The notes under the pieces are model-generated. The model was not told the DNA's origin. It was given only the letters and a program-made list of their open reading frames with translations, and did no database searches. From Monilinia fructicola (Eukaryota > Ascomycota > Leotiomycetes > Helotiales > Sclerotiniaceae): a stretch of DNA of 64,000 nucleotides. The translations under genes and the position numbers were made by a program. The stretch lies in NCBI GenBank assembly GCA_008692225.1, contig VICG01000003.1:3494001-3558000 (forward strand). Direction: 5' to 3'. Shown here piece after piece: positions 1 through 64,000 of the stretch (position 1 is its first letter; every line of letters starts with the position of its first letter).

Positions 1-1489
1 CAACCCTCGAAAGGATTCAAGATACCTCGGTGAGTAATCGGGCGAAAAATTAATCTTCTTCCCTCCAAAAATAGGCCTATACCACAGGTTGAACCGATCC
101 TCAATGGGAAAAGGGGGTAAGGGCCAGAGTGTTTGGGAAGTATAGTGTAGAAAGACTCAAGGGAGATATGCGCCACAAGCACCAGTGCATCATGTTTTCT
201 TGATAATAATCATTGTATTATTTCGCATGTTCTATATAGTTGCCTGCGTGAACGTGTTCCCATCGGTACAGAGTAAATTCATATTAAAGTTTCCTGTCTT
301 GAAGCAATGTTAGCTTTGCATTCATTTAAGTACTGGAGTATTGAAATGATAAATTAATAGCTTCAATCAGACATCCAAGGAAGATTGACCCTCATCTGTC
401 CTCTATTTAGGTTCTAAGTAAGGCGAGGACTCGAGTGAAAAACTGCGAATGTGGTATATGTTTCATCATACTGAAGCGTTAGGAGATATATGAAAAGTTA
501 AAAGACTGACCTTTGTGAAAAGTAAGCAATAGTGATGCACTGTTTGTTAGTTTGTTAAAGCAATGTAGCAATGAAAAGTCGCAAACGATTTTGCTGCAGC
601 GATGATCAAATTAAATCATGTATGCTTGTCAGCATTGCGGTTTAACCACAACATAATCCCAGCCGCCTTGAGCAACATGGTAGTGCAGCAGAAGGGTACC
701 CCGATCATGATGTTGCATTCGCGCGTGTTGCTCCGCTAGACGCGAAGGGAGAATTTGAATGCTAGGAACAAAAAATATCTGTATGGTGGTCAGCAAAAAA
801 ATTCCGAGACCATGGTAAACAAAATGCAAGTTTTGATGAGAATCTTTCAGACAACATGTACTGGCAAGTAACAAGATCAACTCGTAAGTATCTCTCGAAC
901 AGCGTAATTTTAATCATGGTCGATTAATTTGGGAAAAGAAGTATCGATTGAAATTGTCATCATTAGATTTTGGATTAGAGAGGAAATGGAAGATGAGAGA
1001 AAGAGGTTGCCAACGTACCATAGATTATGAGTTCAAGATCATCATTAATGCGACCATGATAATCTTAGTGAAAGAATCATCTCAAAGATGTATTCTTGCA
1101 ATTATTGCAGGTTATGAAAGGAAAGTTGGAAAAGTTGTATGGAAAAAGAAAGTTGAAGCTTTAGCGATCGAAGATAAATTTTTTATATCGATATGCGCTA
1201 GGATAATTTTAGCGTACATGTCACATGATTATACGATGCTAATCTTGATTGGGGCTAAGGGTTTTCTTTTTAATGAAATCCATGGATCCTGCCACCTTTG
1301 ACCGGTACTTAGTTAAGAGAAGAGAAGAGAGGAAAGTTTTGACATCAGGAGATAAGGAAGAAAGTTATTGCGTACGGAGATATGTTTGAGCCAGATATGC
1401 GGTTTTGTAGTAATATATACCAGGTACCTAGGTATGTTTTCTATTTATTAGAGGAAAGAAGTAAAGTATACTATATAATAAATAGATAG
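1..1489. other. Intergenic, no gene supported
   Basis: No reading frame here looks like a protein family I know. The longest open frames (minus 629-880 and plus 948-1301) are short, have biased composition, and lack introns or flanking exons. The stretch may hold the 3' untranslated region of a gene outside the window. Confidence 0.5.
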
Positions 1490-1600
1490 AAAAAGAAAGA
1501 AAAAGAAGGAAAAAGAAGGAAAAAGAAGGAAAAAGAAGGAAAAAGAAGGAAAAGAAGGAAATAGAAGGAAATAGAAGAAAATAGAAGAAAATAAAAGAAC
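1490..1600. repeat. Purine-rich tandem repeat (10-nt unit AAAAGAAGGA and variants)
   Basis: Five exact copies of AAAAGAAGGA run from 1501 to 1550, followed by 9-10 nt variants (AAAGAAGGA, AATAGAAGGA, AATAGAAGAA). The strand asymmetry is strong, with almost only A and G on the plus strand. Confidence 0.85.
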
Positions 1601-1930
1601 TAGAAGAGATAGTAAAAGTAAAAAAATAAAAGAAGTAGAAGAAATTAAAGTATAGAGGTAGTAATTTAAAATTAAAAGATGTATTAATTATTATATAATT
1701 AGATAATACTATTAGTAAATATTAAGATATTATTATTTTAAATAGTTTTTAAGATTATTTAAATACGTAGATAATATAAGAAAGTAAAAAAGATAAAATA
1801 AATAAATTTATATATAATTAATTAATATCGATTATAAAATATTAAATGACGTCTACTATTATCTAATTAGAAAATCTTAAAAATACAAAAATACAAAAAT
1901 ATAAAAATATCATCTATTACTTTAAATGTA
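1601..1930. other. Very AT-rich block, possible RIP-degraded relic
   Basis: This stretch is made almost wholly of A and T, with frequent TA steps and no open frame, unlike its flanks. In ascomycetes such islands are often transposon relics mutated by repeat-induced point mutation. No transposon protein or terminal repeat is recognisable, so the origin is inferred from composition alone. Confidence 0.4.
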
Positions 1931-2632
1931 TTTTATGTTTTAGCTACGGAGACCCTATGTACTAACAAAAGTTACTTCAATACATTAATCGTAACTTAAA
2001 CCATACACCGCATATAATGAGCGTAACAATACGGTGACCTAAGTCTTATTCTTACTAAAAACAACACTGATATCAGCAAATGGACTAAATGGGATCGAAT
2101 GGAATCATTTCGTTGACCCAAATAATTAAAAATGTCATGGTATTTTTATTTTCCTCTTCGTTGATTCGTCCAAAAGACATCACACTGATCACACTTATTT
2201 TATACTGGGAAACGGCATCTTTGGCATCGACCCCGTCCCGTATTTTCTATCCTAGGTAGTCTTCACTTCACCCACCCACACACATACTGGATTGTACCGT
2301 CCTGGTCTGGTTGTATTATGTTAATCGGAGTTGCGCCAATTTTCTCGCATCGTGACAGGGTCCTCTCTTTCTCGACCTGAGCATAGATACAATTCACGCC
2401 GCAAGGATTCCCAAAGCAGGCCCAGAAGTATATGGTTATCGATCCCCGGATTCTCCTTTCGCATTCCTTTTCGCGCAAACTAATAACTATCTATACCTTT
2501 GCCTATACTTCTTCGACTGAGTCTTTAACAGTGCGCATCTCTGCGGGGGAAGGGCTTTTCTTATTTTAATTGTTTATTACCAAGAAACTACCCCTACCGT
2601 CTTCGCGGACTGCGTATCGGCGAGCTGGTGGT

Positions 2633-2655
2633 TGTTGTTGTTGTTGTTGTTGTAG
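2633..2655 (+). repeat. (GTT)n microsatellite in the ptaB leader
   Basis: About seven GTT/TTG triplets lie some 500 bases before the ptaB start ATG, in the probable promoter or 5' untranslated region. Confidence 0.8.
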
Positions 2656-3149
2656 AAGGAAGGACGAGAGAGAGCAACACGGCTTTTCACAATTTTGCAA
2701 AGAGGCGGCTCTATTTTTTTTCAGACGACATTGATCGTCGTACTTTCGCTGTGGTACTCATCTGCCGATCAACTCTCTAATAATTATTGCACCAATTTCT
2801 TCGATTCATTGAATACCTACCCACCCCAAGTATATGCTTCCTTTCAAATTCCCGACACCATTCGCGGTTCAAAAGAGTACCCACTTTAGAGAGATCATCG
2901 TGCGCGATCGGGGTTAGCCTGTATTATCCTCGCGACAACATTGTATTCAACACTCGACGACGAAGGTAAATAGTTGAGGAGACAATTGGTCTGTTCTATC
3001 GGACGTACATTTCACCGGGTGAAAGGTCGTGGACGAGATATATCAATCAAACAACGGCGGAGGTGGAAATTGTGGCCGGAGGCGCATGTTACTTGCTTAA
3101 TCGTTACTGTTCGATATCCACATTCGGTGGATAATCGACCTCAAGCAAG

Positions 3150-4022
3150 ATGATGTCGAGTTTACAACATACACAATCACACTCACCATATCCAGTAGGA
3201 CTTCAACATCAAGGTGTTCCCCAGGGTCATATGGCAGGAATGCCTCAAATCAGGGTCAGCAAGGTCAACCAGGTCCGGGTATGCCTCAACAGATGCATAT
3301 GGGAGTTTCTCTGGGCCAGGCGGCCCTCAAGTCACCCAAGCTGGTGCTATGATGGCTGGAATGCCACCTGGGGCTGGGGTCCAAATGCACATGCTTTACA
3401 ACACTTGAACCCAAATCAACAAGCGCAATGTTCCAACAGCAACAGCAAATGAGTAAGCCATATATTCTATCACTTCTTTCTTTGCAACCATGCCTTATAG
3501 GCTGTACCTACTTACAATCCATATAACATTCTTCGCTTACAGATCATGCTAACAACAAATTCTCTCAGTGAACACTCATCCACAATTATTACAACAACAA
3601 ATGTTACAACAACAAGCAGCAGCAAGGCAACGTTCGTGCTTATGCAACAGCAATACAGTGGTGGCATGCCAAACGGAATGCCAATGAACATTCATGGGAT
3701 GAACCCAAACCAAATGAATGCACAATTCGCAATGCGACACAATACTCCTGGGTTAGCACGACCTGTAAATCTACCACAACATCTTGCGCAGCAGCAACAG
3801 ATAGCTCAAGACAATGTCAATCAGCAAGCACATCAACAGGTAAACTCAAATATACGAATGGCTCAATTTTATGTACTAATAATTTTATTCGTGCTAGAAT
3901 CAAAATCATCAGATGATAATGGCAATGCAGCAACAGAATGCTCAAAATCATGGGCCGAATGGCCAGCCAGGGCATCCACAAATGACACCCAGCAAATACA
4001 ACAATTTCAACAGCATCAGCTC

Positions 4023-4054
<32 letters not shown>

Positions 4055-5746
4055 CCATCAACAACAAACAGCAGGCTCAGATCAACCATGCCCAAGCTCA
4101 GGCCCAGGCTCAGGCACAAGCCCAGGCTCAGGCCCAGGCTCAAGCCGCAGCTGCGTCTCAACAACAAAACCAAAATCAATCACAGGTCCAGAATCAACCG
4201 CCTCAGTCAGCTTCAACGCCTCAGTCTCAACCACCCTCAAAACCGCCAGTAACACAAGCTCAACAACCACCGGGAGCACTCCAACAACAGCAGCAGCAGC
4301 AAAGCAACAGCAACAGCAGCAACAGCAGCAACAGCAGCAACAACAGCAGCAGCAACAGCAACAACAGCAAACAGAGCAGCAGCAGCAGCAACAGCAACAA
4401 CATGCTGCGGCAATGTTGCAGCAACAGCAACAAGCTGCAAGACAAGGAGACAAATTAAAAGGCCAATGTTTAATGCGATTGGCCCTCTTTAGTGATCATC
4501 TTAGTGGCTTTTGCAAGGTTACCAAGCCCCTTTCTGCTTATATGGCAAATGGTTCTTCGCGGTTAGTTGCTGAGAACCTGAAACAAAAAGATGATTTGGG
4601 ATATTGGGGAAGCTTTGTAGAGCGATTCTTTCCCGGCAGGAGTTTTACGTCATTCCGTATTCGTTACCGATGAGCACTCAAAATAAGCAGTACGAAATCA
4701 CATCTCCCGCACTGCGAGATACTTCCATACCCATTTCGAAAGTGGTATCAAAAATATGCAGATGATCTTGGAGAAAGGAACTGAAAAAGGAGCTACCACT
4801 CAATGGTCACTATATTGAAAGTCAAACCTCAAGTTTCGTCTATTGGTTTGACAATGGTTCTCATGTAAGTCATACAACGGAAACTTCAACGTCAATTTTT
4901 ATTGTGCTAATGGAATTCTAGTTGGTTGCAAATGGTACACTACGTGCCCATTTTGATGGAGAGCAGAAGCTCGAGCTACTTGAATTTGTGACTGTTAACC
5001 ACGAAGAATATGTCCCTCGAAGCATGGCTCTGGAAGCTGCGAGGCCCCTTCATAATTGGGGAAAAGAGTGGAAATCCATGAATACTGGACCAGATGGCAA
5101 ACCATCACCTGAGATGAACAAGAAGAAACAAAAGATGATGAAGTCCCCACCAAATGCTCCTCCTGATTTCGACCTTCCGGAAACGAAACTGAAAGTTAAT
5201 TTTGGGATCACTCCTGCAGTGTTTCGATATCTTGAGGTATGTCTTGATTCAAACTCCTAATGTGCTATATCATTCTAACAATTCTAGCTGGTCGAAGTTT
5301 TGGGTCAAATGAATCCTCTATTCAACTTCTCCCATTCAAATCCCACACTTTCGCCCTATGGTGCTCTGGATTCATACGTCGCGCAAGTAACGAGTGGAGC
5401 CAACGGTGGCCAGCAGAATCCTTCGGGCCCACGAACGCCGGCAATGAGTAACTTTCCAATTGGTGCATCACCCGCAGCTGCACACTTACAGCTACCGGAA
5501 GGATCTCCTCATATGGGAGGAAGTCCGGCTCAAGCTCCAGGAATGCAGCTCAACCAGAGTCAACACGGAACTACGTCAAGTGGCCCAAGCGCAAACACGA
5601 GCCCCAATGCGAGTAACAAACGAAGAAGACCTAGTACAGTAAAGGCCGAAGAGGAAGGACAAGTTAATGGGGCAGCTAAAAATAATGTTAAGCCTAGTCC
5701 ACGCATAACGAAAAGGCAAAAAGGGAACCCCGGCTTGATCACCTAG
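3150..5746 (+). CDS. ptaB: PtaB-like LIM-binding (LDB1-family) transcriptional co-regulator
   Basis: Fungal homologue of LIM-domain-binding proteins. In Aspergillus PtaB works with the LisH protein SomA (Flo8-like) in adhesion, biofilm and conidiation genes; that role is family knowledge. The start ATG begins MMSSLQHTQSHSPYP. A Gln-rich half carries CAG/CAA tracts (3960-4440) and an alternating Ala-Gln run. The conserved domain follows (about 4480-5290, with VYWFDNGS, TLRAHFDG, EYVPRS, LHNWGKEW and GQMNPLF), then a basic tail with NKRRRPSTVK and RITKRQKG, likely a nuclear signal. Introns are near 3453-3542, 3840-3912, 4865-4921 and 5237-5287. At least six one-base indels break the frame (near 3245, 3310, 3380, 3970, 4630, 4715 and 4775), mostly in runs, and each resumes the expected protein. 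These look like sequence errors. Expected length is about 775 residues. Confidence 0.88.
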
Positions 5747-8384
5747 CTAAGGTCTGACGAGCTACCCTTATTATCTCACCTCAAGTCAATACCCAAAGAT
5801 AGGAGGAGAGTAGCCAACAAGTAATATGTTGGCAAAACTTAACCGAGACTTGACTTTCACTCGATAACACATATCTACTACCTAAACCACAAACCATATT
5901 CTTGGCCAATCATTAACCTTATGATGAATCGTCAGTCATTGTCACAATATTTATTATTCAATATCATGCGTTTTTCACAGGTGGAGAAATGCACAAAGTC
6001 TATATTAACAAGCGTTGGCGTACAGAACAGTTTCTACATAACTCTCGTACATATCCCATTTGGCGTCTCGTCAGATTCTTTACTTTATTTTTGCTAAGGG
6101 GAGAATGGCGAATTTTGATTCTTTAGGATGGGTTGGGGGGCATTTTGGGGTGGGAAGGAGAAGGAGGAAGGGAAGGGGATGTCATAAATGTGGTGGTAAT
6201 ATTCCTTGTATACTATCTCATTTTCCATGTATGGTTTTTGTTCCCGATGCAAGGGGGCGGTGGGCAAGGTCGTGGTGCGTTTTTGTCTTTATGCTATACC
6301 CGCGGCTTGGGGGTTTTGGGAATAGTTGGAAGATATGGGTAGCTGGGTGGAAGTGACTGGGGAAAGCGAGATGAATCGGGAGGAAGTGAGATGAAGAATA
6401 GGGATGATAGATTGGGTGGTAAGTGAAAGGAGAAAAGAGGATGGAGTGATTGAACTGAACTTATGCAGTGATGAGATAAAATAGTTGCGAAAGTCATCTA
6501 AGATGCGTGGGATGACAAGGCTTGGAAAGAGCGTAGTGTGATGATAAGACAATTAAGAGATGAACAATTCCTCAAAAAGGATCAAAAGTTAGCATGATCT
6601 GACCTATATTCATGATATGTTTGTTTTTATGTGATCGTTCCCGTGTCTCCATACCGTGCTGGTATTCAAAGGTAAAATGAATGATTTGTTAGGACGGGAT
6701 ACTGATTGCAGAATCGCCTCACCGGATCTGAACATGGCAATCTTTATTTTCAGATGACATTACAGCAGCTGGAAAGCAGCGTCTCAACCCTTTCTCGGCT
6801 AAGCGAGTAACAAATCCACGAGAGAAGTGTTAGGAGCACATTGCGATTCCCCTCTATACCGTATATCTTATTTTAAAGACTCGCAATGCATACCCTATAT
6901 GAACACATCCTCCCATCCATTCTTCGCCAGTTTCTATGCGGTGAGGGTGGCGTGAAGTAGGTTGGTAGTGCATAGCTGTTTTCGCGTGCTTGTAAGTGAA
7001 TGGTGGGAGGCTGGTCGGGGGGTCGACGTTTGGGAGATGGCAGACGGGAGATGATGGTGTTCGTTTACGAGAAGTCGGTATCATCCACCAGATAGCCTCT
7101 ACCGTAGAGTCTTCTTCGCTACCCGGAGAATCACTACGGTTGAGTTATCGTCCAGAGAAATGTACCCGATGCGTGCTATTTGGAGACGATCGGAAAACGG
7201 CAAGAGCAAAGTCGTTGAGGGGGCAAGAGCTTAGCTCGGCTGTGTGGGCTCGGCTTTCACGGTTGTCGAAGACGGTGCGTTGGCCTTGATGTGTTGTGAT
7301 TAGTTTGTTCCGTTCGTATCTTGCTACTCGAGCAAAGATATCATATAGAAGATACCATTCTCCATCAAGTTCAGTGTAAAAAACACATGACCGAGCAATC
7401 AGAGTCCATAGGAAATACCATAGGCTTACTCCCAACGCAGAGCGTTGCGAGAGGCACCACTGTTGACCCGCCCGAGAATCTGATAGTTCTAAATATCTGG
7501 TTCGTGGCCATCTCGAAAGGTTAGATGAAAAGGCCACCTGAAGATGCTGAAGCGCCACAGAAACCTCATACCGCGCTCCAGATGCAGTAATCTTATACCC
7601 CAACTCTGAACATGAGAATCTTTCATAACGTGATATTCTTGGAGACGTCGACTCTCGAGAAACACGGCACGAGTCAGAAGCCAATACCGTGACGTTGAAA
7701 ATTAAAATTAATTGCACTCCCTCCTTTTCCCCTCAATCATCTTCTACCAAGCAAGCAAGCAAGCAAAAGACGACGTGCTATCGAAACACACATGAATGAA
7801 AGGTGATGGGGGTAAAAGGTGGTGTGATTGGGGTAGGGGGAATAATGCGTTTACTGTTGGATAGGGGAGGAGTAGGTTGCGGATACAGGGAGTGGAGAAT
7901 GTGGCGGAGGGGGAAATGGAAATGGAAGTTTGGGAGAAGGGTCTTGAAGTGTAGTTTTGTGGTGGTTTATCTGTGTTGCCAAAGGAACGTCTGGTACGAA
8001 CGATACCTTGACCACGAAAATGAACGCGAAGCGTCTAATTTATAGGAATTATGCTTTCTTGCTTTGATCCACTCTGTTGAATAGATATGTATACTTGAGT
8101 CTCCTAAAACTACGACCTTTGTTATTCTTTTGTCCTGATTCCATGGTTCCCATAGTTATACATATTCCACCGTGACCTCGCAATACCCATAACACGTATC
8201 TTACAAAACCATCCCACACCATTTCCTTGCAAGTGCATTTTCTCACACATCGATACTTTCATCCTGGCTCAACCCTAGAGAAATAGAACGGAAAAGAAAT
8301 ACAGGTAAACAACCTAGTTGAGCCACCGATGCCAGAAAACATCATACCGCCCAAGACACCTAATCCGAATGAATCCTAACCCAT
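5747..8384. other. Convergent intergenic region (3' flanks of ptaB and hbrB)
   Basis: This gap of 2.6 kb lies between the stops of two convergent genes and has no convincing CDS. A 190-codon open frame on the minus strand (7145-7717) lacks any ATG. G-rich patches occur near 6125-6180 and 7800-7870, and a CAAG tetranucleotide run lies near 7750. Long 3' UTRs or a non-coding RNA are possible, but nothing proves them. Confidence 0.5.
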
Positions 8385-8416
8385 TCACCCATCCATCCAT
8401 CCATCCATCCATCCAT
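8385..8416. repeat. (CATC)n microsatellite
   Basis: Tetranucleotide CATC/CCAT copies sit at the apparent 3' end of the hbrB frame, where they would encode a short WMDG repeat. The true stop may lie upstream of it. Confidence 0.8.
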
Positions 8417-11165
8417 CGTGACAAGACCAAAAAGATAAGTTTCCAAACACCGAACAAACCCTCATCCACTCATAAATCATTACGAATTTCCACCCCGTCT
8501 GTCCTACTCTCCCACCAACTAATCCCCTTCTATTTCTTCCAGTTCTACCTCTGCCCAGCCAATTCAACTTTAGTCCTCGTCCCAAAGTCCTCCATTTTCT
8601 CTTGTGCTGATTCATCCTCGGCTCGTACCCCCACACTACTAAGCACACTCATACACTGTAACATCCTGCCCACAGTCTCCGTGAGCTTCTTCGAAGAGTC
8701 TTCCACATTCGCTTGTCTTCTTTCTCGTGCACTTAATCCGTAGCCTACCGCGGGATGCGTGCTACTAGGTGTAAATGGTCTTGGTGGCGGTGGCATGCCG
8801 GAAATATACCTAGACCCCCGCTCCCACCTACAGATTGTTCAGATCCATAACTCACATTGGAGGTAGCACGTGAGCGTGAACCTGGACCATCACCGGTTGA
8901 ACTGCCACCGCCCAAAAGTGTAGTATTTTGAGAAGAATAAGATCCATGACTAGGATCTAGACTAATAGCCGTACCTGGTCTTCCTTGACTATCCGGACTA
9001 GGCGATCTCATATCTGAGTTTGGGATACTAAGATTAATAGAATCAAGTGAGAGACGTGAGAACAGCCCCTTTAATGTTTCATAGCGAGGAATGATAACTG
9101 TGTCGCGGTATGCAATGAGTACTATTCTACGCACCTCCGGAGCACGACTCGCAGGGACACTGGAAGTGGATTGAGATGAAGGAGCAGAGCCCCATGCTTC
9201 ACGAGACATTTCCGGTGGAATGAGGGTGCCATTGCCAGAAAACTCGATATCAAGCGGAAGAAAGACGGCTTGAATGTAGGGAAGTACGGATGTAAAAGTG
9301 AAGAGCCACATCTCCACCAGATGGGGTATAAGGCGCTCATCAGGGGTTCGACGTAGAGTCTGATCAAGAGATCTGAATCCTGTTTCGAGTAGGTCTCGTA
9401 GGTCTTCTACAATAGCACCTGGACATCTCTTTTGCACACAGCGTTGAATATGAGTTCTAGAACATTGTAAGTATGGTGGAGATTCAAAGGGCAAAAGAAG
9501 ACTTACGTGACTAGACGGTTAAGATCCTCGACACACAATCTCAGATCTTCACCCTCAAATATAATTAGTAGTTTTGCTTTTAAGAATGGCCATGCATCAT
9601 CTGCTCCCATATTGTTTAATCCATATTTTGCCAAATCTGATGTATCGACTCCATAAAGACTGGGAGTATAGCCAACGCTACTTGCCCCACCGGAGCCTAA
9701 ATATGTTGTTCCGCCTATGGAACCAATGCTAGATGGTCCAAGCCATTCGTTACTATTTTGATATATGATGATTCCCCTTCTCTCAAAGTCTCGCTTTTCT
9801 CTTCCTTTTTCTTTTCTCTCAATGCTCTTCCTCCGTGTCTTAGGTCCAGCCCACTCATGCTCTTCGCAAAACTTGTAGATGTAGGACCTGGACTGGGTGG
9901 GAGATTGAAATTGTATAAACTACTAGGCGCACTTGGATCCACAGGTTTGGAATTCGATGCTGCTGATGACAATGGTAAATGATGATCTTCTTTGCTGCTC
10001 AACTTGTGTTTCTGACGAGATAAAAAGTGATGTTTATGTTTTTCCTTGTCTTTTTCCTTCTCTGGCTGTGATATATCGACTGGCCGTATCGTCGCCGTGG
10101 AAGAATTTGCCATGCTGTACATACTCCCAGCAGTTGAAGCATCTGATAGTTATTAGTATTGCTTTTTACATCCAGAGGTAGAGGCGTAAACATACTAGGA
10201 CTTGGAAGAGCCCCGGACTTTGCTTCTTTATCTTTACTTATACCAATCTTTCCCGGTCTCGAAAATAGTTTGACTTTGGACTTCTCCGCCTTAGCTGGCT
10301 TTTCCGCTTGTGCTTGCTGTGCCTGTACCTGTGCCTGAGCCTGTAATTGAGCTTGCGCTTTTGCTTGCGCCTGAGCTTGACTGCGCTGGTCAAATTCCGT
10401 AGGAGTCAACGCCGGCGATGATCCAGGAGATTTTGGAAACACAATATTTGCAGCCGTTTGAGCCGCCGTTGAACCTCCCCCAAGCAACCCATTATGATAC
10501 CCCTGCCCACCAAACGTATTATCCCGTGGAGCTGAAGCTTCCGTCAAACTCAGCAACGGTGGTGATATAGGACCCTTTGAAGGTCTACGACCTCCAGAGC
10601 TATTCGGCGAGGTATCCAATTGGGGGGTTGGCACAGTCTGGGATCTTTGGCGCGCATGCTGTTGGTGCTGCATAGCAGCTTGAGCAGCTATCTGACTTGC
10701 AGAAGCTCCTGTATTCAGATTCGACATATTTCCCAAGTTGGATGATGCAGCCGTGGGCAAATAAGCTTCGAAGGACCCTTGTGTTTGTGAATGTTTGCGT
10801 CCGTGAGCTTTGAAGTCGCTGGTGGATGATTTTGAAGCTACAGCGGTAAGAGGAGATGCATTCCTCAAAGGTGTACCACCGATGTCAGTTCGTACTTGCG
10901 CAAGAGTTGGTCGCGAGAAGTTTTGTAGGCTGGTAGTACTTGAGTTGCTCTTGGTCGATTGGGTATAGAAAGGTCTTGGAGGGGCAGGCGCATTCTGCGA
11001 TTGTGGACGAACTTTGCTGGAAAGGGAGGGAGGTAGAGGTAAATCTTCAGAGGAAGAGGACTCAACCCTTCGCAGTGGGGTCGTTGAAATCGATGTGCCC
11101 TGTTGCACAATTGGAGAGAAGCTCCCGGGTGCCCTTGGCAGAGGAGGCCCTGTTGACTGTGACAT
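8385..11165 (-). CDS. hbrB: HbrB-like TORC2 subunit (PRR5/Bit61 family)
   Basis: HbrB-family proteins are non-catalytic subunits of TOR complex 2 acting in polarity and branching; that function is family knowledge. The start ATG (11163-11165) gives MSQSTGPPLPRAPGSF. About 500 residues of Ser/Pro/Gln-rich low-complexity sequence follow, including an Ala-Gln repeat near 10310-10390. The globular HbrB domain (about 9640-9050) reads DDAWPFLKAKLLIIFEGEDL, then LRDLLETGFRSLDQTL and a long helical stretch ending IIPRYETLKGLF. A C-terminal part carries RQANVEDSSKKLTETVGRML and KLNWLGRGRTGRNRRG, typical of the family. One 50-nt intron (9457-9506) splits the domain in phase. The frame jumps near 10150, 9765, 8805 and 8610, at least once in a G run, so the C-terminal end is uncertain. 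Full length would be about 910 residues. Confidence 0.85.
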
Positions 11166-12126
11166 GGTTATCTTACTTGAAGTGGGACTTTTATATGATT
11201 TGCGTTAGCCTTCCGTATCTTTCAGGGTACAACAGCGGGTCGTCGATTGTACAGTAGCGAGCGATGCTGTGCCTTGGAACATTTCCGCAGGAGAATGAAG
11301 AGAGTCGATGGTTTGATCATGAATTTAAGGTGGATGTTAGATTAGCACTGGTGATTGAGGTATGAGGTATGAGATATGGGTGTGTATGTATGTATGCATG
11401 TATGATGTTGGGTGTGGAAGTTCATATGTATGAATACCTAGAACTAGTGAAGGGTTTCAACAATGGGGCTGTTGTATGTAGGCATATGCATGTCAATGTA
11501 ATGCAATGTGTGTACTCGTAGTAGTAGGAGGAGTAGTCGTTGATAGTGGTAAATCGTAGATAGTAAGTATAGATATATGGATATAATATATGTATGTACG
11601 AGTAGTGTGTATGTATGTACGAAGGAGTATGTATGTATGGAGTATGTATGTATGTAATCAATCTTAAGTATGTACTAAAAATGCACTGGGTATGTAATCT
11701 ACATATATACTAGATAATGTATTATATATATATATATATAATACATACACACATACACACATATATATATATGTATTAGTAGAACTACTCCGTACTTATT
11801 TATATATTAAATATATATATTTTCATCTATTATCTATCTAATTATTTATTTAGCATTTGTAATCCTTGCCTGTGTTATATTCTACTACTTATTATTATAC
11901 AATAATAACAAATTAATAATCCCTTCAACTACTAGGTACTCCTTCAGCTACTCCAATTATTCCTAGTACGTACATACAGGCTGGCCTTGCAGTATTATTA
12001 TTCGAATACTTGTATTATTTATTAAGAACTTTAAGTATCAAGCTCATCTATAGAGGAACTCTGGGCATACATAGGTACACAGATATCTATATGCATATAT
12101 ACATACATACATATATACATATATAC

Positions 12127-12159
<33 letters not shown>

Positions 12160-12172
12160 CATACACACCTAC

Positions 12173-12203
<31 letters not shown>

Positions 12204-12209
12204 CACACC

Positions 12210-12250
<41 letters not shown>

Positions 12251-12616
12251 TATATAATGTATGATATATGATATATATGATATATTATGCATTTGTAATT
12301 ATATAGTATATACGAGTATTGCATATATAGATTACATACGGAGTCGGGTACATACAAAGCTTCGCGGGGGATTAAACCTAATTCTCCGACACCCAGAAAT
12401 CAAAATCACAAAGGGATCTTCCGCTGCTTATTAAGCTAGCCTTGGCATCTTGGAAATATCAATACACTACCGACAGTAATTACCTACTAGGTACCACCTA
12501 CCTACCTACCTATCTATCTCTCTATCTATACAACCGCACTTTCGCCAATACCAACATCCAAACATTCACGACCCCTTTCAATTGGTGCGACGATAGTAGA
12601 ACAGACCAAAACAGCA
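11166..12616. other. Divergent promoter region with dense microsatellites
   Basis: This spacer between hbrB (minus) and GON7 (plus) holds GTAT/ATGT tetranucleotide tracts (11380-11660), (TA)n at 11720-11775, and interleaved (ATAC)n and (TA)n at 12090-12250. Both flanking promoters must lie here. Open frames across the repeats are low-complexity artefacts. Confidence 0.75.
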
Positions 12617-12976
12617 ATGGCGATACCAGATACAAATACAAATATGAATACCACCACTACCACGACCTCTGCGGATCATCCCGAGACTTCATACCAGATC
12701 CTTTCAGCAACATATTCGTCGCCAAACAACGAAAACTTTGAGCACGTCCATAGATTATCCACGCCGACATCAGATAAAGTGAGCGATAGGACGGCATATT
12801 TAGGGGCATTGCGAAAAGCCACCGCAGATATGCAAGAAAAGATCAATAAGGAATTGACGGCACGGATGGAGGAAGATAAAGTACGAGAGGCGGGATCAAA
12901 GGTCAATGGTGGGGTAATTGATGAAGCCAAGGAGGAAGATAATTACGGGGAGGAGATTGTGGAAGAGGAAGATTGA
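12617..12976 (+). CDS. GON7: GON7, subunit of the KEOPS/EKC complex
   Basis: Small acidic subunit of the KEOPS complex, which makes the t6A base of ANN-decoding tRNAs and affects telomeres. Function is known from yeast and human Gon7, and the identity here rests on pattern. The 119-residue frame is intact. After a Thr-rich leader comes SATYSSPNNENFEHVHRL, then the diagnostic core DRTAYLGALRKATADMQEKI and ELTARMEEDK, and an acidic tail ending EEIVEEED. ATG at 12617 is the first in frame. No intron is seen. It converges on VPS39 with only about 100 bases between the stops. Confidence 0.85.
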   Translation: MAIPDTNTNMNTTTTTTSADHPETSYQILSATYSSPNNENFEHVHRLSTPTSDKVSDRTAYLGALRKATADMQEKINKELTARMEEDKVREAGSKVNGGVIDEAKEEDNYGEEIVEEED

Positions 12977-13077
12977 AATACATTCTTCATGATTATAATG
13001 CTCCATGCTACATGCCCGATCGCTCCCAAGAACTCCATCGCTATGTAATTATTACCACCATTCGTACAAACTAAAGA

Positions 13078-16000
13078 TCATCGTCCTCCCCACGAACCCC
13101 GCGATGAAGGCGGACGTTGCACATTTGCTCGACCCAAACACCCATAATGTACAACAGAGCTATCCGGCAAGACAGCGATAACACTACCTCCCAATCTCTT
13201 ATGGCAAACACCACATACTCGCTCATCGCTCACGACAACTCTTCTATTCCTCCCCCCTTGACCATTCGGCAATCCGTCTCCTAGCAACAATGTTGATTGT
13301 GCACGCACCACTTCACTCTTCCTCAACCCTGCCACAACCCGAGATTCACTGACGATCGAATTGGCGGCACGTATACGACCACGGAAATAGGATTCGAGTT
13401 CTGCTACGGGAAGTGCTTCCGGAATCAGATCAAGAGTGGAGGATGCAGGCAGACGTGATCCATGTTTCGATAGAAGCTTGAGAGCCGGGGGCCAGTTGGG
13501 TTGAAAATGGAGGTAATGGCTTGAGATAGAGAGAAAGAAGGGTGTGATATATGGAAGGGAGAGGGTCATCCTGCTCGGCTGTGGATGCCCGACGGTTCGG
13601 GGTTGGAGATGCGGTTGATGCTTCCTGGTTCATATGGACTCGATTGCAGTACCTAAATATGTCAGCATGAACAACAATTAGAAGACAACATGTCAAACCA
13701 AAACTTACTCCTCTGCCTTTTCAAAGTCCTTGATCTTGAAAACATATATCTCAAGTGCCTGCTTATGTGAACCTATGTTACTCAAAACAATAGCCTGGGC
13801 TTCGTAGAAATGCGGATCTATGATGTATGTCAATGCTTTTGTCTTCCATCTTTGGAAAATAACGCCTACCTTCTCTGTCTATCAACCCAAAAGCTTTCCC
13901 ACAAGAGTATATCTTGCTCGACCGTAGAAATGACACCATTCGTTCCATCAAATCTTTCCACTCCTCAGAATCTCTATCTTGCCGTTGCTTTAATTCTTGC
14001 ATGTATGCACCCGCAAGCCGATTGTGGAAATCGGGAGTCATATCATTAAGCTCGTTGATCAAATGCTCCAGATACCTAATCTCGAGATTGATATCGATGT
14101 TGTGTAGAAAAAATTGAGGACTCGATTCCTTGGTAATGTCTCCGCAATTTCTGTATCGGCTAGGAAGATTTCCATACCAAGATTAGGGTCAGCTCGTAGA
14201 GGCCATTCAGCGAATTCAAGAATCAGATCAATCATCTCGGGTGGTAAATGTTGTAGATAGCCAATCGTTCTCTGGGGTCCATGAAGTGTTGGCGCCTCTT
14301 CATTTTCCTCTTCTCCCATACCAAACTTCTTGAGAAGCTCCAGCGCAGGTCGATGCAACTTTTTGCCATGAAAAAAGTCGACAAGATCATTATATCTTCC
14401 AGTCTCTAACAACTTCTCATTAACCACATCTGGGTCACAAAAGTTCGGCAATCGAAAGAGTGGTCCCGCCAAACTAGGCATTGATAGCATATAAGAGCGG
14501 AAAAGAGTAGTGTCTACCAATTTCGCAGTTTCCAGCAATTTTTGCTCTCGGTCTTTCTCAGCTTCAGCTTCGGACTCGGGAGCAATCAGCAGGGACTCAA
14601 ATGTGGGTTCAGGCGTTCCACTATGGCCATTCTCTTTTGGGGGAAGGATTTTTCCAGTCTCAGAGTCGAGAAACTTCTTCATTCTTGTTCGCGCATTTAC
14701 AAGGAACGAGTTCAGCTCTATCGCCGCTGTAATAAGATCTTTACCCTCGAGTGGGCCATCTTCAACAGGGACAGCTTTGATACTTGCGTTGTCATTATCT
14801 GAGTTATCAGGCTTTCCAAAAGACCTGATTGACGATGTATCAGAGCTGGATTTTTGATGGTTTCTGATTAAATTCTTCACAGCGGCTGGCTTCAGGGATT
14901 CCTTAGAATCCGAATCACTGTTTGTGCTGCCATTGGTGTCATCATTATCTGTTTCGACATCCCCGTTCTTCTCCTCGATGATTGATAGATCACCAGCTAT
15001 AGCTTTTGGGTACAGTTTAATCACACGTTCTGGAGGTGCTTCTATAGCGATGAAGATATCGATAGCTGCACGATACCTGCGTTGATTGAAGAGGGACTGA
15101 GCCTGCTCGATTTGTTGATCAAAATAAAGTTTTGACTTGAGGGCTTCTACTTGCTGTACTCGTTCGGTCTTGTTATGCAGTAGAGCATCCTCGAGCATAT
15201 TAAGAATGCTAAGTGATTCATCGTACCTACCCTTGGCAACGAGCTCGTCAATTTGTGAATCATAATCCGTTGCACCCATCCGCCATACACACACCGCTCA
15301 CTAGCAACATGGAAGCCTTTCCCGGCGTGTGCTAGACTGATGTTCGGAGGTGGAAAATGCAATTGACTTGCATTCGGTAGCGGTATCGATTGCAAAAGAG
15401 ATAGGGTATCGGGGTTTCTAACTTCAAGCATTCCTTTCGACGGTGCTTGAAGAGTAATAATATATGGATATGAATATCCGATGGCGTCTGGAGCTGGCTG
15501 CCAAGGAATTTGCCTTTTCTCCATTGGCTTGCCCTCCGATGTTATAAAAAGAGAATTTATATCCTTTGCAAGAAGTATTTCTCCATCTGCGAGCTTCGTC
15601 GCCAGTGGTTTGGGTATATATCCTCCAAGACCCATATAACCCATACTCGCAGATCCCATGCCGCCAAATCTACCTCCTTGGTTGCTGGTTGCGCCTCCAA
15701 TAGCTCCTGGCCCAACAATATCTTCAATTGCTTGGGTAATGACATCCACAATAACATATCCTGAGTTCATACCGCAGATTATCTTGGTTGCAGATGCCCA
15801 GGTGAGTGTTCGAATAGATTCTGCGAGCGTTATTTCCGTCGTCTCGGATGAGAGCTCGGATTGGTGCCATGACCATAGCAATAATCTTCGTTTGACTGCC
15901 ACTGCTAGCCTAGATATAATCTCTGGTATCCCAGTGGCTGGGTCCTTCACAATGTTTGATGTAACAGCGAAAGTGGAGGCGTTCTTAGTCCTCATCAACT

Positions 16001-16341
16001 GTTCTTGCAGGGTGTACGTCTGTAGGTCGTGTATCGAAACATAGTAATTAGACAGTGATATCAAAACGTTGGCCTCTTTTATTCGTGCAAGTTGCTCTAT
16101 TGCTCGAGTAGAGAACTTCTCAACCTCTCGAAGTAAACCAATATCGCCTGGCGTCTCGTTGACTTGATATATTCGTAAGCTACCCGTATTCAGACCTACT
16201 AGTAATCGATCGCCTGCATGAAATTAGTTAGGATTTCTTTGATCAAGCTGCACACCTACCAAAGGCAAGTATAGACTCGATCTTCGATTTGTCTCGTTGG
16301 CGGAGCTCAACAATAGGTTGAGCTGTAAAGGCGGAAAGCAT
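13078..16341 (-). CDS. VPS39: VPS39/Vam6, HOPS tethering-complex subunit
   Basis: VPS39 links Rab7/Ypt7 to the HOPS complex for vacuole and late-endosome fusion; that is family knowledge. The start (16339-16341) reads MLSAFTAQPIVELRQRDKSK. An N-terminal CNH propeller covers about residues 1-330 (SILAFGDRLLVGLNTG, LISLSNYYVSIHDL, YSYPYIITLQ). Helical clathrin-type repeats follow (DELVAKGRYDESLSILNMLE, QSLFNQRRYRAAIDIF). The C-terminal VPS39 zinc-finger motif is CGVCHKRLGGSVIAVLP then VHYGC. Introns at 16214-16259, 13818-13869 and 13653-13708 keep phase. Three frame jumps occur: near 15290 in a TG run, near 14112 in a T run and near 13491 in a G run. Translation resumes correctly each time, so these look like sequence errors. 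Expected length is about 1,035 residues. Confidence 0.93.
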
Positions 16342-17402
16342 GGCGTCTAGCTGCCAGCTTCGTGTGAGATAGAGGTTATAGCTGAAACTCCATTCATTGA
16401 TCCTCGATACACCTTATTTCCACATATCCATTCAGGTTATGCGCTGTTTCATCCATTGGCGCATGTAGCTTTGTTTTCGTGTTGTACCTCAACTCTAGTA
16501 CAGGGTATAGATGACGATGGTGGTTTTACCGAGCTTCTGCCGACCAAGTATACAAAGGTATATAAGGTTAATAAACTTAGATGTCAACCTTCAATAAAAA
16601 TGACATAACCCACGGTTGAATGTTGCAATGCATGATACATCTACCCTTCTGTCACTACACTTCTCACTTAGTGGTGAATGTGCTACTGAAAATGGCGAGC
16701 TGGGTATTAATTGGCCCCATTACATTGCTTGGGCTGCTGGCCGAGGGTACTAGGTGCAAGGCTTCACGTTGGCATTGGTCATCGGTCACATCTGGCTAGT
16801 TAGCAAAATTTATCTCTGGAAAACCTTGATAGGTTTTCCTCATTGGAGAATGATGGATTCTCTATGCTCCGGTTGCGCTCATATCCATGCTCAGATTCGT
16901 TTCTTGCATCTCACATACAAGCGCAGCGTCAGCGTCAGCGTACGGGAGCACTTTATAGAAATGGGCAATTTGAATACCACATTGCCGATCTCCCATATAA
17001 AACGCTAAAGAAAACAATATGTATCCCCTACTTGTGTTGCTCATCCTTGATATGGAGCGCGGTGGCCACTCTTTGCTCGATTGTCAAGGGAGTATATAGC
17101 GTGTCCAATAAGTAGTGGCAGTTTTTCGTTTCGTCTGCTGATATTGGACCACGCTGACAAAGAAATGAAAAGGCGGAAAGAATCGTGTGGCATCTTCTAC
17201 ACTGGGAGAAGCAATATAGTCTATCGATACCGGCCATGGAAAGCACATCGGCATTCTTCTGTCACAGATTTGCTCAATTATAGATTCATGAATGCGATGT
17301 CCGTCATGGAGGATAGTGTGATAGACAGAAAACTGTAAAAACGGACTCTCCTTGTATGTAACTTCGCCCAGGGTGTGTTTTGTGGTGCCATTGCTGGCAC
17401 CA
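16342..17402. other. Upstream region of VPS39; possible degraded 5' part of the HET gene
   Basis: No intact frame is present. Plus-strand reading between 16840 and 17340 gives fragments that could be the N-terminal half of the HET protein that follows, but I cannot recognise a motif in them. Confidence 0.4.
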
Positions 17403-17756
17403 CGATACGTAGCTCTAAGCCACGTTTGGGTCCTAGAGATACTAAGTTTCCAGCTCAATAGCTAGATTGAAAGTGTTCTATTCAGAATGAATGCATTTCA
17501 AAGTACTGGAATCAAGCCTGTTCAACTATAGCTGATACTATCACATTTTCTCGTTCCATGGATGAACGATGCTTGCTTATGGGTTGATGCCCTATGTATT
17601 GAACAAAATGACAAGATGGGTAAACGTAACCAAATCGGTGCTGTGGACAGGATTCACGCATCAGCACATTTCAGAATTGCTAACGCTCACGGAAGCATCT
17701 CATGGGCTGGCCCCCTGGATTGGGAAGAATACTGCGGAAGAGTGCATATCATGTGA
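17403..17756 (+). pseudogene. HET-domain (heterokaryon incompatibility) gene remnant
   Basis: HET domains act in fungal allorecognition and cell death. Two hallmark blocks are readable on the plus strand: RYVALSHVW near 17403, continuing in another frame as GPRDTKFPAQ, and LWVDALCIEQNDK near 17577, continuing as NQIGAVDRIHASAHFRIANA. They match the usual order of HET motifs (ALSYVWG, then WVDALCIDQ and the MDRIY region). Between the blocks there are in-frame stops in every frame, and downstream (17760-18780) the expected WTFQE block is not evident. This decay goes beyond the homopolymer indels seen in housekeeping genes, so I call it a pseudogene. An undetected intron plus sequence errors is the alternative. 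Confidence 0.6.
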
Positions 17757-18793
17757 ATATGGTAGCTGGCATGTCACCTAGTCTAAATAGCCTGTTCTTT
17801 AAGCAGCCCTTAACCAGTATGTATGGATCCAGCGTGCTTGAACCATACAAGAAAAGCTATTTTCTTGACGAAGACTATGCTCTACACAAAACCAGACATT
17901 CTTTACTTGCACACTGGCTCACAGTGTAGAAAATACGAAAAATCAGAGATAACAAAATGATGTACATCGCTGTTGAATAAACATCATGACCACCGTCGAA
18001 TCGCTGAAGGGTGTAGTATGCACAAATAACTTCTTCTGGTGATTTAATGCATGCTTTCACAGGCACAAGGCAATTGCTCTCAGTCAGATTTGGAAAGTCA
18101 TTCTTCTCGATCTTTCTACGAGAACTATTTACCAGAGCTCTTTAGTCTCATATTGGCCCAACCAGGACGCCGAAGCGAATTTCCCAGCTGGTCATCGCTG
18201 GTGTGGGATTTTGGTCAATATGCATCTATGCTAGGTAACTTATCCTCACCAAGCAATGTACTAGATAATTTACTCGCAGAGGTATGATGGCGTCGAGCTT
18301 CTGCAACCAAACCCACACAAATCAATAGTTCCAAATTTCTCATCTCCCCAAAAGGAAAATTGAGGTTTCCTCCCTAACTGGAAAACTGGGAAGTAAATCC
18401 ATGCCTTTACCTGCTGCTTTGGCAAACATCGAACAGACGAAGCTTCTAATATTCGATGCTTCCGTGATTGTTGTCTTGAACGAAAGTATTTCCATCAAAT
18501 ACAAAGAACTCGATGTAAATGCTTCTATAGGGAAAAAGATGTATCCTGATGAACCCTGGGATACTTTCCTTCTGCCACTACTGTCTACGAGGTAAAGCAA
18601 GTTCCACTCCTATTCGTTCCATCGACAGAGCAGAAAACATTTTTCCAATATTTCACCATTGCCAAAAGTTTTGCGCAGTCGCAATCTATACTGACCATAA
18701 CGGAATATCCCCAAGACTGCCTGGAATATACAGTTGGTATTTCACACGTGCGGCACGGAGGAGCGTGTTTTTGGAATGAATTTCTTTCCTTTT
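17757..18793 (+). other. Possible decayed 3' part of the HET gene
   Basis: Short plus-strand open fragments follow the HET remnant, including 18051-18287 and 18401-18595, the latter with MPLPAALANIEQTKLLIFDA. They change frame and carry stops. They could be the rapidly evolving C-terminal part of a HET protein, but no motif proves it. Confidence 0.3.
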
Positions 18794-19830
18794 TCAACAG
18801 ACTTGGCAATGAAATTGGGTCAAATTCGTATCACCCGCAAACTGAGTATTATCCCGAATAAGAGATTTCCCAAGCACATGTACCTCAATCCAAGATACAG
18901 CAGGTCTTCCACGTGGTTGATTAATCACCGCACGCAATACCCTTCCCCAATCCGATGCACAGCCTCTTGAGAAGAACTGTAATTTCGAGTATAAGGATCG
19001 GTCATAGCTACGCATTGTCAAACTGACTAGCATAAAGCATCCTTGAAGCAATTCGGAGCATTCTTCTGCCGTGCAAATTGATGTGGTGGTGGGGTACCCT
19101 TCCTGCTGCCATCTAACCCACCATAATTTAATGACATTGACGAAATTCTGCATATCAAGCTGAAATCGCTGCTGTTAGTAATCCACTATTGCATATGACT
19201 TCTGCATACCATCCACGGCCTCGTTATTATCATCATTATCAACAAATTCAATTCCCATTCCGTCAAAGCCAGCTTTTCGCCTCCGATAATGAGGTTCAGA
19301 GTATCCAACGAGCAAAAGTTCACGGAATGTAGACTTAGGGTTGATATTTCGTTGTAGCTCATATTCTTGGTCATTTAGCGTGTGAACATATAACTTGAGG
19401 CAATCCGTTAAGGATCCATGGGAGGTCTGCTGTAATGGTAAAGGAGTGTAATTCCGAGCTTCTTGTGCTCCGCGATATTCTTTTATCTAACGCTTGTATT
19501 TCCCTAGAGCCCACATTGAAGTCTATATTGTCCATCATGACTGATGTTCTTTGAACAAGGATGGTGTCGTTTCTCCATTGAATGTAAGTGTCGAAGCAAG
19601 TTGCAAAGTGTCTAAAGGACACGGCTCGGGCTTCTGAATTGACATGAGCTACAGAGGGCAGACAATTACAGTGAGGTGGACAAGAGCATTGCACAACTTT
19701 CCAAGTAATTTCTTTACCGTTGATTAAGGTAGGATTTATCTCGATGTGTCTTCCTCCGGGAAGAGTATATTCACAGATTTGGATAAGCAGTTCGACGGGA
19801 AGACGTGAGAAGACCAATTACTGCTTTCAT
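18794..19830 (-). CDS. 2EXR-domain protein (F-box-like), frame disturbed
   Basis: Near the start the protein reads FSRLPVELLIQICEYTLPGG then RHIEI, the pattern of the fungal 2EXR domain (LPxELRxxIWxxALPxxR). This is a large expanded family without a settled biochemical role. After a one-base shift near 19400 translation continues as KSTFRELLLVGYSEPHYRRR. The TAA at 19175-19177 lies inside a well-formed 50-nt intron candidate (19160-19209: GTATGC donor, TACTAAC branch site, TTTCAG acceptor), though its phase needs one more indel. The last exon runs MQNFVNVIKLWWVRW to HCQVC. The most likely start, ATG at 19828-19830, needs a one-base correction to join the domain. Probably a real gene with sequence errors. 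Confidence 0.6.
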
Positions 19831-20146
19831 GGTACGAGAATCACATGAAGATACCTAGGTGGTTTGAACTCTTGAACATTGAACTGAGGAGTAAGACAAA
19901 TTGAGGGTACCTTTAACCGATTAGGCTGCGGCTGCAGCTGAATTCAGCTGACCCATCTGTGGGCTGATCTCTACCCCTCATTTAACCTCACAACAGTTGG
20001 AACGTCCCATATTTATCATGATATCTTTCAAACTCGTTTCAATCATCTTGATCTTGATTTCAGTGCCTTCATATAAGAGCTCTACGTAGCCAAATGGGCG
20101 TAGGATAATTCTTCTCTGCCGGACACTCTCCTTGATCAAACCCAAC
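19831..20146. promoter_or_regulatory. Shared divergent promoter of two 2EXR genes
   Basis: About 316 bases separate the starts of the minus-strand gene ending at 18794 and the plus-strand gene starting at 20147, so both promoters must overlap here. A GC-rich patch with CAGCTG-type palindromes lies at 19926-19955. Confidence 0.5.
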
Positions 20147-20887
20147 ATGTCAAGCTTTCCACAGTTCACCCTTCTCCCTACCGAGCTGCAACTCCATATC
20201 TGGAATTTTGCACTAGAAGTACAGGAAGGACATATCGTTCCAATTGAAAACTTAAGATATGGACGACCCCGCAAATTCGTGCCGCATGCTTTGTATTTCG
20301 TGAATTGCGATGCGCGGAGAATATATCTAGGGTACCATAAGAAAAACTTGGCCCGTTATTCAAGAATGGGGACAGTGGTCTTCGACCCGAGGATTGATAT
20401 AGTTTTCATGGAAGTAGGTTGGGTTCACCATGTCGAGTTGCTTTTCGCCCAGATCAGAGACAGCGTGGAGAGCCGGATCATGAAAGACGTCCGCAATATC
20501 GCGATTGGTGGGTTTTTCGAAATGAAGGCCAATCATGAAGGGAGACGACCCCGCATCTTTCCGACATCGATGGGAAATACCATAGCGCGGGTTTTACCAT
20601 CACTTGAAACTTTCACCTATGTTCTCGGATTTGATTCTAGATATTCAAAACATAGATCAAGATACAGGGAAAGTTATGGGGTCATCAATAGTGATCAAAT
20701 TTTGTCAAGTCTATTGCAAAAAAACATGATTATGGGACGGGAGAATTCGTACGAGACTATAGTTGAGCGGACACGTGAGGTTTTGCAGGAATATAAGCGC
20801 AGTGAGAATTCCAAATTCAATGTCCCAATGATACAGGCAAAATTTGCTATCCACGGACAAGTCGTCCCGTACGACCGAGGATTTTGA
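20147..20887 (+). CDS. 2EXR-domain protein
   Basis: Intact single-exon frame of 246 residues from ATG at 20147. The N-terminus MSSFPQFTLLPTELQLHIWN fits the 2EXR motif. The remaining sequence has the usual family features: VVFDPRIDIVFMEVGW (the 'xxNPxxDxxxl' strand) and a helical VRNIAIGG block. It is probably a cytosolic or nuclear protein of unknown role. It stands head to head with a second 2EXR gene, which suggests local duplication followed by strong divergence. Confidence 0.75.
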   Translation: MSSFPQFTLLPTELQLHIWNFALEVQEGHIVPIENLRYGRPRKFVPHALYFVNCDARRIYLGYHKKNLARYSRMGTVVFDPRIDIVFMEVGWVHHVELLFAQIRDSVESRIMKDVRNIAIGGFFEMKANHEGRRPRIFPTSMGNTIARVLPSLETFTYVLGFDSRYSKHRSRYRESYGVINSDQILSSLLQKNMIMGRENSYETIVERTREVLQEYKRSENSKFNVPMIQAKFAIHGQVVPYDRGF

Positions 20888-21703
20888 GATTGATATCATA
20901 GCAACCTTTCGACCTTGCGGGCTTCCATCAAAAGATTTTTTCGACTTGGAACGAGTAAAGGGAAAGCGGCTGCTACAATCCTGGGGGACCCTTTTTCGAG
21001 CTGAAGGGTCGAATGAAATGAATTTGGAAAGAGAGAAGAGGTTTTGTCCATGAGAGACCTCATTGCTCTATGTGATAGCAAAAGTTGGGACAATGGTAAA
21101 CATGAGTTCTAGATTGCCGTCTACTAAGTAGGCAGAACTCGATATCAGATAGTATGGTCATAAGAGTAATGTGCGAACGAGGAAGGGTTAGCTATATGAT
21201 CACCACTTGGGACATAATTTATATAATACTCGAGTAGTAGTAATTCGATATCGATTTGATTCAACTATAGCTAAGCTACGCGGACGATGTGATGCGCCCA
21301 TGATGTATATATAACAATACAAATTTTGATCAGATAAAACAAGAACTTAGTAGATATAGCAAGAATTCAAAGATTAGATGTTACGATTGAGAGACATAAA
21401 ATGAAGAAAATAATAAATGTTGAAGGCGGATTTGAAATAGAACTACTCGTATGACTACAGAATCTTACTGTGGCCTCAGGCATCTTTATAACGTTAAACT
21501 TAACCTTATCCCAGAACTAAAAATTATGGCGATAACGATGAAGTTATTTTGATATTGGTCCAGGAGAACCAATTCTACTGTGAATTCAAGTGTCAATGAA
21601 TTGCTAGATACGGCGGTAAACTAGAAGAGTCAGTCTCGATACGAGCTTAGGATCGACCCCTTACACACGACCATATTTGACGTCCAGCGTCACCTTCTCA
21701 ACC
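20888..21703. other. Intergenic, upstream of bL28m
   Basis: AT-rich stretch with no coding signal. It must contain the bL28m promoter. Confidence 0.6.
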
Positions 21704-22399
21704 ATGCCTCTCCTCCCACCAATCCACCCCTCCCTCTCCTTCACTCGAACCTTCACCTCCACAGCTCGAATTTTCGCAAAATCTACAAAACAAAGATTAG
21801 CAGCCGAGCATGCCGATGTTCCACCATATCCTTATGGCCCGTCTCAATTCTACAAACAATCCAATTTTGGTCTCTATGGCCTCCAGAAGATTCGTTACGG
21901 AAATATAGTCTCGGAGAAAAATGAAATCAAGACCAGACGGCATTGGCGACCGAACGTACAAAGAAAGCGCCTCTACAGTCCTAGTTTAGGAAAGCACATC
22001 AAATTGAGAGTTACCACAAAGGTCTTGAGGACAATTGATAAAGTGGGAGGATTGGATGAATATTTATTAGGGGAGAAGACACAAAGGTTAAAGGAATTGG
22101 GAATGGGAGGATGGAAATTGAGATGGAGGATTATGCAGACAGATGCCGTGAAGGAGAGATTTAGAGCGCAGAGGGAGAAATTGGGATTGCCGCCGAAGGA
22201 GGAGGTCTATCTGGATGAAAATGGGTTTGGAATCACGAAGGAGGAGATTATGGAGCAGGTCAGGAAATACGATGAAGCTATGGCAAGGGACTCGGAGGTT
22301 ATTGTGGGGGAAGAAGCGGAAGAAGCAAAGGAATCTGAAATTCTGAAGGAGGATTTTATGAGGGAAGAGCAACCTCAGGAGAGACAGCCGGTGTTATAG
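21704..22399 (+). CDS. MRPL24: Mitochondrial large-subunit ribosomal protein bL28m
   Basis: Homologue of bacterial L28 (yeast Mrpl24) in the mitochondrial large ribosomal subunit. Intact, 231 residues, no intron. I chose ATG at 21704 because it sits in a good context (CAACCATGCC), and the frame upstream offers only a TTG. The first 40 residues are rich in Ser, Thr and Arg and lack acidic residues, a mitochondrial presequence (SFTRTFTSTARIFAKSTKQR). The L28 core follows: GLYGLQKIRYGNIVSEKNEI, then KTRRHWRPNVQRKRLYSPSL, ITLRVTTK-like strands, and LRTIDKVGGLDEYLLGEK. The C-terminus is an acidic, Glu-rich extension typical of fungal forms. Confidence 0.95.
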   Translation: MPLLPPIHPSLSFTRTFTSTARIFAKSTKQRLAAEHADVPPYPYGPSQFYKQSNFGLYGLQKIRYGNIVSEKNEIKTRRHWRPNVQRKRLYSPSLGKHIKLRVTTKVLRTIDKVGGLDEYLLGEKTQRLKELGMGGWKLRWRIMQTDAVKERFRAQREKLGLPPKEEVYLDENGFGITKEEIMEQVRKYDEAMARDSEVIVGEEAEEAKESEILKEDFMREEQPQERQPVL

Positions 22400-23780
22400 A
22401 TGTGGAGCTTGTGTAGGATCAGGATGTATCATTAGTTGTCTGTATAAGTATATGCAAGACACAAAAATCACAAGGCATATGGTGCCATCGAGCACCATCA
22501 ATCGACAAGTTATGATGATTATTGTTTCTTAGTCATGGCCGAATCTACCTAAGAATATTGTGCACTCCGACCAACGAGTGCTTTCACTCACATCTGATCG
22601 AGTGATTGGTAAGCTTCTGAAATGATAGCGTCTTCATAATCAAGTACCAGGTCGTCACTTCGCAGTAACAAAGACGATGATCGAAAGGCTGGGAATCATG
22701 TTATCACATCCATGGTTTGAATTTCTCCGCACGCTTCAGCTCGAAGCAGTGGATTAGGTGATCCATTTTCCACACAGGGTCATGCTTTCATGTGATAATA
22801 CTCCTAGTATCGACAGCTTCTATCCCGTGGACATCAAAGGCAGGCAGGGGAATATTGATCTGCCATTAGACCTATACGTGACCGTTCTCCAACTCCCAAG
22901 CTTAGAAAAAGGTCGGCCCGACCACTTGACATTTGCATCTAAGGTGCCTCTCATATGCAACATACCCAGCTGAACACGGCAATCTAGTCATAGCCGTGAT
23001 ATCAAGAAGCACCCACAAGCGATAGTTTTCGAAGAACTCACCCAAATATCCAAAAAGCTCCAAGCTCTCTTAGGTAATTATTCACCGAGTAAATGCAATC
23101 TTCTAGTTCCTCTCATCTAGCAAATCATGATCCCCCTATGATGGTTAATTTAAATGGAAAATCTTCGTTCGAATTCCTGGTAGCCTCCAGGTAATGACCC
23201 TGGTATAGATTGAGGATTGAGAGTGACTTGTTTCGATGAATCCCGGCATCTCTCTTCTGCTCATGGTTCTGAATGAATAGTACACAATTTCCGAAATTTG
23301 TTGCATATCTCATTATTCACCAAGATTTCCTCATATGATTTCATCATGGCTGTCGACTTTCGTTGCCTATATCATCATTCACGTTTTATCTTTAGTAGAA
23401 TAGGAGGGAGGATGCGGACAAGTAGAGTTCTGGATATCTAAACCTCCTTAGAAACTGCCATTTTATCAGTATGTGAATGGCTTGGAATTTAGTTCATCAT
23501 GTAGCAAGCCATATCTCAAGGATTCAGTTTTCATTATTCTACCCATTCGATCGCTAAATAAAGTTGATCACAGTATTAAAAGGAACCAACTCATACAATC
23601 ATTGCCACATCAATGGCCGTGGCTCAACGCTTCATCGGCCCCTTTGAATACACCAAGGCGACTTCCTTCTCCATCCGGATAAGCAGGACCTACAAAATTA
23701 TCAGAATCAATCATTCGACTTTGGTGAGTACCCTGGAATTACCTTTGGTTGGATGAATGAGCCAACCGGGCCTCATCATA
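22400..23780. other. Convergent intergenic region
   Basis: No supported gene lies between the stops of bL28m (plus) and the UstYa-type gene (minus). Short open frames at 22758-22973 and 23473-23682 lack an ATG in good context or any recognisable motif. Confidence 0.5.
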
Positions 23781-24806
23781 TCAACACTTTCTCTCTTTAC
23801 TCCAATCATCTAGTTTTTTCCAATCAATACATTGATGTATAGTTTGGTTGGTGACTGGCATCAAGCTATCTTCTGACCATTCGTACGTCACTATTCCAAT
23901 GTCTCCGTGGCACATTGCTGCTTGACGGAGAAAATCAAGACAGTGTTCTATTGTTTTCTCGTCAGTTGATTGCTCTTGAAATATGTGTGATTTGACAGTA
24001 CCATTGTGTATACGATTCACTTCTCTCTGCTTCTCGCTAAGATCTGCCCAGTATACCTCAGGGTAGCTATAAGAGTACAGACGTTTCTGGATTCTCATTA
24101 GCCTGTGTCCTCTCCCCAGGCTATGACCTGGCTTACAATACAGTGAAGTTCATGAAAAACGTTGAGAGTTCCAATATATTTGTCACTTCCAGGAATCTTT
24201 ACGCCTGTATCTTCACGACCGAAACGTTGCATTATTTCAGGTTCCAGCTCGATATTATAAGCTACAGGATAGTCGGTCAGACTTCAAATCTGAAAGCAGT
24301 AGGAGTGAGTCCCAGAGTTATATTGCTACGAACCAGTCAAGAGCTCATGCCAGTTTTCATCGATCTCTGGTCGAGGATACCCGGAAAATGGGCCATGATG
24401 TGTGTCGGTTTCATTGTAGGTTTGTGCTTGCCATGTTATCACATTGTAAGCAGGGGCTAAATTCATGTCAGTATACTGTTTCTTTCTCTTCCATCGTCAG
24501 TGTCAGCGTTCTCTTACAATGGATTACATTGGGGCCCTTGAGTGCCTGTGTCCGAAAATGTTTGGCTACAAGAAAGATAGTTGCAATATAGAACAAGAAA
24601 ATCAGACCATTCAACTGAATAATTCTAGAATAACGACTATAGTATGAATCTCTGCGTCGTATATCCTGTATCTCTTTCTCCAAGAGGGTAACATTTGGAG
24701 ATACTGTCTCGTCAGTATCGGATGGCCTTTCTTCTGATGGATTCGGTACGGTTTGGTACTTCTCAAGGCTTTTGGAAGCCCAAGATTGCTGCCAAAAGTG
24801 AGGCAT
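23781..24806 (-). CDS. UstYa-family oxidase/cyclase (DUF3328)
   Basis: UstYa-type proteins install oxidative cross-links, for example on tyrosine, in fungal RiPPs of the dikaritin group and act in other toxin pathways; that is family knowledge. The gene has four exons joined in frame to 280 residues, with introns at 24457-24517, 24262-24333 and 24088-24136. The first has a CTGAC branch site before TTTAG. Domain order is a cytosolic N-terminus, one membrane helix (NGLIFLFYIATIFLVA, about residues 66-81), SPAYNVITWQAQTYNET, then YPRPEIDENWHELL, and the two signature motifs HELHC (in GTLNVFHELHCI) and HCLDFLRQAAMC, ending HQCIDWKKLDDW. Both histidine/cysteine motifs are present, so the enzyme looks functional. 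It is transcribed away from the repeat precursor 2.5 kb to its right. The second intron has a weak donor (GTTCGT). Confidence 0.9.
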
Positions 24807-27269
24807 GATTGAAAGTTCGTTGGAATCTGGATAATGGGAAAACGGTCAATTGTAAAATACCTGGAGAAGACAGAGAATGAGATGATGAAAGAAAGGTAGT
24901 TCTGCGATAATCCACCCCCTACCTCCCCCAAGATAACTAGCAACAAAAACTTAGCTAAAGTGGACGACACCGCATATTGTCTGTAAAAATTGTGTGCTAT
25001 GCCATTTCGGGTTTCCCTCCATTCCAATTGCTGAAATAATAGATGGAGCTCAAAAGACCCTACGCCACCAAAGTCACGATTAGATCGCTTCATCTGCACG
25101 TTATCGGTAGCTATTGGGTCAGCTACGGCTGAAAAGCCTTCAGTGTAATAAGTGGAAGACTCTGTGTAGCGCCCACTAGATACTGATGATTGGCCGTGAG
25201 CAATCATGTAACACTTGCGACGGTCCGGAAAATTTCGGTATTTACTATGGGAAACTTCTACTGGCCTTTTAATTTCCTTCGAGAACTGTCACGCGAACTT
25301 CCTATGATGGTTGGGTGAGCATTGGCATTTTTGAAAGATGCAAATGCCAAGGCCTTGACATGTTGAGAATTATCTTGGCAAGACACCCGAAGACGGTTCA
25401 TCCCAACGTCTCAACCTTAATTGGACATCCGAAAAGAATATCATCATTGAATCTGGAACCCTTTTAAAGTTCACGGCGGATATTGGTGTCCAATAAATGT
25501 TCAACATATATCTTAAGCTCCGAACAGTGCAACATGTTGATGCAGTTTCAACTCGGATGGGCTTGTTTGTTCATAGCACAACATTTTTACTGCGTTCTCA
25601 CCTCAATAAGATGATGTTCTACCCAAGTATTGTTGCAGCTATATCTAGTGCTTACTACTCCATTCTGTGTTATTTAATGACTTATTCACCGCAATATTCA
25701 GCCGCGTTGAATAGCTCTACCACGATGCTACATTGTTGGCCACGAGGCAAGACGCAAGCGCGGCTAAGAAATACCTTTGTGAACCAAAATTTGGTTCTGC
25801 ACTAACTAACGCCCCATGATTGCACGCTGACCGGCAACACCAAGAAATGAAGGATATTGCGCCATTGAGTGCACGAAATAGACGTCTCGTAGACGTACAA
25901 GTACGATCAGTCCACTAGACTCCCCTTGTAAAGGAGCTTCAGATCAAGACAGTCATGTTTGGCAACGTTACCGTGGTGGAGCTTCTTCAAGCCCAGAAGC
26001 AGCTGAGTGAAAAACTTCGATATTATGAATTGCCCAAACGGGGACATGGATATGCAGGAACAATCATTGTCTTCCATCAATCACATGTAGTGAAATGTGG
26101 GGATATTGATGGCACGTTGAAGTATCAAGGTTACATGCATTCAACCTCTGCATATAAATCACCATATATGCTTCTACTCGGCAGCATTTTTCGTCTATGC
26201 TTACTGAAGAGAGTAACTATCCACACAAGATTGTCCAATGTTATGGTAGACTGGTGCCTTGGAGGATTATACAATCCATCTTGTTCTTACCTAGCCGGGT
26301 TGCAAAGATTGAATTTGAGACCTCGAAAAAGGGTGCTTGGTTACCGGAAGGTGAATGGGTTGGCTGAAACTTCTTTCTATTTCATGGAAAGAGGCTCTAG
26401 CCAGCCTGGTCACCCGACTGCCTTGGCTTTATGACGTGCTATCTAAGACATCTCCCAGGCAAAGTTTTAGAGTTCTTGAGTGACGGCGGAAGATATACCA
26501 AGGGGAACATTTTTCCATAGTTTGAACAATGGGTCTAGATGCGAAGGCGCAAGAAGGGAAAGCTCAACAATATTGATCTCAACTCGAAACCAAATACCAC
26601 AGAGTACGAAAACAACCAATGGTTGAAGGAGTCTCCCCGCAAGCCGTCATTGTGTCATCTTAAACATGCAATGACGAACCACAAACCTCAACTGTTTATC
26701 CTCTCCGCCATCGTGCAGTTCATAAACATGCAAATACTTTCTGGCGAAGGTTCTTTCGAGCATTTCAGGGCCAAAGCCATTGATACCTACACCCTGAGAA
26801 GTACAGTTGATGTAAAACCTGGCGTTCGGCCTGGTTCGGAAATGAAATCCAAAAGTTTGATTGAACATGCTTCTAGATATTGTTGTTACTTTGCGATATG
26901 AGGAGAAATGAGTAATATTGAGACAGCGTCTCAAACCAAACGCCTAGACCTCGTATAGACGGCTGAGGAAACCTTATACCCACAGGACTTCTCAAGGGTA
27001 AGAATACCAGCCGTCTCAATATACTCGGCCTATCACTGTTGCAAAAGAACTTTCGGTCCAACCATCTTCATGAAAAGCGCTGGCATCGATCTCCTATTAG
27101 CTTGGAGAATGATCATATAAGAGGAAAGAAAACACCCCCTTCTTCGACTCTTTTATCAACATCAACATCCTTTTCTCTACTTAAATTCACCTCAACAAGT
27201 CCATTGACAATAATCCATTGGCCCAATAATCATAACACTCAAGCTTATCCAACAAAATCATCATTAAAA
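24807..27269. other. Divergent spacer between UstYa gene and RiPP precursor
   Basis: Must hold promoters for both cluster genes. Apart from the uncertain frame at 25955-26434 I see no gene. The longest minus-strand frame (24611-25207) overlaps the UstYa first exon in another frame and is a shadow. Confidence 0.5.
25955..26434 (+). CDS. Hypothetical protein, possibly phosphotransferase-like fragment
   Basis: ATG-initiated open frame of 159 codons, which I do not recognise firmly. Residues about 35-52 (YAGTIIVFHQSHVVKCGD) resemble the nucleotide-binding strand and lysine (VVKxG) at the start of fungal aminoglycoside-phosphotransferase-like proteins. The downstream ExxxLxxF and IPVPxVY motifs are not seen in any frame without stops. 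It may be a decayed kinase-like gene or chance. It lies between the UstYa gene and the precursor. Confidence 0.25.
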   Translation: MFGNVTVVELLQAQKQLSEKLRYYELPKRGHGYAGTIIVFHQSHVVKCGDIDGTLKYQGYMHSTSAYKSPYMLLLGSIFRLCLLKRVTIHTRLSNVMVDWCLGGLYNPSCSYLAGLQRLNLRPRKRVLGYRKVNGLAETSFYFMERGSSQPGHPTALAL

Positions 27270-27803
27270 ATGCATTACTCAACCCATTGTCCTCCCGCTT
27301 CTCGCTGTCTTGGCCACAGCATCTCCAATTGCTCACCCTGCCAAAGACGCTGATACTGCAATAGTCTATCCAGCAGATGCTAGACGTGCTGTTGATGCTG
27401 ATACAGCCATAGTGTATCCCGCTGAAAAGCGTGCCAAGGACGCTGATACAGCCATCGTTTATCCTGCTGAGAAGAGAGCAAAGGATGCAGATACTGCTAT
27501 TGTCTACCCAGCTGAGAAACGAGCGAAAGATGCTGATACCGCTATCGTTTATCCAGCAGAGAAGCGTGCCAAGGATGCGGATACCGCAATAGTATATCCG
27601 GCCGAAAAACGTACTGCCGTCAAAGACGCCGATACGGCTATTCGTGTACCCTGCCGAAAAACGTGCAAAAAGACGCTGATACTGCGATTGTTTATCCAGT
27701 AGAGAAGCGAGCAAAGGATGCGGATACAGCCATCGTGTACCCCGCTGAAAAGCGTACTGCTGCTAAGGATGCCGACACTGCTATCGTCTACCCAGCAAAC
27801 TAG
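27270..27803 (+). CDS. Kex2-processed repeat RiPP precursor (dikaritin-like)
   Basis: Secreted peptide precursor. From ATG 27270, with a one-base slip in the CCC run near 27283, it begins MHYST and then has a hydrophobic signal core (IVLPLLAVLATAS, cut expected after about residue 19). Ten repeats of about 15 residues follow, each with the invariant block DADTAIVYPA, most in the form AKDADTAIVYPAEKR. The KR pairs are sites for the Golgi protease Kex2. Repeat 1 ends DARR, repeats 7 and 10 have the longer leaders TAV and TAA, repeat 8 has V for A (YPVEKR), and repeat 10 ends YPAN then stop with no KR. Codons differ from repeat to repeat while residues stay fixed. Two more one-base insertions (near 27642 and 27668) lie in repeats 7 and 8. 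The only aromatic residue in each repeat is Tyr, the residue usually cross-linked by UstYa enzymes. It lacks the Trp/Cys/GQPC pattern of mating pheromones. About 175 residues. Confidence 0.88.
27340..27800 (+). repeat. Ten tandem coding repeats (unit 45 or 51 nt)
   Basis: Direct tandem array inside the precursor gene. Repeats 2-6, 8 and 9 are 45 nt, and repeats 7 and 10 carry 6 extra nt before the Lys-Asp. Third codon positions vary freely (GCT, GCC, GCA and GCG for Ala; ATA, ATC and ATT for Ile) while the peptide is nearly constant. Confidence 0.9.
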
Positions 27804-29716
27804 ACTCTTATCTACATAGTAAGTTCATGATATGTATCACATGATATTATCTTTTGGCTAACCAGGTTTGATAGTGACTCATGCTTGCGAATAGCAAGCA
27901 ATGATGTCTTTGGAAAGCGTCTAACGATAGGAATTGCAGTTCCTGGTGGATTTTGATGGTGGTGCTGAAAGAATTTCGTTATGCTTTTCTTTTTGCGAGT
28001 CAGTCTTATGGCTGTTGGGTTTCCTACAATATGATGATGTATGGGGTGGGCTTGAGCTCTACTGCAGTAGTTTGGAGTAGAATGAAGTTTGGATTTCCGA
28101 CTCTCTTTGAAAATCGAAATTAACGTGCCTCCCAAAGAAAGACAGTGATTTGTGTTATTTCTCCTTCCTTTTCCATGTCTGGAAATAATTTTGGTCACTT
28201 TCTATGTGGCCAGTTCCATGCAACGCGACAAATAAGCGTAGAAATGTAGAGATTATTGAGATAGAAATAAGTCTCGCAGGAAACAGTAGTCATATGGTTG
28301 TGAGAGGTAGATTGCTTAGTGATGTTTAAAAGATAGACCGTTTTTGACGAGGTAATATCTCACACTATCCTGCTGCAATTCAGAGTAAGCCGCGTACGGC
28401 AACTCGTAGATAAAACTTTCATAGACCAAGACCAAATTTGTAGCCTTGCAACGAAAATTAAGAACATATATTATAAGATGTGGGTGGGAAATCATGAGTT
28501 CAGAAGATATGTGTGAAGAATTCGAGTCTGGGACGAACAAACACACATGATATGATGCTTGGGAGAAATATGGCGACATCAGTGGGAACCACCCGAGGGA
28601 AACCCATCATGACATAGATATTTTGTAGATATTTCTCCGAATCTCCATAAATATCCCGCATATCCATGGATCCAGCTTCATGGATGAATCATGAAGTTAT
28701 GGATCGAATGCTGGGTACTGTATCGCTCTGATACATGAGTTTTCAGCCTGAAAAAATGCGTGCGATTCTGTTGATTCAACATAGATACTCTACTTAGCTT
28801 TGTATGTCCGAAAGTTTCACGAACACTGATTCAAAAAATTGATTTGAATCAACACTCGAGTAGTGTGACCGTATATTGCCTGAAATGACAATTGTGCGTC
28901 TTTCATCTCCCATAAAGCAACACCTACCAGAACCCAGAGGAAGATAGCTACACCAAGACCTGAATATCTATCTGAACTCGCAAATAAAAATTTAGAGCAG
29001 CTTTACGCCGTGATACGACGCAGGAGCCGAGCAAGGCGGAGTTGGCTATGAATCATCAGCATTTATAAGCATTTCTCCGGATATCAATTGCAAGATGCGT
29101 ACTAATCAACACATTTCTTGGACGTAGGCCAGCATAATTGACATTTTAGCACAAAATAGAGATAGTCCGATGATTAATGTGGTCGGCGAAGTTCTAATAA
29201 ATGCGACAGTGTAGTGCGAGAACATTGTGTAGTCATTCCAAAACGTGGGCTTTTAAATCTTGGATCACCTGGTGGATGTGTAATTCGGTTCGCAGTAATT
29301 GATTACGTAAAGCATGAAGGTCACATTAAGCTTATCTGGCGCTTAACCACAGCTTAAAAGTGGAGCAGTCTTTCTTCAACCTCCGTTTGCAATTGACTAG
29401 TGATACATCGGTATATGTATGTCTAGCATGATTATATTATGTCGAAAATAACAATTTCAAGAAAAGAGACGCACATAGCATTGGTGTTTGAGGTTTGTGT
29501 TGAGTATCCTTTCATTAATTTCATCTCCATCTCCCACTTGATATGTATCCAGAAGAGCAATCATGAAATGAGCTCCATAAGCTGTTTAAGCTAGCCACGT
29601 GTGGTTGGAGCTCAAGTAAACCCGCCCTCGCTGGGAAGCTGATGTACTTGGATGAACAAAAAGATTCATAATCCAATCAAATCTATTTCGTCGCTAAAAG
29701 TCTATCGCTCAACATC
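27804..29716. other. Intergenic, precursor 3' flank to IDO-like gene
   Basis: AT-rich. Frames such as the minus-strand 27812-28198 lack conserved motifs and overlap the probable 3' untranslated region of the precursor. No gene is supported. Confidence 0.5.
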
Positions 29717-31162
29717 TTATCTAGAGGTTGCGATAGCTGTCGCGTAATCATGAACATCGTCCTTTTCCAAGACAGACTTTCCGGCTGTCATGATCATACG
29801 CTCTGGAGCTGGCACGCTCAAGTATGGCTTGACTCTGACTCTGTGTGCGGTTCTGAAAACTTTCATTTGCTTGATGATGTTGTTCATTTCGTTTTCGATG
29901 TCATCATCTCCATTCTTCTTGGCTTCATTGCGGAAGCTATACTCAGCGACTGTTTCACGGAATTTGCGTTGTAAGTTTGGCATATAGCGTTGTGTGTTCT
30001 CTTCGTTCAAGTACCTATCGAGTCCCAAGAAAGCATCCATTATCTGCGGCAACAATAGTTGGTTTCCGGATAGACCATCATATTCAGTGTATTCTCCAGT
30101 GACCGGGTCGATATCACCAGCAGCCCATCCTTGAAATCCTTGTGCATAGTGCATCCAGACTTTTCTGGAGATCTTGGATTCGTGCATGGTTTCGTAGTAT
30201 GTCTTCAAAGGTGTGCGCAACTCCCTGTTAATTTCTCTCAGTGATTGCAAAGCACCAGTGCGGTCGCCATTAGAGTATTGTTGGATAGCTTTAGTGACCA
30301 TATGATAAATTGGGAGAGCTTCCTTTTCGATATGAGGGAAAACATGGCCAAAGTGGTATTCGGCAGATTGGATGAGCTCGTCCATACCGGGGTTTATTGG
30401 ATAAACTATTTGATCTCTTTCATCGAAGTTGCAGAGATAGTTACTTGCAACGTTACCACCCTGAGATGTAACTCCGTATCTTCTCTTGAGGTATGGCCAC
30501 GCTAGTTCGAGACAGGCAGGGAAATCGATGACTCTTTCTTCTTGGGCGAGTTTGACTATGGGTATTGTTCCCCATCTTTGTTGTGTTAAAAAGAAATCCA
30601 TTGTTCTATGACTGAGAATCAAAGGCACTTACCGGAAGGCATGTCTAGACAATGCAATGCAGGCGAAGAAACCATTCCAAGCTGCACGGGATAGAACACT
30701 CTCATCAATTTCTGCTGCGTCTAAAAGGGCTTTTACTTCTTCCATATTGACTTGATCGTTGTAGAGTATTCTCATCTGTACACGGAAGTCCAAGCACCGT
30801 TGAAAGTTCTTTGCATTGTCGTCGCTAAGCTCTGCAATTGAGAGAGCGGGTGCCATTGCTTGATAAATGTCGTGGAATGGTCGAAGGACTTCTGGCCAAG
30901 CATTGCCATACACAGTTGTAGGAGGCCATGTGCCAGCTCCATCGATCTCAATTAATTCTCGAAGAGAGTTCTGGGCGGCATGAGGCGCGTAGATATCGGT
31001 CTTTTCAAATGCATATGCAGCTCCAGATGGCCCTTTTTGTTGACTTGATCTTCCAAGAATAGTTTTGCGGTACAGGTTTAGGAGAAGCCCAAATATGGCT
31101 ACAAAGAACAAGTAAAGGAGAGAAAGTTGAGTGTTTGCGATGGCCAAATCAAAGCCGGTCAT
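29717..31162 (-). CDS. Membrane-anchored indoleamine 2,3-dioxygenase-like heme protein
   Basis: Two exons (intron 30576-30632) join in frame to 462 residues. A membrane helix comes first (residues about 9-30, SLLYLFFVAIFGLLLNLY), unlike ordinary soluble IDO. The rest follows IDO order by eye: GGNVASNYLCNFD, FPHIEKEALPIYHMV, YAQGFQGW, then YDGLSGNQLLLPQIMDAFLG where IDO has GGSAxQSSxxxxxDxxLG, YMPNLQRKFRE for YMPxxHRxFL, and FRTAHRVRVKPYL for the proximal heme block LRxxHxxxVxxYI. His421 would be the heme ligand. The Arg that binds the tryptophan carboxylate in human IDO1 (Arg231) appears replaced in the YAQGFQGW block, so tryptophan may not be the substrate. Both exons are open. Its position between precursor and P450 suggests a tailoring role; that is inference. 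Confidence 0.7.
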
Positions 31163-33560
31163 TTTGAAAATATTGATAGGATGGATACGACGAAATACTT
31201 GAAATGATGTTCGATGAGAAAGTCCGTGTGTCCAAGAAGATATATGAACGATTGAAGTCTTATGCTTATGAGATGCTTATTATCTAATGGATGGTTGAAA
31301 TGATTTAATTATGTTACTTTTCAAGAGTATAAGGGGCAATTTAAGGGTATCTCGACTCTTCCTTTTCGACAGTATAATAAGGCTATCTTCCTGATTTGAT
31401 ATCACGGATTTACCGAAAAGATGTTGGATTTTTCACACAATTTCCTGATTTAGCTAGCAGGAACTATAATGAGAGTTCAATAACAGTGCCTACTCATTTT
31501 TACGGAGAATGATGCTTTGCTGTGACATCTTCTTTGCTGAGTGTGGTGATATTTTCATGCCTGGCGATGTAGTATCAAAACGTTCTTGTCCTGATGATAC
31601 CTAATACGGCTGGCTCACTCGCTTCTGAATTGTGCCTAAAACAAATTCTCCTTGAAAATCCCCGAAGCATGTGGCAGATAGTAGGTTCCGTAACTGCCAT
31701 TGGGAAACCTAATGTACCCACATTTATTACCTTTTGGATCCGAATTGGGGTTTAATCACCTAAGCTTACAGAAGAAGTGACCCTGCCACAAACAGCATAA
31801 CTAAATTCACGCTGGCGACAAAACAGATCAATACGGTCAACTCCGGGAGAGTTGTTGTAAAGGTGTAATCACTTCACCGTTCATTCTAAGAATATTATGT
31901 TGGGTTTGTGTGGTCAGCTTAGCGATTACAAATTTGAATAAGCAGGTAGAGTGTGAAGCCTCAAGTTGGCGCCATGCTTCTATGTGCAAGCAATTTGCTC
32001 ATCATAGTAATTGAGCCGTGGAGATGCTAGATCCAGGCTATCTAAAGAGGCAATGCAATGATGCCCGCGGAGAATCTCCAACCACTCAGGCTTTTGGTAA
32101 GTTGTCATTGCCATGAGACGAGCGCATAGAATCTTGGTGAGTGAAACTCCTAGTTGACCGCATCTTAAGAGACCAGATAACGCTGAGAAATTCTTTGGAT
32201 GTACAGCAAAATTGACTAGAAGTCTAAACAAAGTTCTTGCACTTCCACAAGACAGATGCTGTTCGTATGGCTAGATTATTTCAGTGGCTGGTGTATGATC
32301 AAGACCCAAAGCTCTGGGACCAACTACTGCCATTCAAGGCTCTCTATCTCTTGTAACGTATATACGGAGAATCTTCTTACGGAATTCTTGCAACTACTGC
32401 CATACTTGGTACTAATGGCTGATTGTAACATGTTTTCCCCCGTGTATACAGTTGACATCATGAAGTATCAGATTTGATAAGGCGAAGAAGGATTACGATA
32501 GCTTTGTTTTCATATGGCTAATTATTCATGTCAAACTTCCCGTCATACAATCTTCGTGTTGCATCTTTCATCTTGGCGTTACGATATGGGCAATTGATAT
32601 ACAAGGAGGCACGTACATTTTCACGGTCTCTGGTTGGCTAAGATTCTTGTTTAGTACCATTCAGATGGTTCAGTTACTATATCCACGTTTTCTCGTGGAA
32701 AACGCAGCTAAAGGTTGTTTGGAGTTAAACGACCTGTTTTAAGGTCCAAAATAAGGGTCCAGAAGGTTGTTCATTGGCTTAACTGTTGGTCTAAAATTTA
32801 GTATAAATCTCAAACTTTAACCCTATAAGGCTCCAATGTTTAGATGAGCCGCTTGTCATATTTGAAAAAAAACGTAAAAAAAGTCCGTGTTCTTTTCCAC
32901 GGAATTGCAGCAATCAAACACCGCCTCGCTGTAACATTTTGCAGATACGATGACTCCCAGTTACATCCGCAAAATCCATTCATGTGAAATTTGGCGGTTG
33001 TCTATCAGTTTAGATCACGGAACGGAACTAGAATTTTGATGAACCATTGGCCCGGAGATGCACATTAAAAAGTTCCATCCCCGGCTTCAAGAGGAGTCGT
33101 ATGCATAGGATTTGCATGACCCGATCCTAGATACCCCGTTGAATATTTTAAGAGCTCTCCGCGGCAGACTCGGGCAGAAGAACTTGAGTGAGATTTACAA
33201 TTCCGCAAATCCTTTTGGTTAGGTTTATTACATTCTGTATTTGCCAACCTTCAATCATCATTTGTTTGCTCAATAATTGCGTGTGCTTTGGTGAGACGTC
33301 AGATATTAGTGGGGCTCAGCGACGCCGGAGATCTTGCTTCGGCTAACATAAGGTTGGCTTGAAGGGAAACGAGGTTTCAACTGCAAGGTCAGAGAGGTGC
33401 GGAAAAGAGCCGAGTTTATATTATGGAGGGTCCAGGATGAAAGAATATATAGATATATTCAAGTCCTAAGAACTTGTATTGTGTCATCTCCATTCAGTTG
33501 TATATTTTGCAACTTCTCTACTTCAGTCGACTAGTTACTGCGTCTGTGACAGCAGTCAAA
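31163..33560. other. Divergent spacer between IDO-like gene and P450
   Basis: Should hold both promoters. No open frame with recognisable features was found. Frames at 31980-32231 and 33065-33247 are short and unsupported by splice sites. Confidence 0.5.
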
Positions 33561-35326
33561 ATGGAAGCTCTAAATGGAACTACGAAAGTGGTGGAAATAG
33601 AATCACCATTTGCTAGATTCAGCCACTACTTGACCGGGTCTACGCTGGCGAGTGGCCTTGTGGCTGCTATCCTGCTACCATTTGTATATCAAATCATTTA
33701 CTATCGATTTTTTCATCCCCTTAAAGAATTTGATGGCCCTTTTTGGGGGTCAGTGACCAGACTTTGGCACACTTATCAGAATATCAGGGGTATTGAGTTG
33801 GAGACTTACGACCGCCTACTTAAGGAAAAGAACAGTATGTATAAGTCCTTGAAATAAGGTTCTCTTATGCTAATATAATTGAAGCAAATATTTTACGCAT
33901 CTCTCCAACTGAGCTTTTGATTCCTTCGGCCCTACACCTACCACAAATTTACCATCGTCAAGCTGTTAAGACAAAATGGTATGTGACTGGTGCACTTGGA
34001 CCTGGAGAGTCAGTCTTCAATATGCAACCGCATTCTCATCACGCTCACTTCCGTCGTTTAATCGCTGGGCCATACTCCATGTCTAAGATGGTAAAGAATG
34101 AGCCTCTCATTGACGATATCATTATCGCATGGATCAGAAAATTGAATGATATGTTTGCTCAGCAAAACAAGGCCTTTGATATGTCGAGATGGGCAACCTT
34201 TGCCGCGTTCGATGTAATCAGTCTCGTTGGGTTTGGAGAAGCTTTCGGATTTGTTGATACTGCTACTGATGTTGATGACTTGATTGAAGAGCTTCACAAG
34301 GGCTTCTTCTACTTTGGCATTGTTGGTAGAATGTATCCCTTTGTTGAGTTCATCAAGAAGACTTGGTTTGGTCGATTCCTTGTCTCCAACGAAAAAGACA
34401 AGGGAGGGATGGGCTTCTTGATCAGATGGACAAACAGAATCATGAAGGCTAGACAGAAAGAGCTCGCCGAAGGAAAGGATCATGGTAGAGTCGATCTTTT
34501 ACAATCGTATGGTATTCCCCCTTGCATGTGTCGACAAAGCTAACAAACAAGATTCTATGAGGCCCGGGATGCCCAAGGCCAACCGCTCACCGAAGAACAT
34601 ATCCGAGCCGAATGCATGCTTTTGTTCACAGCTGGTGCAGATACTACTGGAACAACCATGGGAGCAATGATGGCGTATCTTCTTTCTAACCCAACCGTCT
34701 ACGCAAAAATGGTGGCCGAAATTGATGCTGCTTTCGAGAATGGCGTTTTATCTACTCCAGTTCCAGCTGCTGCAGAAGTTTCCAAGAATTGCCCATATTA
34801 CGTTGCCTGTGTCAAAGAATCTCTCCGCTTGTGCCCTTCAGCCCCTAACATATTCCCTCGTCTCGTTCAAGCTGACCATGCTCCTCTTGTAATTGATGGT
34901 AAGACGATCCCAGTCGGTACTTGAAGTTACAAGTACTGCATACATGGCGAACCGGGATCCAGCTGTTTATGGTAAGGATGCGGAAGAATTCAGACCAGAG
35001 AGGTGGTTAGAAAATAATGGAGAAGCTGGAAAAGTTTTTGATAAATATCTTGCTACATTCGGATATGGTACTCGCAGCTGTTTGGGCAAGGACCTTGCAA
35101 TGATTGAATTGATGAAAACCCCTTTGATGGTAAGTGATTCTGCTGCTGGTCACCTGTCTGGGCATTCGTTAATAATCAGCAGTTTTTCCGAGCTTTTAAC
35201 CCACGCATGTGCCTCCCAAGCAAGGAAACCCCATCCCCCAAACGTATTCTAGTCGGTGCTATGTTCTATTGGGATGATATTTGGATGAAGCTTGAGAAGA
35301 GAAACATTGCTGGGTTTTCATGGTGA
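33561..35326 (+). CDS. Cytochrome P450 monooxygenase
   Basis: Heme-thiolate oxygenase of the fungal microsomal type. ATG 33561 starts MEALNGTTKVVEIESP. A membrane anchor follows (LASGLVAAILLPFVYQIIYY, about residues 31-50), then FFHPLKEFDGPFW, the I-helix motif LFTAGADTTGTTM, the ExxR motif KESLRLCPSAPNIFPR, the PERW region EEFRPERWLENNG and the heme loop FGYGTRSCLGK with its Cys ligand. Introns are 33835-33884, 34507-34551 and about 35130-35182. The last exon ends in WDDIWMKLEKRN. One extra T near 34922 breaks the frame after IPVGT, and translation resumes at EVTSTAYMANRDP, so it is probably a sequence error. About 538 residues. Its neighbours make it a candidate tailoring enzyme for the repeat peptide; the reaction cannot be told from sequence. 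Confidence 0.93.
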
Positions 35327-36752
35327 ACTTACTTGGGTGGGTAGAACTTACAAGGATCAAATATAACCTTAAGCTTCTGGCATCGCAAGCCAAGCGAAGC
35401 TTAGATCCACATAAATCATGATATGATATGACCTTTATTATGTCACTGTAACCTCACGAATCCCATGTTACGTGACTGCCACCCTAATTTAAAAAACGTG
35501 AAAGTAATGCCCCCCAGATTCAAGAAAATATGCTTCTTCCAACGCCAGGGCTTCATTATTGCGTTGCAATGAACTCATGATATATGCAAGAGTAACTCCG
35601 TATCAGATTTTTCGTAAAAAGTTCAGTACGAGATATACTCCGTAGTTGAAAGGTCCCGGCCAGCATTAAAAAGTTTAAACACGAACTTCAAACATCCAAT
35701 CAGCGCTTCCTCAACCTATATCCGGCAGTCATAGTTGATTGGCACCGCGAAGCCCCTTGACCATGAACTTGGACCATGAACTTAAAGCAACAAGCTTTAT
35801 TAGTACTGTGTTACCCATTCTCCACATCAGCACATCAGCACATCAAGCACATCAAGCACATCAAGCACATCAAGCACATCGACCTCGTCTCACTCGAATC
35901 CTTCATAGACCAAGAATTCAGAATGTTGACCCGCTAGACTGAGGTAAGTTATAAGTGGTATCGATATGATAAGCCGGAAAGATTTAGAATTTTCGGCGAA
36001 AGAACACGGAAGCCCGGCACATAAGCATAAAGTGGTACTCGGCCCCAATGAGTCGGCGTTCGCTTAGAGTTCCCGATACCCCTGGAAAATGCTGTCGAGT
36101 GACTAGCGCATACTGTACTGTAAGTGGAGAATATTTTCTGCAACACTTTCCCCTAGCTGTCGGCTGTTTCGATTGATCTTGGGATACACGAAAACTAATG
36201 GAACGAGTGATACTACAGTATGCCGTCGTGATCTAAATGGATTTATTGATAGATCTTCAATGTTCTTCAGAGTAGCTTCCGAAACTAGGATATCGTGTCA
36301 ACAACTAGTTAAGAAGAGGTTAGCGTATCATAAAGGGGTAGATCTGGGGTAGTATAGTGAAATTAATTTGTGGATAGATCGACAATTCCATCCAATCATG
36401 GCAATGTCCAGCAATTTCGTTTCATTTTGGATAATTCGTATAATCAATAAACAATACGATTCTTTTTTTTTGACTTCGATCGTGAAAATTCTCACAACTT
36501 CTCACCGTATATATAGTATAATCTTCTGTCACGATCCTTTCTGTCGTTTACCGCTTCTCCTCAACTTTTGTACCACCAGCCGCAAAAGACGATAATAAAG
36601 TCATCGGTAAATCCGGATTTCAAATTCATTTCCGACTCTTCACACGTCAATGCTTGAAGAAGTTGCGCGTCTCAATCAATCCTATTCCTTCAACATTCGA
36701 TACCCATAGCTTTTGAGCCCCTGGGTTTCAAAAGAAGAGCCTATCTACAACC
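35327..36752. other. Intergenic; short CATCAAGCA tandem repeat
   Basis: No gene is supported. A 9-nt repeat (CACATCAAG, about five copies) lies at 35829-35880, and one TACTCCGTA motif at 35636-35644. The 3' half must include the glucoamylase promoter. Confidence 0.55.
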
Positions 36753-38500
36753 ATGTTATGGGAACGAGCTACTGCGTACGTCGCACCGTTACATCCCTGA
36801 TACTGCATAATGTGCTGATATTTGAACAGGACTATCGGCGGGCTTTTATTCTCGGCCAGGGGTTTCCCACAGCCCAAATTCAACGCGCGTGCTACAGGCA
36901 CAATTGAAAACTATCTTGCATCCCAGAGCCCAATCTCTCTTCAGGGTATCTTGAACAACATTGGCCCTGATGGTTCTAAGGCTCCTGGAGCGAGTGCCGG
37001 AATTGTTGTTGCCAGTCCAAGCACAGTTGATCCTAATTGTGAGTTGCTCGAACTTTATAAAGTGGTACCCAAGACTGATATCGATCAGACTTCTACACGT
37101 GGACTCGTGATTCGGCTTTGACTTTCAAGTATTTGATCGATACTTCCAACTCGAGTTTGCAAACCCTCATTGAAGATTATGTAATTTCCCAAGCCAAACT
37201 TCAAACGGTTGAGAATCCTTCCGGGGATTTCGCCTCTGGGGCAGGCTTGGCAGAACCAAAGTACTACACCAATGAGACTGCGTTTTTGGGAGAATGGGGA
37301 CGCCCTCAACGTGATGGGCCCGCACTACGCGCCACTGCCCTGATATCTTTCGCGAACGATCGTCTCGCTTTGGGACAAAATGCCACTGTCAAGGATGTTA
37401 TTTGGCCTATTGTCCAGAACGACTTGGCCTATGTTTCTCAGTACTGGAACCTTTCTGGCTATGACCTGTGGGAAGAAATCAACGGATCCTCATTTTTCAC
37501 TACTGCGGTTCAACATCGAGCATTGGTGGAAGGGGCAAAATTCGCCACCGACCTCGGAGAATCGTGTCCGAACTGTGAGTCACAAGCCCCCGAGGTTCTT
37601 TGTCGGCTACAGGATTATTGGAATGGAAGCAGCATCAATTCAAACATCCAGGTACAGTCTAGCAGCTATGATCGTTCCGGACTAGACTGCAATTCGATCT
37701 TGACCTCGATACATACTTTCGATCCAGACCCAGCTGTTGGATGCGACTCTACGACTTTCCAACCTTGTTCCGACCGTGCTCTCGCAAACCACAAAGTACT
37801 AGTCGACTCATTCCGCCCCATCTACACTGTCAATTCAAATATCTCAGCAGGACAAGCTGTGGCCATTGGTCGTTACGCAGAAGATGTTTACCAAGGAGGA
37901 AATCCCTGGTACATGTGCACATATGCCGCAGCCGAGCAACTCTATGATGCTCTATGGACTTACAACACCACCAAGAACATCACCATCACGGATATCAGCC
38001 AGCCCTTTTTCACGGATCTGGTCCCTGGAGCAAAGAAAGGCACGTACGCAAGTGACTCAACCCAGTTCACAGATATATTCAACGCCATCAAAGATTACGC
38101 CGATGGTTTTGTCGCCATAGCCGAGAAATACACGCCAGAAGATGGAGGTCTAGCCGAGCAATTTTCCCGAGAGAATGGCACCGCTTTGAGCGCAGTGGAC
38201 CTTACGTGGTCTTATGCATCATTCCTCACTATGCAGCGTGCACGGGAGGGAAAATTCAGCCCTAGCTGGGGGGCTGCCAGTGCGATTGCGAAAGGAGTAC
38301 CTGATAAGTGCTCGGGAGGCGGGGTCAAGGGCACTTACTCTACACCTACTGCCACGGCGTTTCCCAAAAACGAAGAGGGAACTTTCGGGTCAAATAGCAC
38401 GGGGACGGAAACGGGCACCGCGACGGGTAGTGCAGCGAGTTCGACAACGTCGAAGAGTGCTGGAAATAGGCTTGTGCCTTTGGCCTTTCTCTGGTCTTAG
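36753..38500 (+). CDS. Glucan 1,4-alpha-glucosidase (glucoamylase), GH15
   Basis: Exo-acting enzyme releasing glucose from starch and maltodextrins. Three exons (introns 36776-36829 and 37039-37088) join in frame to 547 residues. The N-terminus MLWERATATIGGLLFSARG is a short, somewhat weak secretion signal. The GH15 core has FYTWTRDSALTFK, GRPQRDGPALRATALI, YWNLSGYDLWEEING containing the expected catalytic Glu, GNPWYMCTYAAAEQLYDA, and LTWSYASFLTM. No starch-binding CBM20 module follows. Instead a Ser/Thr/Gly-rich tail ends in the hydrophobic NRLVPLAFLWS, a likely GPI-anchor signal. All coding exons are open. Substrate class is well supported, exact specificity is not. Confidence 0.95.
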
Positions 38501-39902
38501 GGCTAGGATCTGTTGAGTCCTGGTTGAGGCGGGGTTTCGCGAATTCTTGGCGGGATGTCTCCGCGGAAGTGCGGTGTATGTTTTCATGATCGATGTGCTT
38601 GGGATGTGTATTATTTAATGCCAATGTATTTACGAGGTATTGCTGTAATGATCGGGGAGGATAAATATCTTGTAATCTTATCATAATATCCATTCTGGAC
38701 TCCACTTGGATCCGAAGAATATCGGCTAACTGCACTTCAATTGGTTTTCGTTCGTTTCTTTGCCATTTCATCGTCTTACCTTCTCCTAACCCATTTCTTT
38801 GTTCCCTGTCATTTGTTTCCTGATATCACGATACACGGTGATCAACGGTTCTAATTCCGTCATCGTACACGCGGTGCTGCGCAATATCGAGGCTCCAGGT
38901 GTATAAGCTTACAAGTAAGCCCTTCTTGATACCTACACCCAGCTATCTTGGTATTCTGGTAGCCTATCAATTTTGTGTAGTATTACACATGATTTGCCTA
39001 ATGATCTTATTGATGATTAACTGGGTACGTAATTATGAGGCTCAAGGTGTAAATGATTTTGTAGCTTGAGCCGGTGATTGATGAGTGATGGAGGCTCGTT
39101 GAATGGTGTACGAGGATGACGTTGAGGGATTGGACCTTGGTTTTGTGATGGTGATACATGTTGTGATGGAATATTACGGGTTGAATTGTGAGTGTCAACT
39201 TGGAGGTGGGCCAGCCATTCAAAAACTCACCGAGTAGCTTCAAGCAAACATGGGAGTATCGAGGATAAAAGCGGAAAGGGAACGAAAAGAAGCCGCTTGA
39301 ACGTGACCTTGGACAATCGCATGTAAAATTACCAATTAAAGCTCAAGTTACTCAATGAACCTCTTCTCCGAACCTGTCTTGCAGAATCATAAATCTGCCC
39401 ATGTGAACTTCTCCGAAATTTTCCTCCTCTCGTACGCTCTTGCGTTTCGAGCGACAGTAGGATAATAGCTACGTGGATTTTATATTTAAGTATATCATAT
39501 CTGCACCAACTGGAAGGGGACGCCATCATTGCACAATCTCGATTAGGTCTTGAGTTGCCGGAAATGTTAGATGATAAACCCACTGGACTCTCTGTGTTTT
39601 GTTGGATATCTGTAAGAGGTGTATCCTCGCTAGTCTCGCATTCAAGTTGGTTTAAAAACAGTTAGTGGTTAATTGGAATTAATTGGTACCTAGCTGAGTA
39701 GACCTCACGAGTTTGGATGGAGATTCTTTAGGAGTAAGAGTGAATAGAGATGTGGACCATATCTTGTATTGTTTTGTTTTAGTTATCCACGATTGAAATG
39801 ACTGTGTATTGATTCAGACACTGTCTTGAAAATGAACTATGCCTGCATTTAATCTATTCCTACAAACCTATGAGAAGACTGGAAGAGGGCTACCACATGT
39901 TT
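38501..39902. other. Convergent intergenic region
   Basis: Lies between the stops of the glucoamylase (plus) and the BTB gene (minus). No coding signal was recognised. Confidence 0.55.
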
Positions 39903-40685
39903 TCATTGGATTGTAGAAGTTTTTAGCCCTTTTGGCCATAAGTCTTCCTCGAAAGGTTTATCGAAGCACAATTCTTCATCTATGATAGTAGTCTGCTTCA
40001 ACAGGACTCCACCGAGAATGTTCTTCTCTTCCCATTGTACCCCGAGTGCCTGTCTCGCCGCCAGACACTGCCTGCCACAAAGATTTGGGTGTCCCCTGTG
40101 ACATAATAAACCCCTTGGACAAAGATAAATTTTTGTTTTCGACCATTGAGGCAACAGTTCAAGCTTTGCATTCGTCAGAGTAGTCTTCAATATTGCGATA
40201 TCCTCCGCAGAGCTCTCAAATTCCTCAAATGAATATGAAACCTTCACGACGTCGAGGTATTTCTTATCTTTCAGCCAATTCGCCAAGTTTCCTAGGCCAA
40301 AATAATCAGCCTCTTGCCGAAGAGCAATGTACATCGCATAGTCATGGCCCTTTGAATTGTCGTAGAAGATGGGAAAGCGATCGCGTCTCAAATATTGTAA
40401 AATATGGGCGAAGAGAGTAGGATCCGCATCAACAAAGTAGGACCCATCTTCTTTCGGTCTGGCCCATGACGGCGAGAGAAGTTTTTCGAAGAACTTGGAC
40501 TTTGAGACAAGTGTTTCAGCTGTGGAAGTGAAGCGTTCCGTCCCAACCAAGAGGGTTACTCGTTCATTCGCATCAATAACGTTGGAGATTGGGGGCATTT
40601 TGTTGAATTTGGGGGTGACAGAAATAACACAGGATTTGAGGTGGTGGATCGTTGTTGAAAAAAGACTTCGCAGGATGTCTGACAT
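39903..40685 (-). CDS. BTB/POZ (potassium-channel T1-type) domain protein
   Basis: Intact single-exon frame of 260 residues. A T1/BTB fold begins about residue 40 with ERVTLLVGTERFTSTAETLV, then KSKFFEKLLSP, the typical SYFVDADPTLFAHILQYLRR and ALRQEADYFGLGNLANWL, the pattern of KCTD-like proteins. These proteins are usually adaptors, for example for cullin ubiquitin ligases, and the partner here is unknown. The C-terminal third carries several Cys/His residues (CPRGLLCHRGHPNLCGRQC), which may bind a metal. A shorter start at an internal ATG near 40600 (MPPISNVIDANE) is possible, because the first 28 residues are not conserved-looking. Confidence 0.85.
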   Translation of the reverse strand: MSDILRSLFSTTIHHLKSCVISVTPKFNKMPPISNVIDANERVTLLVGTERFTSTAETLVSKSKFFEKLLSPSWARPKEDGSYFVDADPTLFAHILQYLRRDRFPIFYDNSKGHDYAMYIALRQEADYFGLGNLANWLKDKKYLDVVKVSYSFEEFESSAEDIAILKTTLTNAKLELLPQWSKTKIYLCPRGLLCHRGHPNLCGRQCLAARQALGVQWEEKNILGGVLLKQTTIIDEELCFDKPFEEDLWPKGLKTSTIQ

Positions 40686-43194
40686 TTTATCATGGACACC
40701 TTGAATGGAATTGTTTTTGAGGCCAACTTGAAGATTGTGGAAGCCTCTATCTGCAAATGAAAAACAGCTTCAAAACCATTTGGATATATCCCATTCATGG
40801 GGCATACCAAGAAAACTTTCTTCAGTACTTGAAGAAACCTTTCATAGACTGATTTAGGAGTTCATAAAAAGACATATGCTAGTGTCTTCGATTGCGATCA
40901 TCTATCACCCAAATCTTCTATTAGGGGCATCGGCACGCTCGAAGCTAATGTTGATTGATGCAAGTACCTCTTTTAGACGTAGAATCGAGAGAGTGATGAT
41001 ATCTCAAGAGTTTCATTCTCTTTGAAGATTTGTCTCGGGCTTGAATTCTTTGATGCTGATCATCAACAAGGTATGTATGATGTTGCAAATACCTTATGCT
41101 TTGTTGCATTTCTAGACAACATTCAGCCTCACGAGAGAATGTTCAGAATAACCTCACAGCTCACATACTTTTGGGTTCATGCACTGGCAGCGATCATCTA
41201 TAAAGGAGTTCCCAGATCCCGTATTGAAGGATACAAATGAACGACATTGAAAAGGCAGATATCCAAGAAGACTAGTCCGTTGGATGCTTTGATAATCCTT
41301 CAAAGGTCGCCTCGCCTCTTCACGATACAGCGAAGAACGGTATGTAGAAATGCCTCGAATTCTTAGACCAATTATGGCCGCTAAGAAGAATTCGATATGA
41401 GCCCTAGCATAGATGAGTACAAAAAGCTCCGGGAACCTTCCGTGTTCTTAAGGGTTTTGCATTCGCAAGTGATGTGCTAGAGCGAGAGTACAGTATTGAT
41501 CCCGAGTTTGAGTTTGTCAATGAAATACCTATGGTCATGAAAACGATGGCCATTCTTTGAAGGAAGCCGAATGCTATAGCTCCAATGTTATGAGGTCCAA
41601 AAGTACTATGGAAGTTTCGTGGCGTTAAGTATCAAGCAAGTAGAAGAATTAGAAGAGAAAACAGAGGAATCATTCCTGCAGAATACATACATGGCACCTG
41701 TTACCAGGCCGCAGATACTGCAGTCCTTTCATTATTTGCATATTGATTTTTGAACTACAAGATGACGACGACGTTGGTGTCACAACGGAGGAAGAAAAGA
41801 AGAAAATTAATAATTCTCACGTTATCCCACCAGATTACTGGCATGGGGACTTGGCTACTCGTATAGAACAAAGATGAATACTGTATCTGATGATGATAAC
41901 TGCACATCTTATCCCGTAGAGAAGATCCCATTCAAGGATGCTTGTTGGTATCGAATGAGACGGAGAAAGTAAGGTGGCCGACGCGACAAGATTATGTAAT
42001 GTGGTGTGATGTGATGTAATGTGATGTCATGTATCACGTGCCGTCATTAGGATGAGTCAGCATATCATCACTTCCTACCCATAACCTTGCTCCTTCATAT
42101 TCACATGTCAAACTTCACTCCAAACTTCACTTCAAACTTCACTTCAAACTTCACTCCAAACTTCACTTACTCCACACTTCGCTCCACACTTCATTCCACA
42201 CTTCACTCCAAACAATTGGACGGAGTAGATACAGTACAGAGCAGAACTGCAGTACAGTAAGAACAATAAGCCGTCCATCCATGATTTGTTGATGATTTGC
42301 CCATTGAATCATTTTCTCCACACAAACCCCACGATCTTCATTGACTCTGTACTTGTATAGTAAGTAAGAGTAAGCTTAAGGTTAGAGCACAACCCAAACA
42401 TTAAACATTCCCAGACTTGCATTCTCATTCAATTCGTTGTTGAAGAAGATGAAGATGGAGATGGAGATGGAGATGAAGATGAAGATGAAGAAAGAGAAAA
42501 AACAAGAAAAATAACAAAAAGAACAAAAAGAAGAAAACAAAATAACACACTACAAACTAAATTACACCTGGACATTTATTAATAAGTAAGACTTACCTAT
42601 TCCCTACTAAAGTACCTGCTGCTTGTACTTCTAGTCAATATTATTTCAACCTCGGTCTTTGTCCTTTTTCTATTTGAGTTTGAATAAATTGAATTGATGA
42701 TATCCAATCCTTCAGCTTCTTTGGAATCTTTTCTGACTTTCCAACTTGTCACAAGCCAGAAGAGCGATGTCTTAGGTAAGTAAGGTTAAAGAGGAATACA
42801 TAACTTACATACGATGTAGGTAACTTCAATTGTTATACGACGACGATCCATCTATTGTCTATCCATCCATCCATCCATCCATCTATCTATCTATCTATCT
42901 ATCTATTCTTCTGCTTTTCTTCTCTTCCTCCTCCTCCTCCTCCTCCTCCCCTTCTTCTTCCTCTTCCTCTTCGTGTTTGTTTTGGAAATATCCTCATATT
43001 TGCCCTCTCAATCCCCTATTCTCTTTTGAGTTGCCTGAGACGAGTACTCTTCAAAGCGCGCACATGTTATTAACAATCCTTTGTTCAGCATCTTCTCTCT
43101 TGTACAACAACAACAACTACTACTACTACAACAACAACAACAACAACATCATCATCATCATCATCATCATCCTCACCACATCCCTTTAATCAAT
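40686..43194. other. Spacer with possible decayed coding fragments and simple repeats
   Basis: Between 41020 and 41970 short plus-strand fragments read like protein (for example SDVLEREYSIDPEFEFVNEI near 41470 and a 65-codon stretch around 41600-41750) but are cut by stops in every frame and match no family I know. From 42000 onward the sequence is simple: TGATG repeats, a 12-nt AAACTTCACTYC array, GATGAA runs near 42440-42495, (ATCC)n/(ATCT)n at 42860-42905 and (CTC)n, (CAA)n and (CAT)n runs near the lipase start. Confidence 0.45.
42112..42212 (+). repeat. 12-nt tandem array, unit AAACTTCACTYC and variants
   Basis: About nine imperfect copies (AAACTTCACTCC, AAACTTCACTTC, ACACTTCGCTCC, ACACTTCATTCC). 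It lies in the upstream region of the lipase gene. Confidence 0.85.
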
Positions 43195-45409
43195 ATGATA
43201 GGTAATTATATTATTCTATTGCTCATTTCCAAGTCTCTTCCACCCACTGATGAATTTGGCAGATCATGTTCTAGGGCGTCCTTCTGTACAGTTTCGCAAG
43301 ATCCAAGTTTTGGCTGTGCTTTCCTTTTGGTCGTTTTACCTCTTCAGGTAAACATATATTCCTACGTCAACGTTCTCCATTATCCTATCAAGCAACTAAC
43401 ATCATCGTTCTCAGAGGTAATAAAGATGGACCGCCGAAAATTCGAAAACTATCCCGCGCACTCTCGAAGTACCTAACACCATGGCAAACTCTCGTCATAA
43501 CTCTTCTCTACCTTTACATCGCACGAAATCTCGGAAAACTGGTGGGTCTGGAATGTCCGGAACCTTTAGCAAATCTATATACGAGATCATACTTTCGAGC
43601 AACATGGGTTACCACGGCTTTGGATGCGGGGTTCTGGAGTGCTATGCGTATAAGGCGGAAGTGGATACGTGATTTGGCTGGGGTGATATTCTCACTTTAC
43701 TACTTGATTGCTGCCGAACAAGCAGATGAAAAGGTACGAAAGGTACGAGGGATGTTTGACGGTGGATCATTTGAGAGTCAGTTGGAATAAAGGAACCACT
43801 CCATACCTTGGATTTTTGTCGAATTTGTTACGACCCAGATTCATGAGATATCCACCGAGAGCGATTCGAATCCCGAGACCATCCAGTAGTGATTACAAAG
43901 AACCAGTGAATGGATGGTTGTTTTTCGACGGACCTCTGTCCGCTCTGAAGAATCATACCAAAAGTTGTTTTGGATATACCTGGGGGAGGATTTGTCGCGA
44001 TGGATCCAAGAACAAATGACGACAAATTGTTTGCATGGGCGGGAAAAACTGGATTGCCAGTGTTGAGTTTGGATTACAAGAAAGCTCCAGAGTTTCCATA
44101 CCCCTACGCGTTGAATGAATGTTACGATGTTTACAGTACGATCATCGCTAGTCGAGGTCGTTGTGTTGGACTATCCGGAGAGGTAATACCCAAGGTCGTC
44201 ATCACTGGAGATAGTGCAGGTGGAAATCTAGCTGCTAGCACTACGTTAATGATTATTGAATCTGGATCGACAGAATCTAGACAATCTTTGGGACAGGGAG
44301 CGCTTCCAATCCCAGATGGTCTAGTTCTCATTTATCCCGGATTGGATATGAATATTGGTAATTGGATGAGTGAAGAACAGATGAGTTTGATCCAAGATAG
44401 GAAGTATAGAAAGACAAACAAGAGGGTTTATACAGAGAAAAAGTATGCAGTATACTTTGGCAGCGGGAACACCACATCAGAGTGAAGATGAGGATGAAAG
44501 TCCAATGAAGTTGCCTTCGCCACCATGGAATACGGAAGATACCACAAAAGGTTCCCAGACGCCATCAGGAATCTCCCCTACCATCCCCTCAATATAGTAC
44601 TGCTGCTCCTACTCTCCTTTCCCCACCGCTAACAAGAACCCCCGCCAAAACTCAACCCTCGGCCCCTTCAACATCTCACCACCCTGCCCTTTTGCGAACC
44701 CGTCTTGCCATGTCATCCATGATCTCCTATTTCAACGATCGTATTCTCACCCCCGAAATGATGCGCGCTATGATTATTCTTTACATAGGTCCTCATAACC
44801 GTCCCGACTTTTCCACCGATTATCTCCTATCTCCAATCCTAGCACCTGATTCATTATTAGCTCGATTTCCAAAAACATATTTCATCACAGGAGAAAGGGA
44901 TCCGCTGGTAGATGATACAGTTATCTTTGCTGGAAGACTAAGACGATGTCAAGGAGCGGATGCAGCAGAAGTGATGTTAATCCCTGGCATAAGTCACGGC
45001 TTCTTGCAATTCGTAGGAATTTTCCCCGAAGGATGGAAATATGTTTTTCAATGCGGAAAATGGATCCAAGAGATCTTCCAAGAGTCGGAACAAAGAGTAT
45101 TATCTAAAGCAAATGCAAAAGAAAGACATCACAGGAGAACCAGAACGGAAAGTTCCGGCGATGAAGATATGGGCTTGGAAATGAGAATGAGTGCTACGGG
45201 GAAGAGTAAAGGCCCTGGAGATCTGAATGGAAAATGGTGAAGTTAGGAGAAGAAAGGAAAAGCTTTTAAGGGAAGAGATTGGCAGAGGTAGTGGGGAGAG
45301 AGGTAGAACGAGATTAAGAGGAGGGATCAAGAGACAGAAAAGTATGGTTAGCTTGGCCAGCGAAGATGATCTCTTGGGGAGGAGAATGTTGGGGTTAGTA
45401 GGGGATTAA
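43195..45409 (+). CDS. Alpha/beta-hydrolase, hormone-sensitive-lipase-type
   Basis: Lipase/esterase of the HSL group with long fungal N- and C-terminal extensions. Exons start at ATG 43195 (introns 43202-43262 and 43348-43414). The N-terminus reads MIDHVLGRPSVQFRKIQVLA with a hydrophobic helix (VLAVLSFWSFYLF), so it is probably membrane-associated. The oxyanion motif is IPGGGFVAM where classic members have HGGG. The nucleophile is in GDSAGGN, the acid in GERDPLVDD and the catalytic His in ISHGFLQF. All triad elements are present. The frame shifts near 43752 (TTT), 43960 (AAAA), 44440 (A run) and 44595, each time resuming the family sequence, which fits homopolymer errors. A basic tail ends LGRRMLGLVGD. 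About 695 residues. Confidence 0.88.
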
Positions 45410-47306
45410 CGGGTAGGGGTGATGATGGTGGGGCTGATGATTGAAAACGGTGGGGTTATGTACGTAGTGTTGGCTAAGGGAACCGGAATGCATTGAACTA
45501 TTACATCTACAGTAATGTTGATGTTCATATATATTTCAATGCACAGCAAGGATGTTGAGCCATGAACTAAAATGTAATTACCTAGTATTGTAATTAGCTG
45601 TAGACGAGAAAGGGGTCGCTTCAGGTTTGCAAGCGGACTCGAAAATGTCTTCACCCGCTCCAAACCACAAATCTTTTTATACCAGCTATCCATCAATTCT
45701 CATGATCAATCGAAATATAATAAGTGTACCACTAAATCTGACACCAATCTAAGCATTAGCCCTACCAATATATTATGCAAACAACCTTAGAAATAGAAGG
45801 ACTAGATTCTGATCATAAGAGAGCCAGCATAGTTTCATTCTACCTATTGTCTGCTTGAATGCCGCAAATAAAAAAATATCTGATCTAATGAGACTATCTT
45901 ATAATGGGAATCTTCAAATCCTTTCACATTCACCATGTTCCCCAACTCTCTTTCTCCAACCGCCCTGCTCCTCTCTTCGTCGATACCTCTTACTTTTGTT
46001 TTTGCTAAGATTGCTTTCGGTCTAGGCTTACCTGTTAAAAAGATGATATTGAGTAGAACTTGTGCAAAGACGGGTTATGTATAACCTTTGGCAAATATGC
46101 CCTTGTACCCATCTTCAGTCCTTAGTCTCTCGAGCGCTTTCTCATTCTACGTTTCGTTCCCCGCTCTTCTTCTTCTTCTTCTTCTTCTTCTTCTTCTTCT
46201 TCTTCTTCTTCTTCTTCTTCTTCTTCTTCTTCTTCTTCTTCTTCTTCTTCTTCTTCTTCTTCTTCTTCTTCTTCGGGTTCTTGTGGCGGTTATCACGGCT
46301 TTCTGTCTGGTGCGGTATAGCCTCCGTCTGCAGTTTGTGCTTCGGTATCCTTCTTGCTATTATGACCGAGCCATCATGTCATCACGGCACTCCGTTTTCC
46401 ATCTTCCTTTTTTCCTCCTTCCCTCCCTTCCATGACACATTTGCAATCCCACAACTTTTCATCAGCTCCGATTCGTCACAAACCGCGAATCAGGTTCGGG
46501 CTCTGGTATATTTATCACCCAAGGAGTAAAGATCCGGAATCCTTTCCCCTTTTTATACACTTCGTTGGCTGGAGGTAACTAACTAACTTGAATTGTCATT
46601 TTGATCTTTGATCCTTGGAGTATCTCACCTTCATATGGGTACTGATACCACGGCAAGAAAATTCATACCGAAGTCTTTGAGAAAAAAGAACAAAAAAAGA
46701 ATCGCCATGTAAATCCCAACGTCAAAATCCAGAAATCAAATTTCGTAAACATGCATGATCCGCACGCCAAAATCAAAATCAAAATCAAAATCAAAACACG
46801 TAATTGGAAAAGGTTTTCATGAAATTCCGTACGTATCTCCCATCCATCGCACATATTACAAGAAAGCCCGCAAGCCAACCAGCCAGCAAGTAGGCAAGCG
46901 TGCAAGTAATGAAAAGTCCACCCTGAAAACCCCCAAGATTCGACATGTTTCCAGAAGATCGTCCAGCTCATGGAAGAACATATATCATCTCATCTCCTCA
47001 TGCGTATGAACAAAATGGAAAATAAACTACAAATATTACAAACAATGAGCTCCTTTATCCCCAAACTCCTGGCTGTATGTATGCATGGCTGTATACCACA
47101 ATCCTTTGAGCCCGCAAATATCGCTGATGCAGGATGAACGAGATGAATGATCAGGTCTGGAGATCATCGGGTATGTATGGTATGGTCCGCTCGCCCTCCG
47201 TGCTTTCTAATCAATTTATCCACGCATTTTTATGTACTCTTGTTTTTGAATCCTCTCTCAGTTCCACACCCACCGAATCTTCCATCAATGCGTGCGGGGC
47301 ATCTAC
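45410..47306. other. Convergent intergenic region with long CTT tract
   Basis: Lies between the stops of the lipase (plus) and the bestrophin-like gene (minus). It holds the (CTT)n tract listed separately and an AAAATC hexamer repeat near 46770-46795. No gene is supported. Confidence 0.6.
46166..46274 (+). repeat. (CTT)n microsatellite, about 36 units
   Basis: Uninterrupted CTT/TTC/TCT triplets over about 109 bases. Open frames of poly-Phe or poly-Leu across it are artefacts. A pure homopurine-homopyrimidine tract of this length can form triplex (H-DNA) and is prone to length change. Confidence 0.97.
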
Positions 47307-49068
47307 TCAAGCCGCCGAATCGGAACTCAAATCGCTCTTTCCGCTTCGTGCTCGCGTCGTGCTGGCACGGCCTTCGCCCGCACTCGTAAATGCGTCCCGG
47401 GATTTTCTATCCGCCACGACGACCTTTTGCGCCAGTGCATCCCGGATCTCTTTCTCGTCTCTGTGTCTCCACATTCTAACGCCGGAGTTGCTCAAGGGCC
47501 ACAGAACCTTGTTCTCCTTCATCAATTCCTCGTCCGTGTCCTCATTTACACGCTCGGCTCTTCCGTAGACGATCTCCTCCCATGTGGGTGCCCTGACCGA
47601 GGTGAGGATGTCGAGTTCGCGGGCGAGTTCGGCGCAGTAGTGGTCGAGGGGGAGATCATTGACGTCGTTTCCGAAAGGGTTCTCGAGCTCGTTTCCAATG
47701 GCCATGAGGCCGACGATGATGTATGCGGCGGCGATGGTCCCGGGGATGGTGACCCATCCGAGAGCGTCGAAGAGTTGGAAGGGCAGGAGATAGACGTAGA
47801 GGTATACAATTTGGGAGATGAGGATGTTGTAGCCGACGGGGAGAGGCGTTTGGAGAACACGTTCGGCGGCCGCGGAACAATCTGTGAGGGCGTTCATGCA
47901 GCCGAGGATTTGACCGAGGACGACGGGGGATTCGAGCGTTCCGTTGCTGAGGGCGCCGTCGATGTAGGCGTTGAGATAGGTGAGGATTTCGTTGGGGAGG
48001 TTTCCAACCGGTTTGCTGGATCTCTTGATGGCTTTTCTGGGGTTGCTGGCGGCGAAACTTAATCCCAAGTACTCTCCCGCCCGCTTCCAAGGTGTTCTCT
48101 TCTTCTCGACGAGAACTTCGGGCGTGGTGGCAGACTGGGCGTAGGTGTTGAGGTGGTGGGTTAGGGCGGAGATATCGGCATAATGGGCGTAGGGTTCAAA
48201 ACGTAGTTTGTGTTTGAGGGCAACGGCGAAGGTGAGGATTAGGTTGATTCCGGTTACCTTTGCTAGGAGATCTTCTTTGCCGATGTCACCTTCGCGTTCC
48301 TTGATATTGACCCAGATGAACCGGGCTATATTCCGGGACTGAACGGAGAGCGATGCCCATGCTTTTCGGCCATCGGAATAACTGATCTTTTGTTAGTTGG
48401 GTTTCGATTCGTATTCCAGAGCGGTATAACGATATAGCTTGGATGGATAGGGGGAAGAAGGAAAGACAAACCGTTCATAAGCAGTAGTACTTTTGAAACT
48501 CAAAGCCAAAGAAATGACGAAACCAAGAACAGTCAAGAGTAAAGTATTGACAGCCAATTTTGTACCCGAAAACATTGAGATACATGTGATTAGTGTAGAC
48601 CAGCATGCAATCCAAAACAGGGGTACTATCATTCGAGGAATAACTGAACCATGAAGTCGCATAAAATATGGAAGCTTGGAGTGAGCATCAAGATTTCTGG
48701 GGCCAACCTGATATGAGAGAAATAGTCAGTCATTTTGTGCGATCCAGGACGAGATACTCGTTTCCTATTCTCGAGATGCTGTTGAACTCAACAGCGTGAA
48801 GCGAAAGTGGAAAACGAGAAATGACACGCAAAAAAAAAAAAAGAGTAAAACATACAAAATAGTCATCGAGATTTAAATCATGTCTGCTCCCTCTATGTCC
48901 ATTATGACCAAAGAAACTACTTGGTGTCGTCGCTCCACTAGCATGTGCCTCCATTCCGCCCTTTGACCTCATCGTGCTCTGGCGACTCGGTGAATTCTTC
49001 TCGGGGCTCTGTTGAATCACAGCAGGATTCGCGGTAGTATAAGGAAGAGTTGAAGGGACTGGGTTCAT
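47307..49068 (-). CDS. Bestrophin-like (UPF0187/RFP-TM) anion channel
   Basis: Fungal member of the bestrophin superfamily, predicted chloride/anion channel in a membrane. Three exons (introns 48708-48855 and 48382-48471) join in frame to 507 residues with no disruption. A disordered N-terminus (about residues 1-65) leads into FVGPRNLDAHSKLPYFMRLH and two helices (MIVPLFWIACWSTLITCISM and LLLTVLGFVISLALSFKSTT). The signature AYERYSDGRKAW spans the second splice junction. Later come PVGYNILISQIVYLYVYLLP, LFDALGWVTIPGTIAAAYII and ELENPFGNDVNDLPLDHYC, the conserved C-terminal motif of the family. Intron 1 contains a run of 13 A's on the plus strand. Cellular membrane and ion selectivity are not shown by the sequence. 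Confidence 0.93.
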
Positions 49069-52000
49069 GACCACCAAAATCGTCGGCCATGATGTCGGTT
49101 TTGTGCAATTGTTCAACCTGGGAAAGGAGTATGGAATGATTGGGGAGAACAAATGGATGTGGTTGTGGGTATGGTTTAATGTGGGCTGGAGTGGTGAAGG
49201 GTAGGTCTCGATCTGTTTATGCGTGAGGGTGAACGGACGGAGGAACTGGATCAATCTTCGTGTTCCAAACAGGCTTTGATATTTGATTGACGTGGTATCG
49301 TTTGCTTGGAATAGAATTGGATCAGATCTTATTAGTCAATGAGAGTCATGTAAGGTTGTTGAATGGCAAAAGAGTGGTGGATCTTTCTTCAAGTCCCGAA
49401 TAAATGAATCAGCGAATGTGTGTACGTATTAATGAATGAATGAATGAATGAATGAAAGAAGAAAGAAGAATAAAACTCTTTGATGACTCAAAAGGTCTGA
49501 TGTGAAGAACAAATATGTGTGGGTGGTTTCGAAAGATCTGGATGAATGTTTAAAGTTGGATCATTCAGATTTTAAAAAAGAAATCTGGAACCTTTTTTTT
49601 TACTTTGTGCAACTTGGTTCGAGCTCCAGAGAGATTGGATATGTAGTAGATACGGGTACTGATCATGACCTGGGAGTATCCAACCATACCTAGGTACCTA
49701 CCCAACAGCGGAAGTCAGCTTAGATGAGCTTAGTACGACTAAGCCCTGGGGGATTGTGGAGATAGAACGTTTCTGAAAATTCATACGCTCCAGGTAGAGA
49801 TCCATGTGAATTGTATTTCCCATTTTGGAAATGAGATTTAGAGGCTGTACCACAGTGCATACATAGTGCAGCAGTGCAGCAGTGCAGCGCAGCGCAGTGC
49901 AATGGCAAGAATGTGAACGAGTGAATAGGATGAATAGGACGAATAGGACGAATAGGATGACAAAGATCAAATCTAATACTACCTAATCCTCAGTGCCCAG
50001 CACTTTCCATGCCGATGTTATGTTATGGAGTTGTTACAGAATCTGCAGTATCCATCTGTAAGACTTCACTTCACCACATCTACTCCGTACTGTATGTACA
50101 CAATATAGATCACTGGTGGATCAACCTAAACGATAACTCTTCATTTGATAGGTATCCCTGAAAAGCCGGTAAACGCCTCCGGAGTATTTTCACATTTTGC
50201 TATGCACATACAGTACGGAGTATCTTCCAGGATTAATTACGCCATGATCCCTTCATCTTTTCCCTTTTCAGCTCTTTCTAGGTTCCATTTGGGGAATTAG
50301 TTGTTCTCCGCAGAGCCTTTTATACTGTACAATGTACAATACGGAGTACAGTATACATCCAAGGATGTTTGTAACTTGTATTCCTACAGTCTCGACTCTC
50401 GACTGTACTTGTAATCACCACAATAACAAAACAGAAAATACTTCATTCGTAATGTAGAGGCTGAGTAATGAATTACGCATACTCATAATACAGAACAATC
50501 CTTTGTATGGTACTGGATTGGATTAATTATACTTGCGGGTCGGGCCACTCTATTGTAGAATATACACACGAAGATCTTGGCATTACCGAAGAATAAAATC
50601 TTTACCCCTTTTTCCCTTTGCTTGGCTATTTTCGTTCTTGATTAGTCGCTTTAAGCCTTGCGAACAAATGGGTTCCAGGTTGTGGTAATGCATATATATT
50701 GAGATATAAATAACTACACTAATCCATCGAAATGACTAAACTACCGTTTGTCTTTTGATCCGTTTTGCTTACTTGGTTCTAATGTAAGATTATTCTTGTA
50801 CTATGCAGTAGTTGGTAGCGTCATGCACAGCTGAGCCTCCAACATTCAATTCATCAAGGTATACAGTTCACATCCCATCTCTACTGTACTCTAGCTATAT
50901 ATCTTCCCTGCCTCCCATCTCTCGTTTACATTCCAGATCTCAAACTTCAAAGTGAAAGAAAACAAGAAAATTCCCTCAAACATTTCTTCGGGGCCTTATT
51001 CAAAGTTCATCTAATCCCTACCAGGATCTCCCAAAATTGTAACGATGGATTGTTTCATCTCGTATTCCCCTGTAAGAGAAAATTACCCAAGACGGTCCTG
51101 TATCTCCACAATCGAAAAACCCTAACGAACCATTTGATTCGATCAAGTGAAGATCGGCACTTGATTTTCTGGAAGACCTGGCCAGAGAATTAGGTGCGCC
51201 GGCGTTCTTCAGAACCGAGGATGAAGTTTCTACGTAAGATCTTACCTACTCCGTAGATATCTAGTAACACGCGACGGCGTAGCCGAAGGAAAGATAATTA
51301 GATGGCAAGATATAGTAGAGCCCTACAGTTGATATAGATCTTGATTCTATGATATTAGATCATATACAACTAAAAGTGCTTATATCCCAAGAGCACCATC
51401 ACCAAAGGTTTTACTTTGTCCATAATATGACCAATCTCAATCCCACCCTTCTGCAGCACAACCTTACAGTAGTAACAGTACGGAGTACACATCTTGCCCT
51501 CGGCCCACCCACCATTTATAAACGCCAAGCCCGGCCCAGCATATGATCAAAAGTAAGCACCCCTGAATCCCGAAAGATCTCGACTTCCCCATCCTCACAC
51601 CCCGAGTCTAGAATCCCCAAATCCACGAGTAGAACTGTCCCTCTTCAACTTCTTCTTCCAGGCTTCCATAAAATCACAATCCGAAGAGATTTCCCATTTC
51701 CTCGACTAGAGCTCAATTAAAGCCAGATTAATTTAGCACCGTACTACTCAGTATACCATCTCTTCAATCGCGGGGTCTCCGGATCAAGAGTCTATCTCTA
51801 TGTAAACTCTTTTCAGTACCCAGTTCCGCGCGGAAGTTTATGTCGATGCTGTATTTGGAGTGTGGTTGATTGCCAAGATATCTTTGTGAGGTTGCGAGAT
51901 TTGATGGGTGTCCAAAAGGTAGATATACGAAATAATCGCTATGGTCATCTTAGACATTTCATTTTATTTCGCAAGCTACTACTGCATGGAGTTCTATCCA

Positions 52001-54650
52001 TCTACCGAGTATTTGTCTGTTCTCTATTAAAGTTTTCCTCCTTTTCCTGAGGCCTATTTTTTTCCTTGATTTTTTTGTCTTCGATTTTTTTGGAGGGCTC
52101 TGTTGCTTTACGGTATTGTATTGGAGGTTTCCCCCGATTCTATTATGCGAGTGCTTAACACTCCAGCTACTTTTATATTCCCCAATGCTCGAAAGAGGTA
52201 AGAAGCTGAGTTTGAGGGGGCCATCCGGAAATCTCATCCCACGATCCTCACCTCACCTCACCTCTTCTCATTCTTGTGAGGTTTTTGCTTCTTCAACCTT
52301 CGCCACGTCTACAGTAACCTATGTGGACGTTGCGCCATATTAACCTTATTACCCAACCCAAACAATCACAGAACCTTTTCTCCTGGGTCAATGGATGACA
52401 TATGTTATGTTATGTTATGCCATCCATGTAATTGGCTTTGGGCTTTATATTGAACGTCCACTCTCCCCCTTTTAAAATGCAACGACTTCCAAGCCTTACA
52501 ATATTTAACAGGCTAATCGCGGTAAAAGTCATGCGCATGAGGGATTTCTACCAGCAAGTAAGGTTAGCCCCGAGGTCCTCACAGTATCTATATTTCCCTA
52601 CCGCAATAATCCGATAGTTCGGATGCACTACGGATCGAGAAAATTGCCACTCTCATGATGATCATGATGATAATCACGTGTAGTTTTCAATCTTATTCTT
52701 GGCGGTCTCTTCATACCGTTGCCGTGAGTGCCATGCTACTGTACTTTCTGGGGGGTTAAACGAGTTCTAAAGGTGTCTTTGTTCCGCTTGCATGAATATG
52801 GATGCATTTTTCGTGCTTTGGAATGTTAAGTCATGCTTCTTCTACGGTGCTAGCTGGGGTTGAAGAACGTTCGAGTGAAAGTTTCGCAGGGGCAATTTGA
52901 TAGAGATTTCGGAAGAGGGCATGATAGAAGAGGAAGGGGAAGGAAGGAATCCAGATGCACATTACCACTGGTACTGTACTCACCCAATAGAAGGTTTATG
53001 AATCACTATATCACTGGAGGCGTAGTCCTCAGTATGAACCCACATCACTAGAGCATCAACAAGAGAACGAGAATTATAATCTTGCAGGCCCCAGTAAGTA
53101 CAAGGCTAGGAGCTCAATGAAGAAGTGCTATTGTATCGTCTAAATGTATTGCCATACTAGGGATATGGACAATATTTCGAAATCATAGATTAAGGTTGGT
53201 TTACTTGCGTTTGATATTATCATTATACACCGTTGATATCCGCAGTTAATATATGCTTGAAAGAGATGAGCTGTTGAGATTTCAGTTAGATGGCTATGGA
53301 AAGGGCTGAGTGATCATAATAGAACCTAGACTCAGAAAGAGAGCGCCATGACGATGCATTCAAATGTTAACAAGTTGCTGTGTCGTCGACAGAATCTGCC
53401 GTATGGCCATTGCACTACTGAAACTAGACATGGAAACTTAGATGGTTTGTTCCAACAACTATCTGAGAGAATGTAGAAGGAAGGAATTGGTGAAGCCGAG
53501 AGGTAGAATATGAAAATGTAGAAATGAAAAGAGGAAAGGCAAAAAGAGCAGGGAAATGGGCAAAGGAGATGGCACCATATGTTCATGCTGGATACTCTAG
53601 CATGTAGCCGGTTTGTTGCAATGGTATGCAAATTTCCTTTTGAAAGTTCTGGTGCAATCTCTTATATTATTGTCTGAAATCAAGACTGGAGGTTGCTCCT
53701 TGACTATTCTGAAGTACACTCTCTCGGTTCATTTCCACAAGTACGCGGGATAGATATGTGATCATCACAGAATTACAGTCTAGGACAACTAAACCTCGCA
53801 AAAATTGAGATCTTTGAATTATGAATTCTGGTGAGACCTGTAGATGCGTGAAATAAAGCTAATCATTTAATATGTAGTTGATTAAAGATCGAAGATATAC
53901 TATAATCACGCGAAGACATTTCCGGTCTCGAAGTTTTGATTTTTAGGTTTTGAGGACGTCCTCAAGATGATTTTTTATTATACCATCAGTGTCTGGCATA
54001 CTTGGATGCTCCAAGTTGCGGAACTGTGTGGTTATTTTCTGCTTTCAAAAATGGGAGATTGGACATTATGAAGATTGCTTTTGAAGGAGCTTGCGCGAGT
54101 TGATCTTTGTTGATATTTCCGGTCCGATTATTGGCCTCTGTCGGGGGTCTGAAGAATAATTATTATGAGAGGTCCGGAAGATGATTTTTTCGGTGTTAAG
54201 GATCCTGATCTATGTGATGTTGACTCTTAGATATGTGGCCACCGAAGAAGACCTCGACTAAGAAACTCCACGTAACAAGTCAATATTGGTGTATGTGTAA
54301 TGATGCGTGATGCTCTGGCTCTATAGAGCTTGCACAAACCTTTACATTATCATCTCGATAGGATACAACGCCTTACTAGAACTTTACCTTACCTATAGCT
54401 GTGGTGCAACTTGAAGACATCATTACTGATATATACAAAAGAGAGAGCTATAGTTATTATTTTCAAATTCACATTGGATTCTGCAAGTTTTGGCTACAGT
54501 AGAATTGTATTTATTGAATGTGATCAATATGATCTCTAAGATACATCTTGAGCTTTCATACAAACTAAATTGCTGCATTTCTTGATCATTGCGGAGCCGC
54601 AGTTATTTGAAGAGCGGTTTCCGGACAGAGACGTCTTCCCGTAAAGCATT
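49069..54650. other. Gene-poor region of 5.6 kb
   Basis: No gene with recognisable motif or splice structure was found. It holds AATG tetranucleotide copies (49431-49456), a GTGCAGCA run (49861-49897), a 10-nt GAATAGGACG array (49920-49960), five TACTCCGTA/TACGGAGTA motifs between 50081 and 51487, and a CACCTCAC run near 52250. Short frames such as 51862-52050 and 53332-53631 have no supporting evidence. Small multi-exon genes could have escaped me. Confidence 0.45.
50081..51487. repeat. Cluster of TACTCCGTA / TACGGAGTA motifs
   Basis: Exact 9-mers at 50081, 50214, 50340, 51247 and 51479, in both orientations. Two more in the window lie at 11786 and 35636. Random expectation for both strands in 64 kb is about 0.5. 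Role unknown. Confidence 0.8.
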
Positions 54651-55790
54651 TCATAGGGAGTCGGCATCTTCAGCACGCCAATCAGCTATTTGACGCAAAT
54701 TTTGTCTGTTATACCATTCAGGAAGATCCACACCTTCGGGGACATATTTTGCAACACATTCATCTTCCCTTGAGGTAATTTTCGGAATCACCCTGCCAGC
54801 ATATCGCGACTTGACTTGGGCGGAACATTTCTCAAGGTCAACGATATCCTCCATCTGTGCAACCAATTCTGTATGTATCCAGGACTCCGTGTCTGGTGGA
54901 AGCACGAGGACAATCTGCTGAAGGCCAGCGAATTTGAACAAGGCCATCAGGATTGATGTTTCAAAAACGAGCAGACCGGTCTCGGGGTACTCATATCTCA
55001 ACACGTAAATCTCAATACATCGGATCCTATTCATGATGTCCATGGCGACCGCATCATGTGGTGGGAACATTGTATCAAGATACTTGACAGGATTTAAAAA
55101 CCAAAGTCGGGGAAAGACGTAGCTGACAAGAAAGAAAGTGTCCATATCAGGGTTGAAGTAAATCGTATTAGCGACACCGGGATCCATTTCAGAATATGGC
55201 TCAACAGTTCGGAATATCCGAAAATAGTGTTTCAGTGTCTCCTTCCGACTCTGTTTATCGACGAACGCAGTGACAGGGAGGTGTTTAATACCTACTAGAC
55301 GGTTTGCAAATGGTACGTGCGCATATGGACGCCCGTAGAAACAAATATCTATTCGGCAGGAATCTTTGACTTTCACTAGGACCTCCTCGCGGAGGTTTAA
55401 TTTTCGTTGCTCAAAGGATGCGCGCCAGATCTTCAAGCGTATTTCAGGGGAGAGCTTTCCAAATGATTGAAATGTCAGAGCTGGTACAAGTTTGAGTGTT
55501 GCGATCGAGAGAGAGAGATGTCGAATCGTGGTGATGGCCATTTCTCGCGACTCGTGAAAGGTGCTGAGGAGTTGATCGATACGTGGGTCCTTAGATACCC
55601 TAATTCGTAAAAAGTCAGAAAATATTCGAGGATATTTGAGAGCGAAGAGAAGTCTTAAAGTAGCTTACATGATGATTCCAGCACTCATCATATATGCATT
55701 GTCCCTGGCTGATGGGTTTATCACTTGGGTAGAGTTCAAGGCTTTGCTGGTATCCTTCTCGTTGACGCGATAGGACGCCCTACGAGACAT
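54651..55790 (-). CDS. 2EXR-domain protein
   Basis: Two exons (intron 55600-55668, GTAAGC donor, AATTAG acceptor) join in frame to 356 residues. The start ATG at 55788-55790 reads MSRRASYRVNEKDTSKALNS. The 2EXR motif lies about residues 87-110 (FQSFGKLSPEIRLKIWRASF), followed by VTAFVDKQSRKETLKHY and the NTIYFNPDMDTFFLVSY strand that is typical of the family. The gene is intact. Function is unknown, as for most of this expanded fungal family. It is only distantly like the two 2EXR genes at 18.8-20.9 kb. Confidence 0.8.
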
Positions 55791-56719
55791 GATATCAGTA
55801 CTTCTTCAGGAATTTTTTCAGCAAACAAAGCAGAAGGATCTTACATATCTTGAGACTTTCTTGCTGGAGGGAAACTATGATCCAGAGATAAGATGACAAA
55901 ACTGACCACCAAGCCCTAGAAGGGATGATGATAGGTACCTAGGTAGTTTATGAATTATCTAACAGTGGAAAATCAAGACTGAGGATGGAAGATTTGATCT
56001 AGTGGATAAACAAGTCCGAGCTTTTTTAATTAATGACAGCGGGATATTAGGTTGGTTTGTTGACAGAAACTGAGTTTGTATTACAATAATCAAAAGGAAT
56101 TCACTTAAAGTGAACTAAATAGCTGGATATGCCACACGTAGAACATATAAATATAGAGGAAATAGTATATTTAGATACCTAGTTGGCCCATATCGCTTCC
56201 ATTGTGGAGATTCCCAAGACCTAGGGACTCAAAATCATCTTTTTTTTCTGACATTCTGCGTTTTATGAGCCATTCACTTGAAGAACTGCTGTATATATAA
56301 AATTAATTATGTCTGGAAGGGAAACCATGAAAAGGATCAAGCTGGAGCTTCTTACAAACATGTTTTTGATTAGGTTCTGCATCTCAACCTTTCACTAAAA
56401 GATTTGATTAAGGGGCTCCTTATATGAACATGGATACAGAGGACTCTTACTTTTTCCGAATGAAGTGATTGTTCATGAGAAAAAAATTGTAAGATTAATA
56501 TGTGCTTAAGTAATTCCTCAGTTGACTAATGGTATATGTTATAAGCTGAATGTAAGTCATCAAAGGAGTCATCCCTCCACCAGATGAAAAGGTCCACAGA
56601 AACTTATAATATAGTACAGCCTCGGCTGATCAAGAGAATCTGAATTACGTCAAGGTCAAGATGCTCTGGTTCTCAGCCTCACAGCTGCCAGACCATTTAT
56701 CAACCACGTCAACAATGAT

Positions 56720-56905
56720 TTAGTTTGTAATATCATCTCCACAATAGGTGAAAGGTCGCTTATAAGATTTGGGTGGTGACCTTGTAAGTCTATCTATCTT
56801 ATGAGATCTTTCACTGTCATGACAAGGACCCGGAGAAATTGCGGATGAAGCCAGTGTTTGAAGTGGAAACTCTAGAAGAACAATAATAAAAACATGCTGG
56901 AGCAT
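56720..56905 (-). CDS. Candidate small secreted peptide
   Basis: ATG-initiated frame of 61 residues. The first 22 residues (MLQHVFIIVLLEFPLQTLAS and SA) look like a cleavable signal peptide. The remainder is hydrophilic, has two Cys and several basic sites, among them a single KR about 13 residues from the end. No homologue comes to mind and no intron is evident. A chance frame of this size is possible. Confidence 0.3.
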   Translation of the reverse strand: MLQHVFIIVLLEFPLQTLASSAISPGPCHDSERSHKIDRLTRSPPKSYKRPFTYCGDDITN

Positions 56906-57316
56906 TCAAAGAGAGTTAGATTTTCAACAAGACATCACCGGCAGAGTCTCCAGAGAGTACTGCAAAGCTGAAAGAGAACCTGAAGGAGTCATTGTTGAAT
57001 GGGCGAACTTCAGACACCCAGCCATTACAGTCTATTGCTCATGATCAAAAGACTGAAAGCTCTGGAAACCATTATTTCATCAAGCATGAGACAATTGCCT
57101 GGTGGGGGTGGGAAGGGCGATGAGAGTGGCATTCTTAAATATTAAAGTGCATAATATGCCACCGCAACGGTTTGTTTCTGATTTGGAAGACATTTGATGG
57201 CTCAGAGACGATAATATCAAGAGCTTACTACTCCTTGCAGAACCTCCGAACAACAAAACAGAGTTACTGAATACCTCGTGAAAGCTATATGGTGAACTAC
57301 AGGACTTCGCTTACTT

Positions 57317-57673
57317 CTAGAAACTCTCTATTGAAGTAAGATAGATAATCTGGGGTACTTCTCCATCTGGAAGACCACCAAACGTGGCTATTACCGACCT
57401 GACAAAAACGCTGATTTCCTTTATTGGCAAGTATACGCGCCATACAGTATTGTAAGGAATGATCATATTCTCAGATCGCGGCTCCCATCGATTAAGAGTC
57501 TCGCATCGAAACAGAAGAATGGCACTAAATGCTACTTCAGCGAGTTTTTGTGAAGCTTCAACTATGAAAGCCTGGACAGCATTGATGAGAACAAGCACCG
57601 TAGCTTGATTCCATAGGTGAAGCGAGGGCAAGGCACCCCCTGAAAGATGTGCAAGGCTTTGAAAAATGAACAT
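57317..57673 (-). CDS. Hypothetical protein, 118 residues
   Basis: ATG-initiated intact frame with balanced composition, hydrophobic at its N-terminal half (ATVLVLINAVQAFIVEASQK). I recognise no domain and see no flanking exon. It could be chance or the last exon of a gene whose rest has decayed. Confidence 0.22.
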   Translation of the reverse strand: MFIFQSLAHLSGGALPSLHLWNQATVLVLINAVQAFIVEASQKLAEVAFSAILLFRCETLNRWEPRSENMIIPYNTVWRVYLPIKEISVFVRSVIATFGGLPDGEVPQIIYLTSIESF

Positions 57674-58199
57674 GTTAAATAGCGACTGATAGTCATTAGA
57701 GCGTCAAGTTGACGGAAACTATGGGCCAAGGCTAACAGTTAAAATACCAAGGCTTTGGCAAAAAAAATGATGCTTAACTTTCATAGTAAGTATTTTTATA
57801 TGATAGCATGCAATGTTGAGAACCACAGACTTTCGAAAATAATATCGCAAATGTTTACCAGAGTGTGATCTTCAAACGGGTAGAACACCTCTATGACGAT
57901 AAATTGATCAGTGAGCATATGCAAGCGTAGGTTTGATGCTCGATTCTATGGTTTGTTAATCATAATCCAGGCCAAACTGTGGATATACCATCATTTTAGG
58001 TAGGTCCCTTTATCATTATACTTGTGGCATCAATAAATTTGAGTATGCCAATATCATTCAAAACATTTTGCTATTACTTTGAATGAACCTTCGGGGTATC
58101 GAAAGGTCTGAATGTTTCATCTGCAACTCTCGAGTTCACGAAATTGGCACCATTAACCTTGCTGTCTAACAGAACATCTTGAGAGCCAGTCCGCGGGAG

Positions 58200-58418
58200 T
58201 CATTCTGTAGCGAAATATCCAAGATGAGTGAAGGCTCCTGTATTGTCTAAGCATTTTCGTAGAGAATCAGGCCATTCTCCAGAAGTCATCACAAGAAACG
58301 AGGACGAGTCATAGGGGATAGACGTGAAAATGTGTGAAACACGAACTTGGGGGGCTGAGATGATGTGAATTTCAGCTGCAAACGCCCTGGATGTAGGGAA
58401 ATGTGGTAACTTAGACAT
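58200..58418 (-). CDS. Hypothetical protein, 72 residues
   Basis: ATG-initiated intact frame (MSKLPHFPTSRAFAAEIHII to FTHLGYFATE) with protein-like composition. No recognised domain and no splice partners. Confidence 0.22.
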   Translation of the reverse strand: MSKLPHFPTSRAFAAEIHIISAPQVRVSHIFTSIPYDSSSFLVMTSGEWPDSLRKCLDNTGAFTHLGYFATE

Positions 58419-59131
58419 CGAATTAGGTGGAATAGCTAAAGTAACATGATGTTATTCCCCGAGTAAAGAGCAATTGGACATTAAGCCTCACAGAATAGAT
58501 CTAGATGAATGAATGAATGAATGTGGTCAAAGAATAGATTCCAACTGGAACGACACCTTAACCTAAATTTCTGCCACTTCTCACCGCCGGAGAAAGATGA
58601 ATGACCAACAAAATTCCCCATGCAAATAATTAGAACTATGTAATCTTAATTATCTTCTACGCAGACAAACATTCTTACTCGTAGATCGCCGGGTACTTCC
58701 TGGTCTCTGGAAGGAGTTGCCGAGAAAATTGTCGCGCAGAGTCTTTTCTACTTGCATCTTCATGAACACGGTATGACGTCGACACAGAGTCTATTACACA
58801 AATCCTTCTCCCAGAGGGACTATAGACCATCACCCACTCACCTCAAAGATCGCTCAAATATCGAAGAACGAGGCCTTCTTGATTCTGGCTCCTAGTATTC
58901 AGTTTCCTATCACAATTCTCAATGAAGACTTCTCAAAATCTCGATGATGTTCGTGTTTGGCAGTCACGTGGTTCATGGAGAAAGAATAAGCTCCGAATTC
59001 TTGAGGCGTTTAGGAAAAGATAGAGGGAAGAGTTCTCATTTTCTACCGCCGATTGAAGGACCAAAAGACTTATATCCCCTTAGCCGATAAACCTTTGACC
59101 TAGCCGCATTAATCACCTTGCTGCAATATAC

Positions 59132-59606
59132 TCAGCCCCTGCAAACGCTATAATCCGCTGCCACAAAGGTACATTTTCCAGTACAGCACGTTCCAAGAGG
59201 ACCAACAATGCTCACACAAGTTGCACCCTTCGCCAAACACTGAGTTTGAGGACTTTGTCAGTAATTGTCTCTCAAATGTGAAATGTATGCCAATGGCGAG
59301 CTATCACTCCGGGAATACAAACCTTTTTCTTTCGAATGCAATGGGCATCGTCTGCAATGCCTGGTGCGTTTTCACACACTAAACCATCACAACAAGTACC
59401 AACTGGACCAGCGAATCCTGAGCAAAATGTTCCCTCAGTGAGGCATTGCTATGATTGATATGTTAGATTTTCAAAATTCGGCATCAGGGAAGGAGAGAAA
59501 GTGCTTGAGGAGGAAATACTGTACATGCATCTTCTTGAGGAAGAGTCACCGCGGTGATAGATGCAACAAGGAGTGCGAGGATACTTAGTGGTTGACCGAG
59601 CTTCAT
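59132..59606 (-). CDS. Small secreted cysteine-rich protein with duplicated module
   Basis: Three exons (introns 59449-59519 and 59240-59322) join in frame to 106 residues; each exon alone is too short to stand out. Residues 1-20 are a signal peptide (MKLGQPLSILALLVASITAV). The mature part has 13 Cys. Two copies of one module follow: QCLTEGTFCSGFAGPVGTCC then DGLVC, and CLAKGATCVSIVGPLGTCC then TGKC. The shared pattern CLxxGxxCxxxxGPxGTCCxGxxC, with adjacent cysteines, resembles inhibitor-cystine-knot spacing. One module sits in exon 2 and the other in exon 3, so the duplication follows exon borders. Most likely secreted outside the cell; an effector or antimicrobial role is inference only. 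The intron 1 donor (GTATTT) is weak. Confidence 0.8.
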
Positions 59607-61720
59607 TTTTGTGTGAGAATTCGTAAAACGGTTTGATACTGACAATGAGAGAATTTATCGATGGGAAACTACAGAAGAAAGGGAGAATTATCTCACTCTT
59701 ATATACTCTGAAGATGTCTTTCAACGCCTCATCGGTGTAATATTTTCATCAGCTGTTTATCAGCAGACTCGAGCTGAGCGCCTGCCAAGCGACTGCCAAG
59801 CAGAATTACGAGAGCCCCTTACTTCCCCGAGCTATGGAAATCATATGCATACCCGTTTCGAGTTTGTAGTACGTTATGCACCCCGCAAAATGTCAGCAGA
59901 TCCGGGGCATCAAGGCCGGCGTTGACACTTGAGAGTGACGATAAACGGTACATAGTTCAGCTGGAGTCAATACCCGATTTCGATGATGACTGGAGATGGT
60001 ATAGTGGTGAACCACGGTCATGCCCTGATAGCCAGCCGGCGTGTGGTATAGCATTATGTTCCTAGGATAGTAACCAGTTCTAGGTACCTCTCATCATGTG
60101 AACCTTTTCTGCTATCTCTTCAGGAATGTTCATTCTCTTGGTCAACTTCACGTACGCTTATGGACAATCGTTCATCATTGAAGCCAACACAGTCCTTTGC
60201 CACTGACAGTCACCAATTCATCATTTAGATCCCCGTGCCTATTCTGAAAATTTTATTACCTGGAACATGTATCATAAGATCACAGTTTTGTATATTATTG
60301 GGTCATAGTTTCGGAATAAGCCACTGCTTCCTAAGCCATTTTCTTTTGAAACGGACGACCAGCAGGCACTTTGCAACCCGCCGGAACATCAAAGGAAGGG
60401 CTCGCTCTCATTGTCAAAGTAATATGGATAATTTATCACTCACTCCTTCGTTCTTTGGAATCGGAAGTCGCCACAACTTGACTGACCACCATTGCCGCTT
60501 TCACTCTCTGTCGTGATTACAATGGAAAACATCCCTCCGTATATATATCTCTTTTCACCAGACACTTCATTATTATTCTATCCTCGATCAATGTTCCAAA
60601 TCTTGATATCCATGGCTGTACCTCATCTTTTCCGTAAGAAAAAATTTCAATCCCTCAATTATCCACGATCATGGGGAAGTTCTGGTCTGGGACAGCGTAG
60701 TTCTCAAACCTCAACGTTGGAAATTGGGATGGAATTAATTTCTCTTGGGCTTTGTTTCCCTGGACTTTCGAATAGGTCTTAGCAACTCCCCTAAACTTTT
60801 GAGCTGGTCATAATCATATTTATTGGTGGCGGAATCCGCTGCTTGTAATGTGAACAACTATGCCTGTCTATTCCAGTGTTATGGGATATGGGCATGAAAA
60901 AACACGTGCGATGTTCGCGCTGCAGCTGAAGTCAGTCCATGTATGATGACCTTACTCAGCGATCAGTGCATTCTCATCTTGATGCCACAGTTCAAGCCAA
61001 ATTTTGCGAGTGCAGGCTCCGAGGTCATTCTAGAATTAGTAACTACTGAGTAGAATGCTAGTTTCCAGATTCGAAAAATGCTTTTGACCACCTCTACAGG
61101 TAGTGTTTTCTACATTAGTACCGCGCGCTACAGGTCAAAATACAGGTTTGGGTCACCATGATCACATGATGATAGCATTACACTGCATTCACAAATCGAC
61201 AGTGATGAGTTGATTGGTGCTGCAATATGTCGTCGTGAGAAATTTGTCTTTCTTTGGTTGGAATGACTTGGGCGTCGTACGAGTAAATATACCTTTGCGC
61301 ACTTTTAATGCAATATCTGAAGCCCCAAACGCTCTTCGCTATACCAATTGATGTGCTGCAACGTTCGATCTTTTTTCAGAACTGTTAGTACTGTACTGAG
61401 GTTTTCATCGCGAATCAAAGGCGTCAACAAAACAACGATTCGAAGGTCGAGTCTAAATTTAAAGAGTCGATAATGGTCGGAGTGTGCTTCAAACAGGTTC
61501 CACCCGATCCATCGACATCTCCTTCATCTCGTGAGCAGTTACGCGGGATTTGACCACAGGTCAGCCTTAAGCGTGCTTCGGCTTACTGTTAATACTGACT
61601 GCGGATTTTTGTGCTTTATATACATCACACTCCCTATTAACAATACTGGAAGGTAAAACTCTGTGCTGTCTATTCCGAAAGAGATTGTTACTATTTGAGA
61701 CGTACATTTAATGCTAGCTC
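59607..61720. other. Intergenic, no gene supported
   Basis: Holds the promoter of the secreted cysteine-rich protein at its left end. Short frames at 60235-60516 and 60492-60782 show no motif and no splice structure. Confidence 0.5.
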
Positions 61721-62175
61721 ATGCCAGGAATGTTCTGGAAGACTAGGCAAAATTCACAATTGACCCCAAGTATCACACAACAATCTCCACACTCGCAAAC
61801 GAGTAGATCTAGACCACGGCAAAAAAGAAGACACTCAGAGGCTATCAAGACTAATACTTCTCACGGTCCATATATATTCAAATCAAAGACCTGGCATGTA
61901 TCTAGCGGCAGGAAGGATAGTCTTTTGATTGATCAATTGAGCTAGACTCTACCTGAACTTTCATTCGATGTCTGTGAGACTAATCAATATCAAGATTCTC
62001 TCCAACAAACAATCTGTACGTATTTTCTTTTTGACATGCCTCAAGTTGAAGCTGACTTGATTCCATAGCTGATGATCTCATGAATGAAAGGTTTAGGAGA
62101 ACGAACTTGAACACCGGCCAAAGACACTTCAAAGACTATGATAATTATGATTGGGCGCATCAAGGGGTGTGGTAA
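61721..62175 (+). CDS. Hypothetical three-exon small protein
   Basis: Gene model built from splice signals: ATG 61721, intron 61898-61945 (48 nt, ends GCTAG), intron 62016-62068 (53 nt, GTACGT donor, CTGAC branch region, CCATAG acceptor), stop 62173-62175. The product is 117 residues. The first exon is basic and polar (PRQKRRHSEAIKT). The second and third read TLPELSFDVCETNQYQDSLQ and NTGQRHFKDYDNYDWAHQGV. If intron 1 is retained the frame ends at TAG 61943-61945, so intron retention would give a 74-residue form. I recognise no family and no signal peptide is evident. Reading frame continuity over three exons is the main support. Confidence 0.5.
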
Positions 62176-62632
62176 CTTGTAAGACATTTTCAAGCTTGCG
62201 ATTTTACTATTTGTTGGCAGTTTTTAAACTTGTGAATTATTGTTTTGCATTTGCTCTTCTTAAACTGTCATGTTATCTTTCCTATCCTCATATAATTTAT
62301 CATTTTTCCTTAGCCGGCTACACCTATCTAATGTATAACCTCCTGTTCCGTTTCCTCCCTTGTTGATTTGCTATCTATTTACCAGATACACCCACCAATC
62401 AACATCCATTAGTGGAGATGACCCAAAAGCAACTCTACCAAGGTCCCGGGTGGACTAGATAGATTTACACCTCACAAGCAAATCAAGGTTACCAGATACT
62501 ACCTCACCGTTGAAGCGTATCTTCTTGAATATACCAACTACATAAGTGCTTTTTGGGCACATTGAATCACCAGTCTATCGTAGTATTTGCTCGCTCCTGG
62601 AATGCAGACGCTCATAGCTTCTTTCCACCAAA
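62176..62632. other. Convergent intergenic region
   Basis: T-rich stretch between the small three-exon gene and the transporter stop. No coding signal. Confidence 0.6.
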
Positions 62633-64000
62633 TTATGCAAACTTCATAACATGTATTCCAGTCTTGCACAATCTAGCTGCGACAAAACAAGCTACAGTCG
62701 TAAGAAGCAACGTTCCGCAGAATGCTATGGTAGACACATATCCTGAACTCAAAAGTATCTTTCCAGCAACTGGTGTACCTACCAAAAGACCTAAACCAGC
62801 AATTGCAAATGTCATGCCCATTCTTGTTCCTACCACTCCCAAGTGTGGAGACAAAGAAACTATGACGGTTGGTGGAATTGACACGAAGCATCCTGTTGAA
62901 AATCCGTAGAGGATAGCAAATACCACGATGCTGCCAACAGAATGAACTCCAATCCAACCAAAAGCTACGATGCCTGCGATGAACGTTCCTGGTATGATGA
63001 TATTAAGAGGTCCGAGTTTATCTGCAAAAGTAGTTGGGGATGATGCGGCCAAAGATAGATGCTGCATTGATGGTGCTTAGCATGTAGAATGCCGAGTTTG
63101 AAGACATGATTTCATCATCTATGGCATAGGATGAAATGTAGTAGAAAGGAATATTGAGACCCATGAATCCAAAAAAGAGACCAATGGTAAACAACAAGTA
63201 TGGTGTTTCTTTGAATGCGGCCAAGTCTATTAGCTTTCGCTTTTGCGCGGGCTTTACACGCATCTTCATGATACTCATGGAGATTGAAAGAGTGGCGAGG
63301 AAGATAAATCCGAGGACTCTTGTTGTCCAGCCGAAGCCAATCCTTGGCTGGAGATTATGAAAAATTATTGGGTAAATCACACCACCTGAATATGTCAGCT
63401 GCTGGCAAATCGAATGCTTTCCGCTCTTGAAAGATCTATCTATCATGGCATGAAGAACTCAGAAGAATACATACCAAGAGAGCTTCCGCTAGCAGCAATT
63501 CCAGTTGCGAAAGCCTTCCGCGTCGAGAAATAAGTAGAAACGATGGCAACACTAGGAACGAACAAACATCCCAAACCAACTCCCATACAGACTGCCTGGG
63601 CGAGTATGACTTCCCAGTAAGTTTTGCAGATAGATGTCATCATCATACCGAAGACAACCAATAATGTCCCGGTAAACAATAAAGGACGGAAGAGACCAGC
63701 ATCTAACAAATGGTTAGTTTAAGGTGATCATTGAGGGGATAAAAGGTGATAACCTACCGAAAAGTGGACCAGTGATAACTCCTATGAGTAAAAGCAAAAA
63801 TGCTTGAATGGAACCAATCCATGAAATATTGGACGGTGATTCGTGAGATAGTAAATCACTTTCATAAAAAGTTTGGAATGCACCAAACATATTTACTATC
63901 CCCCTATTTTCATTATTAACCATACATTTCTTTTTCATCCACATGATTAACTGAATTCTAGACATACCAAGAATTGAAAAACAGGAAAAAGCTCCCAACT
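62633..64000 (-). CDS. MFS transporter, monocarboxylate-porter-like (5' end beyond window)
   Basis: Major facilitator of the fungal MCT-like group (MCH/Esbp6-related). The 5' part lies beyond 64000. Visible order: FGAFQTFYESD (helix 1 region, usual GxFQxYY), SWIGSIQAFLLLLIGVITGP, then GLFRPLLFTGTLLVVFGMMM, QAVCMGVGLGCLFVPSVAIV, TYFSTRKAFATGIAASGSSL (signature YFxxRRxxAxGIxxxGxSxG), GVIYPIIFHNL, NAASIFGRIIPNYF, and a last helix LLTTVACFVAARL. Introns are 63703-63757, 63386-63474 and one near 63898-63965. The frame slips near 63020, and the third acceptor lies beside a five-G run with a one- or two-base mismatch, again probably sequence error. The substrate is not determinable; it is probably an organic acid or other small metabolite. 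Confidence 0.9.

What the first reader, a model, noticed from the sequence alone, without database searches (positions are those of the whole stretch)
27270..27803. Uncharacterised Kex2-type repeat precursor with ten DADTAIVYPA cores
Seen: a signal peptide followed by ten units separated by KR/RR, each containing the identical block DADTAIVYPA around a single Tyr. Established: fungal dikaritins (ustiloxin, phomopsin, asperipin-2a) derive from precursors of this design that are cut by Kex2 and cross-linked by UstYa proteins. Inference: the product is a tyrosine-linked cyclic peptide from the AIVYP region. This core differs from the ustiloxin (YAIG), phomopsin (YVIPID) and asperipin (FYYTGY) cores, so the compound may be new.
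Basis: partly seen in the sequence, partly recalled or inferred. Interest (0 to 1): 0.9.

Follow-up and report, generated by a model that had tools for sequence, protein, structure and literature searches.

The report
Fungal repeat precursor beside UstYa enzyme
A fungus, most likely the fruit brown-rot agent Monilinia fructicola, carries a gene for what looks like a secreted protein made of about ten near-identical short peptides that can be cut apart at basic residues, lying beside a gene of the kind that cross-links such peptides into rings; it is probably an unstudied member of a known class of fungal cyclic peptides, and no product has been seen.

Summary
At 27268-27803 (+) lie ten units; eight KR/RR separators are readable. 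Eight cores are exactly DADTAIVYPA, one is DADTAIVYPV, and unit 7 is cut by a frame break. The frame is broken near the start codon and twice near 27.65 kb, so no single ORF spans the gene; a relative (P0001) keeps an open frame with five exact cores. The nine uninterrupted cores all differ in DNA, almost only synonymously.

With 18 UstYa loci found in the genome, such nearness to a given point has a chance of about 0.3%. None of 13 tyrosinase matches lies on this contig.

Best reading: a single-UstYa, dikaritin-like RiPP locus. The ring is inference. Ile precedes Tyr, the reverse of ustiloxin and phomopsin, as described for epichloecyclins. New member of a known kind.

The parts
27268..27702 (+). 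Stop-to-stop repeat frame: hydrophobic signal-like stretch (IVLPLLAVLATA), then units 1-6 (exact DADTAIVYPA cores) and the start of unit 7; separators RR (one) and KR (five)
27663..27803 (+). Second repeat piece in another frame: units 8 (DADTAIVYPV), 9 and 10 (exact), ending in a stop
27270..27272 (+). Probable start codon; not in the frame of the repeats in this assembly (frame break shortly downstream, left as it is). Same context as the start of P0001 (SLKMHY)
27640..27670 (+). Region around unit 7 with two frame breaks (described only)
23610..24806 (-). UstYa-family (PF11807, formerly DUF3328) gene, head to head with the precursor. Exons 24806-24518, 24456-24334, 24261-24137, 24086-24002, a fifth from 23947 in which the frame is broken near 23.79 kb relative to the M. 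laxa protein (not mended), and a last exon ending at the stop at 23610. Hydrophobic N-terminal stretch (by eye); motifs HELHC and HNEHC...CHGD. Pfam matches for two of three pieces scanned; the N-terminal piece 24471-24845 had none
29717..31162 (-). Indoleamine-2,3-dioxygenase-like gene (PF01231, distant), neighbour; limits by eye; role in a cluster not shown
33561..35326 (+). Cytochrome P450 gene (PF00067), neighbour; limits by eye; role in a cluster not shown

Best explanation
The locus is a small ribosomal-peptide (RiPP) locus of dikaritin type in a Sclerotiniaceae fungus, most likely Monilinia fructicola. The precursor enters the secretory pathway by its N-terminal hydrophobic stretch. A membrane-anchored UstYa-type oxidase, encoded head to head with it, cross-links the Tyr of each AIVYP core, most simply to the Ile two residues before it. 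Kex2 cuts after KR/RR to free about ten copies of one peptide per precursor, and trimming enzymes take off the basic ends. Shown by sequence: repeats, dibasic sites, Tyr in nine of nine uninterrupted cores, adjacent UstYa gene with both HxxHC motifs, the same core in one relative and a close enzyme relative in M. laxa. Inferred: secretion, membrane anchoring, cutting, cross-linking, the partner residue, and any part for the neighbouring P450 and IDO-like genes. The frame breaks are more likely assembly errors than decay, but this is not shown.
For: Repeats with KR/RR; nine DNA-distinct cores, nearly all differences synonymous (pS 0.826, pN 0.010); relative P0001 with an open frame, five exact cores, one RR and three KR; PF11807 match E 2.1e-19 for the piece 23784-24149 and 7.5e-6 for 24101-24283; M. 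laxa relative of the enzyme at 85% identity over 100%; second HxxHC motif invariant and first nearly so in 20 aligned homologues, of 26 found; 18 UstYa loci found in 44 Mb, so about 0.3% chance that a given point has one within 3.5 kb; in the same genome 3 of 17 other fetched UstYa neighbourhoods (two overlap) also hold KR-separated repeats, 1.4-2.3 kb from a UstYa hit. Literature: 65.6% of repeats in UstYa-linked KEPs carry Tyr against 38.2% in unlinked ones (PMC7329392, passages).
Against: Frame broken at three places in the precursor and one in the UstYa gene in this assembly. None of 13 tyrosinase matches in the genome lies on this contig, and only one UstYa locus does. Only one convincing relative of the precursor came out of two protein searches, the second of which scored a capped set of 7997 candidates. 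14 of 17 other UstYa neighbourhoods showed no repeat precursor by my scan, and no random-region control was obtained. No signal-peptide or membrane-topology program was run.
Confidence: 0.68

Rival explanations
1. A Kex2-processed repeat protein releasing unmodified linear peptides (signal or wall-acting); the nearby UstYa gene acts on something else.
For: Most KEPs in the survey (6120 of 7878) have no UstYa-type gene among the 15 closest genes (PMC7329392 passage). No tyrosinase match on the contig. UstYa family members also do other reactions (PMC12048977 passages).
Against: A UstYa gene within about 2.5 kb in divergent arrangement is unlikely by chance (about 0.3%); Tyr is in nine of nine uninterrupted cores; three other repeat-UstYa pairs in this genome.
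Confidence: 0.2
2. A decaying pseudogene: the precursor, and perhaps the enzyme gene, has lost its frame in this strain.
For: Three frame breaks within about 530 bases and one in the UstYa gene; the neighbouring P450, GH15, L28 and IDO-like genes look open by eye apart from introns.
Against: Cores otherwise keep their amino acids while synonymous sites are near saturation; open frame in P0001 and in the M. laxa enzyme; another repeat array of the same assembly (L016) also seems, by eye, to change frame near its end, which fits sequence errors in repeats.
Confidence: 0.1
3. The peptide is an alpha-type mating pheromone precursor.
For: Same precursor design (signal, repeats, KR).
Against: The core has no Cys or Trp. 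Monilinia is already listed with a separate KEP type, G-2, annotated mostly as fungal pheromone (PMC7329392 Table 2), and almost all pheromone KEPs lack nearby UstYa genes (abstract passage). A recalled pheromone pattern gave 0 matches in the genome, so I did not find that separate gene here; this is uninformative.
Confidence: 0.02

Closest known systems
Asperipin-2a (Aspergillus; dikaritin with one UstY-type gene)
   Same: Repeat precursor with a single UstYa-family gene; no tyrosinase in the description (passages of PMC7329392 and PMC12048977)
   Different: Bicyclic through two linkages from Tyr side chains (PMC9233826 passage); one Tyr per core here. Its core is taken from the finding, not compared by a call.
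Ustiloxins / phomopsins
   Same: Kex2 repeat precursor, Tyr and Ile in the core, UstYa-family enzymes
   Different: Core order Y-x-I (YAIG, YVIG, YVIP) against I-V-Y here; those clusters need a tyrosinase and have 2 and 5 UstYa genes; here no tyrosinase match on the contig and one UstYa locus
Epichloecyclins (gigA)
   Same: Multicore precursor, likely Kex2 processed, Ile-Tyr link with the Ile N-terminal to the Tyr (PMC9233826 passage)
   Different: gigA was not fetched or compared; only the residue order was compared, from text
Venturia inaequalis dikaritin-type clusters (PMC9632046)
   Same: Found by the same rule: repeat precursor with signal peptide close to a DUF3328 gene in a fruit pathogen (passages)
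   Different: Sequences not compared

Membership tests
Kex2-processed repeat proteins (KEPs) | Several repeats separated by Kex2 (KR/RR) sites | tested here: met
   Ten units; eight dibasic sites in the two pieces
Kex2-processed repeat proteins (KEPs) | N-terminal signal peptide in the same frame | tested here: inconclusive
   Hydrophobic stretch IVLPLLAVLATA present (mean hydropathy 2.6) but the ATG lies in another frame here; in frame in P0001. No signal-peptide program run
Dikaritins, class-defining enzyme version (as stated in PMC12048977) | UstYa/DUF3328 gene close to the precursor | tested here: met
Dikaritins, class-defining enzyme version (as stated in PMC12048977) | Two HxxHC motifs in the UstYa protein | tested here: met
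   HELHC; HNEHC across intron 4, as in M. laxa P0002
Dikaritins, older five-gene version (Ding et al., as told in PMC12048977) | Tyrosinase in the cluster | tested here: not met
   0 of 13 PF00264 matches lie on contig C3
Dikaritins, older five-gene version (Ding et al., as told in PMC12048977) | Multiple DUF3328 genes | tested here: not met
   One UstYa locus on contig C3; the other 17 found are on other contigs
Dikaritins, older five-gene version (Ding et al., as told in PMC12048977) | Methyltransferase, transporter or peptidase in the cluster | tested here: inconclusive
   None among 30 ORF pieces scanned with Pfam, 28 of them from 18-38 kb, where one search lists 101 ORFs of 60 aa or more
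Dikaritins | Side-chain cross-linked cyclic product | not testable with these tools
   Needs mass spectrometry
Epichloecyclins | gigA-type precursor and Ile-Tyr ring | not tested
   No gigA sequence fetched; only the residue order was compared with text

The most novel reading that the evidence does not exclude
A single UstYa oxidase, without tyrosinase, closes an Ile-x-Tyr ring in the reverse order of ustiloxin and phomopsin (I-V-Y instead of Y-x-I), giving a brown-rot fungus a new secreted cyclic peptide at up to ten copies per precursor, possibly further tailored by the neighbouring P450 and IDO-like haem enzymes.
Probability: 0.25. Interest if true: 0.6.

Novelty: new member of a known kind. 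Interest (0 to 1): 0.4.

Why it matters
It names a concrete precursor-enzyme pair, and masses to look for, in what appears to be a damaging fruit pathogen. My paper searches listed no report of such a peptide locus in Monilinia among the rows shown; one Monilinia transcriptome paper reports a DUF3328 transcript but, in the passages seen, no precursor (PMC5987419). It also offers a minimal one-enzyme system with a reversed Ile/Tyr order that could show how UstYa enzymes choose the residues they join. Many such pairs are already known from genome surveys, which limits the surprise.

Tried and rejected
Precursor relatives: two protein searches gave one convincing relative, P0001 (193 candidates; capped at 7997 candidates). 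P0028 (E 3.3e-4) and P0029 (E 0.055) were rejected as chance or compositional matches because both carry PF01872. tblastn against phages gave nothing. PDB searches with the M. laxa UstYa (E up to 1) and with one IDO-like piece (E up to 0.1) found no match. A recalled pheromone pattern found no match and says nothing. PF01909 and PF13492 matches of the repeat piece are below cut-off with no stretch passing and were rejected. The spliced UstYa model kept an 18-residue insert that the M. laxa protein shows to be an intron; the parts table uses the corrected exons. A repeat call in L024 (DAQA, 595 aa ORF) was judged by eye, on the 400 residues printed, not to be a KEP.

The IDO-like and P450 genes were considered as cluster members, with no evidence either way.

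Full report
What is there. The plus strand from 27268 to 27803 holds ten repeat units. The stop-to-stop frame 27268-27702 reads a hydrophobic stretch, then six units with exact DADTAIVYPA cores and the start of a seventh. A second frame, 27663-27803, reads three more units and a stop. Eight of ten cores are exact, one ends in Val, and unit 7 is interrupted. One RR and seven KR are readable in the two pieces, eight of the nine separators expected. TRF finds the array independently.

The frame. The ATG at 27270 is not in the frame of the repeats, and the frame changes twice around 27.64-27.67 kb. I describe these breaks and have not mended them. A relative, P0001 (from a 1000-base contig), has an open frame with the same start context, signal-like stretch, five exact cores and one RR plus three KR. 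The nine uninterrupted cores of the window are nine different DNA sequences; pairwise differences are nearly all synonymous (pS 0.826, 228.0/276.0; pN 0.010, 8.0/804.0; 36 pairs; unit 7 left out; copies picked by motif, which lowers pN). This points to long selection on the amino-acid sequence. Whether the breaks are assembly errors or recent decay is open. Another repeat array in the same assembly (L016) also seems to change frame near its end (judged by eye), which favours errors; four unbroken-looking neighbour genes speak against a uniform error rate (by eye).

Whose genome. The held genome has 44,028,109 bases in 20 contigs and its contig C7 is 2,592,823 bases. The abstract of PMC6795239 gives 20 scaffolds, 44.05 Mb and N50 2,592 kb for Monilinia fructicola Mfrc123. 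The best relative of the UstYa gene is from M. laxa, 85% identical. M. fructicola is thus the likely source; this is inference.

The neighbour that matters. A PF11807 (UstYa) gene lies on the minus strand, 23610-24806, so that it and the precursor point away from each other across about 2.5 kb. Two of three pieces scanned match the family (E 2.1e-19 and 7.5e-6); the N-terminal piece does not. It has an N-terminal hydrophobic stretch (by eye) and both HxxHC motifs: HELHC, and HNEHC formed across an intron that the M. laxa protein shows. In 20 aligned homologues (of 26 found) the second motif's His, His and Cys are invariant and the first motif's residues nearly so. Near 23.79 kb the frame differs from the M. 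laxa protein. The genome search found 18 UstYa loci (30 exon hits merged within 3 kb; such counts are lower bounds), so the chance that a given point has one within 3.5 kb is about 0.3%.

A genome-wide pattern. Of 17 other UstYa neighbourhoods fetched (10 kb each, two overlapping), 3 hold KR-separated repeats: L016 (LLYGYGQEKR units), L018 (DDVVKNAWSAKR units) and L020 (PWDEKRWDEKR units), at 1.7, 1.4 and 2.3 kb from the nearest UstYa hit. In L016 and L020 the pair is head to head; in L018 there are UstYa hits on both strands. The other 14 showed none by this scan.

Other neighbours. An IDO-like gene (PF01231, E 5.8e-11 for one piece, no match for the other), a P450 and a GH15 glucoamylase lie downstream; an L28 ribosomal protein gene and two 2EXR genes lie on the other side. 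Tyrosinase (PF00264) has 13 matches in the genome, none on contig C3. IDO has 10 matches, one on C3.

How it most likely works. Secretion, cross-linking of the Tyr by the UstYa-type oxidase, cutting by Kex2, trimming. The design follows known dikaritins; a single UstYa gene without tyrosinase resembles asperipin-2a (PMC7329392 and PMC12048977 passages). In the core the Ile stands two residues before the Tyr, the reverse of YAIG/YVIP, and in the order described for epichloecyclins (PMC9233826 passage). That the Ile is the partner is inference.

Known or new. The kind is known: one survey found 7878 KEPs, 1758 of them with a UstYa-type gene among the 15 nearest genes (PMC7329392, passages and the whole of section 6). 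In its Table 2 Monilinia appears only under the pheromone type G-2. The core string is in no held paper. Searches pairing Monilinia with RiPP, and with dikaritin, ustiloxin or UstYa, listed no paper on such a locus among the rows shown (10 of 35 and 15 of 31). PMC5987419 reports one DUF3328 transcript in Monilinia; PMC6941272 reports four pairs of adjacent DUF3328 genes and a possible RiPP cluster in Sclerotinia sclerotiorum. These, and PMC6339444, PMC8959702 and PMC9632046, were seen in passages only. Supplementary tables could not be opened. I file it as a new member of a known kind, with the ring unproven.

Noticed in passing
L016:7091-7732 (G000:C14:222090-222731, +): Repeat precursor with eight chained LLYG-bearing units (LLYGYGQEKRSEAETPAP type) 1.7 kb from a UstYa hit; frame seems to change near its end.
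   Followed up: partly
L018:7068-7262 (G000:C6:545567-545761, +): KR-separated repeats DDVVKNAWSAKR, with Trp and no Tyr, 1.4 kb from a UstYa hit; UstYa hits on both strands nearby.
   Followed up: partly
L020:2095-2511 (G000:C1:2437794-2438210, -): KR-rich Trp repeats (EAAPWDEKRWDEKR) head to head with a UstYa hit 2.3 kb away.
   Followed up: partly
window 29717-31162 (-): Divergent IDO-like gene (PF01231) with a probable intron near 30.6 kb; one piece has no PDB sequence relative at E 0.1. Other IDO matches in the genome: much stronger ones on C6 and C14 and a weaker pair at C14:603-604 kb.
   Followed up: partly
window 46165-46274: TCT repeat, 36.7 copies at 100% match.
   Followed up: no
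window 19371-20884: Two 2EXR-family matches (PF20150), on opposite strands.
   Followed up: no
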